From: Methanobrevibacter ruminantium M1
GTDB lineage: Archaea; Methanobacteriota; Methanobacteria; Methanobacteriales; Methanobacteriaceae
Direction of reading: 5' to 3'
Assembly: GCF_000024185.1 (NCBI RefSeq)
Contig: NC_013790.1
Span: 310,001 to 374,000 of the forward strand
Length of the DNA stretch: 64,000 nt
The translations under genes and the position numbers were made by a program. Positions 1 to 64,000 of this stretch are shown here, piece after piece. The notes below the pieces were generated by a model. That model saw nothing but the letters and a program-made list of their open reading frames with translations, made no database searches and was not told the origin of the DNA. Positions within the stretch are counted from its first letter, which is position 1. The number at the start of each line of letters is the position of its first letter.

Positions 1-473
1 AGTTTGACTACTTTACAGGAGAGGTTAAGGTAGTTAGGGAAAAGGCCTACAGCGATGGCGAAAGAGCAAAGGTAAGATGCTACGGCGCTGATGATGTAAG
101 GGAAGGTGTAGCTATCATGCACCTTGAAGGTGTAGATGTGTCAATTACCGGTAACTCAACAAACCCTACAAGATTCCAGCATCCGGTAGCGGGAACCTAT
201 AAGAAGGAATGTGTCCTTCAAGGCAAGAAATACTTCTCTGTTGCTTCAGGCGGAGGAACTGGAAGAACCTTGCACCCTGACAATATGGCAGCAGGCCCTG
301 CTTCCTATGGTATGACTGACACTTTAGGAAGAATGCATTCTGATGCTCAATTTGCTGGGTCCAGCTCTGTACCTGCCCACGTGGAAATGATGGGGCTTAT
401 TGGTATGGGGAATAATCCTATGGTAGGTGCTACAGTGGCTGTAGCAGTTGCCGTTGAAGAAGCTTTAAAATAG
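1..473 (+). CDS. C-terminal part of an unrecognised conserved protein
   Basis: An open frame enters from the left edge (first full codon at base 3) and ends at TAG 471-473, giving about 156 residues of a longer protein. The visible part has a Gly-rich stretch (SGGGTGRTLHPDN), a segment GRMHSDAQFAGSS, and a hydrophobic small-residue tail (MVGATVAVAVAVEEA). There is no membrane segment typical of a transporter and no cofactor motif I can name. The codon use and strong composition make it a real gene. I do not recognise the family from this fragment; the sequence looks like a well-conserved soluble enzyme. It is followed by a 207-bp AT-rich spacer, so it is probably the last gene of its unit. 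Confidence 0.75.
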   Translation, partial: FDYFTGEVKVVREKAYSDGERAKVRCYGADDVREGVAIMHLEGVDVSITGNSTNPTRFQHPVAGTYKKECVLQGKKYFSVASGGGTGRTLHPDNMAAGPASYGMTDTLGRMHSDAQFAGSSSVPAHVEMMGLIGMGNNPMVGATVAVAVAVEEALK

Positions 474-680
474 TTTAAATCATATTTAAACTATTATTTT
501 TTCTTTTTTATATTTTAATTAGTTATTTCTCTTTTTTCTATTAATTCTTTTTAATTTCCTATAAAGTCTATATATTATTTTTTTATATTAAACAGCTTAA
601 ATATAGGCTTATATAACTTATTTTTCATATTAAACCACTCAAATATAAACTATATTAAATATTAAATCCAATATAAGATT

Positions 681-2087
681 ATGTATACATTTTTAATTTG
701 TTTATTTGCATTAATATTATCTTATTTTGTATATGGTAAGTTCTTGGAACGTATCATCGGAGTTGATGAAACTGCCAAAACGCCAGCATATGAATTAGAG
801 GATGGGGTCGATTATGTCCCTATGAATAAATACAGGGCATTATTGGTTCATTTTCTTAATATTGCAGGTTTAGGTCCTATTTTCGGAGCTATTCAAGGCG
901 CATTATTCGGACCTTCTGCATTCTTATGGATCGTTTTAGGTACTATCTTTGCTGGTGGAGTCCACGATTTCTTCGAAGGGGCAATGTCTGTTCGAAATGA
1001 CGGTCTATCCATGCCTGGAATAATAAGCAAATATTTGGGAGATAGGGTTCGCAAGTTCTTTGCCGTTTTAATAATTATAACATGCATTCTTGTGGCATCT
1101 GTTTTTGCATCTGGCTCAGCAGATTTGCTTTCAAGTTTAACAAATATAGATATTCATATTTGGCTCGTTGCAATATTCATATATTTCCTCATAGCCACAT
1201 TATTCCCAGTTGATAAGATTATAGGTAAGATTTATCCAATTTTCGGAGCTTTGTTTTTTATAATGGCTGTTTTGCTTATTTCTGCATTGATATTAAATCC
1301 AAATTATTCATTGCCAGAATTTACAACTGCAGGGCTTTATTTAACTGACAAAGCCATTTTCCCATTCCTATTTGTAACCATTGCTTGCGGTGCAATCTCC
1401 GGATTCCATGCATCCCAAGCGCCAATTGTTGCAAGATGCGTTAAAAATGAAAAGGATATGCATATGGTATTCTATGGTGCAATGGTTATTGAAGGAATAC
1501 TTGCATTAATTTGGGCAACTATTGCCATGTCATTTTTCCATGGACAGCCTCAATTAGCCAGTATTTATGGATCCAGCCCTTCCATTGCAGTTAAAGAAAT
1601 GTCAATAGCATTGATTGGTACTGTAGGATTGGTTTTGGCAATCATTGGTGTTGTAATATGTCCAATCACATCAGGGGACACTTCCCTTCGTAGTGCAAGA
1701 ATAACAATTGCAGATGAATTAGGTTTAAATCAGGATAAACTAAAGACTAGACTTAAGATATCCATTCCTTTATTCCTTGTGTCTTTTGGATTGACTTTCA
1801 TTGATTTTTCCTTGGTCTGGAGATATTTCGCTTGGTCTCAATTGATTGTAGCTATTGCAGTTCTGCTTGCTGCAACTGTTTATCTGATTGATAATAAGAA
1901 GCATTTCATTGTTACATTTGCTCCAGCCATTTTCTGTACGGTGGTTGCTATAGCTTATATATTGCAGGCTTCTGAAGGTCTTAGATTGGATCCTTTCATA
2001 TCTAATGTTATTTCTGTTATAGTTGCACTTGCTTTAAGCGTGTATTTTATTTTAAAGTATAGAAAACAGCCAAATACTACAACATAG
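681..2087 (+). CDS. cstA: CstA-family peptide/pyruvate transporter
   Basis: A 468-residue multi-spanning membrane protein of the carbon-starvation (CstA) family, proton-driven importers of peptides or pyruvate. The family signature is seen near the N-terminus (HFLNIAGLGPIFGAIQGALFG, then a GGVHDFFEGAMSVRNDG region) and in the middle (ACGAISGFHASQAPIVARC). It lacks the long periplasmic and C-terminal extensions of E. coli CstA (about 700 residues) and resembles the shorter forms common in clostridia and methanogens. There is no ribosome binding site before ATG 681; the spacer contains TATA-like sequence (AAATATAAACTATATTAAAT), so the transcript may be leaderless. It stands alone between AT-rich spacers. 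The substrate cannot be told from sequence. Confidence 0.9.
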   Translation: MYTFLICLFALILSYFVYGKFLERIIGVDETAKTPAYELEDGVDYVPMNKYRALLVHFLNIAGLGPIFGAIQGALFGPSAFLWIVLGTIFAGGVHDFFEGAMSVRNDGLSMPGIISKYLGDRVRKFFAVLIIITCILVASVFASGSADLLSSLTNIDIHIWLVAIFIYFLIATLFPVDKIIGKIYPIFGALFFIMAVLLISALILNPNYSLPEFTTAGLYLTDKAIFPFLFVTIACGAISGFHASQAPIVARCVKNEKDMHMVFYGAMVIEGILALIWATIAMSFFHGQPQLASIYGSSPSIAVKEMSIALIGTVGLVLAIIGVVICPITSGDTSLRSARITIADELGLNQDKLKTRLKISIPLFLVSFGLTFIDFSLVWRYFAWSQLIVAIAVLLAATVYLIDNKKHFIVTFAPAIFCTVVAIAYILQASEGLRLDPFISNVISVIVALALSVYFILKYRKQPNTTT

Positions 2088-2183
2088 AAATAGTTTTTTC
2101 ATTTAAAACTATTTTCATATTTTTTTCAATCCTTTTGATTAAAATGATAAAAATTTATTTATTTGTTTTTATAAAATAAGATT

Positions 2184-2429
2184 ATGGGAATATTTTCATT
2201 TTTTAAAAAGGATAAAGATAAAGAAAAAGTAGAGAGTCATGAAGAGGTTCATTCCATTCAAATAAATGCAGAAAACTGTCAAGGATGTGGAAGATGTGTT
2301 TCTGTATGTCCTAATAATGCATATGAACTTATAGAAGGCAAGTCTAGCTTAAAAGAGAATTTTACTTGCAGAGATTGTAAAGTATGTTTGGCAGCTTGCT
2401 CAAATGATGCTATCACATTTGTTAATTAA
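2184..2429 (+). CDS. 2[4Fe-4S]-type ferredoxin
   Basis: An 81-residue protein with a Lys/Glu-rich N-terminal tail of about 25 residues followed by a bacterial-type ferredoxin fold. Cluster I ligands are in CQGCGRCVSVCP; cluster II ligands are in CRDCKVCLAACS. All eight cysteines are present, so it should carry two [4Fe-4S] clusters and act as a low-potential electron carrier in the cytoplasm. The second motif ends in ACS rather than the usual CP, so the proline after the last cysteine is missing. The start (ATAAGATTATG) has no Shine-Dalgarno and closely matches the cstA start, suggesting leaderless transcription from its own promoter. Its partner enzyme is not evident nearby. Confidence 0.92.
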   Translation: MGIFSFFKKDKDKEKVESHEEVHSIQINAENCQGCGRCVSVCPNNAYELIEGKSSLKENFTCRDCKVCLAACSNDAITFVN

Positions 2430-2570
2430 TTTTCTTTTTTAATTTTATTCTTTTTAATTTTATTTATTTTACTTATTTTATTGTTTAAACTATTTTTTTA
2501 GAGATATTTATATTTTATTCTGCTTAGTTTATCGTTTAAACTATTTTAAAAGATACTTACAAGCTTTAAT

Positions 2571-3353
2571 CTAGTTTATCTTGTCACGAACGGTATCAAT
2601 AAAGCTTTGCCAATTCAGTTTTATAATCTTGGTTTTTGCATCTGATTTCTTGATTTTTAAGATATCTCCAGTCTCTATTTCACTTGACTTTCCATCGGAT
2701 AGGGCATATGATGAAGTGTGCTCTCTAAGCTCTGTAATCTTTATTTCAACAATTGACTTATCTGATAAGACTATGCTCCTATTTATTATTGTATGTGGGG
2801 CTATTGGAGTAATTGTAATAATCTCTGCAGTCGGATCTACAATAGGGCCTCCGCAGGAAAGATTATATGCAGTTGAACCTGTAGGTGTGCAGATTAAAAT
2901 TCCATCTGCTGTGTATGAATTTATAAGTTTTCCATCTACTATGGCATCAAATCTAACCACTCCAAAGATATTTTTAGAAATGGACATTTCATTTAATGCC
3001 GGAGGCATTTTTATTATCTCTCCGCTTTCCTTGATAATCTCTGCTTCAAGCATCATTCTCTCTTCGATATAATAATTCCCATCAATTATATCTTTCATGG
3101 CTTTTTTAATCCCTTCGGGATTCACATCAGTCAAATAACCTAATGTTCCACAGTTTATTCCAATGATTGGCTTTTGCAGAGCTAATTTTGAAGATTCTAG
3201 AAAAGTACCGTCTCCTCCAATGGAACATATGATATCTGCTTCATTAATGTCCTCGGATATTTCTATTCCTAATTCATTTGCTGTTTCAATCAGTTTTTCT
3301 TTTGTTATTTGGGCAATTTCCTTGTAAGTGTCTGCATTAATAAAAATTTTCAT
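2571..3353 (-). CDS. nadK: NAD kinase
   Basis: NAD kinase makes NADP from NAD with ATP or polyphosphate. The diagnostic GGDGT motif is present, as are NCGTLGYLTD and the NAD-binding TPTGSTAYNLSCGGPIV region. The length of about 260 residues fits single-domain archaeal and bacterial NadK; it is not fused to a phosphatase as in some methanogens. A start seven codons further upstream (3374) is possible, but the family normally begins with a beta strand like MKIFINAD, so ATG 3353 is preferred; neither has a clear Shine-Dalgarno. The gene converges with the ferredoxin gene and lies alone, with a divergent spacer before the AIR-synthase-like gene. Confidence 0.93.
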   Translation of the reverse strand: MKIFINADTYKEIAQITKEKLIETANELGIEISEDINEADIICSIGGDGTFLESSKLALQKPIIGINCGTLGYLTDVNPEGIKKAMKDIIDGNYYIEERMMLEAEIIKESGEIIKMPPALNEMSISKNIFGVVRFDAIVDGKLINSYTADGILICTPTGSTAYNLSCGGPIVDPTAEIITITPIAPHTIINRSIVLSDKSIVEIKITELREHTSSYALSDGKSSEIETGDILKIKKSDAKTKIIKLNWQSFIDTVRDKIN

Positions 3354-3634
3354 ATTAATAAATTGTTTTTTCAATTAAATAAATCCATATTCTTTTTTTA
3401 CTAAATTTAAGAAATTTTTTAATCAGATAGTTTTTAAGTTATTTGTAACTGATTTTCAATTAAATAAACTTATATAATATCTTAATTAAAGTATAATTAA
3501 CTAATATTTTTATTAGAATATTCTAAACTATTAAAACTAATTCAAATTAGAAAATTAGCAAACTAAAAATAATTTTTTAAGGTTATTTATTAGTTAAAGC
3601 AATTAATAATCATTTTTTTATTTAAGGTGTAAAA

Positions 3635-5005
3635 ATGGATATAGAAGGTTTTGTAAGAGGAAGACTTACCAAAGGCGAAGATGAAGAAGAGCTTAAGTCT
3701 ATCCTTGCAGAGAGAATAAGAGAATTTAAAGACATTTCAGAAGAACATTCCCTCTTAATGGCTGAAAGCGTTATAGATGAAGTAAAGACAACTCTTGAGC
3801 TAAACAATACTGAAGATGAGTTCTTAAAGGACATCATCACAGTTCCAAAGGCAAATGTTGGCATGGGTAAGATGGGTGTAGGTTCCCGTGGTGCAGGTGA
3901 CTTCTTTGTACATAGAAAGATAGCACAAATCGTAAAAAGTACAAATACACAATCTGTTGTCGACCCTAATGCTCAAGATGATGGCGGTGTTGTCAAGGTA
4001 CCAGCTCCAGGTGACGATGTCTATATAACCACTGCAGTGGATGGAATACACTCAAGATTAAGCGAATATCCATTTTTAGGAGGTTTCCATGTAACAAGAG
4101 CTACCTTAAGGGATGTTTGTGTTATGGGAGCAGATCCTGTCGCTATCCTAAGCGACCTTCACCTTGCAGATGATGGTGACATTGGAAAGCTATTTGACTA
4201 TACTGCAGGTATCTGTGCAGTTTCAGAGCTTATTGATGTTCCTCTTGTAGCTGGAAGCACATTGCGTGTAGGTGGAGACATGGTTCTTGGAGATAGGCTT
4301 GTAAGTTGTGTTGGAAGTGTGGGAGTCTCACAGCATCCTCCAACCGCAAGAAAAGGAGCAACCGTCGGAGACATTATTCTAATGACTGAAGGTGCCGGAG
4401 GAGGCACAATCACTACAACTGCCCTTTACAATGGCTACTTTGATGTTGTATGGGATACAATGAATATCAGCTTTGTAAAGGCTTCTAAGGCATTGTTTGA
4501 TGCAGACCTGGTTAAGGATGTCCATGCAATGACTGACGTAACCAATGGAGGCCTTAGGGGAGACGCTCATGAAATCTGTGAAACCACTGGTGTGGGGCTT
4601 GAGTTCTATCATGATAAGATAAAGACCACTGTAGCACCTAATGTATTGAATATGCTGGAAGACTTGGATATTGATCCTTTAGGAGTTTCTACAGATTCTC
4701 TTATGCTTGTAGTTCCTCCAGAGATTGCTGATGACGTTGTTAAAACTGTGAGCGATGTTGGAGTTTACATTACAGAGATTGGTAAGGTGGATGATGAAGG
4801 CAGTCCTCGCCTTATTAAGGAAGATGGAAGTGTAGATACTTTGGTTCCTCTATTTAGGGAAGCTGCTTACACAAAGATTAAAAAGTTAGTTGGAGATACA
4901 ACTCCTGAAGACTTTGAAATCATGAAGGAAAAAGTTCAAAAGGCTGCAGATGATTCTATAAGGAAAAAAGAAAGAGTCATTGATTATATTTTGAATAATA
5001 ATTAG
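3635..5005 (+). CDS. AIR synthase (PurM/HypE-like) related protein
   Basis: A 456-residue protein of the PurM/SelD/HypE/ThiL ATP-binding superfamily. An N-terminal helical region of about 75 residues precedes the PurM-like core, which shows the Gly-rich segment GMGKMGVGSRGAGDFF, the metal/phosphate-binding APGDDVYITTAVDGI, the second-half signature LRDVCVMGADPVAILSDLHLADD, and the C-terminal DVTNGGLRGDAHEI and GVSTDSLMLVVPP segments. Such proteins are common in methanogens, where they are annotated only as AIR-synthase related; the true purM is expected elsewhere. Ribosome binding site AAGGTGT lies just before ATG 3635. It is a single gene with large AT-rich flanks, and its substrate is unknown. 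An ATP-dependent dehydration or phosphorylation is inferred from the superfamily. Confidence 0.8.
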   Translation: MDIEGFVRGRLTKGEDEEELKSILAERIREFKDISEEHSLLMAESVIDEVKTTLELNNTEDEFLKDIITVPKANVGMGKMGVGSRGAGDFFVHRKIAQIVKSTNTQSVVDPNAQDDGGVVKVPAPGDDVYITTAVDGIHSRLSEYPFLGGFHVTRATLRDVCVMGADPVAILSDLHLADDGDIGKLFDYTAGICAVSELIDVPLVAGSTLRVGGDMVLGDRLVSCVGSVGVSQHPPTARKGATVGDIILMTEGAGGGTITTTALYNGYFDVVWDTMNISFVKASKALFDADLVKDVHAMTDVTNGGLRGDAHEICETTGVGLEFYHDKIKTTVAPNVLNMLEDLDIDPLGVSTDSLMLVVPPEIADDVVKTVSDVGVYITEIGKVDDEGSPRLIKEDGSVDTLVPLFREAAYTKIKKLVGDTTPEDFEIMKEKVQKAADDSIRKKERVIDYILNNN

Positions 5006-5145
5006 TTTTAATTAATAAAATGGAGAATAAATTAGTTAGCGGTTTTGTTAAGTTTTTATTCAATCGTTAATTATTATTTATTTTCATTCATTTTTTTATT
5101 TATCATTTTCATTTTTTTATTTATTTTCATTTAAAAGGTGATAAC

Positions 5146-5559
5146 ATGGCATTAGAAGGTGCAGAAAGAATAGATGAATTTATAAGCGAAGCAAAAGTGT
5201 TTTTCTTAGCAACTGTTGACGGAGACAAACCAAAAAACCGACCATTAGGTTTCCATCTTCTTAAGGATGGTAAAATCTACTTTGGTGTTGGAAACTTTAA
5301 GGACGTATACAAACAAATGGAAGCAAATCCTTATGTTGAAATTGTAGCCCTTGTAGAAACTGATTTCCTAAGATACTATGGAAAAGCTGTCTTTGAAGAA
5401 ACATACGACATGGCTGATGCTATAGTTGCTGGAAACGAATTCCTGCAAGGAATTTATAATGATGAAACCGGTTTTAAATTAGCTATTTTCCACTTGGAAG
5501 AGGCCACTGCGGAAATCCGTGACATAACCGGTAAAATCAATGAATCATATAATTTCTAA
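5146..5559 (+). CDS. PNPOx-fold flavin-binding protein
   Basis: A 137-residue protein of the pyridoxamine-5'-phosphate-oxidase-like split-barrel fold. The pattern FFLATVDGDKPKNRPLGFHLLKDGKIYFGVG matches the first strands of that fold, in which FMN or F420 binds at a dimer interface, and DFLRYYGKAVFEE follows. It is more likely a small flavin reductase or heme/FMN-binding protein than a vitamin B6 oxidase. Strong ribosome binding site AAAGGTGATAAC before the ATG. It is monocistronic by its spacing. A distinct, non-adjacent member of the same fold lies at 49565-50035. Confidence 0.82.
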   Translation: MALEGAERIDEFISEAKVFFLATVDGDKPKNRPLGFHLLKDGKIYFGVGNFKDVYKQMEANPYVEIVALVETDFLRYYGKAVFEETYDMADAIVAGNEFLQGIYNDETGFKLAIFHLEEATAEIRDITGKINESYNF

Positions 5560-5744
5560 TTCTTTTTTTCTTTTATTTTTTTTATTTCTTTACTAAACTA
5601 CTTTTCAAGCTAATTAAGGCAGATTTTTTAATTTTAGGAGCTATTAAATAAATTACTTATAAAAAACATTTTGATTATAATTTTTGTGATTAGATTTAAT
5701 GATTTAAAGTCAATTTTGAGATATTTTTTATTAAAGGTGAGTCT

Positions 5745-6140
5745 ATGAGCTTATTTAAAAATTTTATTGGAAATTTTAAAAAATCTGATGTATTGGATTT
5801 AGCTAAGGGCTTTAAATTAGAATATGAAGCCAATAATTTGGAAAATATGAAATCGATTGTAGATAAATTTGTTGATTTTCATCCTGATTCCTATTTTGCT
5901 TCTTGCTCTATGGTGATTTATATAATTCAATTGTATAAGAAAGATCCTTTAAAGGTGTCTCCAAATATGCTTAATAATTTAAGCATTATGGAACGCAATA
6001 TAAAATTTTATGATAATTCAAGCACTGACTCTTTAGATAATGAAGAGTTGGAACTAAGGCAATGGTTTAAAAAGGAAGTTTATGAAAACGTTAAATATAT
6101 GGAATCTGCAGGATTAAGATTTTCTGCTGATGATAAATAG
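5745..6140 (+). CDS. Hypothetical protein, 131 residues
   Basis: An acidic-to-neutral soluble protein of 131 residues that I do not recognise. It looks mostly helical (KSDVLDLAKGFKLEYEANN, ENMKSIVDKFVDFHPDS) with no signal peptide, membrane segment or cysteine cluster. The first half has a spacing of hydrophobics that could be a TPR-like helix pair. The ribosome binding site AAAGGTGAG sits 5 nt before ATG 5745, which supports a real gene. It is followed by an imperfect 52-bp direct repeat (6163-6264) and a small membrane protein gene; whether they form a unit is not clear. Confidence 0.6.
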   Translation: MSLFKNFIGNFKKSDVLDLAKGFKLEYEANNLENMKSIVDKFVDFHPDSYFASCSMVIYIIQLYKKDPLKVSPNMLNNLSIMERNIKFYDNSSTDSLDNEELELRQWFKKEVYENVKYMESAGLRFSADDK

Positions 6141-6162
6141 TTTGCTAAACTTGAGTTTGGAA

Positions 6163-6264
6163 AATAAATCAACGTGATAAAGGGGAATATAAAACTTTCG
6201 AAATAAATTTATAAAAGAAATCAACGTGATAAAGGGGAATATGAAACATTCAAAATAAATTTAA
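6163..6264. repeat. Two-copy 52-bp direct repeat
   Basis: Two adjacent copies of about 52 bp share an exact 25-bp core (6166-6190 and 6218-6242, containing CAACGTGATAAAGGGGAAT) and a less well-conserved rest (AAACTTTCGAAATAAATTT against AAACATTCAAAATAAATTT). It lies just after the stop of the 131-residue gene and before the small membrane protein gene. The core includes GTGATAAAGGGG, which looks like a duplicated ribosome-binding region but is not followed by an ORF. Confidence 0.8.
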
Positions 6265-6362
6265 AAAAATTAAACAAAAATAGATAATTTATTATAATTT
6301 AAAGAATATATTATTATTAGATATCCTTAAAAAAGGGTATTCTTTAAAAAAGAGGTGAAAAA

Positions 6363-6521
6363 ATGCAACTTAATAAAATTTGTTTAGCTGCTATCGTATT
6401 ATTTGTTTTATTCACTATTTTGAAATTTGTGATGAAATGGAGTTTTAAATTATTTGCTATAGGAATTGTAATTTGTATTATCCTTGCAATATTTGGATTC
6501 TTCAAAGGAGATGACTTATAG
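6363..6521 (+). CDS. Small membrane protein, 52 residues
   Basis: An ORF of 52 codons starting at ATG 6363 and ending TAG 6519-6521. Ribosome binding site AAGAGGTGA lies 6 nt before the start. The product (begins MQLNKICLAAIVLFVLFTIL) has two hydrophobic segments, about residues 6-23 and 31-46, separated by a short basic loop (KFVMKWSFK), and ends in a charged tail FFKGDDL. It is probably a two-span membrane protein or membrane microprotein. I do not recognise a family. The good start signal and the clean hydrophobic pattern support it despite its size. Confidence 0.6.
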   Translation: MQLNKICLAAIVLFVLFTILKFVMKWSFKLFAIGIVICIILAIFGFFKGDDL

Positions 6522-6654
6522 TTAATCTATTTGTCATAGTTTCGTAAGATTTTGGTTTAAAGGACTAATTTTAATAAATTAAGTTCTTTAAACAATAGTT
6601 TTACTAAAACAAGTTTTCAAAAGGCTTTTTAATCAAAATCCTAAAGAGAGTAGA

Positions 6655-7293
6655 ATGTCAAGCAATTCAGATAAAGATATATTAAAAGAATTAAGAGATA
6701 TAACAAAAGACAAGGAAAGCTGGAAATCAAATATAAATCATGTCGCAGTTAAATTGAATGATGATTTTTCCCTTTCAGTAAAGGCAAAGGTCTTATGGCT
6801 TCTTGGAGAAATGGGTTTAAAACACCCATTGGAGATAGAAGAATATGTCGATGACATTGCAGTTTATTTGGAGGATGATCATCCTAAATTGAGGGAAAGG
6901 TCAGCTAATGCAATTGGAAGAATAGGCAGGGCTGATAAGAACTTAGTAATCAATTATATGGATAAATTGATGAAACTGAGTGACGATGAATCAGAAAGTG
7001 TAAGGCATGCATTCATCTGGGCTTGTGAAAACATAGCTGTAAATGCTCCAGAATTGTTTTGTGAAAAATTGGATATATTTTATGAAATGATTTCAGATCC
7101 TGGTGAAAAGGTTCGCATAGAAGCTCCTGAAATCTTTAGGGTAGTTGGAAAAAGAAATCCAAGTTGTGTAAAGCCTTATTTGGATAAATTAGAGCATATA
7201 GCAGAAAATGATGAGAACCCTGTTGTTCGCATTCATAGTGCTGGTGCAGTTCGAATTACAAGAAAAGCCTTAAAAGAAAGTGATAATGCTTAA
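6655..7293 (+). CDS. HEAT-repeat protein
   Basis: A 212-residue alpha-helical repeat protein. The central part repeats the PBS-lyase/HEAT type pattern: VYLEDDHPKLRERSANAIGRIGR, DDESESVRHAFIWACENIA, and a further unit with DENPVVRIHSAGAVRITRKAL. About four to five repeats of 35-40 residues can be counted. Such proteins act as scaffolds or docking surfaces; no catalytic residues are seen. In methanogens similar proteins are often simply conserved hypotheticals. The start ATG 6655 has a weak GAGAG upstream. It is followed by a long T-rich spacer with a 43-bp repeat. Confidence 0.8.
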   Translation: MSSNSDKDILKELRDITKDKESWKSNINHVAVKLNDDFSLSVKAKVLWLLGEMGLKHPLEIEEYVDDIAVYLEDDHPKLRERSANAIGRIGRADKNLVINYMDKLMKLSDDESESVRHAFIWACENIAVNAPELFCEKLDIFYEMISDPGEKVRIEAPEIFRVVGKRNPSCVKPYLDKLEHIAENDENPVVRIHSAGAVRITRKALKESDNA

Positions 7294-7627
7294 ATAGTTT
7301 TAATTGATTTTTTTTTAACTTATTTTCTAACTAAATTGTTCTTATTTTATTTATAAACTTATTTACTCCTTTTTTATTTTTTAGTTTTTTTTTTAATTTA
7401 AATTTTTTACTCATTTTTTGTGTTTTTTATTTTTTTTAATTTAATATTTTTACTCATTTTTTATTTTTTTAGTTTTTTAATATTTTTATATATTTTTTAA
7501 TATTTAGGTATACCAAAACTTTTATATTTAACTTGATTCAAATATTTATTCACAAGATTATTTAATGGATTTTAATTTATTCAAATAGAATTTATTAATT
7601 TTTTTAATTTATTATAAAGGTGTTAAA
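7294..7627. repeat. Gene-free AT-rich spacer with a 43-44-bp tandem repeat
   Basis: After the HEAT gene, the motif TTTACTC(A/C)TTTTTT recurs near 7362, 7406 and 7449 (spacing 44 and 43), embedded in poly-T stretches, giving about three diverged copies of a 43-44-bp unit (roughly 7340-7490). The rest is the promoter region of the methyltransferase gene, including the metalloregulator-like palindrome at 7503-7518 and a TATA-like TTTTATATTTA right behind it. Confidence 0.6.
7503..7518 (+). promoter_or_regulatory. Candidate DtxR-type operator before the methyltransferase gene
   Basis: TTTAGGTATACCAAAA has a GGTATACC core palindrome and lies directly upstream of a TATA-like element (CTTTTATATTTAAC). 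Nearly the same sequence with the same placement occurs before copZ (18385-18400). The TTTAGGTwTACCwAAA form resembles operators of DtxR/MntR-type metalloregulators. That assignment is inference from motif shape only. Confidence 0.35.
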
Positions 7628-8320
7628 ATGGGCTTTTTTTCAAATATGAGAAAACCAGAAGGAAAATTAGGCAATATTCAATTAAAATCAATGAATAAGG
7701 AACATACTCCAGTTTCATTATGGGGTTTAAAACATCTAGACATTTCTCCGGAGGATACAATTTTAGATATTGGGTGTGGCGGGGGAATGAACATTAATCG
7801 TATGGCTCAGACTGCAAAGAAGGTTTATGGGGTTGATTATAGCATAGAAAGTGTAAATCTTTCAAAAGAAGTGAATGCTGACTTTATTAGGAGCGGAAAG
7901 GTTGAAGTTTATGAAGGAAATGTTTCAAATCTTCCTTTTGAAGACAATAGCTTTGATATTGTAACTGCTTTTGAAACAGTTTATTTTTGGCCAGATATTG
8001 AAAAATCATTTGGAGAGGTTAAAAGAGTTCTTAAGCCAGATGGAATGTTTTTGATTGGCTGTGAATCAAATGGGGCAAACAATTTAGCAATGAAGTTCTT
8101 TGATCGTGTAATAGACATGGAACTCTATGAAGATAATGAATTATATGGATTTTTGAAAAATAATGATTATGGTGATATAACCATTTATTTAAGGGATGGA
8201 AAAAACAAACAAGAGATTATTAAAAAGGATGATAAAACCTTTGTAATTGATGATGATTATGATAATTTTTCTATTTCAGATAGATGGGTTCAATGGATGA
8301 CTATAACTGCTATAAAATGA
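7628..8320 (+). CDS. Class I SAM-dependent methyltransferase
   Basis: A 230-residue protein with the standard Rossmann methyltransferase motifs: motif I ILDIGCGGGMNINRMA, the acidic end of strand beta2 VYGVDYS, and the post-motif segment LPFEDNSFDIVTAFETVYFWPDIEKSFGEVKRVLKPDGMFLI. It belongs to the UbiE/Methyltransf_11 group; the substrate cannot be told. A C-terminal extension of about 70 residues completes the fold (GDITIYLRDGKN). Ribosome binding site AAAGGTGTTAAA precedes ATG 7628. A possible metalloregulator site lies 110 bp upstream. It is followed by a 57-bp tandem repeat. Confidence 0.87.
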   Translation: MGFFSNMRKPEGKLGNIQLKSMNKEHTPVSLWGLKHLDISPEDTILDIGCGGGMNINRMAQTAKKVYGVDYSIESVNLSKEVNADFIRSGKVEVYEGNVSNLPFEDNSFDIVTAFETVYFWPDIEKSFGEVKRVLKPDGMFLIGCESNGANNLAMKFFDRVIDMELYEDNELYGFLKNNDYGDITIYLRDGKNKQEIIKKDDKTFVIDDDYDNFSISDRWVQWMTITAIK

Positions 8321-8390
8321 TTTTAATAGGGTTATAGTTAATTTTATAATCTTTTATTAATTATTTTTATTTAAGTCAATTTCATGCTTT

Positions 8391-8560
8391 CATATCAATT
8401 TTACATTTTTTAATCAATTTTACGAGATGGGGTCAATTTTATAGTTTCATATCAATTTTACATTTTTTAATCAATTTTACGAGTTGAGGTCAATTTTACA
8501 TTTTCATATCAATTTCACACTTTCACATCAATTTAACAATTTTAAATCAATATTTAATTA
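8391..8560. repeat. 57-bp tandem repeat, about three copies
   Basis: The phrase CATATCAATTT(T/C)ACA starts at 8391, 8448 and 8505, exactly 57 bp apart. Each unit also contains an inner repeat of TCAATTTTA. The third unit is more diverged and then decays. The array fills the 310-bp spacer between the methyltransferase gene and the pilin-like gene, and contains no ORF. Confidence 0.85.
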
Positions 8561-8630
8561 AATCAAGTCTTTAATAAGCTTTAAATAGCATAAAATCAAA
8601 TATCTACTTAACAATGATTTAGGTAATATT

Positions 8631-9092
8631 ATGTTAAGTTTAATTAAAGACAATAAAGGCTTTTTATCTCTTATAGATGCTATTTTATCTATTTTTCTAA
8701 TTTTTATAGTTCTAATCTCATTTAATATGATTGTAGATATGGAGATGCCTAGCTTATCCGAAGACAACAATCAATTCAAGACAAGTCAAGATCTTATGGA
8801 GCTGATGTCTTCAAAGATAGATGGCAGGGATTATTCCACATTGGAGCGAATCTCATATGTTTTATCCTCCAATGATAATTCGATAGCCTCAAGAAGGGAA
8901 GTTAAGAATATTCTAGATGATTTCTTTAGCGCTCATCTGGGTTCTGACTATAAATATGTTTTTATAGAGACTAATCAATTAAATGGCTATGTCTTGTCAT
9001 CTGATGGTGATTATTCAACTGCTGATGAGGTTTCTCTAGCTATAAGAAACTATGGAAATTATTCTTATAAGCTTTATATTTTCAAGGCTTAA
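8631..9092 (+). CDS. Pilin-like/secreted single-span protein
   Basis: A 153-residue protein with a short basic N-terminus ending in DNKGF, then a hydrophobic stretch (about residues 11-33, LSLIDAILSIFLIFIVLISFNMIVDM), then a soluble domain. The layout (short positively charged leader, G before a hydrophobic helix, acidic residue early in the helix) resembles archaeal type IV prepilins processed by a PibD-like peptidase, with cleavage after KG. The usual Gln-rich euryarchaeal H-domain is absent, so this is tentative; a signal-anchor protein is the alternative. Ribosome binding site AGGTAAT. There is no pilus ATPase or assembly gene in the window. Confidence 0.6.
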   Translation: MLSLIKDNKGFLSLIDAILSIFLIFIVLISFNMIVDMEMPSLSEDNNQFKTSQDLMELMSSKIDGRDYSTLERISYVLSSNDNSIASRREVKNILDDFFSAHLGSDYKYVFIETNQLNGYVLSSDGDYSTADEVSLAIRNYGNYSYKLYIFKA

Positions 9093-9296
9093 ATGGTGTC
9101 CTGTTCTAGGGATTGTAATTATTTAGGGGTTGTCATGCTCTAGGGATTGTAATGCCTAAGAATTTTGAATTAAATCTGTGGCCATAGCAAATTTTGCTTT
9201 AAAAATGCTCATCTTTATATAGTGGAAAAAACATATATTTATTTGTTGAAATATTAGCAATTTCACTATTTTTATTTTTATATTTCAATTGTCTTT
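9093..9296. other. Spacer with short direct repeat and tRNA promoter
   Basis: A 14-bp direct repeat CTAGGGATTGTAAT occurs at about 9107 and 9141 just after the pilin-like gene. Further on, ACATATATTTATTTG about 60 bp before the tRNA is the likely TATA box of tRNA-Arg. No ORF is visible. Confidence 0.45.
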
Positions 9297-9370
9297 GCCC
9301 TGGTGGTGTAGCTTGGATAACACGTGGGACTGCGGATCCCATTCCCCGGGTTCAAATCCCGGCCAGGGCA
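9297..9370 (+). tRNA. tRNA-Arg (anticodon GCG)
   Basis: A full cloverleaf of 74 nt. Acceptor GCCCTGG pairs with CCAGGGC; anticodon stem TGGGA/TCCCA encloses loop CTGCGGA, so the anticodon is GCG (codon CGC, and CGU by wobble). The T arm CCGGG-TTCAAAT-CCCGG is perfect. The discriminator is A and no CCA is encoded. It is on the plus strand, far from the tRNA cluster at 50-54 kb. Confidence 0.97.
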
Positions 9371-9508
9371 TTTTTTTATTTAATTACTTCTTTTATAAGT
9401 AGATTTACTGGATTTTAATTTTAAAATTTAATTTTCTAAATTGGCTTTAATATTTAAAAATTCTTAAACTTAATTCAATGCTTATTAATAATTTATTGAG
9501 GAATGGCT

Positions 9509-10867
9509 ATGCTTAATGCAAACACTTATGTAACAGAGGAAGAAGGTATCGGCGGAACTATAAGAAACAGATGGGAAGACTTCTATGTTGAAGAGATTCC
9601 GGAAGTAATTCCAGATGGAGAAGGTCCAAACATTTATATTTGGATTGAAAAATTAGGAAGAACCACCCTTGACGTTTTGCTTGATATTGCAAGAGACCTC
9701 CATATAGACAGGAAAAGAATGGGCTTTGCTGGAATGAAAGATAAAAAGGCCATCACTCGCCAATGGATCTGCATAGCGAATATGGATTCAGAGGAACAGT
9801 TTGCACAAGTTGAGGCATTAGCAGGCACAATTCATAATACTGAATTTTTAAAAGTAATTAGAGGTCGAAAAAAGTTAAGAATGGGTCAGCTTAAAGGAAA
9901 TAAGTTTAGAATTCTTGTTAAGGATATTGATGGCATGGAATCAGATAACGAAGAAACTCGTAAATTAGCCATTGAAGATGCTGCAAAAAGAGCAGATGCC
10001 ATCTTAAAAACCTTGGAGAAGACTGGAGTTCCTAACTACTTTGGCTGGCAAAGATTTGGAAAGCCAAGAACAAATACTCATTTGGTTGGAGAGGCTCTTA
10101 TTCATAATGATTTAAAAGAGGCTGTCAGACGTTATATTGGAAATCCTAGCGAAGAAGAAAGTGAAGATTCAAGAAAAGCCCGACAAGCCTTTGATGATGG
10201 AAATTGGGAAGAATCCCTTGAATTGATGCATCCTGGAATGCGCTATGAGAAGATGATGTTGAAAGTGCTTTTAAAAGAAAAAAGAAGAGCAATCAGGAAG
10301 ATTGCAGAGGAAGAAGGAATTGAAATTGAAGAAGTAGATGAATCCAAAGTGGAATTATCAGATAAGGCTTATAAAAATGCTATTCATGCACTTCCAAAGC
10401 CACTTCAAAGAATGTTTGTCCATGCTTATCAGTCATTCCTATTCAATGCTGCAGTAAGTGAGCGTGTAGCAATGGGTATGGATAAATATATCGAAGGAGA
10501 TATTGTCATTGATAAGGAAGAGAGAATTGTAAGAGATAAGACTCCTGAGGAGTTTCAGGAAATGGTATCTTCCTTTGAAATAAATCAGACTTGCCCTTTG
10601 TATGGTACAAAGGTTCCATTTGCAGGTGGAGAAGTTGGCAAGATGGAAGAGGAAATCTTAAACAGCTATGGATTGACTAGAGATGACTTTGAAGTACCTA
10701 AAATGCCTCGTTTAGGAAGCCATGGTCTTAGAAGGTCTATGAGATTCCAGGTATGGGATGCAAGTGCAACAGCAACTGAAGATGGTGTTATGTGTGAGTT
10801 TTCCATTGATAAGGGATCATATGCTACTGCTGTTCTTAGGGAAGTTATGAAGAAGGATGTTTACTAG
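9509..10867 (+). CDS. truD: tRNA pseudouridine synthase D
   Basis: TruD isomerises uridine 13 of tRNA to pseudouridine. The catalytic motif GFAGMKDKKAITRQW is present, with the nucleophilic Asp in GMKD, and the conserved NYFGWQRFG and the C-terminal LPRLGSHGLRRSMRF-like segment follow. The length of about 450 residues, with an inserted helical TRUD domain, fits archaeal members. An ATG six bases upstream (9503) is only 1-2 nt from the GAGG ribosome binding site, so ATG 9509 with about 7 nt spacing is the better start. A hairpin with a conserved tail directly follows the stop. Confidence 0.95.
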   Translation: MLNANTYVTEEEGIGGTIRNRWEDFYVEEIPEVIPDGEGPNIYIWIEKLGRTTLDVLLDIARDLHIDRKRMGFAGMKDKKAITRQWICIANMDSEEQFAQVEALAGTIHNTEFLKVIRGRKKLRMGQLKGNKFRILVKDIDGMESDNEETRKLAIEDAAKRADAILKTLEKTGVPNYFGWQRFGKPRTNTHLVGEALIHNDLKEAVRRYIGNPSEEESEDSRKARQAFDDGNWEESLELMHPGMRYEKMMLKVLLKEKRRAIRKIAEEEGIEIEEVDESKVELSDKAYKNAIHALPKPLQRMFVHAYQSFLFNAAVSERVAMGMDKYIEGDIVIDKEERIVRDKTPEEFQEMVSSFEINQTCPLYGTKVPFAGGEVGKMEEEILNSYGLTRDDFEVPKMPRLGSHGLRRSMRFQVWDASATATEDGVMCEFSIDKGSYATAVLREVMKKDVY

Positions 10868-10869
10868 CC

Positions 10870-10920
10870 ACCTTTTACGAGCCTACGGCTCGCAAAAGCT
10901 GGACCAAAAATTTTATTTTA
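10870..10920 (+). terminator. Hairpin element with conserved tail after truD
   Basis: Two bases after the truD stop, TTTTaCGAGCC-TAC-GGCTCGcAAAA forms a strong stem, followed by CTGGACCAAAAATTTTATTT. The tail matches those of three other elements (32484-32533, 49516-49563 and 54102-54140) that also sit directly after stop codons. A stem followed by an AT-rich T-containing tail fits a transcription terminator or a 3'-end processing signal. Confidence 0.7.
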
Positions 10921-11059
10921 ACTTGGGAGTACATTGCTCTTAAGTCTTTTTTTATTAATTAAAATATTTTCATGCTTCTATTTATTAATTAAAATCTAGA
11001 TTTACTATTTGTCCATATTAACTAAACTAAACTTTTTTTTAAGAATATTTTATTTTATC

Positions 11060-12265
11060 CTATTTGCTAATATTAGGCAATTTAGACTTATTTTTAAGCA
11101 ATATCGGAATGTACGCAAGTATTGCTGATACAATCACTGCAAGCAAAGTAGGTCCTAGGAATATTGAATCCAGGTTTACAGTTGCTTGATATACAATAAA
11201 TCCTGCAAGCCATGCAAATATGTTCCAATACCATATTCTAGCATTTCCAGTCTCTTCCTTTGAAAGATAGAAAGATACAAGGAGCACTGCAGCCATAGGA
11301 GCAAATACAGATGCAATAAGATATAAGAATCCAATATAATGATCCATAATTCCAGATATTGCAAGTATTGCACTTATTGCACTCACTACAACTCCTGCAA
11401 TCTTTGGATTGATTCTATTAAAGATGGCCTTTGCTGATTCCCCTGCTGAATTTGCAGCTACAAAATTGGAGGTTACAGTTGAAAGCACTAAAATTATCAC
11501 TCCTTGAGCTCCAAGACCTGCAAGGAGGATTGATTGTGCAATGCTTGTTGTTCCAATGCCAACTATTTCTATGCCTAAAAAATACATCCAAAGGCTTGCT
11601 ATGGTATATGCTATTGCAGAGACCAATGTGCCGTTTACTGGGTTTTCCACATCTTTGGTATAATCTGAAATCACAGGAAGCCATGAGATTGGCATAGCTA
11701 TTGAAATTTCAAAGATGCTCCAAAAGCTTAATGCTGTTGAATTAATGTTTTGAATAGGCAAAGCATTGGATATATGGACCCCTAAGAGTTTTACAGATAG
11801 AATAACCAGCAATGCTGTAAGCACTATCATCATAATGGTAGTAATCTTAGATGACCTTCTAAGTCCTACATAAACCCATACTGCAATGATTGCAGACAGG
11901 ATAATGCAGGTTAAAGGGAAGGATATGGGTAAATTCAAGCCCATCAATGCTGAAGCCCCTTGTGCATTCAGCACAGCTACCCAAGCTATAAGCTGCAATA
12001 CATTTAATGTGGAAAAGAATTTGGAGCCATAATTGCCAAAGGTTGATTTGATGGTCTCCATTGCATTCAATCTAAGACGTGCACCTATAAGTCCTGTAGA
12101 AAATAGCAGTATGCCTCCTATGATGTGGCCAAGGACTAAAGGTAGCCAAATGGAATCAAGGGTGTTCATGGAAGCAAGCTGTATTCCTGCCTCTATTTCT
12201 GAGACAGAGATTGCAACTCCGAACCAGATAACTCCATTTGAAAAAAGTCCAGTACGTTCTTCCAT
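11060..12265 (-). CDS. cytX: NCS1-family permease, CytX-like (hydroxymethylpyrimidine/cytosine)
   Basis: A 401-residue transporter with about 12 membrane segments of the NCS1 nucleobase:cation symporter family. The N-terminal region GVIWFGVAISVSEIEAGIQLA and PISWLPVISDYTKDVENP in the middle resemble CytX, the putative hydroxymethylpyrimidine transporter of thiamin salvage. The gene upstream in the same direction is a PdxK/ThiD-superfamily kinase 147 bp away, which fits uptake and phosphorylation of a pyrimidine or B6-type compound. Ribosome binding site GTGGGC. The truD hairpin element lies beyond its 3' end in the other orientation. The substrate is inferred; cytosine is the alternative. Confidence 0.82.
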   Translation of the reverse strand: MEERTGLFSNGVIWFGVAISVSEIEAGIQLASMNTLDSIWLPLVLGHIIGGILLFSTGLIGARLRLNAMETIKSTFGNYGSKFFSTLNVLQLIAWVAVLNAQGASALMGLNLPISFPLTCIILSAIIAVWVYVGLRRSSKITTIMMIVLTALLVILSVKLLGVHISNALPIQNINSTALSFWSIFEISIAMPISWLPVISDYTKDVENPVNGTLVSAIAYTIASLWMYFLGIEIVGIGTTSIAQSILLAGLGAQGVIILVLSTVTSNFVAANSAGESAKAIFNRINPKIAGVVVSAISAILAISGIMDHYIGFLYLIASVFAPMAAVLLVSFYLSKEETGNARIWYWNIFAWLAGFIVYQATVNLDSIFLGPTLLAVIVSAILAYIPILLKNKSKLPNISK

Positions 12266-12296
12266 ATTTTGCCCACTTAAAAATTAGATATTTAAA

Positions 12297-12400
12297 TTGA
12301 TTTTTACTTATTTTTTTAGATTTGAAGTACTTATATTATTTTTACTTATTTTTTTTAGATCTGAAGTACTTATATTGATTTTTACATATTTTTGTTTTTT
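12297..12400. repeat. 39-bp tandem repeat after the kinase gene
   Basis: The phrase GAAGTACTTATATT occurs at 12324 and 12363, 39 bp apart, within TTTTTACTTATTTTTTTAGA blocks; about 2.5 copies. It lies just past the stop of the minus-strand kinase gene and before the start of the permease gene. No riboswitch-like structure was recognised here. Confidence 0.75.
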
Positions 12401-12412
12401 CATATTGAAGAG

Positions 12413-13255
12413 TTATATTGATTTTAACAGATCATACAACTCTGGAATTGCCTGTTCGAATTTAACTCCATAAGTATGAGTCTCATCGCCAATGGTCTTT
12501 TCAATTGCCTTTTTAGTAAATTCTCCGGCTATCTTTGCTGCTGCTGAAGGGGACTTACCTAACATGGTTGATCCTACAAATGATGAAGCAAATACATCTC
12601 CAGTTCCATGGGATACATAATTTATCTTTTCATTGTAAACTATATCAATAGTGTCTTCTATTTTATCTAAAACGATCATTCCCATCTTGTCTTCTTCTTC
12701 ATATCCCTTTAATATGACATATCTTTTAGTGAATGCTTTAAGCTCTTTAGCCATCTCTAGCATTTCTTCTTTTGTAAAGCTTTCTTTCCAAGGCTTATGT
12801 AGGATAAAGCATGCTTCAGTTGTGTTAGGGAGAATGAAATCACCTAATTTACAAAGCTCTCCCATTTTATCTGCAAATTCTTGGTCAAATCCATTATAGA
12901 ATTCTCCATGGTCTGCCATGGCAGGGTCAACAAATACAAGGCCATTTTCTTTTAATCTTGAGTCTATGATGTCTTTTATGTAATCTAACTGTTCTGCTGA
13001 TGCAATGAATCCAGTGTAAATTGAATCGAAAAATATTCCTTCTTTTTCCCAATGTTTACGGATTTCTGGAAGATCTTCTGTTAAATCTCTAACAGTAAAA
13101 TCAGTAAAACCTGAAGTGTGTGTTGAGAGTACAGCAGAAGGGAGGATTGCTGTTTCTATTCCAAAAGCAGAAATTACGGGTAATGCAACTGTGATGGAGC
13201 ATTGTCCATAACAGGATATGTCTTGAATTGTTAAGGTTTTTATTGTTTCATTCAT
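12413..13255 (-). CDS. pdxY: Pyridoxamine/pyridoxal kinase-like (ribokinase family)
   Basis: A ribokinase-fold kinase of about 280 residues closest to PdxY/PdxK and the related ThiD. Seen are the N-terminal substrate loop QDISCYGQCS, LSTHTSG, DPAMADHGEFYNGF (metal/phosphate site), LPNTTEACFI, and the catalytic anion hole SHGTGDVFASSFVG with the GTGD Asp. It phosphorylates a hydroxymethyl group of pyridoxal or pyridoxamine, or of hydroxymethylpyrimidine. Starting at ATG 13276 is possible, but AGGTCG lies 8 nt before ATG 13255 and the protein then starts MNETIKTL, as usual. The next gene is a CytX-like permease, pointing to cofactor salvage. Confidence 0.88.
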   Translation of the reverse strand: MNETIKTLTIQDISCYGQCSITVALPVISAFGIETAILPSAVLSTHTSGFTDFTVRDLTEDLPEIRKHWEKEGIFFDSIYTGFIASAEQLDYIKDIIDSRLKENGLVFVDPAMADHGEFYNGFDQEFADKMGELCKLGDFILPNTTEACFILHKPWKESFTKEEMLEMAKELKAFTKRYVILKGYEEEDKMGMIVLDKIEDTIDIVYNEKINYVSHGTGDVFASSFVGSTMLGKSPSAAAKIAGEFTKKAIEKTIGDETHTYGVKFEQAIPELYDLLKSI

Positions 13256-13609
13256 TTTATTCGACCTGATTGTCATTTTTTGAAATGATTTTTTACTATT
13301 ATTAATATTGAATTTTTAATATATAATTTTTATCTTACTTGAGTTAACTTAGTTTTCATATTTGAATTATAATCTTTCATATTTGAATTATTACTTTCAG
13401 ATTTAAATTATAACAATTGTTATGTATATTCTATTATATAAATATTTCTAAAATTAGATATTTGATAATAAATAAATGTTTTTAAGATTTATTTAAGATA
13501 ATGACTGTTCTTAATTGTTTTTTCCGCCTAAAAACAGTTAATGAATAAAAAATAGTATAAGAATTAGAATTTAAATTCTAATTATTGAATTGATTTTATA
13601 TTTAAATGT
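13256..13609. other. Gene-free AT-rich spacer between modB and the kinase gene
   Basis: It holds the promoter region of the minus-strand kinase gene and the 3' end of modB. Near modB is a perfect 22-bp palindrome (see 13540-13583). A weak hairpin ACTGTT...AACAGT lies at about 13503-13538. No modC or other ORF is present. Confidence 0.5.
13540..13583 (-). terminator. Terminator-like palindrome after modB
   Basis: Bases 13562-13583 form a perfect 22-bp palindrome with half-site AATTAGAATTT. Read on the minus strand, it is followed by CTTATACTATTTTTTATTC, a T-rich run. It lies 27 bp after the modB stop, which fits a terminator for the modA-modB transcript. Confidence 0.6.
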
Positions 13610-14287
13610 CTAGTTTTTCCATTGGTTTTCCTTGCGTATGGAAAAATAGTCCATAATAAAAATCGCTATAAATGATATGGCCACTATGAATATAACATAA
13701 TCAAAGGCAGTTCCCATATTTCCAGCAGCCACTTCAGAGTAAACCGCCATAGGGAGTGTTCTAGTTTGTCCGGCAATGTTTCCGGCAAGCATTGCGGTAG
13801 CACCGAATTCTCCTAAGCCACGGGCATAAGCAAGAATTCCGCCACTTATGATTCCAGGCAAAGCATTTGCAAATAAGATTTTCCAAAAGATCTTCCACTC
13901 AGACATACCTAATGTACGGCCGGCATCCAATAAATTGGAATCAACTTGTTTAAATGCACCTCTAGCAGAACGATACATTAAAGGAAAAGACATAACCACT
14001 GCAGCTATAACAGTTGCAGGCCATGAAAATGCTATCTTTACAGCAAAGAAGTCTAAAAAGAAGCTTCCTATAGGTCCTCTGATACCAAAAATATAAAGCA
14101 GGAAAAACCCTACTACTGTAGGTGGCAATACAATTGGAAGTGTGAAAATGCCATCCAGTACAATTTTTGTAGTGTCATTTTTTATCTTAACGAGAAGCCA
14201 AGCTACAATCAAACCTAAGAAAAAGGTTATAAAGATTGATAGGCTTGCGGTTTTCATTGAGATAAAAATAGGGGACCAGTCCATCAT
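13610..14287 (-). CDS. modB: Molybdate ABC transporter permease
   Basis: A 225-residue inner-membrane permease with five to six membrane segments. The permease loop that contacts the ATPase is seen as EFGATAMLAGNIAGQTRTLPMAVY, and PLMYRSARGAFKQVD and DAGRTLGMSEWKIFWKILFANALPG are typical ModB/CysT segments. It forms the membrane channel for molybdate (or tungstate) delivered by ModA, 212 bp upstream on the same strand. Ribosome binding site AAGGAGT. The ATPase ModC, which usually follows, is missing here; a palindromic terminator follows instead. Confidence 0.93.
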   Translation of the reverse strand: MMDWSPIFISMKTASLSIFITFFLGLIVAWLLVKIKNDTTKIVLDGIFTLPIVLPPTVVGFFLLYIFGIRGPIGSFFLDFFAVKIAFSWPATVIAAVVMSFPLMYRSARGAFKQVDSNLLDAGRTLGMSEWKIFWKILFANALPGIISGGILAYARGLGEFGATAMLAGNIAGQTRTLPMAVYSEVAAGNMGTAFDYVIFIVAISFIAIFIMDYFSIRKENQWKN

Positions 14288-14498
14288 GTCTTACTCCTTT
14301 AATAATCTTTCTGTTCATTTAAATATTTTAGATAATTTTTTTTTTTAAATTGAATATCCATTAATTTATTATAAACTTTATATTATATTAAATTTTCATT
14401 TAATACAGATTTATTTTTTTTATTTCTAAATTAATGGTTTATTAATTTACGCTTATTTAAATTAAATATTTAATCATTTAAATGATTAATTGCTAAAT

Positions 14499-15323
14499 TT
14501 ATTCGTGAATGGTAAATCCGTATTCAACAAATTTGTCTTTAGCTTCTTGGGTTTGTAAGAATTCAAGGAATGCTTTTGCTGCATCTGCATCTTTAGCGTC
14601 TTTAATCATAGCTACAGGATAAATAACTGAAGTGTTTAAAGAGTTTTCAGGAGCTTCACAAACCACTTTTACATCATCATTGGATTTAGCGTCAGTAGCA
14701 TATACAATACCACATTCAGCAGATCCTTGAGCTACTTGGTTCAATACAGCAGTTACATCAGTTCCTAAAGAGAATTTAGATTCAACAGCGTCCCAAATAC
14801 CGAGGTTGGTTAATGCTTCTTTAGCATATTGTCCTGCAGGTACAGATTCTGGGTCACCAATAGCAATGGTACCTTTCACATCTTTTAAGTCATCGAATGA
14901 TGTGATGTTTAAGTCTGAATCTTTAGGTACGATTAAAACAACTTTATTTTCTAAGAATTGAAGGTTGGTGTCATTGTCGATTAAACCTTCATCAGCTAAA
15001 GCGTTCATTTGTTTGTTGGAAGCAGACATGAATACGTCTGTTTCTAAACCGTTTTCAATTTGAGTTTGTAAGTCACCACTTGAAGCGTAAGTTGGAGTTA
15101 CTTTTACTCCAGGATATTTTGCTTCAAACATTGGAATCAATTCATCATCATATACATTTTTTAGACTTGCTGCTGCAGCTAAATTAACTTCTTTTCCATT
15201 TAAACTGTCGTCAGTAGCGTTGTCTCCTCCTAAAAAGTCAAGGAAACCTGCAGAGCATGAACTTACAGCAACAATTGCTATTAAAGCAACTACAGCAATC
15301 ATTAATATTTTCTTAGAATCCAT
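14499..15323 (-). CDS. modA: Molybdate-binding protein
   Basis: A 274-residue extracellular substrate-binding protein. The N-terminus (MDSKKILMIAVVALIAIVAV, then SSCSAGF) is a signal peptide with a probable lipobox-like Cys, so it may be membrane anchored. The mature part shows NLAAAASLKNVYDDELIPMFEAKYPG, TYASSGDLQTQIENG and VFMSASNKQMNAL, the Ser/Ala-rich ligand loops of ModA/WtpA proteins. Molybdate is most likely; tungstate is possible, since methanogens use tungsten. Ribosome binding site AGGAGGAAAAACT is strong. Confidence 0.93.
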   Translation of the reverse strand: MDSKKILMIAVVALIAIVAVSSCSAGFLDFLGGDNATDDSLNGKEVNLAAAASLKNVYDDELIPMFEAKYPGVKVTPTYASSGDLQTQIENGLETDVFMSASNKQMNALADEGLIDNDTNLQFLENKVVLIVPKDSDLNITSFDDLKDVKGTIAIGDPESVPAGQYAKEALTNLGIWDAVESKFSLGTDVTAVLNQVAQGSAECGIVYATDAKSNDDVKVVCEAPENSLNTSVIYPVAMIKDAKDADAAKAFLEFLQTQEAKDKFVEYGFTIHE

Positions 15324-16179
15324 AGTTTTTCCTCCTATTTTTAAGCATAATCAGATATAAATATAAATCAAAGATTGGCAAAAGGCAAGGTCTAAACTCT
15401 AAATTAAAATCTGTTTTCTCTTATTCGTTTAAGATAATTAGAGTAAAATGAACAATTTTAATATATTTTTTCATATTTCTTTTCCAATCTAAAATCATAA
15501 TTATTATCATGATTACTATTAATTTTATTCAAGTTAATATATAAATATTTTCATATCGGTTTATTACTATTTTTTAAAAATTACCTAATTTTTATTATTT
15601 TTTTTATTTTAATAGTTAATTGGATTGATTTTTAACTAATTCATTTTTAAAACTCTATTTTTATTAATATTCTGTTTTATTTTCTCTTAAGATTATTTAT
15701 TTCTGGATTTTTTTCAAATTTTTTTCTCATTTTTCGAAATATTATTCTTTTCATTTACACTATTTTTTTAATAAAAAAAGAGAAATTTTTAAACAATTAT
15801 CTTAAAGGAATTTACCTTATGGCTAATTTTTACTCATCACTTCATATTGAAATCTAGGTTATTTGAGTGTATTTTTATTAAATTCTAGTTTTAAATGGGT
15901 TAATTTTCATCGTTTTATCGATTGTTTCATATTAACTGTATGATAGGTTTAAGATAAAAATTGCTTGGGTGCTTTTAGTTGATTTAATGCTGATTTTTAG
16001 TTTTTTATCCTAAAGTTATTTTTAAATTATTATTTTTTTTGAAAAAAATTTTAATTTTTAAAAATTTTTATAATAGAATTAATAAATTAATTATATTCAA
16101 AGATAATTTTATGATTGATTCAGTTAATTGTTATTTATGCTGATTTTTGATTAAATCATAATTCAAAACGAGTGATTTT
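15324..16179. other. 856-bp gene-free AT-rich region between modA and the PMDh gene
   Basis: This divergent spacer is unusually long. On the modA side it has a TATA-like element (ATTTATATATTAAC on the minus strand, about 15537-15550) and an inverted repeat where transcription should start (15493-15514). On the other side it has the promoter of the phosphomevalonate dehydratase gene. The middle is T-rich with only tiny ORFs. No RNA gene was recognised. Confidence 0.5.
15493..15514 (-). promoter_or_regulatory. Inverted repeat at the modA start region, possible operator
   Basis: Half-sites AATCAT and ATGATT (15493-15498 and 15509-15514) flank an AT-rich centre. The site lies about 25-40 bp downstream of a minus-strand TATA-like box, where a repressor would block transcription of modAB. 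No ModE-like gene is in the window, and the regulator is unknown. Confidence 0.3.
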
Positions 16180-16569
16180 ATGATTGAATGCAGAAATATT
16201 TCTAAAGGAAAAGCAGAAGGGGAATTAATAGTATCAGATGAAGCAATCAGCTTTTTAGGAGGCGTAGATCCTGAAACTGGTGTGGTAATTGATCCTAATC
16301 ATGAATTGAAAGGCCAATCCATTAAAGATAAAATACTTTTTATTCCAGGTGGAAAAGGCTCCACAGTAGGATCTTATGTAATATTTCAGATGATGAAGAA
16401 TAATACAGCTCCAAAAGCAATTATTTGCCTTAAGGCAGAGCCTATTATAGCAACAGGAGCTATAATGTCTGATATTCCTATGGTTGATTCTCCATCAAGT
16501 GTTGAAGAATTGGTTAATGGCCAAATGGTAGAAGTAGATAGTGATAATGGTAAAATAGAGATTTTATAG
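16180..16569 (+). CDS. Phosphomevalonate dehydratase small subunit (aconitase X swivel domain, DUF126)
   Basis: A 129-residue protein of the DUF126/aconitase-X small-subunit family. Recognisable segments are [41 protein letters not shown], and [15 protein letters not shown]. In archaea this subunit pairs with a DUF521 large subunit to dehydrate (R)-5-phosphomevalonate to trans-anhydromevalonate phosphate in the archaeal mevalonate pathway, which makes isoprenoid precursors for membrane lipids. The large subunit is not within the window, so the two subunits are encoded apart. Ribosome binding site GAGTGAT before ATG 16180. Confidence 0.88.
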
Positions 16570-16655
16570 TTAGCAAAAAAATTCTATTTTTTTTTAGTTT
16601 CCTAATAAGTTATTCAGATTATTTTATTTGTAAAATTTATTAATGAGGTGATTAA

Positions 16656-17894
16656 ATGCCTTCTTTATACATTAAAAACGTAAATATTATAAATCCATTC
16701 AGTGAAGAGCCTCTAGATGAAAGGCATGTCCTAATCAAGGACGGCAGAATCGAATCCCTTCATGCAGAGGAGTCTGCATTATATGCCAATCATATAGTCT
16801 TGGATGGTGAGGATAATTACCTCCTTCCAGGCTTTATAGACTCCCACGCTCATGTCATGGCAAACGGGTTTCATAAAGAGGATACAATGAAAAATCCACT
16901 TGCATTGCACTTTTACAATGCTATAGAGAATATGAAAGCTACAATTGATGCTGGGGTAACAACTGTACGTGACACTGGACTTGCAGATATTGGAGTAAAG
17001 ATGGCACAGGAAAGGAAGATATTCCCTGCTCCAAGATTAAACATTTCCATTAAGCCATTGGCTATCACTGGAGGTCATTTTGACTTTTATCTCAATTCAG
17101 GCTTTGATATGGAACTTGCATATCCTGGCTTTCCAATCGGTACCTGCGATGGGGTGGAGGATGTCTTGAAGAAAACCCGTGAGGTTATTAGGGCTCGTGC
17201 TGACTTTATTAAAATCATGGCAAGCGGAGGAATTCTATCTCCTAATACAAGCCCTGAATTTGCACAGTTCAATAAAAAGGAATTGAAGACAATCGTCTCT
17301 GAGGCTGAAAACTATAACCTTAAGGTAGCTGCCCATTGCCATAGCTTAGAAGGAATACAAAGATGTGTAAAGGCTGGAATCAAGTCCATTGAACATGGTA
17401 CTTTCATTGATAGAAAGACATCAGAGCTATTGGCTAAAAAGAGAATCTACCTTACTCCAACCTTAATCGTTCATCAAACCCTTATTAAGGAAGGTTTCCC
17501 TGTTTGGGATAATTTTGCAGATGATAAGGTTAAAAAGCTTAAGGAAGTCGTTAAGATTCAAAAGGAAAATATCGAAACAGCTTACCAGTGTGGGGTTAAG
17601 TTCCTGATGGGCTCTGACTGTGGTGTGATTGACCATGGAAGAAACCTTGGAGAGTTAAAGCAATTGGTTGATATTGGACTAAGCCCTCTTGAGGCTATTC
17701 AAGCCGGAACAATAGAAGGTGCTAAATTCTTCAATCAAGAGAATGACTTGGGATCCATTGAAACAGGTAAGATTGGTGATGTTATTTTAGTTAAAGAGAA
17801 TCCTATTGAAAATATTGGGTCTTTAGTTGATAATGATAATATTTTAGCTGTAATTCAGGATGGAAAAATACTTAAGGATAAACCTATCTATTAA
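16656..17894 (+). CDS. Metal-dependent amidohydrolase
   Basis: A 412-residue TIM-barrel amidohydrolase. The metal and catalytic residues expected for the prolidase/imidazolonepropionase-like group are all visible: H64 and H66 (IDSHAHV), K186 (FIKIMASGG), H227 (AAHCHS), H247 (SIEHGT) and D321 (GSDCGV). The N-terminal and C-terminal beta-sandwich segments are also present (LLPGF and GDVILVKENP). Related enzymes hydrolyse Xaa-Pro or Xaa-Arg dipeptides or cyclic amides; the substrate here is unknown. Ribosome binding site GAGGTGATTAA. It lies 86 bp after the phosphomevalonate dehydratase gene, possibly co-transcribed, without obvious functional link. Confidence 0.88.
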   Translation: MPSLYIKNVNIINPFSEEPLDERHVLIKDGRIESLHAEESALYANHIVLDGEDNYLLPGFIDSHAHVMANGFHKEDTMKNPLALHFYNAIENMKATIDAGVTTVRDTGLADIGVKMAQERKIFPAPRLNISIKPLAITGGHFDFYLNSGFDMELAYPGFPIGTCDGVEDVLKKTREVIRARADFIKIMASGGILSPNTSPEFAQFNKKELKTIVSEAENYNLKVAAHCHSLEGIQRCVKAGIKSIEHGTFIDRKTSELLAKKRIYLTPTLIVHQTLIKEGFPVWDNFADDKVKKLKEVVKIQKENIETAYQCGVKFLMGSDCGVIDHGRNLGELKQLVDIGLSPLEAIQAGTIEGAKFFNQENDLGSIETGKIGDVILVKENPIENIGSLVDNDNILAVIQDGKILKDKPIY

Positions 17895-18022
17895 AATACT
17901 CTTAAAAATAGTTTATTTATTAAAAAAGTTTTTATAAGTGTTTATAAACTAAAAATTAGTAATTTTATTTTTTAAAAAAAGAGTAAAGAGATAATAAAAA
18001 ATATTATCTCTTAAAAATTCAT

Positions 18023-18271
18023 TTATTTTTTAAAAAGGCCTTTTATTTTGCTTAAAACACCACTAGCAAGAAGACCTATGGCGATATCATAGATTTGTTC
18101 AGCTTGTGCTGCATCAACACCTAATTTTTCTGCAATTAAGTTAACAATAGTATCTTTGTTCTTATTTCCAGCTAAAAAGGTGCTTTGGAAAATATCGTTG
18201 ACTTGGCCACCTTGGTCTTCACTTAAGTTAGCTTGTTTCATAATTTCTTGAATAAAATCTGCTTCATTCAT
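18023..18271 (-). CDS. Hypothetical small helical protein
   Basis: About 82 residues if translation starts at ATG 18271; a start 17 codons upstream (18322) is open but has no ribosome binding site and would add an Ile/Asn/Lys-rich tail unlike a protein N-terminus. The product looks entirely helical and acidic with a basic end (LASGVLSKIKGLFKK). I do not recognise the family; the pattern of helices is loosely like small DUF937-type or phasin-like proteins. It converges with the amidohydrolase gene and is divergent to copZ. Confidence 0.6.
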   Translation of the reverse strand: MNEADFIQEIMKQANLSEDQGGQVNDIFQSTFLAGNKNKDTIVNLIAEKLGVDAAQAEQIYDIAIGLLASGVLSKIKGLFKK

Positions 18272-18384
18272 AATAATAGTTTTGTCTTTTATAGTATTAA
18301 TATTAAACTGTTTTATATTCAATTATATTTTACTTCTTTACTTATTTTCCCTTGTTTTAATTAGATGGCGATTTTAAAGAGTTT

Positions 18385-18400
18385 TTTAGGTTTACCAAAA
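18385..18400 (+). promoter_or_regulatory. Candidate metalloregulator operator before copZ
   Basis: TTTAGGTTTACCAAAA lies directly upstream of the TATA-like ACTATATATTATATG, about 85-100 bp before copZ. It matches 15 of 16 bases of a site before the methyltransferase gene (7503-7518) in the same position relative to TATA. The second half can also be read as a BRE (CCAAAACT), so part of the similarity could be core promoter. Confidence 0.35.
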
Positions 18401-18482
18401 CTATATATTATATGTCGATATAAATAAATTTATACAAAGAAAATTTATTTATGAAGTTGATAAATTTTTAAAGGTGATAAAT

Positions 18483-18689
18483 ATGGCAGAAAAAGAATTA
18501 AATGTTGTCGGTATGCACTGTCCTTCATGTGTAATGGCTGTTGAACTTTCCATGAAAGATTTAAATGGTGTAGACGACGCTAAAGCAAGTTTAGACACTA
18601 ACTCTGTAACAGTAGAATATGATCCAGACAAAATTACTGATGCAGACTTAGTTGGCGCTGTAAAAGAAGCAGGATTTGATGTAGAATAA
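18483..18689 (+). CDS. copZ: Copper chaperone, HMA domain
   Basis: A 68-residue single heavy-metal-associated domain with the metal-binding motif GMHCPSC, followed by the usual ferredoxin-like beta-alpha-beta pattern (VELSMKDLNGVDDAKASLDTN, VTVEYDP, LVGAVKEAGFDV). It binds Cu(I) and passes it to a P-type ATPase; the CopA-like pump is the next gene, 193 bp downstream. An upstream in-frame GTG (18474) is part of the ribosome binding site AAAGGTGATAA, so ATG 18483 is the start. Confidence 0.93.
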   Translation: MAEKELNVVGMHCPSCVMAVELSMKDLNGVDDAKASLDTNSVTVEYDPDKITDADLVGAVKEAGFDVE

Positions 18690-18882
18690 GTAAGATAATA
18701 GTTAAAAACTTTTTTTCTTATTTTTTTATTTATTTTACTTTAATCTTTTTCTTTTTTTATTGGAATTTTATTTTTCAAAGGTTGATTTTAGAATTTTCTA
18801 ATTTTTTTAACTATTGTTATAAGATATCTAATTAAATATTTTAAATTATTAAATGATTATTAAGAATTAAAGGAAGACTTAT

Positions 18883-21363
18883 ATGGCTCAAAAAGAATTG
18901 GATATTCCTGTAGATGGCATGCATTGTTCCTCTTGTTCCCTTCTAGTTGAAAAGTCGCTAGGTAAGCTTGATGAAGTGGAATCCATCAATGTGGACCTAA
19001 ACACCAATAAGGCCCATATGGTGTTAAAGGATAATCTCTCTCCAGAAACAATCGATAAGACAGTTGAATCTGTGGGATTTACCGTTCCAAAGGAGGAAGT
19101 GGTCATTCAGATTGCTGGAATGCATTGTGCCTCTTGCGTGAACAATGTTGAAAAGTTCCTTCCTCGTGTAGATGGTGTGGTTGAGGCAAATGCCAATCTT
19201 TCCAATCAGAAGGTTACCATCACATACTATAGGGACATGCTCAATCTAAAGGAGATTCAAAAGACAATCGAAATGCTTGGATTCGAATATATCGGCCTTG
19301 ACGGCGAACTGGACATAATGGATGAAGAGGAAAGGTATCAAAAGGACCTTAGAGGCAAACTATATAGAATCATAGTAGGTCTGGTCTTTGCCGGTATACT
19401 TATGGCAATTATGCATTTCCATATTACAATTCCTCCATTGACTATGGGACAACTCTCTTTAATCATAGCTATTTTCCCATTCTGTTATGTAAGCATGCCT
19501 ATCTTAAAGGCTGGATGGAACTCCTTCAAGCATAAGAACCTAGATATGGATGTAATGTATTCAATGGGTATTCTTGTGGCATTTGTATCAAGCGTATTAG
19601 GTACATTCAATATAATTCTCGACTCAAGTTTTATGTTCTATGAATCTGCAGTGATGTTGCCTTCATTCCTCACTATAGGACGTTATCTTGAGGCAAGAGC
19701 AAAAAGGAAAACCTCATCATCAATCAAGGAGCTTATTGGCCTTCAGCCAAAAACAGCAACATTAATTACAAGTGATGAAGAGGGCAATAGCATAGAAAAG
19801 GAAATAGATATTGAGGATATCAATATTGGAGACATATTGCTTGTAAAGCCTGGTGAAAAGATACCTGCAGACTCTATTGTAGTTGACGGTGAAAGCTATG
19901 TTGATGAGGCTATGATTACAGGAGAACCGGTTCCTAAGCTTAAAAAGGAGGGAATCGATGTTTTCTCAGGTACAATAAACCAAGATGGTGCATTAAAGAT
20001 AGAGGCTCAGAAGATTGGGTCTGAAACTGTCTTATCACAGATCATTCAACTTGTTGAAAAGGCACAAGGGTCAAAGCCTCCTGTTCAAAGGCTTGCAAAT
20101 AAGATTGTCAGCTGGTTTATACCTGTTATCCTTACAATTGCTATAGTCGTATTCTGTCTATGGTACTTTGTAGCAGGTGCAGGCTTGTTGTTCTCACTAA
20201 CATGCCTTATCTCTGTTCTTGTAGTTGCATGTCCATGTTCCCTTGGCCTTGCTACCCCTACAGCAGTTACCGTTGGGGTCGGTAGGGCAGCAGAATATGG
20301 TATACTAATCAAGAATGGAGAAACCTTGGAAAGCTCTAAGGATGTTGATGTATGTGTATTCGATAAGACTGGAACCATTACAGAAGGCAAGCCTGAGGTA
20401 GCAGACATTGAAACATTTGATATGGCTGGTGACAAGTTCCTTCAAGTCCTATCAAGCGTTGAGAATAATTCAAATCACCCTATTGCAAAATCCATTTTAA
20501 ACAGATTTAAGAGTGATAATCTTAAATTAACAGAGGAAGGCAAGGATGATTTGGCTTTACTTGAAGTAAGTGACTTTGAAAACATAACTGGTAAAGGTTT
20601 AAAGGCTAATGTGGTAGTGGATGAAAATAATTCTTCAGTTCTCGCCGGAAACCTTAAACTTATGGAATCAGAAGGTGTGGAAGTCACAGATGAAGTATTA
20701 GATAAGTTCAATACCTTTGTGTCCGAAGCAAAAACAACCATTGTAATGGCAATAGATGGCGAGATAAAGGGAATAATCACCTTAATGGATAAGATAAAGG
20801 ATAACTCCAAGTCAGCTATTGATGAGCTCCATAAGATGGGCATAGAAACCTATATGCTTACAGGAGACAATGAAAAGACAGCTTCCACTGTAGCAAATGA
20901 AGTAGGCATAGATAATGTTATAGCAAATGTTCTTCCAAACGACAAGTTGGATAAGGTTCAAGAGCTTCAAAAGGAAGGAAAAAGAGTCTTGTTTGTTGGT
21001 GATGGAATCAATGATGCTCCAGCTTTATCCCAAGCAGACGTAGGTGTGGCTATGGGAAACGGTACCGACATTGCTATGGAAAGCGGTGATATTGTTATTA
21101 TGGAAGGAGACTTAGAAAACGTTGTAGCTTCCATACAGTTCTCCAAAAAGGTAATGACAAGAATCAAGGAAAACCTTTTCTGGGCTTTTGCATATAATAT
21201 GCTCTTGGTTCCAGCAGCTGCAGGTTTGCTATTCCTATTATTTGGAATAGTATTTAAGCCAGAATGGGCTGGACTTGCAATGGCATTAAGTTCAGTGACT
21301 GTAATCAGCTTATCATTGTTATTAAAACGTTATGTGCCTCCAATAAAAAGGAATAAGGTTTAA
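18883..21363 (+). CDS. copA: Cu(I)-exporting P1B-type ATPase
   Basis: An 826-residue heavy-metal pump. Two N-terminal HMA domains carry GMHCSSC (C15, C18) and GMHCASC (C82, C85). The transmembrane metal site is the CPC at 450-452 (ACPCSLGLATPTA). The phosphorylated Asp is D494 in DKTGT, the actuator motif is TGEP, and the hinge GDGINDAP is near 706. Eight membrane helices are expected. CPC with N-terminal MxCxxC domains indicates the Cu+/Ag+ subgroup (P1B-1). Ribosome binding site AAAGGAAGA. With copZ upstream it makes a two-gene copper-resistance module; no CsoR-type regulator is adjacent. Confidence 0.96.
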   Translation: MAQKELDIPVDGMHCSSCSLLVEKSLGKLDEVESINVDLNTNKAHMVLKDNLSPETIDKTVESVGFTVPKEEVVIQIAGMHCASCVNNVEKFLPRVDGVVEANANLSNQKVTITYYRDMLNLKEIQKTIEMLGFEYIGLDGELDIMDEEERYQKDLRGKLYRIIVGLVFAGILMAIMHFHITIPPLTMGQLSLIIAIFPFCYVSMPILKAGWNSFKHKNLDMDVMYSMGILVAFVSSVLGTFNIILDSSFMFYESAVMLPSFLTIGRYLEARAKRKTSSSIKELIGLQPKTATLITSDEEGNSIEKEIDIEDINIGDILLVKPGEKIPADSIVVDGESYVDEAMITGEPVPKLKKEGIDVFSGTINQDGALKIEAQKIGSETVLSQIIQLVEKAQGSKPPVQRLANKIVSWFIPVILTIAIVVFCLWYFVAGAGLLFSLTCLISVLVVACPCSLGLATPTAVTVGVGRAAEYGILIKNGETLESSKDVDVCVFDKTGTITEGKPEVADIETFDMAGDKFLQVLSSVENNSNHPIAKSILNRFKSDNLKLTEEGKDDLALLEVSDFENITGKGLKANVVVDENNSSVLAGNLKLMESEGVEVTDEVLDKFNTFVSEAKTTIVMAIDGEIKGIITLMDKIKDNSKSAIDELHKMGIETYMLTGDNEKTASTVANEVGIDNVIANVLPNDKLDKVQELQKEGKRVLFVGDGINDAPALSQADVGVAMGNGTDIAMESGDIVIMEGDLENVVASIQFSKKVMTRIKENLFWAFAYNMLLVPAAAGLLFLLFGIVFKPEWAGLAMALSSVTVISLSLLLKRYVPPIKRNKV

Positions 21364-21427
21364 TAATTTAAAAAATTATTTTTTTTTGATTTGATTAGGC
21401 TTATTTTTTTAAATTCTTTAATTCATT

Positions 21428-21550
21428 TTTATTTTTTCTTTTTTTAGTTTTTTTTTTAATTCTTAATTTTCATTTTTTATTTTTCTTTTTTTAGTTTTTT
21501 TTTTAATTCTTAATTTTCATTTTTTATTTTTCTTTTTTTAGTTTTTTTAA
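21428..21550. repeat. 47-bp tandem repeat after copA
   Basis: The phrase TTTTTTTAGTTTTTTT recurs with its TAG at 21445, 21492 and 21539 (spacing 47 and 47). The units between are almost identical (TTAATTCTTAATTTTCATTT). The array fills most of the spacer between the convergent copA and trkH genes and may serve as terminator for either. Confidence 0.85.
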
Positions 21551-21585
21551 TTTAATTTAACTTTAGTGCTCTCTACGGATTCTAA

Positions 21586-23064
21586 TTAATTAGGCTTAAT
21601 TTTCCTCATCATTCTCCTTTTAACAAATCTTAAACTTTGGTTAAATGTCTCAAATCCTATTTGGATAGTTAAAAGTATAGGAATTATCTCCAGTCTTCCT
21701 AGCCACATTAAAAATATCAACACTACCTTTGGAATAGTGCCAAGCTCTCCGCTGATTATTCCTGTGCTTAATCCCACATTACCTAAAGTGGACACCACAT
21801 CAAATAAAGTATTGAATGGATCATTTGTATAATAAGTCATTATTATCCAAGATATGGCTAAAAAGAATATATAAACTGCCATATATGAAGATGCCTCTTT
21901 CATTTCTCCTTCATTTATTGATTTTCCAGATATCTTGATCTTTACAAACCTTCCAGGAGAAACTATATTTGTCACAGCAAGATGTGTGCTTTTTAAGAGT
22001 GTAATTACTCTAACAAGCTTTATAGCACCTACAGTGGAACCTGAAGAACCACCCATCAGCATCAAGACTATTATGATTATCAGTGCAGGGGGAGCCCATG
22101 CTGCCATCTCACTTGGAGGGGCAATGTTTGCTCCTGTTGTTGTAATTGCAGAAACGACATGGAAAACCACATCCATAGGAGCAAGTTTTGTAATGATTGC
22201 AATTGCTATTGCACTAAGTATGATGCTTACAATCAATAGTTGGAATTGTATATCCTTTAATATGGCTTTTCCTTTTGTTTTAGCCATTTTATAATGGACT
22301 GTAAAGCTTGTAGCCCCTAATATCATTAGAAAGATAGTGATTATATAAACAATATCATTTTGGTAGAATCCGATATTTGCATTCTTTATTGACATTCCTC
22401 CGGCGGATATTGTAGTGAATGTCAGATTTATGGAATCAAAGAGGGGAAGTCCTGCTATAAGATATAAGATGACCCCTATAACGGTATAAATGGCATATAT
22501 CTGCATTGTTTTTTTAAGGGTATTTTTTATATTTGGCTTTATTCTATCTTCCCTTGCTTCAGACTTGTATAGCTTGAATGCAGAAGTTCCAGGCTTAATG
22601 AGTAGGCTTATGAAGATGATTACCACTCCAAGTCCACCGATCCATTGTTCCACACTTCTTAAAAATAGTATTGACATAGGCAAGGATTCAACATCGCTGA
22701 ACATGGTCAATCCGCTTCCGGTCCATGCAGAGATATTTTCAAAAAAAGCGTCTACGAATGAGACATCTAAAATCAGCATCATGATTATTGCTCCAACAAG
22801 ACCTGCCCATAGCCATGATATGCTTGATATGATCATCCCATGCTTGAATTTAAGTTTGTCATATTCTCTGAATCCTTGAGAAAAAATAACTCCTAATATG
22901 ATTGAAATTAAAGGCGGAATTACTCCATAAACATAATTGAATTCTCTATAGAATAAGTCGATTGGCAGAGGAAATAGCAGTATTGCCCCTATGCCGATCA
23001 TGATGTATCCAAGATAATGTAAGATAATTTTAATATCTTGCTTTGATAGGTATTTTATTCTCAT
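21586..23064 (-). CDS. trkH: TrkH-type potassium channel subunit
   Basis: A 492-residue membrane protein of the Trk/Ktr potassium uptake family with four channel-like pore repeats. Selectivity-filter-type segments are visible as WTGSGLTMF, TISAGGMSIKNAN, AITTTGANIAPP and TLGNVGLSTG. It imports K+ and normally needs a cytoplasmic TrkA subunit, which is not adjacent. The ORF is open for 20 further codons upstream (23124), but AAGGTGGG lies 5 nt before ATG 23064 and the extension has no ribosome binding site. It is divergent from the trp operon and shares its upstream region. Confidence 0.93.
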   Translation of the reverse strand: MRIKYLSKQDIKIILHYLGYIMIGIGAILLFPLPIDLFYREFNYVYGVIPPLISIILGVIFSQGFREYDKLKFKHGMIISSISWLWAGLVGAIIMMLILDVSFVDAFFENISAWTGSGLTMFSDVESLPMSILFLRSVEQWIGGLGVVIIFISLLIKPGTSAFKLYKSEAREDRIKPNIKNTLKKTMQIYAIYTVIGVILYLIAGLPLFDSINLTFTTISAGGMSIKNANIGFYQNDIVYIITIFLMILGATSFTVHYKMAKTKGKAILKDIQFQLLIVSIILSAIAIAIITKLAPMDVVFHVVSAITTTGANIAPPSEMAAWAPPALIIIIVLMLMGGSSGSTVGAIKLVRVITLLKSTHLAVTNIVSPGRFVKIKISGKSINEGEMKEASSYMAVYIFFLAISWIIMTYYTNDPFNTLFDVVSTLGNVGLSTGIISGELGTIPKVVLIFLMWLGRLEIIPILLTIQIGFETFNQSLRFVKRRMMRKIKPN

Positions 23065-23253
23065 TAAACCCACCTTCTTTAAATTCAATCTTAAATTACC
23101 AATAATATAAATAAAGTTAGGCATTATTGTATTTATATTAGGTATGAAGTATTTTGAAAATTTTAATAATTACCATTTATAAGATTTATTCAAGTAATAT
23201 TTAAATTTTTTTATTTATGCATATTCCGATAATTTTTTTTGAAAATATGTCAT

Positions 23254-23320
23254 TATAATGTATATTTTTGTACAACAAAGATTTAAATAGTACATTATAC
23301 ATAATAAAATATACATTATA
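23254..23320 (+). promoter_or_regulatory. trp operon promoter with TGTACA-type operator boxes
   Basis: TGTACA lies at 23269-23274 and AGTACA at 23289-23294, flanking the TATA-like TTTAAATA (23282-23289). They are enclosed by a perfect 12-bp inverted repeat, TATAATGTATAT at 23254-23265 and ATATACATTATA at 23309-23320. In Methanothermobacter, TrpY represses the trp operon by binding TGTACA boxes overlapping the promoter, so this arrangement strongly suggests a TrpY-type operator. The gene normally found divergent there (trpY) is replaced by trkH. Confidence 0.7.
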
Positions 23321-23445
23321 AAAAGATATAAATTAATGTTTAAGTAAGATTTTAACATTTATTTATTTATCAAAATTTTTAAAATTTATTTATCTACTAA
23401 AATTTCTAAAATTTATTTATTTATCAAACAAAAGGAGATTAAGAA

Positions 23446-25101
23446 GTGTTTTACCCCAAAATAGAAGAAGTAAAGGAAATAGCAAAGGATGATTCGTATA
23501 AAAGAATCCCAATAAGCTATGAAATATTTTCAGACACTAAGACTTCAATAGAAGTCTTAAGAAGACTTAGAATCTTAAGCAACCATTGCTACATGCTTGA
23601 AAGTGTAGAAGATTCTAAAAATTGGGGTAGATACAGTTTTCTTGGATTCAATCCTATCCTTGAGTTGACTTGTCAGGATGGAGAACTGGTCATTAAAGGA
23701 AAATCAAGCTTCAGTGATTGTGGAATTGAAGATGAAAAAGATAAATGCTTTAGCATAAAAACTGATAATCCTGGAGAATATATTAGAGAAATAATAGAAG
23801 AAAACAAATCTCCAAAGCTTGAAAACATCCCTCCATTTTCAGGTGGGCTTGTAGGCTATTTCTCATATGATTATATCAAGTACAGCGAACCCTCACTGAT
23901 ATTGGATGCACAGAATCAGGACGCCTTTAAGGATGTTGACTTGATGCTCTTTGATAAGGTAATTGCATTTGACAACTACAAGCAGAAGATAGTTGTAATC
24001 GTTAATATGAAAGTAAACGATGAAGATATGCTAAAAAATGAATCAATCGAGGAAAACTATCAAAAAGCCTGCAATGACATTAAGGACATAGTGAATATTA
24101 TAAAGGCAGATAATATAGTGGATCTCTTGAATGACGACTTTAAAGACCAGCTAACAAACAAGAAGACAATCAAGTCATTAGAGGAAATGAAAGGACTAAA
24201 AACCTTAGAGGAATTGGACAGATGCAGAAAGGAAATTACCAAACACCTTCCGATTGAACTCAAGTCTGATTTCAGATATCTCTTTTCAAAAGAAGAATAC
24301 TGTGACATGGTGGAGCGGGCAAAGCATTACATAAGAGAGGGAGACATTTTCCAAGTGGTTCTTTCAAACAGAATAGAAGCAGACATTGAAGGAAGCTTGT
24401 TTGATGTATATAGGGTTCTTAGAACAACAAATCCTTCCCCTTATATGTTCTATTTCTCCAGTGATGATATAGAAATAGCAGGTGCTAGTCCTGAAACTCT
24501 TGTAAAGCTTGTAAACAATCAGGTTTACACCTTCCCTCTTGCTGGAACCCGTCCAAGGGGAAAAACAGATGAAGAAGACAGACAACTGGAAGAGGAACTG
24601 TTGGCAGATGAAAAGGAAAGAGCAGAGCATAATATGCTTGTCGACCTTGGAAGAAATGACATAGGCAAAATAAGCCAAATAGGCTCTGTCAAGGTAAACA
24701 GATATATGGATATAGTAAGGTTCTCCCATGTGATGCACATAGGATCAACTGTAGAGGGAATTTTAAGGGAAAATTATGACTATCTATCCACAATAGATTC
24801 AATCCTACCTGCTGGAACCTTATCTGGAGCCCCTAAGATAAGGGCATGTGAGATAATCAATGAGCTTGAAGACAATAAAAGAGGAATCTATGGTGGAGCA
24901 ATTGGCTATATTGACTTAACAGGCAATCTGGACACTTGCATTGCAATAAGGATAGCTTTTGCAAGAGACAATAAGGTATTTATCAGATCAGGTGCAGGAA
25001 TAGTTGCAGATAGCGTCCCCGAAAGCGAGTTTGTAGAATCTATCAATAAGGCACAGGCAGTTATGGATGCTTTAAGATTAGCAGATGGAGGGATAGAATG
25101 A
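23446..25101 (+). CDS. trpE: Anthranilate synthase component I
   Basis: A 551-residue chorismate-binding enzyme that forms anthranilate from chorismate with ammonia from TrpG. The C-terminal chorismate-binding core shows GDIFQVVLSNR, SPYMFYF, GASPETLVKL, AGTRPRG, ERAEHNMLVDLGRNDIGK, PAGTLSGAPKIRA and the end segment RSGAGIVADSVPESEF. The N-terminal part has the ESVE-type feedback site (CYMLESVEDSKNWGRYSF), so tryptophan inhibition is likely. It starts with GTG (23446) behind AAAGGAGAT. It overlaps trpG by four bases. First gene of trpEGDCFBA. Confidence 0.97.
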   Translation: MFYPKIEEVKEIAKDDSYKRIPISYEIFSDTKTSIEVLRRLRILSNHCYMLESVEDSKNWGRYSFLGFNPILELTCQDGELVIKGKSSFSDCGIEDEKDKCFSIKTDNPGEYIREIIEENKSPKLENIPPFSGGLVGYFSYDYIKYSEPSLILDAQNQDAFKDVDLMLFDKVIAFDNYKQKIVVIVNMKVNDEDMLKNESIEENYQKACNDIKDIVNIIKADNIVDLLNDDFKDQLTNKKTIKSLEEMKGLKTLEELDRCRKEITKHLPIELKSDFRYLFSKEEYCDMVERAKHYIREGDIFQVVLSNRIEADIEGSLFDVYRVLRTTNPSPYMFYFSSDDIEIAGASPETLVKLVNNQVYTFPLAGTRPRGKTDEEDRQLEEELLADEKERAEHNMLVDLGRNDIGKISQIGSVKVNRYMDIVRFSHVMHIGSTVEGILRENYDYLSTIDSILPAGTLSGAPKIRACEIINELEDNKRGIYGGAIGYIDLTGNLDTCIAIRIAFARDNKVFIRSGAGIVADSVPESEFVESINKAQAVMDALRLADGGIE

Positions 25102-25724
25102 TTCTATTAGTAGACAATTATGACAGTTTCGTTTATAATTTATATCAATTCATTGGAGAGGCTTTAGCAAATATAAAGGGATACGATTTAGCCAGCAAAG
25201 GAGATTTGTATAAAATCTATGAAGAGATTAAGGTAATTCGAAATGATGAAATGACTGTAGAGGAACTAAGAGAGTTAAATCCAGATTATATTATCCTATC
25301 TCCAGGTCCAGGCAAACCTAAGGATGCAGGAATCTGTAAGGATATTGTAAAAGAGTATATTAATTCAGATGTTCCAATTTTAGGTGTATGCCTTGGCCAT
25401 CAAGCCATTTGTGAAGCCCTTGGCACCAATATCATACATGCCAAGGAATTGATGCATGGAAAAACCTCTATTATTGAATTGGATGAGGATAAGATATTCA
25501 AGGACATTTCAGACCCAATTCAAATAGCACGATATCATTCCTTGGCTGTAGAGAATGATAGTTTGTCTAATGATTTGATTGTATTGGCAAGAACAGATGA
25601 TAATGAGATAATGGCGGTAAGGCATAAAAATGCTAATATTTATGGTCTGCAATTCCATCCAGAGTCTGTATTGACTCCTGAGGGATTAAAGATAATAGAG
25701 AATTTTTTAAATATTAAAAATTAG
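25098..25724 (+). CDS. trpG: Anthranilate synthase component II (glutamine amidotransferase)
   Basis: A 208-residue class I glutamine amidotransferase that supplies ammonia to TrpE. The catalytic triad is visible: Cys in LGVCLGHQ, His and Glu in QFHPES. The oxyanion motif ILSPGPGKPKD is present. The ATGA overlap with trpE indicates translational coupling. An insert of about 20 residues near the N-terminus (ALANIKGYDLASKGDLYKIY) is longer than in bacterial TrpG. In organisms with one copy it may also serve p-aminobenzoate synthesis. Confidence 0.96.
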   Translation: MILLVDNYDSFVYNLYQFIGEALANIKGYDLASKGDLYKIYEEIKVIRNDEMTVEELRELNPDYIILSPGPGKPKDAGICKDIVKEYINSDVPILGVCLGHQAICEALGTNIIHAKELMHGKTSIIELDEDKIFKDISDPIQIARYHSLAVENDSLSNDLIVLARTDDNEIMAVRHKNANIYGLQFHPESVLTPEGLKIIENFLNIKN

Positions 25725-25843
25725 ATTTAGATGTTTTTTCTTTTAAATAAAGTTAAAAATAAAGAATTTTAAATATTTTTATTGGATAGAGTTTAATTTT
25801 ATGAATTTTAAATATTATTAGAAAAAGTTAAAAAAGGGATTTT

Positions 25844-26851
25844 ATGATTAAAGAAGCTATTTTAAAAGTATACAAAGATGAAGATTTGACTTATGATGAA
25901 GCTTATGCAACTATGGATGAAATCATGAGTGGTGAGGCAAGCGAGGTTCAAATGAGCGCTTATCTGACTGCCATGTCTATGAAAGGAGAAACAATTGAAG
26001 AAATCACAGCATCTGCTGAAGCCATGAGGGCTCATTGTGTAAGATTATTAAATGATGAAGAGGTTTTAGAGATTGTAGGAACCGGTGGAGACGGTTCAAA
26101 TACATTCAACATATCAACAACCTCCTCTATTGTCATTTCCGCAGCAGGAGTTCCTGTAGCCAAGCATGGAAACAGATCGGCTTCAAGCAAATGCGGTGCA
26201 GCGGATGTATTGGAAGAGTTAGGAGTCAATATTCATATAAGTCCTGAAAAAAGCTTAGCATGCCTAAAAGAAATCAATCTATGTTTCCTGTTTGCTCAAA
26301 ACTATCATCTTTCAATGAAATATGTTGCAGGGGTAAGAAAAGAGCTTTCAATCAGAACAATATTCAATATTTTAGGGCCATTGACAAGCCCTGCAGGGGC
26401 TTCAATGGAAGTCTTGGGAGTTTATGAAAGGGAGCTTATAGAGCCTCTTACCGATGTGTTGAAAAATCTTGGAGTAAAGTCTGCAATGGTTGTCTATGGA
26501 TTGGATGGAATGGATGAAATCTCTGCAAGCGATAAGACTGCAGTATGCGAACTTAAGGATGGAAAGACAAGAACATATGAAATTTCCCCAGAGGATTTCT
26601 CTATGGATATTGCATCTAAAGAAGACCTTGTTGGTGGAGATGCAAATGAAAATGCAGAAATCACATTGGCTGTTCTAAATGGTGAAAAGGGACCAAGAAG
26701 AAATGCAGTTTTATTAAATTCAGCTGCAGGTCTTTATGTTGCAGGTAAGGTAGATTCCATAGAAGATGGAGTTAAGCTAGCAGAAGAGATAATAGATTCT
26801 GGAAAAGCCTTAAATCAGCTTGAAAAGTTCATTGAAGTTACAAACAGATAA
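25844..26851 (+). CDS. trpD: Anthranilate phosphoribosyltransferase
   Basis: A 335-residue enzyme that transfers phosphoribose from PRPP to anthranilate. Signatures are GTGGDGSNTFNISTTSS, VAKHGNRSASSKCGAADVLEELG, FLFAQNYHLSMKYV, RTIFNILGPLTSPAG and the metal site GLDGMDEIS. Full length and not fused to trpG. In Methanothermobacter trpD lies at the end of the operon; here it is third. The start ATG 25844 has AAAAGGGATT upstream. The 119-bp gap to trpG is the largest early gap in the operon. Confidence 0.96.
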   Translation: MIKEAILKVYKDEDLTYDEAYATMDEIMSGEASEVQMSAYLTAMSMKGETIEEITASAEAMRAHCVRLLNDEEVLEIVGTGGDGSNTFNISTTSSIVISAAGVPVAKHGNRSASSKCGAADVLEELGVNIHISPEKSLACLKEINLCFLFAQNYHLSMKYVAGVRKELSIRTIFNILGPLTSPAGASMEVLGVYERELIEPLTDVLKNLGVKSAMVVYGLDGMDEISASDKTAVCELKDGKTRTYEISPEDFSMDIASKEDLVGGDANENAEITLAVLNGEKGPRRNAVLLNSAAGLYVAGKVDSIEDGVKLAEEIIDSGKALNQLEKFIEVTNR

Positions 26852-26919
26852 TTGTTATTAGAGATTGTTTCTAAGTATTAGGGATTGTTTTTAAATCATA
26901 AACTGAACAGATGATTTTT

Positions 26920-27696
26920 ATGTTAAAGAAGATAGTTGCTAAAACTGAAGAGAGATTAATTGAAGCTAAAAAGATTAAATCCTTAGATAAGCTAAAAGAG
27001 GAAGTATCAAAGTTAGAAATAAATAATGAATTCCCTTTTAAAGAAGCCTTAAAAGACCCTGAAATTGCTATCATTGCTGAAGTTAAGAAAGCATCTCCTT
27101 CAAAAGGATTAATTGCCGAAGACTTTGATTATATCAAGATAGCAAAGGAATATGAGCAAGCTGGAGCTTCTGCAATATCAGTCCTAACAGAGCCATATTT
27201 CTTCCAAGGATCCAACGATTTCCTAAAGGAAATTTCTCAAAATGTATCAATTCCTCTTTTAAGAAAGGATTTTACCATTGATGAGTATATGATATATGAA
27301 GCAAAGATATTAGGTGCTTCTGCCATCCTTTTGATTGTTTCAATACTTGATAATGTTCAATTAAAGAATTACTTGGATTTGGCACATGATTTAGGTCTCT
27401 CCGCAATTGTTGAAACCCACGATGCAGATGAAATAAGAACTGCAGTAGATGCCGGTGCAGGGATAATTGGAGTAAACAATAGAAATTTAGCTGATTTTAC
27501 AGTAGATATTGAAAATAGCATCAGATTAAGAAGTCTTGTAAGCGATAAGATCCTATTCATTTCCGAAAGCGGTATCAAAACAGCTGAAGATGTAGGCAGA
27601 CTAAAGAAAAACAATGTGGATGCAGTTTTAATCGGTGAAACTTTAATGAGAAGTGATGATAAGAAATCTATGATTTTGGAGTTGAAGAATGGTTAG
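26920..27696 (+). CDS. trpC: Indole-3-glycerol phosphate synthase
   Basis: A 258-residue TIM-barrel enzyme that closes the indole ring of carboxyphenylamino-deoxyribulose phosphate. Catalytic segments seen are AEVKKASPSKGLI (Lys, Ser), LRKDFTIDEYMIYEAKILGASAILLI, GVNNRNLADFTVD and ISESGIKTAEDV. An ATG three codons earlier (26911) is open, but GATGATTTTT before ATG 26920 reads as the ribosome binding site. The 3' end of the gene is duplicated 61 bp downstream, where it forms the start region of trpF. Confidence 0.95.
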   Translation: MLKKIVAKTEERLIEAKKIKSLDKLKEEVSKLEINNEFPFKEALKDPEIAIIAEVKKASPSKGLIAEDFDYIKIAKEYEQAGASAISVLTEPYFFQGSNDFLKEISQNVSIPLLRKDFTIDEYMIYEAKILGASAILLIVSILDNVQLKNYLDLAHDLGLSAIVETHDADEIRTAVDAGAGIIGVNNRNLADFTVDIENSIRLRSLVSDKILFISESGIKTAEDVGRLKKNNVDAVLIGETLMRSDDKKSMILELKNG

Positions 27697-27749
27697 GATT
27701 TAAAAAAAATGCATAATTTGATATTTTGGATTGATTTTGGAGTTGAAGA

Positions 27750-28403
27750 ATGCTTAAACTTAAGATTTGTGGACTAAGAAGAAAAGAGGATATAGATATT
27801 GTAAATAAATACAATATTGATTATATAGGTTTCGTATTTGCAGGCAGTCCTCGTAAGGTATCATATGAGCAAGCTAAAGAATTATCTGCTCTTTTAAGAG
27901 AAGATATTATTCCTGTAGGTGTATTTGTAAATGAACATATGAAACTTATTGTAGACTTATACAAGGAAGGAATAATCAAGATTGCTCAGCTTCATGGAGA
28001 TGAGGATGAGGATTATATAAAGAACCTAAAAGCTAAATCATTAGAGCAAACTGGCCATGAAATACCAGTTATTAATGCAATTGAAATCAATAATGCTAAT
28101 AATTATGATAATTTCAATGATAAGTTATTGGAGTGGCGAGATTCAGTATCTGACTATTTTATCTTAGACAGTGGCAAAGGCTCTGGAAAGACATTTGACT
28201 GGAGTCTTCTTGATAAAAATAGCGAATTTTTTAAAAATTCCATCTTTTTAGCTGGTGGTTTAAACAGTGAAAACTTAGACTCTGCTATAAAAGAGTTCAA
28301 CCCATATGCAGTTGACTTAAGCAGTTCAGTAGAAACAGATGGCTTTAAGGATGAAGAGAAAATCAAAGAGATAGTTGAAATTGTAGAAAGATATAGAAAT
28401 TAA
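27750..28403 (+). CDS. trpF: Phosphoribosylanthranilate isomerase
   Basis: A 217-residue TIM-barrel isomerase (Amadori rearrangement). Signatures: KICGLRRKEDI (with the catalytic Cys), YIGFVFAGSPRKVSYEQA, IAQLHGDED, FILDSGKGSGKTFDWSLL (catalytic Asp) and LAGGLNSENLDSAI, then VDLSSSVETDGFKDEEKI. An insert around residues 95-130 makes the product slightly long. Ribosome binding site TTGGAG, which is part of a duplicated piece of the trpC 3' end. Confidence 0.95.
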   Translation: MLKLKICGLRRKEDIDIVNKYNIDYIGFVFAGSPRKVSYEQAKELSALLREDIIPVGVFVNEHMKLIVDLYKEGIIKIAQLHGDEDEDYIKNLKAKSLEQTGHEIPVINAIEINNANNYDNFNDKLLEWRDSVSDYFILDSGKGSGKTFDWSLLDKNSEFFKNSIFLAGGLNSENLDSAIKEFNPYAVDLSSSVETDGFKDEEKIKEIVEIVERYRN

Positions 28404-28409
28404 TTTTAT

Positions 28410-28480
28410 ATTTTGATATTGTAAATGATTAGGGAGATTAATCTTAATTTTGATATTGTAAATAATTATGGGGATTAATT
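28410..28480 (+). repeat. Short tandem duplication between trpF and trpB
   Basis: TTTGATATTGTAAATGATTAGGG and a near copy (with AATTATGGGG) lie about 43 bp apart, each followed by GATTAAT. They fill the space between trpF and trpB and have no ORF. This fits the general habit of local 40-60-bp duplications at gene ends in this window. Confidence 0.6.
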
Positions 28481-28575
28481 TTATAATTGTTTAAAATCTA
28501 GATAAATATAGAGATAAATTTTAATGATTAATAATTCTTATCAAATAATCAAAAGTATTCAATGGAGAAAGAAAT

Positions 28576-29760
28576 ATGAGTAGAGGTCGATTTGGAGTTC
28601 ATGGTGGACAATACATGTCTGAAACCTTAATGAATGAACTTCTTAACTTAGAAAAACAATATAATCATTTTAAAGAAGACCCTGAATTTATAGAAGAGTT
28701 AAACACTCTTTTAAAGGAATATGCAGGAAGGCCTTCTTTATTATACTATGCAAAAAGAATGACAGAGGATCTTGGAGGAGCAAAGATCTATCTAAAGCGT
28801 GAAGACTTAAACCATACTGGTGCACATAAGATAAACAATGTTCTTGGACAGTGTCTGCTTGCTAAAAAGATGGGCAAAACCAGAGTGATTGCAGAAACCG
28901 GTGCAGGTCAGCATGGTGTTGCAACAGCTACTGCTGCAGCCTTATTGGACATGGAATGTGAAGTCTTTATGGGTGAAGAGGACACAAAGCGTCAAGCATT
29001 GAATGTATTCCGTATGGAACTTCTAGGAGCTAAGGTTCATACAGTAACAACAGGCTCTAAAGTCCTTAAGGATGCAGTAAACGATGCTTTTAGAGAATGG
29101 ATTTCAAGAGTGGATGACACCCATTATGTAATAGGTTCCACTATGGGTCCACATCCATTTCCAACTATAGTTCGGGACTTTCAGGCAGTGATAAGTCAGG
29201 AAATGAAAGAACAGATTCTAGAGCTAGAAGGCAAGCTTCCAAATATGGTTATTGCCTGTGTCGGTGGAGGAAGCAATGCGATGGGTTCATTTTACAATTT
29301 CCTGGATGATGAGGAAGTGGAGCTGGTTGGAGTTGAAGCTGCAGGAAAGGGAATAGACACTGAATACCATGCGGCTACAATTGCAAAAGGAGAGCTTGGA
29401 ATATTCCATGGAATGAAATCCTATTTCTGCCAAGGCAATTATGGTCAGATTGCTCCTGTATATTCAATATCAGCAGGTCTTGACTATCCTGGAATTGGTC
29501 CTGAACATGCCTATTTGCATGATATAGGAAGAGCAAAATATGTCTCAGCTACCGACGATGAGGCAGTGGAAGCCTTTGAATACCTATCAAGAACGGAAGG
29601 AATCATTCCAGCAATAGAATCCTCCCATGCAATAGCCCATGCAATGAGGGTTGCAGGAGATATGGATAAGGATGATATAATCATCATTAATGTTTCAGGT
29701 CGTGGAGATAAGGATGTGGCAGCTATTGCCCGATATAAGGGAGTTGAATTATACGAATAA
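28576..29760 (+). CDS. trpB: Tryptophan synthase beta chain
   Basis: A 394-residue PLP enzyme joining indole and serine. The PLP-lysine motif [13 protein letters not shown] is present, with [29 protein letters not shown], the indole/ammonia region [17 protein letters not shown] and the phosphate-binding [13 protein letters not shown]. It is the TrpB1 type: it starts right at the [20 protein letters not shown] segment and pairs with TrpA, which follows 49 bp later. The start has GGAGAAAG upstream. Confidence 0.97.
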
Positions 29761-29809
29761 TTGTAGGATATCGAACTACATTAATAAATGAATGTTTAAG
29801 GGTGATAAG

Positions 29810-30592
29810 ATGGAGAAAGATATAAAGATTAGCGATGCATTTAAAGATGGAAAAGCTTTCATCGGATTTTTAACCGCTGGAGATCCTACAATTGAAAAGA
29901 CAGTTGAATATGTGCTGGCAATGGAAGAGGCAGGTTGCGACCTTGTAGAGATTGGAATTCCTTTCTCAGACCCTGTAGCTGAAGGGCCAGTCATTCAGGA
30001 AGCAAATATAAGGGCACTATCAAACAATACAAACACTGATGATGTCTTTGAGGCAATAAGACAAATAAGAGAAAAGTCAGATGTTCCTTTAGTATTTCTA
30101 ACTTACATCAATCCAGTGTTCTATTATGGATATGACAAGTTCTTCAAAAGATGCCAGGAACTTAATGTCTGTGGAATAATATCTCCAGACCTTCCATATG
30201 ATGAAAAGGATGAGATATTGGAGGTAACAAAGAAATATGGTGTTGATATAATTAGCCTGATTGCACCTACTTCAAAGGAACGCATACAAATGATTGCAAG
30301 TGAAGCAAGTGGATTTATCTATGTTGTTTCATCATTAGGAGTCACTGGTATGAGAAGTGAGATTAGGACGGATTTAAAATCAATAATTAGTGATATAAAG
30401 GAAGTTACTGATGTTCCAACAGCTGTTGGTTTTGGTATCAACACTCCAGAACAAGCTAAAAATATCTCAAAAGTTGCAGATGGTGTTATTGTAGGGAGTG
30501 CAATTGTTAATATTATTGCAGAGCATGGGGAAAATGCAAGAGAGCCTCTTGCAAATTATGTTAAATCAATGAAAGATGCTATTTCCAAGTAG
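29810..30592 (+). CDS. trpA: Tryptophan synthase alpha chain
   Basis: A 260-residue TIM barrel that cleaves indole-glycerol phosphate and channels indole to TrpB. Catalytic residues are visible: Glu in LVEIGIPFSDPVAEGPVIQ and Asp in GIISPDLPYDEKDE. The phosphate loops VSSLGVTGMRSE and VGFGINTPEQA are intact. ATG 29792 is open but GGGTGATAAG lies directly before ATG 29810, so MEKDIKISDAF is the N-terminus. Last gene of the operon; a repeat array of palindromes follows. Confidence 0.96.
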   Translation: MEKDIKISDAFKDGKAFIGFLTAGDPTIEKTVEYVLAMEEAGCDLVEIGIPFSDPVAEGPVIQEANIRALSNNTNTDDVFEAIRQIREKSDVPLVFLTYINPVFYYGYDKFFKRCQELNVCGIISPDLPYDEKDEILEVTKKYGVDIISLIAPTSKERIQMIASEASGFIYVVSSLGVTGMRSEIRTDLKSIISDIKEVTDVPTAVGFGINTPEQAKNISKVADGVIVGSAIVNIIAEHGENAREPLANYVKSMKDAISK

Positions 30593-30604
30593 CTTCTTTC
30601 AATA

Positions 30605-30835
30605 TTTTTTATACTATTTTTTCTTTTGTTAGGGTTTAATATATTAAACCTTTATAAACATTTTTTTATACTATTTTTTTTGTTAGGGTTTAATATTTTA
30701 AACTTTTATAAACTATTTTTTTATACTATTTTTTTTGTTAGGGTTTAATATTTTAAACTTTTATAAACTATTTTTTTATACTATTTTTTTTTGTTAGGGT
30801 TTAATATTTTAAACTTTTATAAACTATTTTTTTAT
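30605..30835. repeat. Four-copy 54-56-bp tandem repeat with palindromes after the trp operon
   Basis: The word TTAGGGTTTAATAT recurs with AGGG at 30631, 30685, 30740 and 30796 (spacing 54, 55 and 56; the poly-T grows by one each time). Each unit holds a palindrome: GGTTTAATATATTAAACC in the first, GTTTAATATTTTAAAC in the others, followed by T-runs. It begins 13 bp after trpA and looks like a serial terminator or a multiplied one. Confidence 0.9.
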
Positions 30836-30920
30836 ATTCTTTTTTGTGGTGGATAGGGGAATAAAACAGTTACGAATTATCCTCCTTTTAATTATTATGG
30901 TTTGCTGGCGTTTTTTTAAG

Positions 30921-30953
30921 GGTTAATTTGATGTTTATCATAGCAAATTAACC
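30921..30953. terminator. Hairpin between trp repeats and the efflux gene
   Basis: GGTTAATTTG (30921-30930) and CAAATTAACC (30944-30953) form a perfect 10-bp stem with a 13-nt loop, nine bases from the stop of the minus-strand DHA2 transporter gene. On the plus strand it is followed by ATTCTTTATTATTG. It may end transcripts from either side. Confidence 0.5.
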
Positions 30954-30961
30954 ATTCTTTA

Positions 30962-32350
30962 TTATTGATTGGCCTTCATAGTAGCTATCTGCTCATCACG
31001 GCCTTTTAATCTTAAGGTGAATGCAAATGCAATCAGTGCAACTATTGCAGCTATGATAAGACTGACCTGATAGCCTAAAATTCCTGTAAATGATGCGATT
31101 ATTCCTCCAATCAGGGCTCCTCCTATCAGCTGTCCTGCACTTGATAGCATATTTACTATGGCTTGGCCTGCTCCTCTTTCATATGGCTTTGCTTCGGTGA
31201 GGACTATATATCTTAACGGCGCTCCTATTATTGTTACAAGTCCCACTCCAATAAGGCATCCGGCTATTATGAAGAATATTAGATTGCTTGGATAGATTGC
31301 AATTGCAATAAGCCCTATTGCAAGAATCATTGTTCCCATTGCCATAAGCTTCTTTGAGCCTGTTTTATCCAGGATTTTTCCAAGAATCGGTGCTGCAACT
31401 GCATTTGCTCCAAGTATTGGAATCAGCATAAGGCTTGCAAGCTGGTCGTCCAATCCCATTGAAAGGATTACCAGTGATGGTATGAAAATTGCTGAAGAGT
31501 AGATTATTCCATAGCATAAGGTTTCTATGCATGCAATTGATATTTCCTTATTCTTTAGCATATGGATTGGCACGATTGACTCTTCGGCTTTTTTCTCTAC
31601 CTTTAGGAATATTGGGATTAGAATTATGAATATTACTAAGAATGGAAGTACATTTAGAGAGAGTAGGCTCGCTATAAAATTGCTTGAGTCTATTTGATTA
31701 AGCCCGTAGGATAAGAATATGGCTAGCAAGCTTAATATTAGTATTCCTAAATAGTCTATCTTTAGTTTTCTATCGTTATCTGAGTCTGGCAGTATGTACC
31801 ATGCAAAGATAATTAGAAATATTGCAATTGGAATGTTTATTGTAAAACACCAGTTCCAGCCATAGGGGATTAATGCTGCTCCTACAAGAGGCCCTCCTAT
31901 TGCTGATATTCCAAATACGCTTCCAAGAATTCCCAATGCCTTTCCTCTCTCTTCCAATGGGAATCCGTCTCCTACAAATGCCCCCGCTACTGGGAATATT
32001 CCTCCACAGCCGAATCCTTGTATGAGTCTGCCTAAAAATATTAATTCTATGCTTATGGATGCTGCTATTAGGCAAGATCCTATTCCAAAAAGAAGAACGT
32101 CAAGGATGAATATCTTTTTTCTTCCATAGAAGTCTGAAAATTTGGCCATTACTGGAGAACCAATCATGAATGTGATTACAAATAATGTAAATATCCAGCT
32201 TGATTCTCGGCTTGTCAGATGGAAGCTCTGTTCGATTGAGGGAAGGACAGGTCCAATTATTCCTGTGTCCAATGAGCCCATGAATACGCCTATTAAAAAT
32301 AGAATGAGTATTAAGTTGCGTGTTCTTGTGTCTAGTGTTTTACCTTGCAT
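30962..32350 (-). CDS. MFS drug transporter, DHA2-type
   Basis: A 462-residue major facilitator with 12-14 membrane segments. Seen are motif D (MGSLDTGIIGPVLPSIEQSF), motif A (AKFSDFYGRKKIF) and the antiporter motif C (GSVFGISAIGGPLVGAAL), which mark the EmrB/QacA-like drug:H+ antiporters. It probably exports toxic organic compounds. There is no ribosome binding site before ATG 32350; a TATA-like element lies close upstream, so the mRNA may be leaderless and independent of the MATE gene, from which a hairpin element separates it. In context it is part of a minus-strand efflux block with a MATE pump and MarR regulator. Confidence 0.9.
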   Translation of the reverse strand: MQGKTLDTRTRNLILILFLIGVFMGSLDTGIIGPVLPSIEQSFHLTSRESSWIFTLFVITFMIGSPVMAKFSDFYGRKKIFILDVLLFGIGSCLIAASISIELIFLGRLIQGFGCGGIFPVAGAFVGDGFPLEERGKALGILGSVFGISAIGGPLVGAALIPYGWNWCFTINIPIAIFLIIFAWYILPDSDNDRKLKIDYLGILILSLLAIFLSYGLNQIDSSNFIASLLSLNVLPFLVIFIILIPIFLKVEKKAEESIVPIHMLKNKEISIACIETLCYGIIYSSAIFIPSLVILSMGLDDQLASLMLIPILGANAVAAPILGKILDKTGSKKLMAMGTMILAIGLIAIAIYPSNLIFFIIAGCLIGVGLVTIIGAPLRYIVLTEAKPYERGAGQAIVNMLSSAGQLIGGALIGGIIASFTGILGYQVSLIIAAIVALIAFAFTLRLKGRDEQIATMKANQ

Positions 32351-32483
32351 ATTATTAATTTTTATATTTGCTTTTAAATAGTTTTTCTTGAATTGATTTA
32401 GTTTGGTGGTGGTTTTTATTGGTTGGTTTGGTGGTGGTTTTTACATGTTTCTTTTTTTAAGAGTGGGTTCTAACTGTATGGAA

Positions 32484-32533
32484 TAAAATTTTGGTCAAGG
32501 TTTTTTGAGACCGAAAGTCTCAAAAAAGCTTGA
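32484..32533 (-). terminator. Hairpin element with conserved tail after the MATE gene
   Basis: Read on the minus strand right after the MATE stop: TTTTTTGAGAC-TTTCG-GTCTCAAAAAA, then CCTTGACCAAAATTTTATTC. It has the same layout and tail as the elements after truD, the NimA-like gene and purB. Likely a terminator that separates the MATE and DHA2 transcripts. Confidence 0.75.
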
Positions 32534-32534
32534 G

Positions 32535-33899
32535 TTATGTGCCAAAGTTCTCTCTAATCTTCTTGATTGTAAATCTGGCAAATGTGAAGTTTAATATACT
32601 TGCAGTTATTCTTCCTATAGCAAGTCCAGTCCAGATTCCAACCAATCCCCATCCTAGAACTATTCCAAGGATGTATGTTGCGCTTACTGTAAATATTACC
32701 TCTCTTATTATTGTCCACATGAGGCTGATTGTTCCCTTTCCTATTCCTTGGTATAGGAAGCTTGAACACATTCCAGCTCCTGTCAGTGGGAGGCATAAGC
32801 TTGCTATTCTTAAGAATTGGGTTATTTCAGGGACTAATGGTGCAGTTTCTGGAGTGTATGCAAATATTGTTGCAAGCTGTGGAGCAAAGGCTATAAGGAT
32901 TATTGTAACTGCTGTTCCAAAGGCTATTCCAAACTTAGCGCCGTAAATATGTGTTCTTGATAGGTAATCTCCGTTTCTTGCTCCATAGGCGCTTCCTGCT
33001 ACTGCTGCCACTGCGCTTCCTATTGATGTTAGAGGCATTATTGCAAATAGGTATAGCCTTTGACCTGATGTGAATGCAGCTATGCCGAATTCTCCTCCTA
33101 TTGTTGAGATGAATATTAGATAAAGACTGACAGCTAGTGACATCATGAACATGTCCATTGAAGCAGGAATTCCTACTTTTAGAATGTCCTTTGCTATATT
33201 TGAATCGAACTTGAAGTTCTTTAGCTCCACATGGACCCAAGTGTCTTTCTTTATAAGTATCCAATACATTATGACTATGGCTGAACCTGCAGAGCTGACT
33301 ATAGTTGCAAGGGAAGCTCCTGCTGAGCCCATACCTAATGTGTAGATGAAGATAGGGTCAAGGCATGTGTTTAATATTACAGATACAATTACTGCATACA
33401 TTGCCCTTTTCATGTCCCCTTCTCCACGGAGAATTCCGCTTCCTCCATTTGCAAACATGAATGTGAAGAGTCCTAGAAATAGGGGGCTTCCGTATTTTAG
33501 TCCTTCAGCTAGAGATTGTCCGCTTGCTCCATATGTTCTAAGGAGAGGTTCTTGGATGAAGAGGAATATGATTGTTAGGATTATTGAGGCTATAAGGAAT
33601 ATCAATAGGGCATGGGTGGCTGACTTGTTTGCTCCTTCGTGGTTTTTAGCCCCTACAAAACGACTTATGCTGCTTGTTGCACCGCTTCCAAGACCTACGC
33701 TTACACCGTTTAGTATCATGAATATTGGGGTTACAAAGCCTATTCCGGCAATTGCTGCCTGGCCTAAGCCTGCTACGAATATTCCATCGATTATGTTATA
33801 TGATGCGGTTAGGAGCATGGAAATCATGATTGGAATTGCCAGTTTCTTAACTGCTATCTCCGGTGCTCCTCTCATTAGCTCTACATTTTCATTTGCCAT
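32535..33899 (-). CDS. MATE-family multidrug efflux pump
   Basis: A 454-residue transporter with 12 membrane segments, two homologous halves, of the MATE/DinF group (GAPEIAVKKLAIPIMISMLL at the N-terminus; GLGSGATSSISRFVGAKNHEGAN; FGIGKGTIS-like region in the second half). It uses a Na+ or H+ gradient to extrude cationic compounds. Ribosome binding site AGGGATTAAA. It lies 85 bp after the MarR-type regulator gene and is probably transcribed with it. A large antisense frame exists but is a shadow. Confidence 0.92.
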   Translation of the reverse strand: MANENVELMRGAPEIAVKKLAIPIMISMLLTASYNIIDGIFVAGLGQAAIAGIGFVTPIFMILNGVSVGLGSGATSSISRFVGAKNHEGANKSATHALLIFLIASIILTIIFLFIQEPLLRTYGASGQSLAEGLKYGSPLFLGLFTFMFANGGSGILRGEGDMKRAMYAVIVSVILNTCLDPIFIYTLGMGSAGASLATIVSSAGSAIVIMYWILIKKDTWVHVELKNFKFDSNIAKDILKVGIPASMDMFMMSLAVSLYLIFISTIGGEFGIAAFTSGQRLYLFAIMPLTSIGSAVAAVAGSAYGARNGDYLSRTHIYGAKFGIAFGTAVTIILIAFAPQLATIFAYTPETAPLVPEITQFLRIASLCLPLTGAGMCSSFLYQGIGKGTISLMWTIIREVIFTVSATYILGIVLGWGLVGIWTGLAIGRITASILNFTFARFTIKKIRENFGT

Positions 33900-33945
33900 T
33901 TTAATCCCTATCTGTAATAATGTAATTATGATTTTTCTTATTTTT

Positions 33946-33963
33946 AAAGAGTAATTACTCTTT
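33946..33963. promoter_or_regulatory. Perfect palindrome between marR and the MATE gene
   Basis: AAAGAGTAATTACTCTTT is an 18-bp perfect palindrome in the 85-bp gap. On the minus strand it is followed by A-rich rather than T-rich sequence, so it is not a good terminator; a binding site or an mRNA hairpin adjusting expression of the second gene is possible. Confidence 0.4.
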
Positions 33964-33984
33964 TTTATCTTTTTAAATGAAGAT

Positions 33985-34434
33985 TTATTCTTCTTTTAGT
34001 ATTTCTTCTGTTTTTCTAGCTATCTTTCTTAATTGATTTTTTGTTTCATCATCTAGTTTGTCTATTCCAACAGCTTCTTCCCAGCTTGATAAATCTTCTT
34101 CTAATAAAATAGCTAGTTTTTCTCCTTCTTGTGTTGTTTTAAGAATGTATTTTCTTCTATTGTTTTGGTTAATGATTCTCTCTACATATCCCTTATCTTC
34201 CAACTTTCTAAGTGCTTTTGCTATTGTTCCTTTGCTTTGACCGAATATGTTTGCAAGATCATCTTGGGATAAATTCTTTCTTTTGTGTATCTCCATTAGA
34301 TAGCGACCCTCATGAACCATGTCTATATGGTTAGGGTTTTTTCTTGCATATCTTAGTTTATTTTGGGATATGTGGTGTATTAATGCAATAAAAGGCATTG
34401 AATCAAATTTATCTGGGTGTTTGCTTTCTTTCAT
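33985..34434 (-). CDS. MarR-family transcriptional regulator
   Basis: A 149-residue winged-helix regulator. The HTH and wing are seen as NLSQDDLANIFGQSKGTIAKALRKLEDKGYVERIINQNNRRKYILKTTQEGEKLA, flanked by dimerisation helices. MarR proteins usually repress a neighbouring efflux pump and release DNA upon binding a phenolic or toxic ligand. The downstream genes are a MATE and a DHA2 pump, and two paired palindromes lie upstream (34467-34497 and 34540-34570). Ribosome binding site GTGATTAAA. Confidence 0.92.
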   Translation of the reverse strand: MKESKHPDKFDSMPFIALIHHISQNKLRYARKNPNHIDMVHEGRYLMEIHKRKNLSQDDLANIFGQSKGTIAKALRKLEDKGYVERIINQNNRRKYILKTTQEGEKLAILLEEDLSSWEEAVGIDKLDDETKNQLRKIARKTEEILKEE

Positions 34435-34466
34435 GGTTTAATCACATTTTGCTTGGTTTTTTAATA

Positions 34467-34497
34467 TGTTTCTTGGGAAACTGTTTACTGATGAACG
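34467..34497 (-). promoter_or_regulatory. MarR-type operator copy 1
   Basis: GTTTCTTGGGAAAC (34468-34481) followed at once by TGTTTACTGATGAACG. It lies between the probable transcription start and the marR start codon. It is a slightly imperfect copy of the site at 34540-34570, with the same order and spacing of both palindromic parts. Confidence 0.6.
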
Positions 34498-34539
34498 ATT
34501 TTTCTTATATTATTCTCTTTTGTTTTCATTTTATATAAA

Positions 34540-34570
34540 TGTTTCCTGGGAAACTGTTTATCGATGAACA
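34540..34570 (-). promoter_or_regulatory. MarR-type operator copy 2
   Basis: A perfect inverted repeat, GTTTCC-TG-GGAAAC (34541-34554), is followed directly by a second one, TGTTTATCGATGAACA (34555-34570). It lies just upstream of a TATA-like TTTATATAAAA on the minus strand. Centre spacing to copy 1 is 73 bp, about seven DNA turns, which fits cooperative binding around the promoter. Confidence 0.6.
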
Positions 34571-34623
34571 ATATTTTTTTTTTAAAACCAATCGTTATTA
34601 TGTATTGTTATTTAATATTTTCA

Positions 34624-35307
34624 TTATATCAAAGTGGTCTGCACATTTTTTATTTGCCAATCAATCTCTTCTAAGCCCTTGTCCTTTAGAAATTCATTAG
34701 CTAACTTGAAATGATTGCATCCAAAAAATCCTCTTCTTGCTGAGAATGGTGATGGGTGGGAAGAAATTAGTACTAAATGATTAGGATTTGTAATGAGTTC
34801 TTTTTTTAATTCTGCCTGTTTTCCCCATAATAGAAAAACGATAGGGGAATCTTGTTGGTTTAATATTTTTATTACATTGTCTGTAAATGTCTGCCATCCG
34901 CATTTGCTATGGGAGTTGGCATTTCCTTCCTCCACTGTAAGGACTGTGTTTAGAAGGAAAACTCCTTGCTTTGCCCATGATTCAAGGCATCCTGAATCTG
35001 GAATTGGATAGTTGTACTCTTCTTTAATTTCCTTAAAGATGTTTTTAAGAGATCTTGGGATTGGATGGCCTTCAGGGGTGGAGAATGCAAGGCCATGGGC
35101 CTGTCCCTTTTCATGGTATGGGTCTTGGCCTAAAATTACCACTTTTACATTGTCTAATGGGCATAACTTAAATGCATTGAAGACTTCTTCTTTAGGTGGA
35201 TAGATAGTTTTTGTTTTGTATTCGGCTTCTACAAATTCCTTTATCTTTATGAAGTAGTCTTTATTGAATTCATCTTCCAATGCATTGTCCCAATCGTTTC
35301 CAATCAT
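34624..35307 (-). CDS. ung: Family-1 uracil-DNA glycosylase
   Basis: A 227-residue Ung. The water-activating motif GQDPYHEKGQAHGLAFS (catalytic Asp62) and the leucine-loop motif HPSPFSARRGFFGCNHF are both canonical, as are LLLNTVLTVEEGNANSH and VFLLWGKQAE. It excises uracil from DNA to start base-excision repair. Most archaea use family 4 or 5 enzymes (with an Fe-S cluster) instead, so a bacterial-type Ung here may reflect transfer. Ribosome binding site GTGATTTT. Confidence 0.96.
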   Translation of the reverse strand: MIGNDWDNALEDEFNKDYFIKIKEFVEAEYKTKTIYPPKEEVFNAFKLCPLDNVKVVILGQDPYHEKGQAHGLAFSTPEGHPIPRSLKNIFKEIKEEYNYPIPDSGCLESWAKQGVFLLNTVLTVEEGNANSHSKCGWQTFTDNVIKILNQQDSPIVFLLWGKQAELKKELITNPNHLVLISSHPSPFSARRGFFGCNHFKLANEFLKDKGLEEIDWQIKNVQTTLI

Positions 35308-35413
35308 AAAATCACTTGAATCAATCTTTTTATTATAATTTATAGGGTTATTGGTTAAATTATAATTAATTAATTTTTTTTTAATTAATTTTTATTTTTA
35401 TAATTTAATTTAT

Positions 35414-36145
35414 TTATTTAATTACTTTTTTCATCATGGCAAAGACTATTTTAGCAAATATTCCTTTAAAGAATCCTAATTTTACATTTGGTGCAAAATC
35501 ATAATTTACAAGTCCGGTTGCTTCCCAATATTCCTTATCTGCTTTTATTGGATCTTTACTTACTGCCATTGCTCTCCAAACATTGTAAAATACAATATCC
35601 ATAAATTTAGGGGAGTGGAGTTTTTTGGAGCTAACGTCCTTTTGGAACTTCTGCGCTGTCTTATTTATCTCTTCTGTGTTTATTGTGTCTTTTCCGCCGC
35701 AGGCATAAGTTATCTTATGGTTCTTATTAAATCCCCAATGTCTAAGGGTTTCATCCATATATTTGGCTACATTCTTATGACCTGCCCCTGCAGTTGATAC
35801 TATGATTAGAGCTTTCTTATCAAAGAATTCTGGTCTGTGGTAGATATATGCAGTATGGTCAAAGAAGTTCTTTATAAGTCCTGTGACATTCATAGCATAA
35901 ACTGGGCTTGTTATTATGAGTCCGTCAGCTTCTTTTATCTTTTCTACGATTGGATGTACTGTTTCAAAGTGAGGGCATTTATCTTCCCCTTCCATTATGC
36001 ATTTAAAGCAGCCATTGCACATTGGTATTTTTGTTTTCATTAATTGAATCTCTTCAAATTCACCTTCTAGGTTTGTTTTAGCTTGCTTTACCATGGCCCA
36101 TGTGTTTTTCTTCCTTGGGGAACCGTTAATAATTAGATATTTCAT
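35414..36145 (-). CDS. Flavodoxin-fold NADPH-dependent FMN reductase-like protein
   Basis: A 243-residue flavoprotein. The N-terminal phosphate-binding loop INGSPRKKNTWAMV and the Cys-containing segment MCNGCFKCIMEGEDKCPHF mark the iron-sulfur-flavoprotein/NADPH-dependent FMN reductase group; the spacing CxxCxxC-x7-C could hold a [4Fe-4S] cluster as in archaeal Isf, though the shorter relatives do not. LIITSPVYAMNVTGLIKNFFDH is the flavin-binding face. A C-terminal extension of about 70 residues ends in a basic hydrophobic helix (FKGIFAKIVFAMMKKV). Probably redox or xenobiotic stress. Ribosome binding site AAGGATGTGA. It lies 68 bp after the TetR-GNAT gene. Confidence 0.85.
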   Translation of the reverse strand: MKYLIINGSPRKKNTWAMVKQAKTNLEGEFEEIQLMKTKIPMCNGCFKCIMEGEDKCPHFETVHPIVEKIKEADGLIITSPVYAMNVTGLIKNFFDHTAYIYHRPEFFDKKALIIVSTAGAGHKNVAKYMDETLRHWGFNKNHKITYACGGKDTINTEEINKTAQKFQKDVSSKKLHSPKFMDIVFYNVWRAMAVSKDPIKADKEYWEATGLVNYDFAPNVKLGFFKGIFAKIVFAMMKKVIK

Positions 36146-36213
36146 ATTTTCACATCCTTTATAAGTAATTCATAAATCTTAGTTTGCTAATTGTTTTATC
36201 ATTATCTTTTTAT

Positions 36214-37557
36214 TCATTCCAACTGTCCTTCTTGAACCCTCTTTTGCTTATACTCAAAGTTTTCATCAAATTTATCTACGTCATCTTGGCTGACGTTAAA
36301 GACTTTTGGATTGTAGAAGATTCCTCTGTCGTAGTCCTTGTCTTTAAAAAGGTCTTTAAATATTCTTATCATGAAGAATGGATTTTCCTCGCTTGTATCT
36401 GTTCCCTCCAGAAATAGATTGTATTTAGATGCGCTTTCAAATCCAAATCTGTTATAATAGTTCTCATCCCCTATTACAAAGACATATGGAATGTTCTTGT
36501 TTTTTGCAAGTCTTAAGGTATGCTTTATCAATCTGAATCCATATCCCTGGTTTTGGTATTTTGGATTGATTGCTATTGGGCCAAGAACAACTGCTTCCTC
36601 ATTCCAATCGTTTATCTTCTCCATTCCTTGATTGTTTTTCTTATAAAGGTTCAGATTTCCCTTAGAATAGTTTATATGTCCTATTATTTCATCATCTTCC
36701 TCTATAATGTATGCCAGGTCCTTTATGAAGCTTGGGTCTTCTCTTAGATTGTAGACGATAAAGTGTTCATAAGCTCCTGGACGATATATGTTCCAAAATG
36801 CATCTCTTACAAGATTTTCAACTTTTTTGTAGTCCTTTTCCTCTTCCAATCTCATGATTTCTGTTTCTAATTCTTTGTTTTCTTTATCGTGATTGGAGGA
36901 TGGATTGTTTTTATTATTGTCTATTTTAGATTCTTCATTGTTTATTTTAACTGAGTTAAATATTATCTTCATATGATCGGTTGTTCTTCTTTCGAAGTCC
37001 TTTAGGAACTTTTCATCATCTTCAGGATAGTTGAATATGAAATGTTCATATAATAGGAATATTCCATATGAATAGAAAGATTCTGCAAGCTGTTTGCTGT
37101 TTGCATCTTTTCTTATGATTTCTTTTTCTTTCATTAGATTGAACAGCTCTTCCCAACCTTTTATTGCATAGTCAATGATTCCTTCCTTTACAAAAGCCTT
37201 CATCTTTTCATTGTGATACGATCCTACCAGAAATATTCTTGTGATTTTCATCATTCTCTCTTCAGAGAGTTTTGATAGGAATCTGTCGCTGCCCTGCTTA
37301 TAGAAATATTCAAATCCTAAATCCAGATTGTCGTTGGATTGCATAATAGGAGCTTCTTCCTTTAGCATTTCGCTGATATAATAGTTTAATATTGATTCCA
37401 ATATTGCTTCCTTGCTTTGGTAGTGGTTATAGATTGAGCTTTCCTTTATTCCTACTTCTTTGGCGATTTGTCGTATGGATGTGTTTGTATATCCATATTG
37501 GGAGAATAAATCAATTGAAGAGTCAAATATCTTTTCTTTTGTATTCTTTTTAGCCAT
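36214..37557 (-). CDS. TetR regulator fused to a GNAT acetyltransferase
   Basis: A 447-residue two-domain protein. Residues 1-200 are a TetR repressor: HTH YGYTNTSIRQIAKEVGIKESSIYNHYQSKEAI, then a helical ligand/dimer domain. Residues 203-232 are a hydrophilic Asn/Lys-rich linker. Residues 233-410 are a GNAT N-acetyltransferase: GPIAINPKYQNQGYGFRLIKHTL holds the acetyl-CoA pyrophosphate loop (Q335-G340), and GDENYYNRFGFESA is the typical end of YhbS-like acetyltransferases. The frame is continuous, so this is a true fusion. Two palindromes upstream probably bind the TetR part. Ribosome binding site AAGGGAATA. It may sense a compound and acetylate it or a protein. Confidence 0.9.
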   Translation of the reverse strand: MAKKNTKEKIFDSSIDLFSQYGYTNTSIRQIAKEVGIKESSIYNHYQSKEAILESILNYYISEMLKEEAPIMQSNDNLDLGFEYFYKQGSDRFLSKLSEERMMKITRIFLVGSYHNEKMKAFVKEGIIDYAIKGWEELFNLMKEKEIIRKDANSKQLAESFYSYGIFLLYEHFIFNYPEDDEKFLKDFERRTTDHMKIIFNSVKINNEESKIDNNKNNPSSNHDKENKELETEIMRLEEEKDYKKVENLVRDAFWNIYRPGAYEHFIVYNLREDPSFIKDLAYIIEEDDEIIGHINYSKGNLNLYKKNNQGMEKINDWNEEAVVLGPIAINPKYQNQGYGFRLIKHTLRLAKNKNIPYVFVIGDENYYNRFGFESASKYNLFLEGTDTSEENPFFMIRIFKDLFKDKDYDRGIFYNPKVFNVSQDDVDKFDENFEYKQKRVQEGQLE

Positions 37558-37632
37558 GTTATTCCCTTATTATTCTTAAAATCTTTTTTGCTTGTTTTTT
37601 GGTCATTTTGAAACTTTTATCATTCTAAATTT

Positions 37633-37652
37633 TAACTAACACTTGTTAGTTA
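37633..37652. promoter_or_regulatory. TetR-type operator 1
   Basis: TAACTAACACTTGTTAGTTA: two perfect 9-bp arms around CT. It lies 76 bp before the TetR-GNAT start codon. A second copy is at 37687-37706. Size and symmetry are typical of TetR-dimer sites. Confidence 0.75.
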
Positions 37653-37686
37653 ACTCTATATGGTATTTTTGACTTTTTAATTTATA

Positions 37687-37706
37687 AAACTAACGATTGT
37701 TAGTTA
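37687..37706. promoter_or_regulatory. TetR-type operator 2
   Basis: AAACTAACGATTGTTAGTTA: arms AACTAAC and GTTAGTT around GATT, matching operator 1 in its outer bases. The centres are 54 bp apart. The sequence between them (TATGG... TTTATAAA) contains TATA-like elements, so binding would cover the promoter. Confidence 0.75.
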
Positions 37707-37968
37707 AATATTTGATGCTTTTGACTCTTTCATAAAAAACTATGGATTAGTATAATTTTTAAAAAGGTTCAAGATTAATTGATTTTAAAATAAGTTTTAA
37801 AATGGCTAAAGAGAGTATTTAAAAAGAAAAGTTGAAATATTGTTTAAGGGGTCCATTAATCTTTCTAATTATTTTTAATTATTCTTAATTCAATTTACTA
37901 AAAGGAGAAATATGGATGCGAAGTTTCTTCATTTTTTTAACTTATGAAAAATAAAAAATTAGTTTTAA

Positions 37969-38997
37969 CTATTTAAATATATAAACAGTGCTTCTGCCTT
38001 TGCCTTTTGACTTAATCAATCCTTTTTTAACTAATTCATTAATATAAAAATGGGACCTTTGGGCAGATAAGTTAAGCAGATCCTGAACTTCCTTATTTTT
38101 TATGGAATTGTTTTTTTCAATAAACTCCAATATTTTAATCTCTTTTTCGTTTAATTTAATTTTGCCATTCATTTTTATATCAAAACGGGATATGCTTTCA
38201 ATATCCTTTTTAACATTGGATAATGAAACTAAAAATCCTGTGGAAAAATATTCTAGCCATTCAGTTAAATCTTGAGACTTATCTGCAGATTGCAATGCAT
38301 TGTAGTAGGATTGCCTATCCTGATTATAATATTCATCAAGGGAAAAATATCTTTTTATGTCAAAATCTTTTAAAAGAAGTATTAAAGTAGCTAATGCTCT
38401 TGCATTTCTTCCATTGCCATCTACAAAAGGATGAATTCTAACGAATTCATAGTGGAAGATTCCTGCAAGAATGATTGGATTTAAATCCTCTTGAACGTCT
38501 GCCCAATCCAATAATTCCCTGATTAAATAAGGAACTTTAATAGGGCTTGGAGGCACATAATTAAGTTGGCCTGTTTTTATATTCCCAATTACTACTGGAG
38601 AATCTCTGAATTTTCCTGCCATATTAGGATCTTTAAGGGTTCCTTCAGTGATATTTTTATGAATATCTAAAATAGTTTCTTCATCAATTTTTTCATAGTT
38701 ATCTAAATTTTCAAGTGTTTTAAAGTAATTTAAAACTTCTATTTCAGATTTATTTAATTTAAGCTCATCTAATTTATTTTCCTGTTTTAAATTAAATAAT
38801 TTTGTTACTTGTTTAAAATCCAATGGATTTCCTTCAATGGATGTTGAATTATAAGAAGATGTGATTATTGCTTTATTTCTTAGTAAAATGTCATAGGAAG
38901 GCAAAATTTGGGAATTCAAAATAAATTCCTTGATGGTGGAAATTTCCATCAAATTATTGATGATTTTATTGGTATATTGAAACTTTGCATCAAACAT
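37969..38997 (-). CDS. Fic-domain protein (class II, self-inhibited) with C-terminal winged helix
   Basis: A 342-residue Fic protein. The catalytic motif HPFVDGNGRNAR (H189) is fully canonical, so it should transfer AMP or another nucleotide to a protein hydroxyl. The N-terminal inhibitory motif SxxxEG is present (S51, E55, G56 in STSIEGN), placing it in class II, in which the Glu blocks ATP binding. After the Fic core, residues about 275-342 form a winged-helix DNA-binding domain (KEIKILEFIEKNNSIKNKEVQDLLNLS). Ribosome binding site TTAGGAGG. Single gene; no antitoxin beside it. Confidence 0.93.
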   Translation of the reverse strand: MFDAKFQYTNKIINNLMEISTIKEFILNSQILPSYDILLRNKAIITSSYNSTSIEGNPLDFKQVTKLFNLKQENKLDELKLNKSEIEVLNYFKTLENLDNYEKIDEETILDIHKNITEGTLKDPNMAGKFRDSPVVIGNIKTGQLNYVPPSPIKVPYLIRELLDWADVQEDLNPIILAGIFHYEFVRIHPFVDGNGRNARALATLILLLKDFDIKRYFSLDEYYNQDRQSYYNALQSADKSQDLTEWLEYFSTGFLVSLSNVKKDIESISRFDIKMNGKIKLNEKEIKILEFIEKNNSIKNKEVQDLLNLSAQRSHFYINELVKKGLIKSKGKGRSTVYIFK

Positions 38998-39300
38998 TAA
39001 AGGCCTCCTAATAATTCATATCTGTGTTTATTATAATAAATTATCTAAATTATTATATATAAATTATGCATCAGAATTTAAAAAATATATTTGTTCGTGG
39101 CTTGATGAATAATATGATTTTGACTTGATGATTATTTTTAAACACTAATAAATAATCTTAAATTATCATATAAAGCATTAATATTAGTGGAAATAAAACT
39201 GAATTTACTTGATGATTATCCTTGATGATAAATAAAATTTCATCATTTAAAAAAAGAAAAATAGAAGAGCAATAAGCAAATTGCTCTTTTAAAAAAGTTT
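38998..39300. other. Spacer between fic and the adhesin gene
   Basis: AT-rich; promoter of fic on one side and the terminator of the adhesin-like gene on the other (39248-39288). A diverged direct repeat around CTTGATGATTAT is seen near 39125 and 39208. No ORF. Confidence 0.4.
39248..39288 (-). terminator. Terminator of the adhesin-like gene
   Basis: AAGAGCAAT (39265-39273) and ATTGCTCTT (39280-39288) form a perfect 9-bp stem with a 6-nt loop, 12 bp after the stop. On the minus strand it is followed by CTATTTTTCTTTTTTT, a strong T run. Confidence 0.8.
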
Positions 39301-42300
39301 TTATTTAAGTGTAAGTTTGGATTTTACGCTTGTTGCCTTATATGTTTCATCTCCGGCATACTTTGCAGTAAAGCTATAAGTTCCTTTTTTGGATAATGAA
39401 ACATTGACTTTAGCAAGCCCTTTTGAATTTGTGCTTGCTGTATAAGTCTTACCGTTAACTGTGAAGCTTATCTTCTTGCCGCTTATTGGGTTTCCATTAG
39501 ATGTCTTAAAGGTGGCAGTCAATTCTTTTGTCTTTGCGCTTGCCTTATAAGACTTATTAGGGGCACTTAGCTTAGGGCTATGAAGATTTACAGTGATTTT
39601 TGCCACTTCAAATGCTCCGAGATAGTCCTCATCTCCAAGGAATCCTATGGCGAATGTGTAGGTTCCCTTATATGCGAGGTTTATCTGCAGCTTTGCGCTT
39701 CCGTTTTCATCTGTGACTCTGTCATAGACTCTTCCATTGAAACCTATTTTTATTGGCTTGTTTGTTAGGGCTGTTCCATTTTGGTCTTTTAAGGTGACAA
39801 CAAAGTATTCTCCAACTCTTCCGTCTGCACTTGCTACGGCAGTTGTTGTCATGTTCTTGCAGTCTATTATTGTAGATGCTCTGCTGGATATGTTTTCCTT
39901 ATCGCTTTCTATTGTATATACCTTAAGACAGACTGTTCTATTCTTATCGGCATAATCGATCCAATTGCTGCCATCTGCACTTATCATAGACATATTAGGG
40001 ATATAGTGTTGCCTTGAATATGCTTGGAAAGGAAGTGCATTGCTTTTGAATATTACTTTAAATGTGTCATTTGCCTTGATTGGAACATATTTGTCCAAAA
40101 CGATTGTTCTGAATCCTGCAAACTCACTTGTTCCGTTTTGGGAGTGTGCCTTTTCTCCATTTACATATATGTCAAAGGAATAGTCGATTCCTGATTCGTT
40201 GAAATAGGTTCCAACAGCTCCAATCCACTCGTCGTACTTTGATACGAACTCATTGGAGTAATAGCTGTAGTTTTCATCAAATCCTGCAAGGCCTGTGATG
40301 TCTGTTTGATAGTTGACATGATAGTCGTTAGTGTTTTCAAAGATATAGGCTACACCTGCAGCTTGAGGAATGACTGGGTAGAAATCCTTGGATAATATTG
40401 AAAGGTCATAATAGGATAGGTAAACATAGCCATCTTCTCCTAATTTAGAATCTTCTGAATCTTTCATTAGCCAAGCTCCAGGTCCTGGAGGAATATTGGT
40501 CTCGTCTATGGCCATTTTGGTATTTACTTTTTCAGGAGGGCAATTGTCATCCCATCCGATTAAGGTAACGAAATGTCCTGGCTGCAGGTCCACTTCAGTG
40601 TAATTGGCAGTGTAATCATAAGGAGCATACATATATTGGATGGATACTGCACCATATTTCATTATTGCTTCCTTCATCAGATTCCTTGTATCGTTTCTTC
40701 CGCCGAAGATTATCATTGCATCCTGAACATGGATTCTCTTATCGGTTTCTGCAACGTCAGAGTACATTCCTCTTTCATCATATGGGTCATCTTCTGATGT
40801 GATGGCTCCATACCAGCTTAATGAATGGCCTAAACCACTGTAAGCATAACCTATGGCACTGTTTCTTCTATCCCCTTCGGAGAAATATTTTAATTGGAGA
40901 TTTTGAATATTGTTTTCAGAAATATTATATAAGACTCCAGTCTGCTTTAAAAGAGCGCATTCCAATGCTCCGGCAGTTGCAAATGCCCAGCAGGCCACAT
41001 TGTCTCCTTGGAATTTAAGAGGGCTAGCCCAACCCCAATCACGGCCGTCAAATTTTGAAGGCAATTTATCTACATTGATTGTATTGTTTGTCAGATTAAG
41101 TTTTATTCCCTTATTTTCAACAGAAACAATATAATTGGTATTATTCCATAGGAATAAATCTGTAGAAGTGTTATTTTCAAATTTGGAATTGCTTGCGAAG
41201 TTTGCATAGACTGCAACTCCTCCGTTATCAAATATGGAATTTCTTATCTCTGCATCTACGTCATTGGCGTATATGATGCTTTCTTTGCCTGAAGAGATAT
41301 TATTCACCTTATTATCTGTAAAATTGGAATTATCAATTATTAATTTGCTATAATCAAAGTAGATTGCTCCTGCGTCCTTATCGGCGCTATTGTTTATGAT
41401 ATTGCAATCTTTAAGACTTAAATCTGCCCAGGAACTGTAGATTGCACCTCCTATCTTGGCATGGCAATTTATGATATTTAGATTGGAGAAGTCTAGGATT
41501 TCTCCTTGGCTTGCAATTGCTCCTCCAAAGTCGGATGAGGCATCTGTTATGTTGCAATTGTTAATATGGATAGTTTTTGCAAAGCCCTCAGAACTTGAAT
41601 CCAGATTCAAGTAGATTGCACCTCCGTTATGAGTTGATGAGACATTGGAAAATTCACAATTCTCAAAAAGCATGTCTTCACCCGGAATATAGGGGCCATC
41701 TTTATTTGTTTTTGGGAAATACTTTGCAAAAATTGCTCCTGCAGTTATTTCGGCATTCAAGTTCTTGAATTTTGAATTTTTAATGACAAAGGTGTTTCCT
41801 TTGAAATTTATTGCTCCTCCATAGGGGGCAGTGAAATTTTCAAAGCTGCAGTTATCTATATACAATTCGAACCTATTGGCATAAATAGGGCTTCCAATCC
41901 CTTTTCCGTTGGAGAAATTTGAATTTGTAATTCTTAGCTCTGCAAAATTTGTGTATATGAGGTTAGTATTATTGTTTGAATCGAAATTACAGTTATTTAT
42001 AGTTAATGCTCCATTGAAAACTGATATCATTCCCTCTGAATACAAAATGCCCAATTTATTGTGATTGTTAGTGAAATTGACATTATTTAAACTGATATTT
42101 CCTCCGTCTTCATTAACTATGGTGTAATCGTTGCAGTTAATGAAAGTTAAGTCATTGATGATTATATTTAGTGATTCCTTTAAAAATTCAAATCCTCCAG
42201 CTTTATTGGATCCATCAATGACATGGTTATTTCCGTTTATCACTAGATTGGTTTTATTTATGCTTATAAAGGTGTGGTTATCGCTTTCAGTGTATTTATA

Positions 42301-42603
42301 GTCGTTTTCTATATTGAACGTATCTTCGCAGTTTTTTATGTCATTATAGAGATCATTATAGGTCTTATCTTCAGATGCTTTTAGCAAATCATTTTCTTGA
42401 TTATTTGCCTGCAAATTTTGGTTTAGATTTGTATCTGATTGATATGCTTCATTTAATTGCAAATCTTGATTTATATCTTGATTTGCATCATTTTGCAGAT
42501 TTTGATTTATACTCATATCATTATCATTCGCTGAAACTGTTGAAATACTGAATAGGATACATATTATGAGTAAAAATACAAAATACTTTGATTTTAACTT
42601 CAT
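39301..42603 (-). CDS. Secreted adhesin-like protein with papain-like (C1) protease domain
   Basis: 1100 residues. A signal peptide (residues 1-25, cut near VSANDN) precedes a low-complexity Asn/Gln-rich segment (30-75) and a right-handed beta-helix (about 110-500) with repeated ...NCxF.N..A..GGAIY units. Then comes a C1-type peptidase domain: DGRDWGWASPLKFQGDNVACWAF with C538 and Q532, His677 in QPGHFVTLIGWDD, and D715 in WLMKDSE where papains have Asn. A beta-rich lectin-like region and two Ig-like repeats (ends KATSVKSKLTLK) follow. Methanobrevibacter encodes many such surface proteins, thought to bind other cells or host glycans. No C-terminal anchor is visible. Ribosome binding site AAGAAGGTATAAA. 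Confidence 0.9.
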   Translation of the reverse strand: MKLKSKYFVFLLIICILFSISTVSANDNDMSINQNLQNDANQDINQDLQLNEAYQSDTNLNQNLQANNQENDLLKASEDKTYNDLYNDIKNCEDTFNIENDYKYTESDNHTFISINKTNLVINGNNHVIDGSNKAGGFEFLKESLNIIINDLTFINCNDYTIVNEDGGNISLNNVNFTNNHNKLGILYSEGMISVFNGALTINNCNFDSNNNTNLIYTNFAELRITNSNFSNGKGIGSPIYANRFELYIDNCSFENFTAPYGGAINFKGNTFVIKNSKFKNLNAEITAGAIFAKYFPKTNKDGPYIPGEDMLFENCEFSNVSSTHNGGAIYLNLDSSSEGFAKTIHINNCNITDASSDFGGAIASQGEILDFSNLNIINCHAKIGGAIYSSWADLSLKDCNIINNSADKDAGAIYFDYSKLIIDNSNFTDNKVNNISSGKESIIYANDVDAEIRNSIFDNGGVAVYANFASNSKFENNTSTDLFLWNNTNYIVSVENKGIKLNLTNNTINVDKLPSKFDGRDWGWASPLKFQGDNVACWAFATAGALECALLKQTGVLYNISENNIQNLQLKYFSEGDRRNSAIGYAYSGLGHSLSWYGAITSEDDPYDERGMYSDVAETDKRIHVQDAMIIFGGRNDTRNLMKEAIMKYGAVSIQYMYAPYDYTANYTEVDLQPGHFVTLIGWDDNCPPEKVNTKMAIDETNIPPGPGAWLMKDSEDSKLGEDGYVYLSYYDLSILSKDFYPVIPQAAGVAYIFENTNDYHVNYQTDITGLAGFDENYSYYSNEFVSKYDEWIGAVGTYFNESGIDYSFDIYVNGEKAHSQNGTSEFAGFRTIVLDKYVPIKANDTFKVIFKSNALPFQAYSRQHYIPNMSMISADGSNWIDYADKNRTVCLKVYTIESDKENISSRASTIIDCKNMTTTAVASADGRVGEYFVVTLKDQNGTALTNKPIKIGFNGRVYDRVTDENGSAKLQINLAYKGTYTFAIGFLGDEDYLGAFEVAKITVNLHSPKLSAPNKSYKASAKTKELTATFKTSNGNPISGKKISFTVNGKTYTASTNSKGLAKVNVSLSKKGTYSFTAKYAGDETYKATSVKSKLTLK

Positions 42604-42737
42604 TTTATACCTTCTTATTTAAATTTTGATAGTTGTTTTTTTATATCTAATTCTTATTCTTTTTAGATATTTTTAGGCATTGACTTTTTTTTCTTATCTG
42701 GATATTTTTGATTATTTGGCTATTTTTTAATTATTAT

Positions 42738-43829
42738 TTATCCTTTAGTCCTTAACTTCCTATAAGCTAGTGCAGTGACTGTAGATATAATCAGCATACA
42801 TATTGAAACTATTGTAGTTACCAAATCATCAAATACTAATCCTTTGGAGAAATAAGTGATTAAGATTATTGTTACAGGTATATAGAACCATTGTGCAATA
42901 TAAATTTCATTAATATTGCGGCTTAGTGTTGAAAAGAACTTGGTAATTGAATCTGGCAGATAATCTGAAATCCAATAGCATAATCCGATGAATGCGTGGG
43001 CATTTATTATGCAGAATACTGCATCCAATGTGTTTAAAAAGTAATATAAGTGAACATCCTCTGAAAAGACTCCTCCCCAATAGCGTGAGGATATGAAGAA
43101 GTAAGCAAAAGCCACAATCAATAGGATCGGCCAGTATTTAAAGAATTCCCTTTTGTCCTTGGCTCTGATGAAATACTGTCCCCAGACGTATCCCGCAACT
43201 GGGAAGATAAACCAATTGAATAAAGGAAATGCGGTATGTCCGTTTTTAGCTCCAATGAAGTGACCGAAGAATGAGCATACTGCAGGGATTCCAAAGTCAA
43301 TTCCTATTGTGAAACTGCCGATTAGAGACATTATAACTGCAATTATAATCATAGCTTTATTTGAAACTTCGAATTTCCTTAGGATTCCCATAAGGATAAA
43401 TGCCAAACCTGCAAATGCCAAGATGTCAACACAAAAGATTATTAGTCCTCCAAATAGAGGGAAAGCCTCAGCATTAACGCCAAGGTATCCGGCAAGATAA
43501 TGAGGTAAGAAGAACTCAAAGACATTTACCAAAAGGCCTAAGAGATATAGGATAATTCCTCTTTTAATCATCAAGTTCCATTGGCTGTGCCTTGAATATA
43601 CCACACCGACTCCCATGCAGAACATGAAGACGACTGCAGCATAAGGCCTTCCTAAGACATTGCCGATTATATAAGTATAAGTTGGGCTTAAGCCGACATT
43701 ATATGCTTCAACTATCATGACAGTATGTAAAAAAATCATAAATATGATTGCAAATGCCTTAGCGATATCCAGTTCGACTTGTCTTCCTGTATTAACTTTT
43801 TCATCTGAAAATAAACTTGAAATATTCAT
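42738..43829 (-). CDS. Membrane acyltransferase (DUF1624/HGSNAT-like)
   Basis: A 363-residue integral membrane protein with about 10 membrane segments. The N-terminal signature GRQVELDIAKAFAIIFMIFLHTVMIVEA, with Asp and His in the first helix, resembles the heparan-alpha-glucosaminide acetyltransferase-like and acyltransferase-3 superfamily, which moves acetyl groups from the cytoplasm to extracellular sugars. It sits between the secreted adhesin/protease gene and a membrane phosphodiesterase gene, so modification of surface glycans is a reasonable inference. The start has no ribosome binding site (CAAAATAAAATAATAATATG) and may be leaderless. Confidence 0.78.
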   Translation of the reverse strand: MNISSLFSDEKVNTGRQVELDIAKAFAIIFMIFLHTVMIVEAYNVGLSPTYTYIIGNVLGRPYAAVVFMFCMGVGVVYSRHSQWNLMIKRGIILYLLGLLVNVFEFFLPHYLAGYLGVNAEAFPLFGGLIIFCVDILAFAGLAFILMGILRKFEVSNKAMIIIAVIMSLIGSFTIGIDFGIPAVCSFFGHFIGAKNGHTAFPLFNWFIFPVAGYVWGQYFIRAKDKREFFKYWPILLIVAFAYFFISSRYWGGVFSEDVHLYYFLNTLDAVFCIINAHAFIGLCYWISDYLPDSITKFFSTLSRNINEIYIAQWFYIPVTIILITYFSKGLVFDDLVTTIVSICMLIISTVTALAYRKLRTKG

Positions 43830-43983
43830 ATTATTATTTTATTTTGGGATAGTATATATATTAATGGCTTTTAGAATTATTTTTTTATGCTTTTGCTATT
43901 AGAACAAATGATATATGTTTTTAAAATAGAATAAGTCAGTTAAGGAATTAATAGCGGAAATAAGTAAAATTAAGAATAGTTGA

Positions 43984-44056
43984 CTAAGATAAGATTAAAA
44001 TAAAAGTAAAGTTAAAAATAATTTATTAAGATAAGATTAAAATAAAAGTAAAGTTA
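43984..44056. repeat. Direct repeat after the holin/phosphodiesterase gene
   Basis: About 31 bp (starting TAAGATAAGATTAAAATAAA) occurs at 43985 and again at 44027, 42 bp apart, almost exactly. It is followed by a second pair, ACATTCTAAGAATTAT, near 44089 and 44106. These lie in the convergent-free gap after the minus-strand gene ending at 44143. Confidence 0.75.
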
Positions 44057-44142
44057 AGAAAAAAAGAAAAATTAATTATGTTATCTAACATTCTAAGAAT
44101 TATTGACATTCTAAGAATTATGTAAGAATAGTAAAAGAAGAA

Positions 44143-46137
44143 TTATTCTTCTAGAGCAGTACTGTACTCTTTTTCTAGAGCAGTTTCATCATTACTGCAC
44201 TCTTTTTCTAGGGCAGTTTCATCATTACTGTACTCTTTTTCTAGGGCAGTATTATCATTACTGTACTCTTTTAGTTTCTTTAAATTCTCTTTTAAGATTT
44301 TATAAATACTTTCAGCACCAACAATCTCTTCATCACTGACATTCCATCCTGACGGATATAAGATGAATGGTTTTGATTGGCTTCCTCCAACTCCTCCATG
44401 GCTTCCAACCAACTCTTCAAATGCACAGACCTCATCATTTTCACAGTCATAGAAGCTGTTTACCAATATATCCGGTGTGTATTTGAATGAGCTGTTTCTT
44501 TTAAGGTGTCTTGCAATGTTTTTGCCAAATCCTTCAAGAGGATTTCCTCCTATAATATCTCCAGTGTCTAAATTGTAAATGCCCTTTTTACCCATTGCAA
44601 GGTCTCCTTCATCTGATCTGATGACAATAAATCCTACATATTCATTTTCAACGATTCCAGGAATCAGTTCTGGGAAGAATTTATTTATCTCTTCTATGCT
44701 TAATCTATAGTCCCATTGGGTTAGATAGATCATTGCAAGATTTCCTGAGGCAAGGACAATAACTTCAGAGTCTCCTAACTCTTCTAGATCCTTTTCATCT
44801 ATCAGATCATCGTTCTTTCTTGAAAAAGGAAGGAATGATTCGGCATAATGGTCTTCATTTGATGACATTTTTGCAAACATCTTCATCTCTTTTGGAAGCA
44901 GGGACTTTACATAATCCTCAAAGGATTGGCCGTATCTCTGCTTGAATGTTGCACCGTTTGTTTGGCCGTGGTCTGACTGAATGACAAACTCATATTTTCT
45001 AGGAGTGTACTTATTTGTATTTATTAAACGCTCTATCTGCTTGTTCATTCCTTTAAGGGCATACCAAGAGTCCTCATCGCGAACGCCAGAATGGTGAGCT
45101 ATCTCATCATATCCTAAATAGGTTGAATATGCAACGTCAATGTCGCCGACCATCATGTCTCCAATCAATGTTGAGGTGTTGATTTCCCTCATGAAAACAT
45201 TGGTTGCAGCTCTTGTTGGAATATAGGCTATGCCACGTTTGATTCTAGGCCTGATGTTCTTTACGCTGTGCTTTATTTGGGATATGATTTCCAAGGTCAT
45301 GTCGTAAATAAACAGGCATACTATACGGGCAAAGTTGCTAGGATTTGAGAATACTGAAAACCATGCCTTGTTGTATAGTTTTCGGATGTTTAGGATTTTG
45401 CTGAATGTAAATATTACATTGTCTGTATCACCGGAGAAGAGATTGGATCTGCTGGCTCCATTATCTACAAGAAGCCCATTTCCATCTGAAATTCTCTCTT
45501 CCAATGTTGTTACTTGAGTCACTCCAGAGCATTGCATCATCTGATTGTTGTTTTTCTTTTCAATCCATCTGAATGCGGTGATGTCTTCATTATTTCCATG
45601 CAGTATCCCTGCCTGGCTTGCCCCTGTTTGTGAGGATAGGTCTGTCTCCCACATTCTTAGGGTATGTGTATTATCAATCATTGATTTGAGGGTAGGCATA
45701 TATCCCTTATCAACCGCTTCCTTTAAGACGTCATATGCAAGACCGTCAATCTCAACGATTATGAGTCCCGGATAATCTTTCACTTCCCCTTTTCTTTTCT
45801 TTTCAGCATCCCTATAGACTGACCTGTAATAGGATCCTTCATCTTCAATGGTTAATATTGTAGATAGGGCTGTTGTAACAAAGGACATTGCTAGTGGAGC
45901 TAAAATTATTGCAGGGCCTTCCACATTTATGCCGAAAAGGGGTCCGCAGAAGTTTAATAATAGGCCATTTAGAATAAGTGTCCCTATTCCAAATGATAAA
46001 ACGAGAAATGGCATTAGGATTCTGGTGAGTATAGGCCATAAGATTGCATTGATTAGACTTACAAATATGATGAATAGTGCAACATCATTGAAATTGGTTA
46101 ATTTAACTCCTAATCCAAAAAAGCTAATTAAATACAT
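44143..46137 (-). CDS. Holin-4-like membrane domain fused to an alkaline-phosphatase-superfamily phosphodiesterase
   Basis: A 664-residue protein. Residues 1-95 form about three to four membrane helices like the phage-holin-4 superfamily (FVSLINAILWPILTRILMPFLVLSFGIGTLILNGLLL). From residue 124 there is an alkaline-phosphatase/nucleotide-pyrophosphatase core: metal ligand D131 in IIVEIDG, probable nucleophile T171 in SSQTGAS, SDHGQTNGA and SHGGVGGSQSKPFILYP. It probably hydrolyses a phosphodiester or phosphonate bond, or transfers a phospho-group, at the cell surface. The C-terminus ends in an 11-residue tandem repeat (TALEKEYSNDE). Related holin/phosphatase fusions occur in clostridia. GGAATG at the start gives only a weak ribosome binding site. 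Confidence 0.82.
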   Translation of the reverse strand: MYLISFFGLGVKLTNFNDVALFIIFVSLINAILWPILTRILMPFLVLSFGIGTLILNGLLLNFCGPLFGINVEGPAIILAPLAMSFVTTALSTILTIEDEGSYYRSVYRDAEKKRKGEVKDYPGLIIVEIDGLAYDVLKEAVDKGYMPTLKSMIDNTHTLRMWETDLSSQTGASQAGILHGNNEDITAFRWIEKKNNNQMMQCSGVTQVTTLEERISDGNGLLVDNGASRSNLFSGDTDNVIFTFSKILNIRKLYNKAWFSVFSNPSNFARIVCLFIYDMTLEIISQIKHSVKNIRPRIKRGIAYIPTRAATNVFMREINTSTLIGDMMVGDIDVAYSTYLGYDEIAHHSGVRDEDSWYALKGMNKQIERLINTNKYTPRKYEFVIQSDHGQTNGATFKQRYGQSFEDYVKSLLPKEMKMFAKMSSNEDHYAESFLPFSRKNDDLIDEKDLEELGDSEVIVLASGNLAMIYLTQWDYRLSIEEINKFFPELIPGIVENEYVGFIVIRSDEGDLAMGKKGIYNLDTGDIIGGNPLEGFGKNIARHLKRNSSFKYTPDILVNSFYDCENDEVCAFEELVGSHGGVGGSQSKPFILYPSGWNVSDEEIVGAESIYKILKENLKKLKEYSNDNTALEKEYSNDETALEKECSNDETALEKEYSTALEE
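44151..44275 (-). repeat. 33-bp in-frame tandem repeat at the gene's 3' end
   Basis: CTAG(A/G)GCAGT recurs at 44175, 44208 and 44241 (33-bp spacing), with a partial unit at 44151. It encodes three full and one partial copies of the 11-residue unit TALEKEYSNDE, an acidic, probably helical or disordered tail. The near identity of units indicates recent slippage, so copy number may vary between strains. Confidence 0.9.
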
Positions 46138-46719
46138 TCCTATTATGTTTCCAAATAAATATTATTAGGCTTCTTTTAATTGTAATTTGAGGAGGCCTTT
46201 CATAATCTTGGATGCGTTTCATTTTATCCCCTATTAATCTTATTTTGCTTTTTAAAGAGTTTGCTATTAAGGCAATATCTTTTTTTTTTAAGAGTTAACT
46301 ATTAAGGCATTTTTTTTAAGAGTTTACTATTAGACAATTTATTTTGCTTTTTAACTCTTATTGTCTTGAGGAAATTTCTTAAGTTTTTAACATTCCTTAT
46401 ACAATATTATATTTATTTTTAGATTAAAAAAATTTTTTGTAAATTTTTTTAGAATTCTTTAGGGATTTCTTTTAAACGAAAGTAAATTAATTTTTTTGGG
46501 ATTATGGGGTAATGTGTTTTTTTGGGATTATGGGATTGTTCATTTTAGTATGGATGAGTATGGATGATTTGGAGCATCTGTACATAAAAATATTAAAAAA
46601 TGAAGCAGATGTCTTATCAATTAGGATTATAATTTTGAAATAATACTTATCTTTATATATTATTAATAAAATATATATAAATGTTTTATTTAACTTAATT
46701 TAATTAAAGGTGAAACAAA
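46138..46719. other. 582-bp spacer, with repeats and one weak ORF
   Basis: Repeated words AAGAGTT(A/T)ACTATTA occur near 46254, 46291 and 46318, and TTTTTTTGGGATTATGGG occurs twice (about 46491 and 46518). A possible 43-codon frame (46512-46643) is described separately. Before the DUF4013 gene a TATA-like ATATATTATTAATAAAATATATATAAAT is seen. No RNA gene was recognised. Confidence 0.4.
46512..46643 (+). CDS. Doubtful 43-codon ORF
   Basis: ATG 46512 (or ATG 46530) to TAA 46641-46643. The second half has protein-like composition (MDDLEHLYIKILKNEADVL) in an otherwise AT-rich spacer, and the first half is hydrophobic. The upstream GGGGTA is too close to the first ATG. It could be a remnant of a longer gene. 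No family is recognised. Confidence 0.2.
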   Translation: MCFFGIMGLFILVWMSMDDLEHLYIKILKNEADVLSIRIIILK

Positions 46720-47433
46720 ATGGATATAAGTGAAATAATTGGAGATGCAATTGCATATCCTATACATAATATTAAAGCTTTAGTAATTTATATGATTATT
46801 GGAATCATTACTGGAATCTTAGGTGGCGCAAGTTTCATGGGCTTACTTATGAGCCTAACAGGCAAAAACGCTCTTGCTGCTGGAGGATTTGGTATCCTTG
46901 GAGTATTAGTTCTCCTCATTGGAGCATTATTAATTACAGGATATGGTTTGGATATTGTAAAATTTGGTATTGAAAGAAGAGATGACGGTCCTGGAATTGA
47001 CTTAGTAAGACAAGTTTTAAATGCAGTTAAATTACTTATTGTCAGCATTGTTTACTACATTGTCCCTGCAATTATTGCTTGGGTATTGTTTACTCTCTTA
47101 GGTAGGGGTATATTAACTGTACTTATTGTTATGATAATTTCTATTATCTTCGCATTTGCTGAATTTATGGCAATATGCAGATTAGCTAAATATGATAGTT
47201 TAGGAGAAGCTTTAGCAATCGGTGAAGCTATTGGTGACATATCAAAAGTAGGTGTAATAAAACTTCTCGCAACTATTATTATAGTAGTTGTCATTGCAAT
47301 GATCGTATGCTTTATCTTATTATACGTTTATAAATTAAATAGCCTCATTGGAGGAATTTTATTGGGTATATTTGCTGTATACCTAACATTCTTCGCCAAT
47401 AGGGCAGCTGGTTTATTATACTCTGATGCATAA
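46720..47433 (+). CDS. DUF4013 membrane protein
   Basis: A 237-residue membrane protein with about six hydrophobic helices. The N-terminal amphipathic segment MDISEIIGDAIAYPIHNIKAL and the loop ALLITGYGLDIVKFGIERRDDGP mark the DUF4013 family, common in Methanobacteriales and of unknown function. The same layout (D-I-I/Y...SLEY/GLKYP..., later GYxYDVIKYAIDGR) is found in two other genes of this window (58462-59196 and 59225-60073). Ribosome binding site AAAGGTGAAAC. It is followed by a 51-bp tandem repeat array. Confidence 0.85.
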   Translation: MDISEIIGDAIAYPIHNIKALVIYMIIGIITGILGGASFMGLLMSLTGKNALAAGGFGILGVLVLLIGALLITGYGLDIVKFGIERRDDGPGIDLVRQVLNAVKLLIVSIVYYIVPAIIAWVLFTLLGRGILTVLIVMIISIIFAFAEFMAICRLAKYDSLGEALAIGEAIGDISKVGVIKLLATIIIVVVIAMIVCFILLYVYKLNSLIGGILLGIFAVYLTFFANRAAGLLYSDA

Positions 47434-47469
47434 ATAAACTAACTCTTTTTTCTTTTTTTTTATTTTATT

Positions 47470-47725
47470 TTTCTATTTTTTTTTATCATGATTTTATCTT
47501 TTAGGGATACTTTTTCTATTTTTTTATTTTTTTTTATCATGATTTTATCTTTTAGGGATACTTTTTCTATTTTTTTATTTTTTTTTATCATGATTTTATC
47601 TTTTAGGGATACTTTTTCTATTTTTTTATTTTTTTCTCATTATTTTATCTTTTAGGGATACTTTTTCTATTTTTTTTCTATTTGTTGATTATTTTAGGGT
47701 TATTTTATCTTTTAGGTGATGTTTT
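47470..47725. repeat. 51-bp tandem repeat array after the DUF4013 gene
   Basis: TTTTAGGGATACTTTTTCTA recurs with AGGG at 47503, 47554, 47605 and 47654 and a diverged AGGT at 47714 (spacing 51, 51, 49 and 60). Units contain TTATCATGATTTTATC, in which ATCATGAT is a small palindrome. It fills the region between two convergent genes and has no ORF. Confidence 0.9.
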
Positions 47726-47832
47726 TTCTATTTTTTTCATAGGGTGCTTTTTTATAGTTATTTGTCTTTTTAGTAATACTTAATGCTTGATTTATTATTT
47801 TTGCTATGGGCTTTTTTAAACTAATTTTAAGA

Positions 47833-48582
47833 CTATACTTTAAACAGTTTCTTTGCATTCTCTGTTGTTATTTCAATGATTTTCTCTTCTTTAATATCTA
47901 ATTCTTCTGCTAATTCTTCTATAATGTATTTTAAGTTCAGTGGTGTATTATTCTCTCCCCTTTTATCTTCTGGTGGAAGATATGGTGAATCTGTTTCTAT
48001 AAGTATATGGCTAATTCCTACTTGATTTACTGCTTTTCTTATTTTCTTGCTGTTTTTGTAGGTGATTGTCCCTCCTATTCCTATATAAAAGCCTAATTTA
48101 ACAAATTCCCTTGCCATTTCTGCTGAACCTTGGTAAGAATGAAGGGATCCAACTGCATTGTGATTCTTTAGTATGTCATAGGTGTCTTGTGATGCCTTTC
48201 TAGAATGGACTATGACTGGTAGTTTATGCTTTTCAGCAAGATCTAACATCTTTTCAAAGAGTTCCTTCTGACTGTCCTTATTTTCTTTTGTATGGTAATA
48301 GTCAAGTCCTATTTCTCCAACAGCTATTATTTTGTCATTATTGAGTTGACTGTCCAATAGATCAATCTCTTCATCACTTATTTCATCTGCAAGAGTATAG
48401 AAATATCCTAAAGCTCCATAGACATTATCATATTTGCTTGAAAGTTCTAAAATCTCCTTATTGCTTTTGGGATCAGTGCCGTTTAATATGAGGCAGATGT
48501 CGTTTTTTTGAGCTTCTTTGATTATTTCCTTTGCATTTTCCATTTCGCTATTGTAGATATGGCAGTGTGTATCTATAATCAT
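47833..48582 (-). CDS. tatD: TatD-family metal-dependent DNase
   Basis: A 249-residue TIM-barrel hydrolase. The metal ligands are clear: DTHCH at the N-terminus, AVGEIGLDYY (Glu), PVIVHSRKA (His), GSLHSYQGSAE (His) and LIETDSPYLPP (Asp). TatD enzymes are 3'-5' exonucleases acting on DNA or RNA and have been tied to repair. ATG 48582 is preferred over the upstream in-frame GTG (48594), which is part of the GTGAGG ribosome binding site. It converges with the DUF4013 gene. Confidence 0.93.
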   Translation of the reverse strand: MIIDTHCHIYNSEMENAKEIIKEAQKNDICLILNGTDPKSNKEILELSSKYDNVYGALGYFYTLADEISDEEIDLLDSQLNNDKIIAVGEIGLDYYHTKENKDSQKELFEKMLDLAEKHKLPVIVHSRKASQDTYDILKNHNAVGSLHSYQGSAEMAREFVKLGFYIGIGGTITYKNSKKIRKAVNQVGISHILIETDSPYLPPEDKRGENNTPLNLKYIIEELAEELDIKEEKIIEITTENAKKLFKV

Positions 48583-48798
48583 ATGAATCCTCACTTAAAT
48601 GATTATTCTTTTTTCAGATAGTCATTATTTATATTCATATATAGTTCTTTCAGATAGTCATTATTTATATTGATATATGGTTCTTTTTGCATTAAGTTTT
48701 TATTGTTTTAAGCCCAATAATTATATGATTGATTAAATTTAACTCTTTTTTAGTTATATTTATTTTTTATAATTTAATTTATTTTTTGGTGAGTGGAA

Positions 48799-49515
48799 AT
48801 GGATGAAAAGTTTTCAAGAACAGAAATGTTAGTTGGAAATGAAGGAATGGAAAAATTAAGAAATGCAAAGGTTGTTATTTTTGGTCTTGGTGGTGTAGGT
48901 TCCTTTGTTTGCGAAGGACTTGCAAGAAGCGGTGTAGGTAACTTTGTCTTGGTGGATTATGACAAGGTGGATGAAACAAATATAAACAGACAAGTAATTG
49001 CCACAACAAAGACAATCGGCCAATGTAAGGTTGATATCATGAAGGAGAGGATTCTAGATATCAATCCAGATGCAAATGTTGAGATTTATAAGGAATTCTA
49101 TTTGGAAGATTGTGAAATAGACATTATTACTAGTGATTTATCCTATGCCGTTGACTGCGTTGACACAATCATGGCAAAGATTGCAATTATCTGCAAGTCT
49201 AAAGAGCTTGGCGTTCCAGTTATATCATCAATGGGAACTGGAAACAAGTTGGATCCTACTATGTTTGAGGTTGCTGACATTTATGAGACTTCAGTATGTC
49301 CTCTTGCCAGAATTATGAAAAAAGACCTTAGAAAAAGAAATATAAAAGATTGTAAGGTGGTTTATTCTCAGGAGCTTCCAAAAAACACTAATGATTGTGA
49401 TATAAATAAAAATAAGGGTAAGGTAAAGGTAAAAGGAAGCATCTCTTTTGTCCCATCTGTTGCAGGTTTAATAATTGCTGGTGAAGTAATAAAAGATATT
49501 GTCAATGCTAAATAA
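48799..49515 (+). CDS. tcdA: ThiF/TcdA-type E1-like adenylating enzyme
   Basis: A 238-residue E1-like protein. The nucleotide-binding GLGGVGSFVCEGLARSGVG and DYDKVDETNINRQ are typical, with the QxxI motif and an Asp (VDCVDTI) that contacts ATP. The closest group is TcdA (CsdL/YgdL), which cyclises threonylcarbamoyl-adenosine (t6A37) of tRNA to ct6A; the segment SSMGTGNKLDPTMFEVADIYETSVCPLAR is characteristic. An adjacent upstream GTG (48793) is part of the GGTGAGTGG ribosome binding site. It could instead activate a sulfur-carrier protein, but none is nearby. Confidence 0.87.
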   Translation: MDEKFSRTEMLVGNEGMEKLRNAKVVIFGLGGVGSFVCEGLARSGVGNFVLVDYDKVDETNINRQVIATTKTIGQCKVDIMKERILDINPDANVEIYKEFYLEDCEIDIITSDLSYAVDCVDTIMAKIAIICKSKELGVPVISSMGTGNKLDPTMFEVADIYETSVCPLARIMKKDLRKRNIKDCKVVYSQELPKNTNDCDINKNKGKVKVKGSISFVPSVAGLIIAGEVIKDIVNAK

Positions 49516-49563
49516 AATAAAATTTTTGGTCAAGGTTTTTTGGCCTTCGGCCAAAAAAGCTTG
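49516..49563 (-). terminator. Hairpin element shared by two convergent genes
   Basis: Read on the minus strand after the NimA-like stop: TTTTTTGGCC-GAA-GGCCAAAAAA, followed by CCTTGACCAAAAATTTTATT. It occupies the entire 49-bp space between the tcdA stop and the NimA-like stop. Same family as the elements at 10870, 32484 and 54102. Confidence 0.75.
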
Positions 49564-49564
49564 C

Positions 49565-50035
49565 TTATTTTTCCTTAACTACTTTCCCACTCATATGCTC
49601 TATGCTGATTTCATACAGTTCTGTTACATCCAAAAGCCTATCAATTTCATCTTTTGTTTCCTCTTCGCTTGGGAAGAACTTATTTCCTAAATAGGTGAGC
49701 TTTTCTATTTTTGTTTGCTTGTCATTGATTGTTTTCATTCTTCCAAAGACAATAACACTTTTGAATGTGTACCACCAACTATCTGACTTTGTTCCTTTAT
49801 CCATTACACAAAAGGATACTTTATCGTGTTTTTTGATTGCATCTCTTTTGTGGCTGTCTTTTATTGTTCCATGGAAGTATATCTTTCCATCTACATAGAC
49901 ATGACTTAATGGAACTGCATAAGGATATTCATCATCTCCTAAAACTGCTAAGACTCCACGAGGTTCGTTAATTAGGATATCGATACATTCCTCTTTGGAT
50001 AATTCTTGTTTTGCTCTTCTCATTTTTCTAAACAT
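49565..50035 (-). CDS. NimA-like PNPOx-fold flavoprotein
   Basis: A 156-residue split-barrel protein. MRRAKQELSKEECIDILINEPRGVLAVLGDDEYPYAVPLSHVYVDGKIYFHG and KVSFCVMDKGTKSD match the nitroimidazole-resistance (NimA) and pyridoxamine-phosphate-oxidase-related group, which bind FMN and reduce small molecules. The start could be ATG 50035 or the ATG four codons later (50023); neither has a clear ribosome binding site. Its only partner in spacing is the convergent tcdA-like gene. Confidence 0.85.
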   Translation of the reverse strand: MFRKMRRAKQELSKEECIDILINEPRGVLAVLGDDEYPYAVPLSHVYVDGKIYFHGTIKDSHKRDAIKKHDKVSFCVMDKGTKSDSWWYTFKSVIVFGRMKTINDKQTKIEKLTYLGNKFFPSEEETKDEIDRLLDVTELYEISIEHMSGKVVKEK

Positions 50036-50195
50036 GTTTAAATATTGGTGGAAACTTATAAAAATACTTATTGTTGCTTTTTAAGTTTTTATTGTTGTTT
50101 TTTAAGTTTTTATTATTGTTTTTTAAGACTAGTTTAGATTTCTTTAAAAATAGTTGTTTTTTGAGCTTTTTAGATAAGTTTTAAAAAATAGTAAG

Positions 50196-50280
50196 CGCTA
50201 TGAAGAGGATTTGAACCTCTGGTGCTCTCGCACATCCGCTCTCCAGGCGGACACCTTAAGCCTGACTCAGTCACCATAGC
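50196..50280 (-). tRNA. tRNA-Ser (anticodon GGA)
   Basis: Cloverleaf with long variable arm. Anticodon stem TCCGC/GCGGA encloses CTGGAGA, giving GGA (codon UCC). Acceptor GCTATGG/TCATAGC; discriminator G, as in archaeal tRNA-Ser. No CCA encoded. Most downstream member of the minus-strand tRNA cluster. Confidence 0.96.
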
Positions 50281-50389
50281 ATTTAATTTAAAGTTTTAAT
50301 TTTAATTTCAGTGTCAATTCAAATTTATAGTTTAGTTTTAATTTAAATTTTAATTTATATTTCAATTAATTCCTTTTAATGTTATTTAA

Positions 50390-50474
50390 CGCCATGAAGA
50401 GGATTTGAACCTCTGGTACTTTCATACGTCCGCTCTCAAGGCGGATACCTTAAGCCTGACTCAGTCATCATGGC
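50390..50474 (-). tRNA. tRNA-Ser (anticodon TGA)
   Basis: Very similar to the neighbouring tRNA-Ser(GGA). Anticodon loop CTTGAGA gives TGA (codon UCA). Long variable arm; discriminator G; acceptor GCCATGA/TCATGGC. Confidence 0.96.
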
Positions 50475-50658
50475 AATTTAATTTAAGGGGAAAAGATTAA
50501 TCTTTTTATAAGATCAATCTTTTAAATTTATGGGAAAAGACTAATCTTATTTATCTAGTAAAAATAGTTTTAATCTTATATTTATGAAATAAGATCAATC
50601 TTTTTAATTTAAGAGGGAAATATTAAACCTTTAAGCTTTTTTAACTTAAAGATTTAAA

Positions 50659-50730
50659 TGAAGATAGAAAGATTCGAACTCTCATCTCTTGGTCTGGAGC
50701 CAAGCATTCTTGCCGTTAAACTATATCTTC
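50659..50730 (-). tRNA. tRNA-Trp (anticodon CCA)
   Basis: Anticodon stem CTTGG/CCAAG with loop CTCCAGA gives CCA (codon UGG). Acceptor GAAGATA/TATCTTC; discriminator A. Unlike many archaeal tRNA-Trp genes it has no intron. Confidence 0.95.
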
Positions 50731-50739
50731 TTTTTTTAA

Positions 50740-50811
50740 AGCTCTAGCTGGGACTTGAACCCAGAATTCACCTTTAGAAGAGGTGTTTGTTTCCAATTAC
50801 AACACTAAAGC
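50740..50811 (-). tRNA. tRNA-Arg (anticodon TCT)
   Basis: Anticodon stem CACCT/AGGTG with loop CTTCTAA gives TCT (codon AGA). Acceptor GCTTTAG/CTAGAGC; the discriminator position reads T, unusual for Arg. The body is strikingly close to tRNA-Gly(TCC) at 50912-50983. Confidence 0.9.
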
Positions 50812-50814
50812 AGA

Positions 50815-50887
50815 TGGACCAGTTGGGAGTCGAACCCAAAGTCTTCTCCTCGCAAGGGAGACGTCATACCAATTAGACCACAGGCCC
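50815..50887 (-). tRNA. tRNA-Ala (anticodon TGC)
   Basis: Anticodon stem TCTCC/GGAGA with loop CTTGCGA gives TGC (codon GCA). Acceptor GGGCCTG/CTGGTCC with G-T at 3-70, the alanine identity pair, and one mismatch (6-67). Discriminator A. Confidence 0.95.
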
Positions 50888-50911
50888 AGTATTTTTTTTT
50901 ATATATGAAAG

Positions 50912-50983
50912 TGCTTTAGCTGGGATTCGAACCCAGATTTCACCCTTGGAAGGGGCGGGTGTTGCCAATTACAGTACTAAAGC
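50912..50983 (-). tRNA. tRNA-Gly (anticodon TCC)
   Basis: Anticodon stem CGCCC/GGGTG with loop CTTCCAA gives TCC (codon GGA). Acceptor GCTTTAG/CTAAAGC is perfect; discriminator A. Shares about four fifths of its bases with tRNA-Arg(TCT). Confidence 0.93.
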
Positions 50984-50988
50984 AGAAA

Positions 50989-51061
50989 TAGACCTAATGG
51001 GATTTGAACCCACAATCTTCTAGTCCGTAGCTAGATGCTTTTTCCGTTAAGCTATAGATCC
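50989..51061 (-). tRNA. tRNA-Arg (anticodon ACG)
   Basis: Anticodon stem TCTAG/CTAGA with loop CTACGGA gives ACG (codon CGU). Acceptor GGATCTA/TAGGTCT with G-U pairs; discriminator A. A34 is unusual in archaea, which use G34 for this box; a GCG tRNA-Arg is also present at 9297-9370. Confidence 0.88.
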
Positions 51062-51074
51062 ATAATTTTTTAAG

Positions 51075-51145
51075 AGATAATGTCCGGAATTGCACCGAAA
51101 TAAACTGCTTTGCAAACAGCCACCTTTCTAGTCGGTCACATTACC
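51075..51145 (-). tRNA. tRNA-Cys (anticodon GCA)
   Basis: Anticodon stem GCTGT/GCAGT with loop TTGCAAA gives GCA (codon UGC). Acceptor GGTAATG/CATTATC; discriminator U, the cysteine identity base. Confidence 0.94.
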
Positions 51146-51148
51146 ATA

Positions 51149-51223
51149 GGGACACATAAGGGATTTGAACCCTTTCCACAAGCTCCACAGACTTGTATGC
51201 TAGCCATTAACACCAATGCATCC
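51149..51223 (-). tRNA. tRNA-His (anticodon GTG)
   Basis: Anticodon stem CAAGT/GCTTG with loop CTGTGGA gives GTG (codon CAC). Acceptor GGATGCA/TGTGTCC; discriminator C as expected for His. The base before G1 is T, so the G-1 needed for charging is not encoded and must be added afterwards. Confidence 0.93.
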
Positions 51224-51296
51224 ATAAGAAAGATAATGAAGATAATAATGGAATAATTCATTGATTATCTGATTCAACGTTTTTATTTTATTTTAA

Positions 51297-51369
51297 CGCC
51301 TCCGCCGGGATTCGAACCCGGGTACCACGGCTGACCACCATGGATACTAGGCCACTATACTACAGAGAC
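51297..51369 (-). tRNA. tRNA-Asp (anticodon GTC), atypical loop
   Basis: Acceptor GTCTCTG/CGGAGGC uses two G-U pairs; T arm CCGGG/CCCGG is perfect; discriminator G fits Asp. Anticodon stem CATGG/CCGTG encloses TGGTCAG, so the anticodon reads GTC but position 33 is G instead of the near-invariant U. Confidence 0.8.
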
Positions 51370-51382
51370 ATGATTTTTGAAA

Positions 51383-51456
51383 TTGGTCTGAAGGGATTTG
51401 AACCCTCGATCACTTGCATATCAGACAAGCGCCTTACCATGCTTGGCCACAGACCA
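51383..51456 (-). tRNA. tRNA-Ile (anticodon GAT)
   Basis: Anticodon stem CTTGT/GCAAG with loop CTGATAT gives GAT (codon AUC). Acceptor TGGTCTG/CAGACCA is perfect but begins with T; discriminator A. Confidence 0.92.
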
Positions 51457-51512
51457 AATTGATAAATTTTATAGGGCAGAATTATTTATCACTCAAATTG
51501 TTGTTTTTCTAA

Positions 51513-51596
51513 CGGCGTGGATGGGATTTGAACCCATGAGCGTTTTATCGCAGAGGATTAGCAGCCCTCCGCCCTACCGAGCTAGGCCACCACGCC
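51513..51596 (-). tRNA. tRNA-Ser (anticodon GCT)
   Basis: Anticodon stem GAGGG/TCCTC with loop CTGCTAA gives GCT (codon AGC). Long variable arm, acceptor GGCGTGG/CCACGCC, discriminator G. Confidence 0.95.
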
Positions 51597-51603
51597 AGTT
51601 TAG

Positions 51604-51676
51604 TGCTTCTACCGGGATTTGAACCCGGATTATCGGATCGAAAGTCCGATGGGTTTGCCGATTACCCCATAGAAGC
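51604..51676 (-). tRNA. tRNA-Glu (anticodon TTC)
   Basis: Anticodon stem TCGGA/TCCGA with loop CTTTCGA gives TTC (codon GAA). Acceptor GCTTCTA/TAGAAGC is perfect; discriminator A. Confidence 0.96.
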
Positions 51677-51678
51677 AG

Positions 51679-51753
51679 TGAGCCTGAAGGGATTTGAACC
51701 CCTGATCTTCCGGTTAAAAGCCGGACGCCTTGATCAGACTTAGCCACAGGCCC
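51679..51753 (-). tRNA. tRNA-Lys (anticodon TTT)
   Basis: Anticodon stem TCCGG/CCGGA with loop CTTTTAA gives TTT (codon AAA). Acceptor GGGCCTG/CAGGCTC; discriminator A. Only two bases separate it from tRNA-Glu, so they are processed from one transcript. Confidence 0.96.
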
Positions 51754-51769
51754 CTATCAATTTACTAAA

Positions 51770-51794
51770 GGGTTGGAGCTATTACCTCCAACCC
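51770..51794. other. Perfect hairpin inside the tRNA cluster
   Basis: GGGTTGGAG (51770-51778) and CTCCAACCC (51786-51794) form a 9-bp stem with loop CTATTAC between tRNA-Lys and tRNA-Asn. It is more GC-rich than the spacers around it and is not part of a tRNA cloverleaf. No T-run follows on either strand, so it is not a standard terminator. Confidence 0.6.
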
Positions 51795-51843
51795 TGCACA
51801 AGGTGACAAATATTGCATATTTTATTAAGATTAATATCTTAAG

Positions 51844-51915
51844 CGGTTCTAAGAAGATTCGAACTCCTATCTGCCGGTTAACAGCCAGTTGTTTTACCTG
51901 TTAAACTATAGAACC
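51844..51915 (-). tRNA. tRNA-Asn (anticodon GTT)
   Basis: Anticodon loop CTGTTAA gives GTT (codon AAC); stem ACTGG/CCGGC has one A-C mismatch. Acceptor GGTTCTA/TAGAACC; discriminator G as usual for Asn. Confidence 0.94.
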
Positions 51916-51954
51916 GATTTAAGCTTAAATCACTGCATTAATAATTTAAAAGAG

Positions 51955-52026
51955 TGGGGCTAAAGGGAATCGAACCCATAACCTTTTGGATGTCAGCCAA
52001 ACGCTCTGCCATTGAGCTATAGCTCC
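51955..52026 (-). tRNA. tRNA-Val (anticodon GAC)
   Basis: Anticodon stem TTTGG/CCAAA with loop CTGACAT gives GAC (codon GUC). Acceptor GGAGCTA/TAGCCCC with one mismatch; discriminator A. Confidence 0.94.
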
Positions 52027-52251
52027 ATAAGATTAATTTAATTAATCTTCATATAGTTGAGAAGCTTTTTAAATTATTTCGACCTGCTTGTAATTTAAGC
52101 TGTAACTTATGAAATTTTCCTTAAAATTTATTTACTTTCTATTTCTTTTATTACCGAAATTGGCTAAAATTTATTTCATTAGTTTAAATTCATTTTAAGG
52201 AGTTAAACTTATATTTTTTTTTTTAAATTTATGAAGAAATCCATCTTCATA

Positions 52252-52324
52252 TAGTTCTATCCCGTCTCGAACGGGAATCTCCGGGTCCAAAGCCCGGAAT
52301 GATTGCCAGTTACACCATAGAACT
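52252..52324 (-). tRNA. tRNA-Gln (anticodon TTG)
   Basis: Anticodon stem CCGGG/CCCGG with loop CTTTGGA gives TTG (codon CAA). Acceptor AGTTCTA/TAGAACT; discriminator A; T-arm loop is TTCGAGA. Confidence 0.95.
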
Positions 52325-52330
52325 AATTGA

Positions 52331-52403
52331 TGGGATAGCCAAGATTTGAACTTGAGTTTGTCGCTCCCAAAGCGACGGTGCTAGACCACTACACTACAAT
52401 CCC
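52331..52403 (-). tRNA. tRNA-Pro (anticodon TGG)
   Basis: Anticodon stem GTCGC/GCGAC with loop TTTGGGA gives TGG (codon CCA). Acceptor GGGATTG/CTATCCC with one mismatch; discriminator A. Confidence 0.94.
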
Positions 52404-52481
52404 ATAATTTTAATATATTTTTGATTCTTTCTGGATTTTTTTTAAAAAACACATTCCTGAATTTGTCAAGAAGATGTTAAG

Positions 52482-52552
52482 TCTCCGCGGAGGGATTCGA
52501 ACCCCCATAAACGGTTCTACAGACCGCCGCATAACCACTTTGCTACACAGAG
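52482..52552 (-). tRNA. tRNA-Tyr (anticodon GTA)
   Basis: Anticodon stem GCGGT/ACCGT with loop CTGTAGA gives GTA (codon UAC). Acceptor CTCTGTG/CGCGGAG begins with C1-G72, the archaeal/eukaryotic tyrosine identity pair. No long variable arm, as expected for archaea. Discriminator A. Confidence 0.96.
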
Positions 52553-52726
52553 AGTTAAAGGAATATATTCTCATGGAGTTGTAATTATGGTTGAGATCTT
52601 TATTAGTACATAGGAGGAAAAACATTAAATTTGAGATATTAAAGAGAATATATTCCTAATTGATTAAATATAGTTTAAAACTAATTAATGGGTTCAGTAA
52701 ATTTTTTTAGTTTAAACTTATTTAAA

Positions 52727-52798
52727 TGGGACATGCTGGATTTGAACCAGCGATGAACAGATCTTCAGACTGTCGCTTTCCCGCTTAGCTAATGCCCC
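52727..52798 (-). tRNA. tRNA-Phe (anticodon GAA)
   Basis: Anticodon loop CTGAAGA gives GAA (codon UUC); stem ACAGT/TCTGT has a T-T at its last pair. Acceptor GGGGCAT/ATGTCCC; discriminator A. Confidence 0.94.
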
Positions 52799-53380
52799 AA
52801 AAATCTAATTAGTAGTGATAAATTAAGTTAAAGGCTAATTAAGTTATAGGTGTGTGTTATGAATATTTGTGAATTAATTGCATTAACTGAATTTTAAATG
52901 ATTTTTTAGATGATTGCGTCTCTAAAATCAATCGATTTATCAAAATATAAATTAATGGAGTTGACTTTGCTAATTTTAATGATTAAAATCATTGATTTTA
53001 GATTTCAAAATCCTGAAACTTAAAAATCCTTTAACTTAATTGTAAAAATACGTTTTATTAGAACTGTTTTAGGAATTATTTTTCCCAAATAAACTATAAC
53101 TGTGTGGTGAATGGTTGGTATATATGGTTTGGTGTTGGTGTTTGTTTTTTGGGTATAGAATTTTCTTTTATGATCCCAACACAAACCTGTCTACCACATC
53201 TTCACCAATAGGGCAATTATAGCTGCAGGCACTATCTTGTGACTGTCTGCTGCTATAATCTCCTTCAATAGAAGATTTGGGATTAATAAAATTATTATTA
53301 CTATGAATTTTCATTTTATCACGTTTTCTTTGTTTTTTCGTTGTTTTGTTTTTTCCATGAAGATAATTTTTATCTTCCAG
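52799..53380. other. 582-bp gap inside the tRNA cluster
   Basis: The only large gap between tRNA genes. About 52800-53090 is AT-rich with nothing recognisable except the imperfect inverted repeat AAAATCA...TGATTTT around 52927 and 52985. About 53168-53314 holds a probable small gene on the minus strand. GT-rich sequence lies at 53100-53150 (TGGTTTGGTGTTGGTGTTTG). Confidence 0.5.
53168..53314 (-). CDS. Small protein, 48 residues, inside the tRNA cluster
   Basis: ATG at 53314-53312, TAA at 53170-53168. GTGATAAA sits directly before the ATG, the usual ribosome binding pattern of this genome. The stretch is clearly less AT-rich than its surroundings. The product starts MKIHSNNNFINPKSS, has a Ser/Gln-rich centre, two cysteines (CSYNC) and ends VVDRFVLGS. 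It is hydrophilic with no membrane segment. I do not recognise it. The good start signal and composition make it more likely real than not. Confidence 0.5.
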   Translation of the reverse strand: MKIHSNNNFINPKSSIEGDYSSRQSQDSACSYNCPIGEDVVDRFVLGS

Positions 53381-53464
53381 TAGCCGAGACGGGATTTGAA
53401 CCCATGAGGAGACTAACTCCCTGGATCTTAAGTCCAGTGCCTTACCAAGCTTAGCTACTCGGCT
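53381..53464 (-). tRNA. tRNA-Leu (anticodon TAA)
   Basis: Anticodon stem CTGGA/TCCAG with loop CTTAAGA gives TAA (codon UUA). Long variable arm; acceptor AGCCGAG/CTCGGCT; discriminator A as usual for Leu. A TATA-like CTTATATATACAC lies about 45-58 bp upstream on the minus strand. Confidence 0.95.
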
Positions 53465-53504
53465 ATTTACTTTTGATAATTTTTCTCATCATCAATTAAA
53501 CTTT

Positions 53505-53870
53505 TGTTTTGTGTATATATAAGTTGAATAAAGTTTTTGCTTTACTTGGGCCTTTCCTTTTGATAAGATCTTTTTACAATCTTTTAGAAATTCCTTTTCG
53601 GATATTTCCTATTCTATTGTCTGTTTTGGTTTATATATAAATTGAATAAAGTTTTTGCTTTATTGAAAGTTATTATTTGAAAATAATTTCTTTCAAGAAG
53701 ATTTTTAAATCTTCATAGCTGCGATGGGATTTGAACCCATGATGAGACTAACTCCACGAATCCTAAGTCCGCTGCCTTAGACCTGACTTGGCACTACACA
53801 GCTATTTCATCTTGATGAATTTTCATCATCAAATAAACTTTTATTTTGTGGATATATAAATCGAATAAAG
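53505..53870 (-). promoter_or_regulatory. Three related TATA-containing repeats at the tRNA-Leu genes
   Basis: The words TATATAA(G/A)TTGAATAAAGTTTTTGCTTTA occur at about 53516-53544 and 53633-53661, and a diverged TATATAAATCGAATAAAGGAAATTC at about 53851-53875. The first and third lie upstream of tRNA-Leu(TAA) and tRNA-Leu(TAG) at the distance expected for an archaeal promoter. The second has no gene behind it. Confidence 0.55.
53716..53803 (-). tRNA. tRNA-Leu (anticodon TAG)
   Basis: Anticodon stem GCGGA/TTCGT with loop CTTAGGA gives TAG (codon CUA). Long variable arm; acceptor AGCTGTG/CGCAGCT; discriminator A. First gene of the cluster in transcription order. Confidence 0.95.
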
Positions 53871-53940
53871 GAAATTCTTTAGTGAAGAAAATTAGTTTTT
53901 AAATCAATCATTGATTGAATAATAAAATAGTTTGATAGGA

Positions 53941-54030
53941 TAAATAAGTTAAAATAAGTTAAAAAGGGTTATAAATAAGTTAAAAAAGGTTATAAATAAG
54001 TTAAAAAAGGTTATAAATAAGTTAAAATAA
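53941..54030. repeat. 23-bp tandem repeat
   Basis: AATAAGTTAAAAAAGGTTAT recurs every 23 bp, about three close copies plus degenerate ends. It lies between the purB 3' end and the tRNA-Leu(TAG) promoter. Confidence 0.85.
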
Positions 54031-54075
54031 GTAAAATTAATAAGTTAAAATTAGAACTAATAAAATATAAATAAA

Positions 54076-54097
54076 GTTAAGAGTAATTGCTCTTAAC
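54076..54097 (-). terminator. Second hairpin after purB
   Basis: GTTAAGAG (54076-54083) and CTCTTAAC (54090-54097) form a perfect 8-bp stem with loop TAATTG, directly after the conserved-tail element of purB. On the minus strand TTTATTTATATTTTATTAG follows, T-rich. Probable back-up terminator. Confidence 0.6.
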
Positions 54098-54101
54098 CCT
54101 A

Positions 54102-54140
54102 AATAAAAATTTTGATCAAACTTTTTTTAAAAGTTTGAAG
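54102..54140 (-). terminator. Hairpin element with conserved tail after purB
   Basis: Read on the minus strand right after the purB stop: CAAACTTTT-AAA-AAAAGTTTG, then ATCAAAATTTTTATTTAG. The stem is AT-rich compared with its relatives but the tail and the position next to the stop are the same. Fourth member of the element family. Confidence 0.65.
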
Positions 54141-55490
54141 CTAGAACCAGTCTTTAGAAGCTTCTAGAATCTCATCTACTATGATTGGTGCAGAACCAAT
54201 ATAAGTGTGAGGGTCCATGATTCTTTCAACGTCCTCTTTGCTTAGGAATTGACTTGCATCAGGGTCTTCAAGGATAAGGTCTGCAAGGAGAAGCTTTTCC
54301 TTATTTGCTTTTATCGCATTCTTTCTAGCGACCCCATAAGCTGTTTGCTTACCCATTCCAGCTCTTGTAAGCTCTGCCATTAATCTTTCAGCCATGATGA
54401 GCCCATTTGTGAAATTAAGGTTTCTTTCAATGTTTTCATCATAGAAGATAAGATTGTTCATAAGCTTGATTGTAAGGTTTAAGATGTAATCTGTAAGAAT
54501 GCAAGCTTCAGGGAACATGATTCTTTCACAGGAAGAGTTTGTAAGGTCTCTTTCGTGCCAGAGAGGGTTGTTTTCCATAGCTGCATTTACATATGATTTT
54601 ACTATTCTAGCAACACCACAGATTCTTTCTGCTGTAATTGGGTTCATCTTATGTGGCATTGTACTACTTCCAACTTGCTTTTCAGGGTCGAAATATTCTC
54701 CTAACTCTTGAATTTCAGTTCTTTGTAGGTTTCTAACTTCAAGAGCTATTTTGCTAAGGGTTGTTGCAATGTTTGCAAGGGTAGCTATGAACTCTACATG
54801 ATTATCCCTTTGAAGGACTTGGTTTGTAATTGGGGCTGGCTTAAGGCCAAGAATTTCAGATACCTTCTTATGAACTTCCCATCCTTGGGTTCCAAGAGCT
54901 GCAGTGGTTCCCACAGCACCATCCATCATTCCAAGACATACATTGTCCTTTGCATGCTGCAACCTGTCATATTGCCTGTGCAATTCATCGGCCCAGATTG
55001 CAAATTTCATGCCGTAGGTGGTTGGAAGTGCATGCTGTCCGTGTGTACGGCCTATGCATACCTTTGTTTTGTTTTCATCTGCTAATTTAAGAATTATCTT
55101 GGTTAATCTTTCGATTTTTTCTTCTAAAACTTCAATGGAGTCTTTTAAAAGCAATGAGTTAGAGCTGTCTACAATATCGTTAGAGGTTGCTCCAAAGTGA
55201 ACGTATTCTCCAGCCTCACCTTCACATACTTCGCTTAATCCTTTTGATAGGGAAGCGATATCGTGTTTGGTTTCAGCTTCAATTTCACTTACGCGCTCTA
55301 AGGTTACATATTCAATGCTTGCTTTTGCTTTGATTTCATCTGCATATTCCTTTGGAATTATTCCAAGCTCACCTTCAGCTTGAGCCAATGCAGATTCAAT
55401 ATCTAACATTCTTTGCTGTTTGTTTTCCTGCTCCCAGATTCTTTTCATTTCTGGAGTTCCGTATCTAAATTCAATTGGATGTATTGCCAT
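54141..55490 (-). CDS. purB: Adenylosuccinate lyase
   Basis: A 449-residue enzyme of the fumarase/aspartase superfamily, acting twice in purine synthesis (SAICAR to AICAR, adenylosuccinate to AMP). The signature loop GSSTMPHKMNPITAERICGVAR is intact, and the catalytic His is in GRTHGQHALPTTYG. FGATSNDIVDSSNSLLLKDS is the usual substrate-binding region. Ribosome binding site AGGAGAG. Single gene; followed by two hairpins that would stop transcription before the tRNA cluster. Confidence 0.97.
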   Translation of the reverse strand: MAIHPIEFRYGTPEMKRIWEQENKQQRMLDIESALAQAEGELGIIPKEYADEIKAKASIEYVTLERVSEIEAETKHDIASLSKGLSEVCEGEAGEYVHFGATSNDIVDSSNSLLLKDSIEVLEEKIERLTKIILKLADENKTKVCIGRTHGQHALPTTYGMKFAIWADELHRQYDRLQHAKDNVCLGMMDGAVGTTAALGTQGWEVHKKVSEILGLKPAPITNQVLQRDNHVEFIATLANIATTLSKIALEVRNLQRTEIQELGEYFDPEKQVGSSTMPHKMNPITAERICGVARIVKSYVNAAMENNPLWHERDLTNSSCERIMFPEACILTDYILNLTIKLMNNLIFYDENIERNLNFTNGLIMAERLMAELTRAGMGKQTAYGVARKNAIKANKEKLLLADLILEDPDASQFLSKEDVERIMDPHTYIGSAPIIVDEILEASKDWF

Positions 55491-55924
55491 TTAAACTCTC
55501 CTATCCTTTCGTTAATAGAATAAATATTAATTTTTGCTTTATAGTTTATAGTTAAGCATATTATATTTCTAAATTATTTTAAGGCCTTTTTAAATCACGA
55601 TTATAACGTTTAGGCCTTGATTTGGATTTAAATTATTATAAAAAATAAATAAAATTATAATAAAAAAATATATTTAGAATATACATTCTTATTTTTGAAT
55701 TTTAGATTAAATATATTTTATCAATTTTATAATCTTTGATGATAAAAATTTCAACATTTGATTTTGTTTTATAAAAATTTATAAATAATTAAATTAAATT
55801 ATTATTATTAATTTAACTAAAGAAAATTATTTTATATAGAAAATATTATTAAACTAAAATTTATTTTCTAATTGAATAATCATTATTAAACTAAAAACTT
55901 ATAATATTTTTAAAGGGGATGAAT
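55491..55924. other. 434-bp AT-rich divergent spacer between purB and the CPBP gene
   Basis: It holds the purB promoter on one side and the promoter of the first CPBP gene on the other. ATTATTAAACTAAAA recurs near 55847 and 55883 and GAAAAT(T)AT words are repeated, but no clear operator or ORF is seen. Confidence 0.4.
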
Positions 55925-56731
55925 ATGGATTTCAGCGTAAAGGATTTTAATGTACGGCTCCGGACAATACGTATTTGGGAAGTAGTCATAGCTCTTGTTG
56001 TAGCATTCTTTTTAACCGGATTTACATGCGATTATTTTGGAATCTACTCTGGAGAGGCAGAGTATATCATATTCTTCTTGTATATGATGGTCTTCTTTGC
56101 AATAGCCTCCATCGGGACACATGGGTTTAAAGATGACATATACGGTGTATTCAAGGCCTCCAATCTGTTTAAGGTCATTATGATAGTCATACCAAATATG
56201 CTCTTGGCTTTCTTTATACAGCAGCATCTTGCTGGTTTTGATGCTATGTTTAATAATATCAATTTATTAGCTCTTCCAGTTTCAGATTTGGCTTATGAGG
56301 CTTCAAATCCTCTCTTGTTCCTTTTTGAATTCTTTTCAGCAATCTTCATTGCGCCTATTTCAGAGGAGCTCTTCTTTAGAGGAATCTTATTCAATAGGCT
56401 TAAGATAAGAAAAGGAGTTATATTTGGAGTGGTGGTATCTTCAATCATCTTTGGATTATGCCATTTCAATTATCCAGACCATTTGGCTCATATAATTTAC
56501 ACTTGCCTATTTGGAATGTGCTTATGCATTCTCTATTTGAGAACAGACAATCTATTGATAAACATGTTTGCACACTTCCTCTATAATCTATTGTCTTATG
56601 TGATAGTATACACTCCAATAGGGGATCTCTTCTTAGGAGGTCCGTTTATGGATTTCACTGTCATAGTCTTGTTGTTTTCAATAGTATTTGTTCCGGCGTA
56701 TATATTTTATTTCTCTATAAAGCTGAAATGA
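55925..56731 (+). CDS. CPBP-family intramembrane metalloprotease 1
   Basis: A 268-residue membrane protein with about seven to eight segments of the CAAX protease/bacteriocin-processing (Rce1-like, PF02517) family. Motif 1 SEELFFRGILFNRL (EExxxR), motif 2 GLCHFNYPDH (FxxxH-like) and motif 3 HFLYNLLSY are all present, so it should be an active glutamyl-type membrane protease. The N-terminus MDFSVKDFNVRLRTIRI is nearly the same as that of the next gene, showing a tandem duplication. ATG 55925 is chosen over 55919 because AAAGGGGATGA is the ribosome binding site and the paralogue starts at the matching Met. Confidence 0.9.
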   Translation: MDFSVKDFNVRLRTIRIWEVVIALVVAFFLTGFTCDYFGIYSGEAEYIIFFLYMMVFFAIASIGTHGFKDDIYGVFKASNLFKVIMIVIPNMLLAFFIQQHLAGFDAMFNNINLLALPVSDLAYEASNPLLFLFEFFSAIFIAPISEELFFRGILFNRLKIRKGVIFGVVVSSIIFGLCHFNYPDHLAHIIYTCLFGMCLCILYLRTDNLLINMFAHFLYNLLSYVIVYTPIGDLFLGGPFMDFTVIVLLFSIVFVPAYIFYFSIKLK

Positions 56732-56931
56732 AGGTTTATTTTTGGATAAGCGAAAATTAAATAAATTTAAATAATTTAATAAATTAATTAATTATATTCT
56801 AAAAAATTGTTTATAGTAAAAACTTAATTTATAATTATATTCTATAAAAATTGTTCATTTAGTAAAAATTTCATTTATATTATTTCTATAAATTATTTTT
56901 ATAAAATTAATTAGCAAATAGGAGGAAAAGT

Positions 56932-57735
56932 ATGGATTTTAATGTAACAGACTTCAATGTTAGATTAAGAACAATTAAGCTTAGGGAATTATTAGTAGGT
57001 ATTGTCATTGCTTTTATTTTATCCATAGCCCTCTTAATCATATTTCCAGTTATGGATAGTTATGATGATTTGGCTTTGATGGTTTTTGTATTCTTCTTAT
57101 TCATTTTCTTCCTTTATGCTTTAAAAGGTACCTCTGGTCTAAAACAGGATTTCAATAAACTATTTGAAAGGGACAACAGTCGTGAAATTCTTTATGTGCT
57201 CATTATCAATATGTTGTTTGCTTTTTTAGTCTTGGCTATATTTTCCACTTTCGATGCATACCTTACTTTAGCTGATTCGGAGTGGGTTTCTATCCTTGAT
57301 TTTACTCCTACTGCTATTGATCCTGCAGTTTTTCTATTTGAATCTTTCACTTCCATTATAATCGCTCCAATTCTTGAAGAATTGGTCTTTAGGGGAGTTT
57401 TATTCAATAGGTTAAAGATTAGAACAGGCATTCTTCCGGCTATGTTAATCTCTTCATTCCTATTTGCAATAGGTCATGAATTCGGCGGAATGACAAGTGC
57501 ATTTGTATTTGGAATGTGTATGTGTGTTCTTTATCTTAAAACAGATAATATATTAATGGGCATGTCTGTTCATTTCCTGAACAATCTTATATTTACAGTA
57601 TGGGACTTATTTGCATTGGATGCAATTGTTTTCCAAATGCCTGTATTGCCATTGACTTTACTCATTTCCATTATTTCTGGATTATTAATAATTCTTTATT
57701 TATATAAGGAGATTGGTAAATTACTGGCTGAATAG
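56932..57735 (+). CDS. CPBP-family intramembrane metalloprotease 2
   Basis: A 267-residue paralogue of the preceding gene (MDFNVTDFNVRLRTIKL). Motif 1 LEELVFRGVLFNRLKI, motif 2 AIGHEFGG and motif 3 HFLNNLIF are intact. The catalytic residues sit in membrane helices facing the cytoplasm. It has a strong ribosome binding site (AGGAGGAAAAG). In bacteria CPBP proteases mature peptide pheromones or bacteriocins, or give self-immunity; the partner here is not known. A 200-bp gap from the first gene suggests its own promoter. Confidence 0.9.
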   Translation: MDFNVTDFNVRLRTIKLRELLVGIVIAFILSIALLIIFPVMDSYDDLALMVFVFFLFIFFLYALKGTSGLKQDFNKLFERDNSREILYVLIINMLFAFLVLAIFSTFDAYLTLADSEWVSILDFTPTAIDPAVFLFESFTSIIIAPILEELVFRGVLFNRLKIRTGILPAMLISSFLFAIGHEFGGMTSAFVFGMCMCVLYLKTDNILMGMSVHFLNNLIFTVWDLFALDAIVFQMPVLPLTLLISIISGLLIILYLYKEIGKLLAE

Positions 57736-58044
57736 TGCTTTAATTAATTTAAACACTATTTTTACTTTTTTACTTTTTTTACTCTTTTTTTCTTTAGTTT
57801 TACTATTTTTTTTCTTAGTTTTACTATTTTTATATTTTTCATTAAAATTTTATTTTGATTAAACATTTTTGATATTTCACCAAAAATTTCTAATTTTAAT
57901 TCCAAATTTTTCCATATTTTACAAAATTGTCGAAAGATTTATATATGATGTAATATAATTTTAACATGTGGAATATATTTTTAACAAATGTAATATATTT
58001 TTACATTTTCCATATTTTTTATCCAAATTGTTTAAAGTGATCAT
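57736..58044. other. Spacer before the XRE regulator with repeated T-rich block and operator repeats
   Basis: TTTCTTAGTTTTACTATTTTT appears twice (about 57790 and 57812) after the CPBP gene. Nearer the regulator gene are three copies of an operator-like repeat (57948-58005), next to a TATA-like TTTATATATG at 57939-57947. No ORF. Confidence 0.5.
57948..58005 (+). promoter_or_regulatory. Three-copy operator-like repeat before the XRE regulator
   Basis: ATGTAATATAATTTTAACA (57948), TGTGGAATATATTTTTAACA (57967) and ATGTAATATATTTTTACA (57988) follow each other at 19-21 bp, two DNA turns. The last is close to an inverted repeat (TGTAA...TTACA). It lies 40-97 bp before the regulator gene, directly downstream of a TATA-like element, fitting autoregulation. 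Confidence 0.6.
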
Positions 58045-58287
58045 ATGAAAACAATAATACGATATCTAAGGCAGGAGGTTAAGATGAGTCAGCAGGATTT
58101 AGCAAAATCTGCTGGAGTAACTCGTCAAACGATTAATGCTTTAGAAAATGGACGATATAATCCCTCTTTACTTTTAGCATATAATATAACAAGGATTCTA
58201 AATAAAGCCACTTATGGTGACGATGTAGATTCCTATCTAAGTATTGAGGACGTATTTAAATTTGATGATGATGAAATTTCAGTTTAA
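58045..58287 (+). CDS. XRE-family HTH regulator
   Basis: An 80-residue DNA-binding protein of the Cro/CI type: [20 protein letters not shown], then [29 protein letters not shown] is a full five-helix HTH_3 domain with the usual [15 protein letters not shown] recognition segment. A short acidic tail follows ([12 protein letters not shown]). Such small regulators (YozG-like) often control a neighbouring membrane protein gene. The neighbours are CPBP proteases upstream and DUF4013 proteins downstream. Ribosome binding site GTGATC. Confidence 0.92.
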
Positions 58288-58461
58288 ATTTGACTTTTAA
58301 ATTTGAATAATGATTTTGAATTTCTGTTTAGCTTTGATTAAAATTTTAAATTTGAATAATGATTATTGATTTAATTTAAACTTGACTAGTCATTGTCAAA
58401 TTTGATTATAATTTTTTAAAAAATCTTAATTTTTATATAATTTATTTAGGGGATGATTTTG

Positions 58462-59196
58462 TTGATATTAGACATATATAAAGATTCTTTAGAATATTCG
58501 GCTAAGGATTTAAAAACTTTATTGATTATTGGAGTATGTTATTTCTTAAGTTTCCTTTTCCTTCCAATGTTCTTGATTTACGGCTATTCCTACAGGGTTA
58601 CAAAGGTCTCTGTAGAAGGGATGATTAACGGTAACGATCCATTGCCAGAATTTGATGATGTGATTGGCATGTTTGTTGACGGCATAAAGGTTTGCCTGGT
58701 CTATCTGGGATATGCGCTGGTTCCAATAATAATATTCATGGTCTTTGCTTTAGTCTCCAGCGCTATTGGAGGATATGGCGAATCTGTATTGATGGCATTT
58801 GGCTCTATTATTACTCTTCTAGCCATAATCGGCGCTTATGTGATGAGCATGTTTGGAGTTGCAAACATGGCTAATTACGACGGCGCATTGGCAAAGGCAT
58901 TTGACATTAAGGAGATTATTGAAATCATACAGTCCGTCGGCGTTGTAAGAAGCGTAGGGGCATATATTGGATTGGCTATTATTTGCACTGCAATCTTTAT
59001 GATTGTTGGACTATTGCTCTTCTTTGTATTCGGATTCTTTGGAATAATCACTGGAACCTTAGGGTCCTATACTGCAGCAGGAGGCATATTCATTGCAGGA
59101 ATTATCTTAGGTTACTTCTTAATGCTATTCATTGTAAGTCCTTATATTTTGATTATGCAATCAAGAGTTGCTGGATTATTATATAACCTTCATTAA
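58462..59196 (+). CDS. DUF4013 membrane protein, paralogue 2
   Basis: A protein of about 244 residues with six membrane segments. The N-terminus (DIYKDSLEYSAKDLKTLLI) aligns with that of the next gene (DIIKEGLKYPFNDTRKVLI). ATG 58453 is open but overlaps the ribosome binding site AGGGGATGAT, so TTG 58462, with the 4-nt spacing normal in this genome, is the more likely start. The family is of unknown function; a role in membrane homeostasis or sensing is speculation. It lies 28 bp before its paralogue and is probably co-transcribed. Confidence 0.83.
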   Translation: MILDIYKDSLEYSAKDLKTLLIIGVCYFLSFLFLPMFLIYGYSYRVTKVSVEGMINGNDPLPEFDDVIGMFVDGIKVCLVYLGYALVPIIIFMVFALVSSAIGGYGESVLMAFGSIITLLAIIGAYVMSMFGVANMANYDGALAKAFDIKEIIEIIQSVGVVRSVGAYIGLAIICTAIFMIVGLLLFFVFGFFGIITGTLGSYTAAGGIFIAGIILGYFLMLFIVSPYILIMQSRVAGLLYNLH

Positions 59197-59224
59197 ATCT
59201 AATTTTAGTTATTTTGGTGAGTTT

Positions 59225-60073
59225 ATGGCTAGCATTACAGACATTATAAAGGAAGGACTTAAATATCCATTCAATGACACTAGAAAGGTATTGATTCTTG
59301 GGCTAATATTCCTCATCTCTGGGCTCATTTCCCTTTTCACACAGTATGTGGTTTATGATTCCATGACCCTTATGGTCAATGCCTCCCCATATACCTCAGT
59401 TAATGGAATGTTTGCATCAATTCCTCCATCTAATTCAGCTTTAATTTTCCTGTCATGGATTGTAACATTCATTTTGTTCCTTTTCACTTCAGGATACATA
59501 TATGATGTTATTAAATATGCAATAGATGGAAGATACGAACTTCCAGACTTTGGCAATATATTTGCAATCCTTAAGAACGGATTACGCACATTAATTGTTG
59601 GAATTGTTTATTCCATTGTGCCAGCTCTTATATTCATCCTTGGATTGATGCTGATGGTTAATGAGGCTTCAGGTGAAGCTGTAAACATGTTTGGACTTAT
59701 ATTGCTTTTTGTTTCATTTATTGTTGCAATATTCATTTATCTTATTGAAGTCATTGCAATCTCACATATGGTTGAAAATGACAGTCTTAAGTCTGCATTC
59801 CAATTTAGTGAGATCTTTGATATAATTTCAAATATGGGCTGGGGAAGATTTATCGGAGCCTTGATATTTGCTTTCATTGTAATTGCAATAATTTCAATGT
59901 TCTTTGGAATGATATTCGGAGCAATATCTACTGGAATTGGCATATTGTTCGATTCTGCATTGGTTTCAACTCTTGTTAGTTCTATATTGACTGGTTTGTT
60001 ATTAAGTCCATATATCAGTATTGCTTTAGGCAGAATGTTTGGATCTGTTTATAAGGAGGCTATTAGTGAGTAA
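59225..60073 (+). CDS. DUF4013 membrane protein, paralogue 3
   Basis: A 282-residue membrane protein. Family marks are MASITDIIKEGLKYPFNDTRKV and FTSGYIYDVIKYAIDGRYELPDFGN, followed by five more hydrophobic helices rich in Ile and Gly. The open frame reaches 59168, overlapping the preceding gene, but GGTGAG lies 5 nt before ATG 59225, so that start is used and there is no overlap. Longer than its two paralogues by an insert in the first periplasmic loop. A 57-58-bp tandem repeat follows the stop. Confidence 0.85.
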   Translation: MASITDIIKEGLKYPFNDTRKVLILGLIFLISGLISLFTQYVVYDSMTLMVNASPYTSVNGMFASIPPSNSALIFLSWIVTFILFLFTSGYIYDVIKYAIDGRYELPDFGNIFAILKNGLRTLIVGIVYSIVPALIFILGLMLMVNEASGEAVNMFGLILLFVSFIVAIFIYLIEVIAISHMVENDSLKSAFQFSEIFDIISNMGWGRFIGALIFAFIVIAIISMFFGMIFGAISTGIGILFDSALVSTLVSSILTGLLLSPYISIALGRMFGSVYKEAISE

Positions 60074-60081
60074 TCTTATTG

Positions 60082-60285
60082 GTTTTAGCTTAGAATTAGT
60101 TTAGAATTAATATTTTTGGTTTGGAATTAGTTTATTAGTTTAATTGCTTAGAATTAGTTTAGAACTACTATATTTGGTTTGGAATTGTTTATTAGTTTAA
60201 TTGCTTAGAATTAGTTTAGAACTTTCAATTTTGGTTTGGAATTAGTTTATTAGTTTAATTGCTTAGAATTAGTTTAAAAATTATA
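60082..60285. repeat. 57-58-bp tandem repeat after the DUF4013 gene
   Basis: GCTTAGAATTAGTTTA starts at 60088, 60146, 60203 and 60261 (spacing 58, 57 and 58). Each unit also contains GGTTTGGAATTAGTTTATTA. The array fills the space before the secreted-protein gene; its last unit runs into that gene's promoter region. Confidence 0.9.
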
Positions 60286-60304
60286 ATATGTAAATGGTGA
60301 TAAA

Positions 60305-61102
60305 ATGAAGTTTAATTCAAGAGTTTTAGGGATTTTATCTCTATTATTTGTTCTTACAATTCTTGTTTCAAGTGTGGGGGCAGCAGAATATAAATTAACA
60401 GAAAAAGATTTTAATAATACCTTTAAAATAGGTATTCCAGAAGGTACAGACTTCCAGCAAGATGCATATTCAAATATTGCTGCTGGTAATGTTAACTTTG
60501 CAATGAAAGTTTTTGACAATATTGGAAATAATACTGATGGTGTTGTTTCTGTATTGTACTTTAAGGACTCTTCTTCTGATTCAAATCTTATTTCCGATGT
60601 GATTGATGATTTAAATAGCAGTGGGGAAGTTGTTGAAGAAAATGACAATTACATCATAGTTAAGAATAATTATGATGCTGAATGGAATGCTCCAGATGCC
60701 AGCACATCTTCAGATGAGTTCTGGAGCTTTATCGGTGATTTATGCTCCTCTGGCTCTGATATGAACTTTGGAGATGGTGATTCAAATATCCATCTTTCCG
60801 ATGATGGAGTTAACATAGAAGATTCTAGTGCAAATGTATCATTTTCCAAAAATGGAATCTATGTTTCTGATTCCGATGGTCAGAATGTTTCCATAAGTTC
60901 TGAAGGAGTAAAAGTCTCTGGCGGGTCTTCCAATGAGACAGTGGACGTAAATGCTGATGTGGATTCAGTCATGAATTCATATTCTGAATTTGCAGACTAT
61001 TCTCTTTGCTTAAAGAATCCTAAAAAAGATCAATTGATTATTATTTGTGGTAATGATTTAGATCTATTAAAGCAAATGGCAGACTCTGCTTCTTTCAAAT
61101 AG
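60305..61102 (+). CDS. Secreted hypothetical protein
   Basis: A 265-residue protein with a clear signal peptide (MKFNSRVLGILSLLFVLTIL, cut near VGAAEYK). The mature part is acidic and Ser/Asp/Asn-rich; its middle has a beta-repeat-like pattern (NIHLSDDGVNIEDSS, NVSFSKNGIYVSDSD, NVSISSEGVKVSGGS) of about 15 residues, three times. The N- and C-terminal parts are similar in pattern to each other. No membrane anchor at the C-terminus. Family not recognised; probably a surface or cell-wall protein. Ribosome binding site GGTGATAAA. Confidence 0.75.
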   Translation: MKFNSRVLGILSLLFVLTILVSSVGAAEYKLTEKDFNNTFKIGIPEGTDFQQDAYSNIAAGNVNFAMKVFDNIGNNTDGVVSVLYFKDSSSDSNLISDVIDDLNSSGEVVEENDNYIIVKNNYDAEWNAPDASTSSDEFWSFIGDLCSSGSDMNFGDGDSNIHLSDDGVNIEDSSANVSFSKNGIYVSDSDGQNVSISSEGVKVSGGSSNETVDVNADVDSVMNSYSEFADYSLCLKNPKKDQLIIICGNDLDLLKQMADSASFK

Positions 61103-61321
61103 GAATATAATTATTATTTGGATGAATGGGGGTGATGATTCTTTTAAAAGATAATAAAATTCTTATTTGAATTTTATTTTCTTTTATTTTTTTATCCATA
61201 GTTTTTTTATTTTTTTTATTTTTCTTCCAAATTATTTTTTTATCCCTAATTTTCTTATTTTCTTTCTATTTTTTCTTATTTTTATTATTTAACTCTTATT
61301 TTTCATAATTTCACATATAAA

Positions 61322-61705
61322 TCAATCTAAAGAGATTAATTCTTCAATGGATTTATATAACTCTTCTAAAACAGAATAAACCTTATCTCCCATAATTATT
61401 TTAGGCTCCATATTGGCTCCATAGCTATTAATTTCTCGATTGCCATATTCTATTTCTATCTTCCAGGTGAATCCTCCATCTAATGTGCAGCTTTCATAGA
61501 CTTCCTCCAAGTCCCAAAGGCCTATCTTTTCAACGGCATCCCAAAATTCAATCCACTTTTCTTCATCTATTTGATTTATATCTATTAATTCTGGATTTGG
61601 ATTATTCACTAAAAGAGTGCCATTCAATAGCTTAATTGACTTTGTTCCATCGATTTGATGAGAATATTTAATTTCTAGCTTTTTTGGAAGATAGTTATTG
61701 GACAT
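61322..61705 (-). CDS. Hypothetical protein, 127 residues
   Basis: An acidic soluble protein of 127 residues, not recognised. WIEFWDAVEKIGLWDLEEVYESCTLDGGFTWKIEIEYGNREINSYGANMEPK reads as an alpha/beta fold with conserved-looking Trp and Gly residues, similar in feel to small DUF proteins with W-D-G cores. There is no signal or membrane segment. A weak ribosome binding site (GGATTGAAAT) precedes ATG 61705. It is on the opposite strand to its neighbours. Confidence 0.65.
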   Translation of the reverse strand: MSNNYLPKKLEIKYSHQIDGTKSIKLLNGTLLVNNPNPELIDINQIDEEKWIEFWDAVEKIGLWDLEEVYESCTLDGGFTWKIEIEYGNREINSYGANMEPKIIMGDKVYSVLEELYKSIEELISLD

Positions 61706-61978
61706 GATTTCAATCCTTAAAATTTTAATTGCTTTGATTTTTGAGATGATTTTAGAAGTTTTTGAAATGATTTTAGATAGTTTTAGAAATTATTATAGGT
61801 AGTTTTAGAAATGAATTGTTTTAAAAAGATAAATTTTTCAAAAAAAAGGGCAGTATAATAAATTTATATATCATTTTATATTAATTAATATATAGACTAT
61901 TTTATTAAAGTTGGATGAAAATAAATTTAAATTTAAGTTTTAGAAATAAGATGAATTTAGAGGTGTTAAGTGATTAAT

Positions 61979-62848
61979 ATGATTAATTTAACAGATTATT
62001 TAGATAAACTATCCATAATTAAGGTTCTATCCTTCTTTTTATTAGTTATTTTGGTCTTAACTCTAATTCCAATGATATTTGACTTTCATTTGGGAAGTCT
62101 ATTTTTTAAATTTATCCTTTATCTTGTAATGCTTCTATTTTTTATTTATAAATTTAATTCTATCTCTAAAAAGAATTCTAGTTCAAATTTTAATTATAAT
62201 TCAAGTTCGAATAGGGATTCTAATTCAGTAAATAACTCTTCTCTTTCAGATGCTTTTAGAAACGATTTAAACAGCATATTCAAGGTTTCTAAGATTTATC
62301 ACATTCTATTTATTGTTTTAGCAAACATACTATTTGTATCTGCAATATACTTTGTATTAAGTTATTTGGGATCCATATCCATTATTCAGTTTAATGCCCC
62401 TTTATTCGGTGATTTCACTGGTTTAGGCTTTGATGTAACGCTCCTTTACCTTATAACTGTAGTTATCCTATCTCCAATAATCGAAGAGTTTCTCTTTAGA
62501 GGAATCTTCTTACGAAGATTCAATCTTGAGCTTGACAATTTGACACTTGCTATCTTGATTTCCTCAGTCTTATTTGGAATTTGTCATAACTTTGGAGGAA
62601 TATTGGGAGCTATTCTCTTTGGAATCTGCGTTTCCATTCTTTATGTCAAGTCCAGGAATGTATTAGTCCCTATTTTGGCTCATTTCATTAACAATCTCAT
62701 TTCCTTTTTGCTGGCCCTTATTGGAATAGAGAATTTCATTCATGGAAATAGCATTGTCATTGCTTTAATAATCATTTTGGCCATTATAAGTAATTTTGTG
62801 CTCTTTAGAGCTATTGTATTAGAGTGGCCTAAATCTTTTAAAGAATAG
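61979..62848 (+). CDS. CPBP-family intramembrane metalloprotease 3
   Basis: A 289-residue membrane protein. Motifs: IEEFLFRGIFLRRF (EExxxR), FGICHNFGG and HFINNLISF. A Ser/Asn-rich hydrophilic loop (SISKKNSSSNFNYNSSSNRD, residues about 60-95) separates two N-terminal helices from the catalytic core and is unlike the other two CPBP proteins. GTG 61970 with GAGGTGTTAA upstream is an alternative start; ATG 61979 with GTGATTAAT is about equally likely. The last 21 bases of the gene are duplicated 43 bp downstream. Confidence 0.88.
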   Translation: MINLTDYLDKLSIIKVLSFFLLVILVLTLIPMIFDFHLGSLFFKFILYLVMLLFFIYKFNSISKKNSSSNFNYNSSSNRDSNSVNNSSLSDAFRNDLNSIFKVSKIYHILFIVLANILFVSAIYFVLSYLGSISIIQFNAPLFGDFTGLGFDVTLLYLITVVILSPIIEEFLFRGIFLRRFNLELDNLTLAILISSVLFGICHNFGGILGAILFGICVSILYVKSRNVLVPILAHFINNLISFLLALIGIENFIHGNSIVIALIIILAIISNFVLFRAIVLEWPKSFKE

Positions 62849-62891
62849 CCTTCAGAGCTAGTATGGGAGTGCTAAATCTTTTAAAGAATAG
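62828..62891 (+). repeat. Duplicated gene end of CPBP 3
   Basis: The end of the coding sequence, CTAAATCTTTTAAAGAATAG (62829-62848), recurs exactly at 62872-62891, 43 bp away. The second copy lies in the spacer and has no function as a coding sequence. Confidence 0.85.
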
Positions 62892-63009
62892 TTTCTAGGG
62901 CTTTCTTCATTATGCTATTTTATTATCTTAAACTATTTTTCAAATCCCTATTTATTTTTAATATTTCAAGAATTAATCATAAAGTATATATAAAATATTA
63001 GTATAATCT

Positions 63010-63621
63010 ATGTTTATGTTAAAATTTACTGGAAAAGAAATAAGAGATTTAATAATATCATTCATTGTAATTGCTTTGGCATTCTCTATTCTTTATTCAA
63101 ATCGTGATTTTAATGGAATTCTATTCATATTTCCAATAGTTGCAATAGGAGTAGGTGCCGGATTCATCTTTCATGAATTAGGGCATAAGTTTGCAGCTAT
63201 GCACTATGGATATTGGGCAGAATATCAATTATGGCCAACTGGACTTGTCATTGCATTGGTAAGTTCCTTTTTCGGATTCATCTTTGCAGCTCCAGGAGCA
63301 GTTGTCATATACAGTCAAGGAATGGAAAAGTCTGAGAATGGTTTGGTTTCACTTGCAGGTCCTGCAGTCAATATAGTCCTTGGATTGATCTTTTTAGGTA
63401 TTTTAAATTCATTAGGTCAGGTCACTGATTATAATGGCTATATCATAGCTTTGATTTGCTTGCTTGGAACTAGAATTAATTTCTTCTTGGCAACATTTAA
63501 CTTATTGCCTATCCCACCATTGGATGGATCTAAAGTTTTATCTTGGAATGCTCTTGTTTGGATAGTTGCATTTGCCATATCTGTTATATTGCTTGTTGTC
63601 TATGGCGGTTACCTTGGATAG
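63010..63621 (+). CDS. M50-family (site-2-protease-like) membrane metalloprotease
   Basis: A 203-residue integral membrane protease. The zinc motif is FHELGHKFAAMHYG (HExxH) and the third ligand Asp lies in NLLPIPPLDGSKVL (NxxPxxxxDG), both in membrane helices. The short form has about five to six helices without a PDZ domain, like archaeal and cyanobacterial minimal S2P. It cleaves membrane-anchored regulators or signal peptides. The start has no ribosome binding site. It closes a block that also has three CPBP proteases. Confidence 0.92.
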   Translation: MFMLKFTGKEIRDLIISFIVIALAFSILYSNRDFNGILFIFPIVAIGVGAGFIFHELGHKFAAMHYGYWAEYQLWPTGLVIALVSSFFGFIFAAPGAVVIYSQGMEKSENGLVSLAGPAVNIVLGLIFLGILNSLGQVTDYNGYIIALICLLGTRINFFLATFNLLPIPPLDGSKVLSWNALVWIVAFAISVILLVVYGGYLG

Positions 63622-63652
63622 GGATTAAATAAAAGATATTTGAATTAAAGAA

Positions 63653-63692
63653 AAAAGGATCCTTTGCGATAGGAATCATTTTTTCAATATTT
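63653..63692 (+). terminator. Terminator-like hairpin after the M50 gene
   Basis: AAAAGGATCC...GGAATCATTTTTT forms an imperfect stem with loop TTTGCGATA, ending in a T run. It lies about 30 bp after the stop. AAAGGATCCTTT within it is itself a 12-bp palindrome. Confidence 0.5.
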
Positions 63693-63876
63693 TTTCTTTT
63701 TAAATTTCAAAAAACTAAAAGTTTTAATATAAGAAATTATAAAAATATATAATACTTGAAAATATGATATGATTATTTTATAGATTTTTATTAAACTAAT
63801 TTCATATTGATTTAATTATAAAAATTATTGTATAAAATTATTATCTAAAGAATTAAATTATTTTTATTGTGATATT

Positions 63877-64000
63877 ATGGCAAAGAAAGATGATAAATAC
63901 AGTATGCCTATGAGTGGGGCAGGTTTAGTAAGATACTTTGATGACGAAAGTGTAGGTCCAAAGATAGCTCCAGAATACGTTATTGCTTTAACAGTTATTC
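63877..64000 (+). CDS. secG: Preprotein translocase Sec61-beta subunit (N-terminal part)
   Basis: ATG at 63877; the frame is open to the window edge, giving 41 residues. The sequence (MAKKDDKYSMPMSGAGLVRY, FDDESVGPKIAPEYVIALTV) is the typical archaeal Sec61-beta/SecG: short Lys-rich start, PxSGAGLxRYF, then the start of the single membrane helix. It belongs to the SecYE-beta channel for protein export. The family length is about 53 residues, so only some 12 residues are missing. The upstream TTGTGAT gives a weak ribosome binding site. Confidence 0.93.
   Translation, partial: MAKKDDKYSMPMSGAGLVRYFDDESVGPKIAPEYVIALTVI

Follow-up and report, generated by a model that had tools for sequence, protein, structure and literature searches.

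Autoregulated TetR repressors of the TtgR, MtrR, NalD, and SmeT type are characterized by a TetR_N helix-turn-helix (HTH), a helical ligand domain, palindromic operators beside their own promoter, and a detoxification-type gene as a neighbor. A second described system, relevant to a flavoprotein only, is the iron-sulfur flavoprotein (Isf) of methanogens, whose hallmark is a compact CX2CX2CX4–7C motif in an FMN-reductase fold. Among the GNAT acetyltransferases of E. coli, YhbS was one of those over-expressed in a lysine-acetylation screen, although no substrate was given for the YhbS-like subfamily (PMC6199490).

Proteins that resemble these three kinds are encoded at one locus of Methanobrevibacter ruminantium M1, located in a 64,000-nucleotide stretch of DNA that was analyzed as a whole and is referred to here as the window. 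The locus resembles the TtgR/MtrR/NalD/SmeT type in each of the features listed above. It differs in having repressor and GNAT enzyme in one polypeptide, at the head of its own operon rather than beside an efflux pump, with an archaeal promoter in front. A TetR/GNAT/flavoprotein operon with the same genes, order, and operators occurs in a sister genus (e.g., locus L071), but with TetR and GNAT encoded by two overlapping genes. No account of a TetR-GNAT fusion was found in the literature searched.

The fused protein and its flavoprotein partner

The fusion gene (36214..37557, minus strand) is a single open frame of 447 amino acids, with an ATG start and no internal stop. Its TetR domain comprises residues 1–204 (36946..37557, minus strand), including a TetR_N HTH at residues 10–55 (37393–37530, minus strand) that matches PF00440 with an E value of 1e-13 and 51.3 bits, versus a curated Pfam cut-off of 24. 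In a high-confidence AlphaFold2 model, this half is all-helical up to residue 203, including the C-terminal ligand/dimer domain, and it has Foldseek matches to TetR structures. The multidrug repressors TtgR, MtrR, NalD, and SmeT are among these fold neighbors, but the list is generic and points to no ligand.

A polar, disordered linker of 28 residues follows (205–232; 36862..36945, minus strand), with pLDDT values <50 at residues 217–229. Both its length and its sequence differ among relatives. The model of the whole fusion (mean pLDDT 88.6, pTM 0.53) consists of two confident domains with a disordered joint, and their mutual orientation is undefined.

The remainder of the protein is a YhbS-like GNAT domain (residues 233–447; 36217..36861, minus strand). 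Acetyltransf_1 (PF00583) matches residues 255–373 with an E value of 1.1e-10, which exceeds the curated Pfam cut-off. The best PDB matches in both sequence and fold are E. coli YhbS (4rs2, fold E value 1.6e-8) and a Brucella acetyltransferase (4zbg). Like these proteins, the domain keeps the acetyl-CoA loop; unlike them, it has a longer C-terminal part and is joined to a DNA-binding protein. The loop, QNQGYG at residues 335–340, fits the pattern Q/R-x-x-G-x-G/A. Q335 is present in all 32 aligned sequences, and G338 and G/A340 are almost always kept. The loop and Tyr368 are conserved in fused and split copies alike. The original prediction of a TetR and a GNAT in one frame is thus borne out by a real fusion in which both halves pass their Pfam cut-offs, except that the GNAT part had been ended at residue 410; it reaches ~447, since the AlphaFold2 model places the domain at 233–447.

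The flavoprotein gene (35414..36145, minus strand) starts at 36145, 68 bp 3′ of the fusion and on the same strand. Co-regulation of the two had been proposed, and it is supported by the comparative picture: in nearly all operon-bearing loci of both genera, a flavoprotein gene directly follows GNAT, or TetR if GNAT is missing, and is adjacent, overlapping, or abutting. The 68-bp gap could, however, hold a separate promoter. The protein belongs to the FMN-reductase family (PF03358, E value 2.5e-24) and has a CX2CX2CX7C motif, whose cysteines (C43-C46-C49-C57) are invariant in the alignment. The more general form, CX2CX2CX4–8C, was found in 60 of 60 homologues. A compact cysteine motif of this kind in an FMN_red fold resembles that of Isf. 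The nearest fold is SP1951-FMN (2oys), with azo, quinone, and nitrofurazone reductases among the neighbors; SP1951 and azo/quinone reductases are also the best PDB matches, and PDB sequence and fold searches gave no match to a solved structure labeled Isf.

The nature of this partner bears on what the GNAT half might act upon. Lysine residues of proteins are substrates of some bacterial GNATs (PMC6199490), and the enzyme could be a protein acetyltransferase acting on other proteins of the cell, which would make the operon a post-translational stress response instead of a means of small-molecule detoxification. We regard this as unlikely, given that the partner gene encodes an FMN reductase of the small-molecule type.

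The wider surroundings had been described as a stress block. UDG, MarR, MATE, and Nim-like proteins are indeed encoded nearby, but none of them lies in the tight operon. The Nim-like protein (49565–50035) resembles the 5-nitroimidazole reductase family at a score below the curated cut-off. Its homologues lie within a few kilobases of the operon in many sister-genus genomes, and its presence is compatible with a redox-detoxification neighborhood. In relatives within the genus, a TatD gene is directly upstream of the TetR-GNAT operon. TatD is located at 47833–48594 in the window, and a block of ~10 kb (37969–47433; Fic protein, adhesin-like protein, acyltransferase, phosphodiesterase-like protein, and DUF4013) separates it from the operon. 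Because TatD adjoins the operon in relatives, this block is a probable insertion in the window’s lineage.

Operators and related TetR loci

Two palindromes precede the fusion gene, as had been noted. The proximal one, AACTAACACTTGTTAGTT, is located at 37634–37651 (AACTAACAAGTGTTAGTT read on the minus strand), where it coincides with or closely follows the predicted transcription start. The distal one, AACTAACGATTGTTAGTT, is located at 37688–37705 (AACTAACAATCGTTAGTT read on the minus strand). It directly abuts a TATA-like box, TTATAAA (37681..37687, minus strand), which is the putative promoter element; across relatives, the distal operator usually abuts a TTATATA or TTATAAA box. Repression by blocking of basal factors is a natural inference from this arrangement. 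The palindromes are 54 bp apart and far above chance expectation, which is 0.08 matches in the window at ≤2 mismatches.

Conservation of these sites follows the TetR gene. An operator of the form AACTAACNNNNGTTAGTT is found 5′ of all 49 TetR genes at ≤2 mismatches, and 41 of them have two copies when counted strictly; in several of the cases scored as single, the proximal site is interrupted by the assigned start codon. By comparison, just 2 of 12 GNAT-only loci have even a weak match (Fisher p 7e-10). Spacing between the operators is 51–54 bp in the window’s genus and 29, 43–45, or 50 bp in the sister genus. The original prediction of two operators belonging to the fusion itself is supported by these results.

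The predicted regulon appears to be narrow. In 20 genomes searched with the exact operator pattern, every site lay ahead of a TetR gene of the same family, the reversed-pattern control gave zero, and no second locus with an exact operator was found in any genome. Likewise, the window’s own genome (2,937,203 bases) contains no exact copies beyond the two palindromes, and its sites with one or two mismatches are not in excess of the reversed-pattern control. At one other locus (L003), a site with one mismatch lies ahead of a gene for a small secreted-type protein.

Other members of the TetR subfamily, 37–41% identical, are associated with a different downstream gene. In two sister-genus genomes, a TetR gene (L122, 2678–3372; L123, 2455–3150) has the identical operator pair and is followed by a DUF116 gene. 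Genomes G036 and G041 are those in which exact sites precede a related TetR and then a DUF116 gene. At the level of sequence, the TetR-operator unit is shared with the DUF116 loci, and the cargo is different. A TetR paralogue in the window’s own genome (L105, 3151–4955; G000:C1, about 844150–845955) is followed by a radical-SAM gene; its only operator, ACCTAACGAACGGTAGGT, is diverged and unique in that genome. Radical-SAM-linked paralogues have a changed operator, ACCTAAC...GGTAGGT, together with the recognition-helix changes E39K and N44S, and the differences at helix positions 39 and 44 appear to belong to the three such paralogues in the alignment. Such paired changes are expected if the recognition helix reads the site.

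Another genus has related TetRs (45–47%; L109 and L110) with a flavoprotein of this family in the vicinity, again bearing the cysteine motif, and the association of TetR with flavoprotein may therefore be old. L110 also has a frame that resembles DUF116-operon proteins by eye.

Distribution and origin of the fusion

The full-length fusion occurs in 12 of the 18 genomes of the window’s genus, among 139 genomes of the family searched, and these proteins are 64–78% identical to that of the window. A thirteenth genome of the genus (G017, locus L055) retains TetR and flavoprotein but has lost the GNAT half. Besides G017, 5 of the 18 genomes lack the operon or gave no match to it; some of these are incomplete. 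A search across 152 genomes of the phylum confined the fusion to two genera of one family. Relatives from bacteria in a scan of genome contigs were GNAT-only, with ≤42% identity, and neither TetR nor flavoprotein was present beside the three that were checked. Plasmid records gave single-domain matches only and no full-length match.

Estimates of dN/dS, which are rough given that dS is close to saturation, were 0.05–0.10 for the TetR half and 0.08–0.12 for the GNAT half where dS could be estimated, and indicate purifying selection on both. The possibility that a sequencing or assembly error had joined two genes, on which the original prediction would have fallen, is ruled out by these values and by the recurrence of one and the same fused frame in 12 of the genus’s genomes; any residual chance of such an error is negligible. 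That recurrence also disposes of the other condition set for refutation, a lack of the fusion in close relatives.

Most sister-genus loci encode TetR and GNAT separately, with gene ends that overlap or are a few bases from each other, and their junctions are one stop or frame slip short of fusion. For example, L057, L074, L083, and L095 have the two genes in the same frame with a single in-frame stop between them, while L058, L072, and L082 are fused, nearly without a linker. The fused and split states require three changes on the TetR tree and also on the GNAT tree, and a single clade of all fused proteins is rejected (p-AU 3e-5 and 0.013 for the TetR and GNAT trees, respectively). Since the split state is the commoner one among relatives, the simplest reading of these trees is that fusion arose about three times; one fusion followed by later splits is not strictly excluded.

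The ease with which a stop might be lost between overlapping operon genes raises the question of whether the fusion matters at all. It may be neutral, leaving two independent domains with no gain, and this would be compatible with a sensor-effector operon. Junctions that are so nearly open, about three origins, and a freely evolving linker all point that way. Against this stands the retention of the fusion throughout its one large clade, with a single known loss of the GNAT half, although neutrality and a mild advantage are not separable here. Neutrality of the fusion is entertained as a possibility of some weight, though less likely than not.

A probable sensor with its enzymes

At the level of sequence, TetR, GNAT, and FMN reductase are shown to form one cluster of genes, with a conserved pair of predicted operators around its promoter. 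How tightly the parts depend on one another can be judged from loci that lack one of them. TetR-flavoprotein loci without GNAT (L055, L073, and L077) keep their operators. Conversely, nine sister-genus GNAT loci have the flavoprotein with no adjoining TetR match; GNAT and flavoprotein can persist without TetR or a good operator. TetR and GNAT are therefore each dispensable to the rest, which favors a modular operon of sensor plus enzymes over an obligate regulatory enzyme. The conserved operators, and the confinement of their exact sites to TetR genes of this family, support an autoregulated operon of predicted sensor, acetyltransferase, and FMN reductase.

The original prediction had offered, as one option, that the acetyltransferase takes part in repression. 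In such a scheme, the GNAT half would alter DNA binding by TetR when it binds acetyl-CoA or acetylates its own chain, and repression would read the acetyl-CoA supply. The covalent joining of the two, the conserved acetyl-CoA loop and Tyr, and the near invariance of two lysines of the DNA-binding domain, Lys7 and Lys49, are in keeping with such a regulator. However, both lysines are likewise conserved in aligned TetRs without a GNAT partner, the operators are kept in the GNAT-less operons, sister-genus copies are mostly unfused, and the linker is variable. This part of the prediction was not upheld, and we consider it improbable. The same low expectation applies to any one-chain regulator whose own acetyltransferase gates repression with feedback at the operator, be it by acetyl-CoA sensing or by acetylation of the repressor or of a bound inducer. 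Repression itself is probably independent of the acetyltransferase.

An autoregulated sensor-effector operon with compound-modifying products, in which the repressor and the first enzyme are fused, is in our judgment the probable identity of the locus. A TetR dimer on one or both predicted operators would block access of TBP/TFB and RNA polymerase to the TATA box and start site. Binding of a small hydrophobic or redox-active compound to the ligand domain would then release TetR. The products so induced may then modify the compound: the flavoprotein through a quinone-, azo-, or nitro-type reduction, the GNAT half through acetyl transfer. It is plausible that GNAT inactivates the compound sensed by TetR. 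The fusion may make permanent the translational coupling of the sister-genus genes. It would fix the ratio of repressor to acetyltransferase at 1:1, and probably provides two GNAT domains per repressor dimer via a flexible linker.

These analyses suggest, rather than show, that a xenobiotic or redox-active compound is sensed and chemically modified by the operon’s products, and a detoxification role is inferred from family resemblance. No gene listed in the lauric-acid transcriptome of M. ruminantium M1 (PMC5816558) was identifiable as the fusion locus.

The locus is best viewed as a familiar sense-and-detoxify operon in a tidy, repeatedly evolved variant, rather than as a new kind of machine. 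Its relatives form a natural, testable series, with partners that are separate, overlapping, fused about three times, or reduced by the loss of one, from which it may be learned what the fusion of a repressor to an enzyme gains. The predicted operator code for this TetR subfamily in gut and rumen methanogens could lead to inducible expression tools, and would also help to find the compounds that these methane producers sense.

Follow-up and report, generated by a model that had tools for sequence, protein, structure and literature searches.

Several described systems resemble the tRNA gene array of Methanobrevibacter ruminantium M1 that is analyzed here. In Anabaena sp. PCC 7120, TrcR represses the trn operon along with rtcB, rsgA and rimK, and antibiotics against translation induce the operon (PMC10272220). 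Like the trn operon, the M1 array is a long and redundant tRNA array, with a putative regulatory tie to rtcB. Different from the trn operon, which is cyanobacterial, located on a megaplasmid and under another regulator (PMC10272220), the M1 array lies on an archaeal chromosome and its induction is presumed. Archaeal tRNA gene clusters were listed by Morgado and Vicente in 2019 (PMC6333295). Their list contains the M1 cluster itself (360196–363803), together with RUG344, RUG648 and RUG833; the coordinates of RUG344 match those of G069, one of the relatives compared below. Within parts 1–2 of 4 of that paper, neither the Arg/Gly relation nor the empty site nor a common promoter is discussed.

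In the reported isoacceptor and alloacceptor anticodon shifts (PMC3923123) and in mitochondrial remolding (PMC4783518), the tRNA body stays in place and the anticodon changes. These cases are eukaryotic nuclear and mitochondrial, whereas the M1 gene belongs to an archaeal accessory array, beside which the canonical genes are kept. Extra tRNAs, some of them with altered anticodon loops, are also known from phages, where they evade anticodon nucleases (PMC10264068); different from them, the M1 array is chromosomal, and two array-specific patterns had no match in viral contigs. Our literature search, from which subscription journals were mostly absent, found neither the Arg/Gly relation nor an rtcB-shared promoter of Methanobrevibacter in titles and abstracts. 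Identity switches are well documented in mitochondria and in eukaryotic nuclei. In a redundant archaeal array they can be followed while the canonical genes serve as safety net. The role of the array is unsettled in the archaeal literature searched, and a promoter box shared with an RNA ligase gene offers a testable one, reserve tRNAs plus repair.

The accessory tRNA array of M1

The M1 genome is a single contig of 2,937,203 bases; the window, the whole 64,000-nucleotide stretch analyzed, corresponds to C1:310001–374000, and plain coordinates below are window positions. The Rfam tRNA model gave 58 matches in the genome, which is the count published for M1 (PMC2812497); 22 of them sit in one array on the minus strand (50195–53803), at the place of the published cluster (PMC6333295). 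Twenty array tRNAs were called by ARAGORN, and the Rfam model added one Cys gene (51075–51145) and one Leu(TAG)-like gene (53716–53803), the Leu(TAG) label being taken from reading its loop. With 22 genes in 3.6 kb, the array exceeds the density of a tRNA gene cluster (at least 10 genes, at least 2 per kb). The ORF list between 50035 and 54141 holds no ORF of 90 or more residues.

Separate from the array, the canonical M1 set includes Arg(TCT), Arg(CCT), Arg(GCG), Gly(TCC) and Gly(GCC). The sequence-only reading of this locus had proposed a search for another Arg(TCT) gene in the genome, and one was found outside the array: the canonical Arg(TCT) is retained at G000:C1:2680159–2680233 (G000 is M1). 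We also considered the array as the sole source of tRNA-Trp. This was ruled out by an intron-bearing native Trp gene, present with both exons next to Cys; it lies outside the list of 58 matches.

One array tRNA-Arg(ACG), with A34, is located at 50988–51062; it is also present in the arrays of G011 and G005, that is in three of the four arrays of the genus, and the M1 gene was already noted as unusual for archaea (PMC8450103; PMC6000648). The array tRNA-Asp has the loop TGGTCAG, with G33 instead of U33, in M1 (51296–51370), G011 (L147:5961–6035) and G095 (L286:6437–6510). Loss of U33 could fit nuclease evasion, or decay; evasion of anticodon nucleases by altered array tRNAs is an idea that we borrow from phages (PMC10264068).

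The same array type in relatives

Model R1 was built from 17 array genes, and its scores on those genes are no independent test. At E ≤1e-16, it identified array-type tRNAs in 11 of 150 genomes of the order: M1, three other members of its genus (g1) and seven members of genus g9. One of the seven, G072 (bin RUG648), is probably misbinned, because the tRNAs of its array are ordered as in G014 and the bin holds two different purB genes (L040 and L106). Its array contig is almost identical to that of G014, and G072 was excluded from trees and gene counts. Array Gly and Arg genes of the type score at least 73.5 bits with R1, except the divergent Gly of G095 (67.1 bits); two array Glu genes score 67–68 bits, and the native genes listed score at most 64.5 bits.

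The Gly form of most arrays is GCTTTAGT..TGTAAT...A73. Two g9 arrays carry one Arg(GCG) with similar body and T73 (L281:7969–8041 in G069; L279:7318–7392 in G037); in a third g9 Arg(GCG), L286:5831–5905 in G095, position 73 is A and the body is less similar. No recognizable Arg of the Arg(TCT) type was found in the three other arrays of the M1 genus. Between Gly(TCC) and Ala, the G011 array holds a tRNA remnant whose loop reads TTCTAA (L147:6450–6510), perhaps another lost Arg(TCT). In the G005 array, both Gly genes have C33, not U33 (L145:6769–6841 and 6969–7041), and two tRNA-like genes with Ala-like bodies (L145:6613–6684 and 6844–6918) have TTC-type or broken anticodon loops; further identity changes and decay are both possible for this pair. 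Between M1 and G069, array genes of the same anticodon mostly have identities of 0.52–0.81, with one stray Ile pair at 0.36.

Likeness of tRNA-Arg(TCT) and tRNA-Gly(TCC)

The array tRNA-Arg(TCT) gene (50740–50811, minus strand) has A20, C35, U36 and T73; the array tRNA-Gly(TCC) gene (50911–50983, minus strand) has A73. They score 57.9 and 54.5 bits, respectively, with the Rfam tRNA model. The sequence-only reading had counted roughly 13 differences over about 71 positions, and the ungapped comparison gave just that: 13 of 71 without the discriminator, 14 of 72 with it. The shared acceptor, D-loop, T stem and anticodon loop frame that it named were found in both genes, and so was the T discriminator of Arg(TCT). 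Its placing of the genes as two apart was incorrect, as just one gene, tRNA-Ala(TGC) (50813–50888, minus strand), intervenes.

With the anticodon excluded, Arg(TCT) and Gly(TCC) are identical at 56 of 69 positions (0.81). Among the 190 pairs of 20 M1 array tRNAs, the mean identity is 0.499 (sd 0.082); Arg(TCT)/Gly(TCC) is the most alike pair of different identity, and only one Ser/Ser pair is closer. Judged by the native set, a value of 0.81 is high, yet not unheard-of between different identities, because native Arg(GCG) and Asp(GTC) of M1 are identical at 56 of 72 positions (0.78). The array Arg(TCT) is much further from the three other array Arg(TCT) genes (0.47–0.62) than from array Gly (0.81). 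It is thus nearer to another amino acid's tRNA than to its same-anticodon relatives, as in remolding; array Arg(GCG) is equally near. Different from remolding with loss of the ancestral gene of the anticodon, the canonical Arg(TCT) of M1 is kept.

The T discriminator had been called odd for Arg. This does not hold for the array, where T73 is found in 5 of 10 Arg and in none of 13 Gly genes. In native M1 genes, position 73 is G in Arg(TCT) and Arg(CCT) and A in Arg(GCG); native Arg(TCG), which gave no clean parse, was left out of this comparison.

Parentage of tRNA-Arg(TCT)

Arg(TCT) had been taken for a recoded copy of Gly(TCC). One part of that proposal is supported: the array family does contain an alloacceptor relation, a Gly-type body that bears an Arg anticodon, and it recurs in the Arg(GCG) genes of two other arrays. 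The other part, the neighboring Gly(TCC) as direct parent, is not supported: Arg(GCG) of G069 is equally similar to M1 Arg(TCT) (56 of 69 positions, anticodon excluded), and it is syntenic. Either Gly of G069 is identical to Arg(TCT) at 50 of 69 positions.

The gene order is Gly(GCC)-Ala-Arg(GCG) in G069 (L281) and Gly(TCC)-Ala-Arg(TCT) in M1, in the same orientation, and one BLAST match spans the Gly-Ala-Arg block in both search directions (E-values of 6.7e-21 and 8.4e-21). In this one relative, a syntenic orthologue thus has another anticodon for the same amino acid, as expected for an isoacceptor shift. A20 is found in all 10 array Arg genes; like T73, it links M1 Arg(TCT) with Arg(GCG) and is absent from all 13 array Gly. 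Arg(TCT) and G069 Arg(GCG) have T73, A20, A57, G59 and G69 in common; G59 and G69 also occur in a minority of g9 Gly. T31 is shared with G037 Arg(GCG) only. The common Arg/Gly body is probably older than M1, because g9 arrays hold an Arg(GCG) that is equally close, has T73 and A20 and, in G069, lies in the same Gly-Ala-Arg order.

A parent within glycine is also conceivable. In the M1 lineage, the array Gly(TCC) may have been duplicated and recoded to Arg(TCT) by a change of C36 to U, followed by A20 and U73, with a parallel event leading to Arg(GCG) in the other genus. The highest similarity to the Gly gene of the same array fits such an origin, and so do two pairs, C29-G41 and G7-C66, which Arg(TCT) has in common with Gly of the genus; C29-G41 is shared with no genes other than these Gly. 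We regard it as rather unlikely, as it needs two independent Gly/Arg switches that both reach T73, A20, A57, G59 and G69, and a copy that lands exactly at the position of Arg(GCG) in G069.

The tree of tRNAs that had been suggested as a check gave near-equal placements, leaning toward Gly without the identity positions; the 73 and 68 columns are too few for resolution. With all columns minus the anticodon, M1 Arg(TCT) grouped with the two T73 Arg(GCG) genes in the best tree; placement with g1 Gly was 0.4 lnL worse (AU 0.65 for Arg(GCG), 0.64 for Gly), whereas forcing all three Arg(GCG) as sister costs 9.4 lnL. With the identity positions removed, the Gly placement was 2.7 lnL better (AU 0.79 for Gly, 0.42 for Arg(GCG)). 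Neither the Gly-sister nor the Arg(GCG)-sister topology was rejected by the AU tests. Quartet bootstraps, from which Gly and Arg(GCG) of G095 were excluded, gave 1094 of 2000 for Arg(GCG) and 895 for Gly of the M1 genus with all columns minus the anticodon. Without positions 20, 34–38 and 73, the numbers became 391 and 1555, respectively; this count and the slight likelihood edge speak for a recoded Gly(TCC). A genome-wide search with CTCCAGA was uninformative, the string being too short.

The anticodon arm of M1 Arg(TCT) is Gly-like, and its remainder is Arg(GCG)-like. The arm differs at 4 of 17 positions from Gly and at 7 of 17 from Arg(GCG); outside the arm, Arg(TCT) differs at 8 of 55 positions from G069 Arg(GCG) and at 10 of 55 from M1 Gly. 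This pattern, together with the conflict between trees, could be explained by a mosaic: gene conversion from the neighboring Gly(TCC) would have replaced the arm of an array Arg(GCG), before C36 changed to U. Both proposals on the parent would then be correct in part. The counts are small, and outside the arm Arg(GCG) of G037 (10 of 56) is no nearer than M1 Gly (10 of 55); a mosaic origin as such appears to us improbable.

Both best trees place the Arg(GCG) genes with T73 among array Gly, apart from native Arg(GCG). For this reason, at least one Gly/Arg switch within the array family is the simplest account of these trees. By mean identity to native genes, array Gly comes nearest to Asp (0.58), and array Arg comes nearest to Arg(GCG) (0.58).

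The account that we favor, with little more than even confidence, is that Arg(TCT) is a working Arg tRNA of a probably inducible accessory array, with a body from an array-only Arg/Gly family and descent from array Arg(GCG). The body would come from a family of Arg and Gly tRNAs seen only in such arrays; this family would date back at least to the divergence of the two Methanobrevibacter genera in which it occurs. A single Gly/Arg identity switch, in one direction or the other, would have occurred in the array lineage before M1. In the M1 gene itself, an anticodon change within arginine, from GCG to TCT, is the most likely step, and the anticodon arm was perhaps overwritten from the neighboring Gly. 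Against descent from Arg(GCG) stand the possible convergence of A20 and the three other arrays of the M1 genus, in which no Arg of this type was recognized.

Arginine or glycine charging

Arginine identity in bacteria depends on A20, C35 and U/G36, in a table without archaeal determinants (PMC9976931). Archaeal Gly identity, as reported for Aeropyrum, depends on C35, C36, C2-G71 and G3-C70, and A73 is not needed (PMC9976931). As M1 Arg(TCT) has A20, C35 and U36 and is without C36 and G3-C70, ArgRS is the expected enzyme. The favored account thus predicts charging by ArgRS from A20, C35 and U36, with T73 being tolerated.

Maintenance of tRNA structure

Pairing was compared in 17 array genes for Gly and Arg: of 357 cells, 95.8% are paired, and in 11 of the 21 pairs both partners have changed. 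All five anticodon-arm pairs are changed on both sides somewhere in the set, with 100% pairing. In the shuffle control, which is inflated by kinship of the sequences, 0 of 500 shuffles reached the observed values. Because compensatory pairing is kept and no shuffle was as high, selection for tRNA structure appears to act on these genes.

This bears on neutral decay, in which the array would be a degenerating and functionless relic and the Arg/Gly likeness a product of AT-rich drift and homogenization. In favor of decay, most relatives are without the array, pseudogene calls are in print (PMC6333295), and remnants adjoin Gly in arrays L031 and L145. Compensatory pairing stands against decay, as does a promoter-like box conserved across genera while the spacers diverge; we consider such decay very improbable.

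Chromosomal locus and history of the array

The array is bordered upstream by purB (54141–55490, minus strand) and downstream by a gene for a PNPOx-like protein (PF12900; 49565–50035, minus strand). A PNPOx-like orthologue also borders the g9 arrays L281 (G069) and L286 (G095); therefore, the array tends to hold one neighborhood across two genera. In four sister strains (L032, L035, L036 and L038), the gap between purB and the PNPOx-like gene is ∼150–200 bp, compared to 4.1 kb in M1, and no array remnants were found in it. Array tRNAs are present at 4 of 80 purB loci. Two histories are possible: the array may be ancient and lost several times, or it may have been inserted repeatedly.

Viral origin was tried and rejected. 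Two strict array-specific patterns gave 0 matches in viral contigs; one loose pattern of 14 fixed bases matched 120 viral stretches, none within a tRNA, which we took as chance. In a phage collection, only weak single-tRNA matches were found, and the best covers 3% of the array. Different from phage tRNA arrays, which lie in or derive from a virus, this array is a chromosomal locus with clean empty sites.

Promoter-like box and candidate regulon

One promoter-like box, AAAGNANNTNCTTTATNNGATTTATATA, is located upstream of the first array gene (53853–53880, minus strand, exact), with further copies at 53634–53661 (minus strand, two mismatches) and 53516–53543 (minus strand, three mismatches). 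Its 18-base core, CTTTATNYGATTTATATA, is TATA-type and lies upstream of array genes. The exact core is present in 24 of 355 loci, all 24 of which are recognized as array loci. A scan of 138 genomes of the family gave 27 places, distributed over 14 genomes; 18 of the places belong to array contigs, and the reversed pattern gave a single one. Among the nine non-array places, two lie ∼65 bp upstream of an RtcB-like gene (G087 and G091).

In the M1 genome, the 28-base form with at most three mismatches is found at 16 places, the three array copies included and some of them weak or chance-like, compared to one place for the reversed pattern. One box, at G000:C1:1747975–1748002 with one mismatch, starts 64 bp upstream of a second RtcB ORF (match to PF01139). 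Further boxes lie ∼600 bp upstream of an EF-2-type gene and upstream of vWA-like and HEAT-repeat-like genes; these names, like Hsp70-like and kinase-like below, are taken from reading the sequences.

Like the trn operon, the array would share a regulatory site with rtcB, here in the form of a sequence match. The box common to the array and the second RtcB gene suggests a candidate regulon, and by analogy the array resembles a reserve set of tRNAs that is induced by stress. In the favored account, the array would be switched on when tRNAs or translation are damaged. A wider and more tentative proposal, which we hold as doubtful, is a parallel, stress-switched translation kit. It would combine a second tRNA set, altered in bodies and anticodon loops so as to be missed by agents that cut or poison normal tRNAs, with one body re-used for Gly and Arg, and one promoter box shared with the second RtcB, EF-2-type, vWA and HEAT-repeat genes. 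For rumen methanogens, the box is a sequence handle for tracing the regulon.

Some further features were observed near boxes or arrays. An odd tRNA-like gene of 109 bases with the box upstream is located at G000:C1:1083628–1083736 (L132). The region G000:C1:1705000–1757000 holds five box copies, together with EF-2-type, Hsp70-like, kinase-like and HEAT-repeat-like ORFs and the second RtcB. Near g9 arrays, and close to them, we observed one RNA ligase gene (PF09414, L278:6261–7481) and one Thg1 gene (PF04446, L285:5263–6033).
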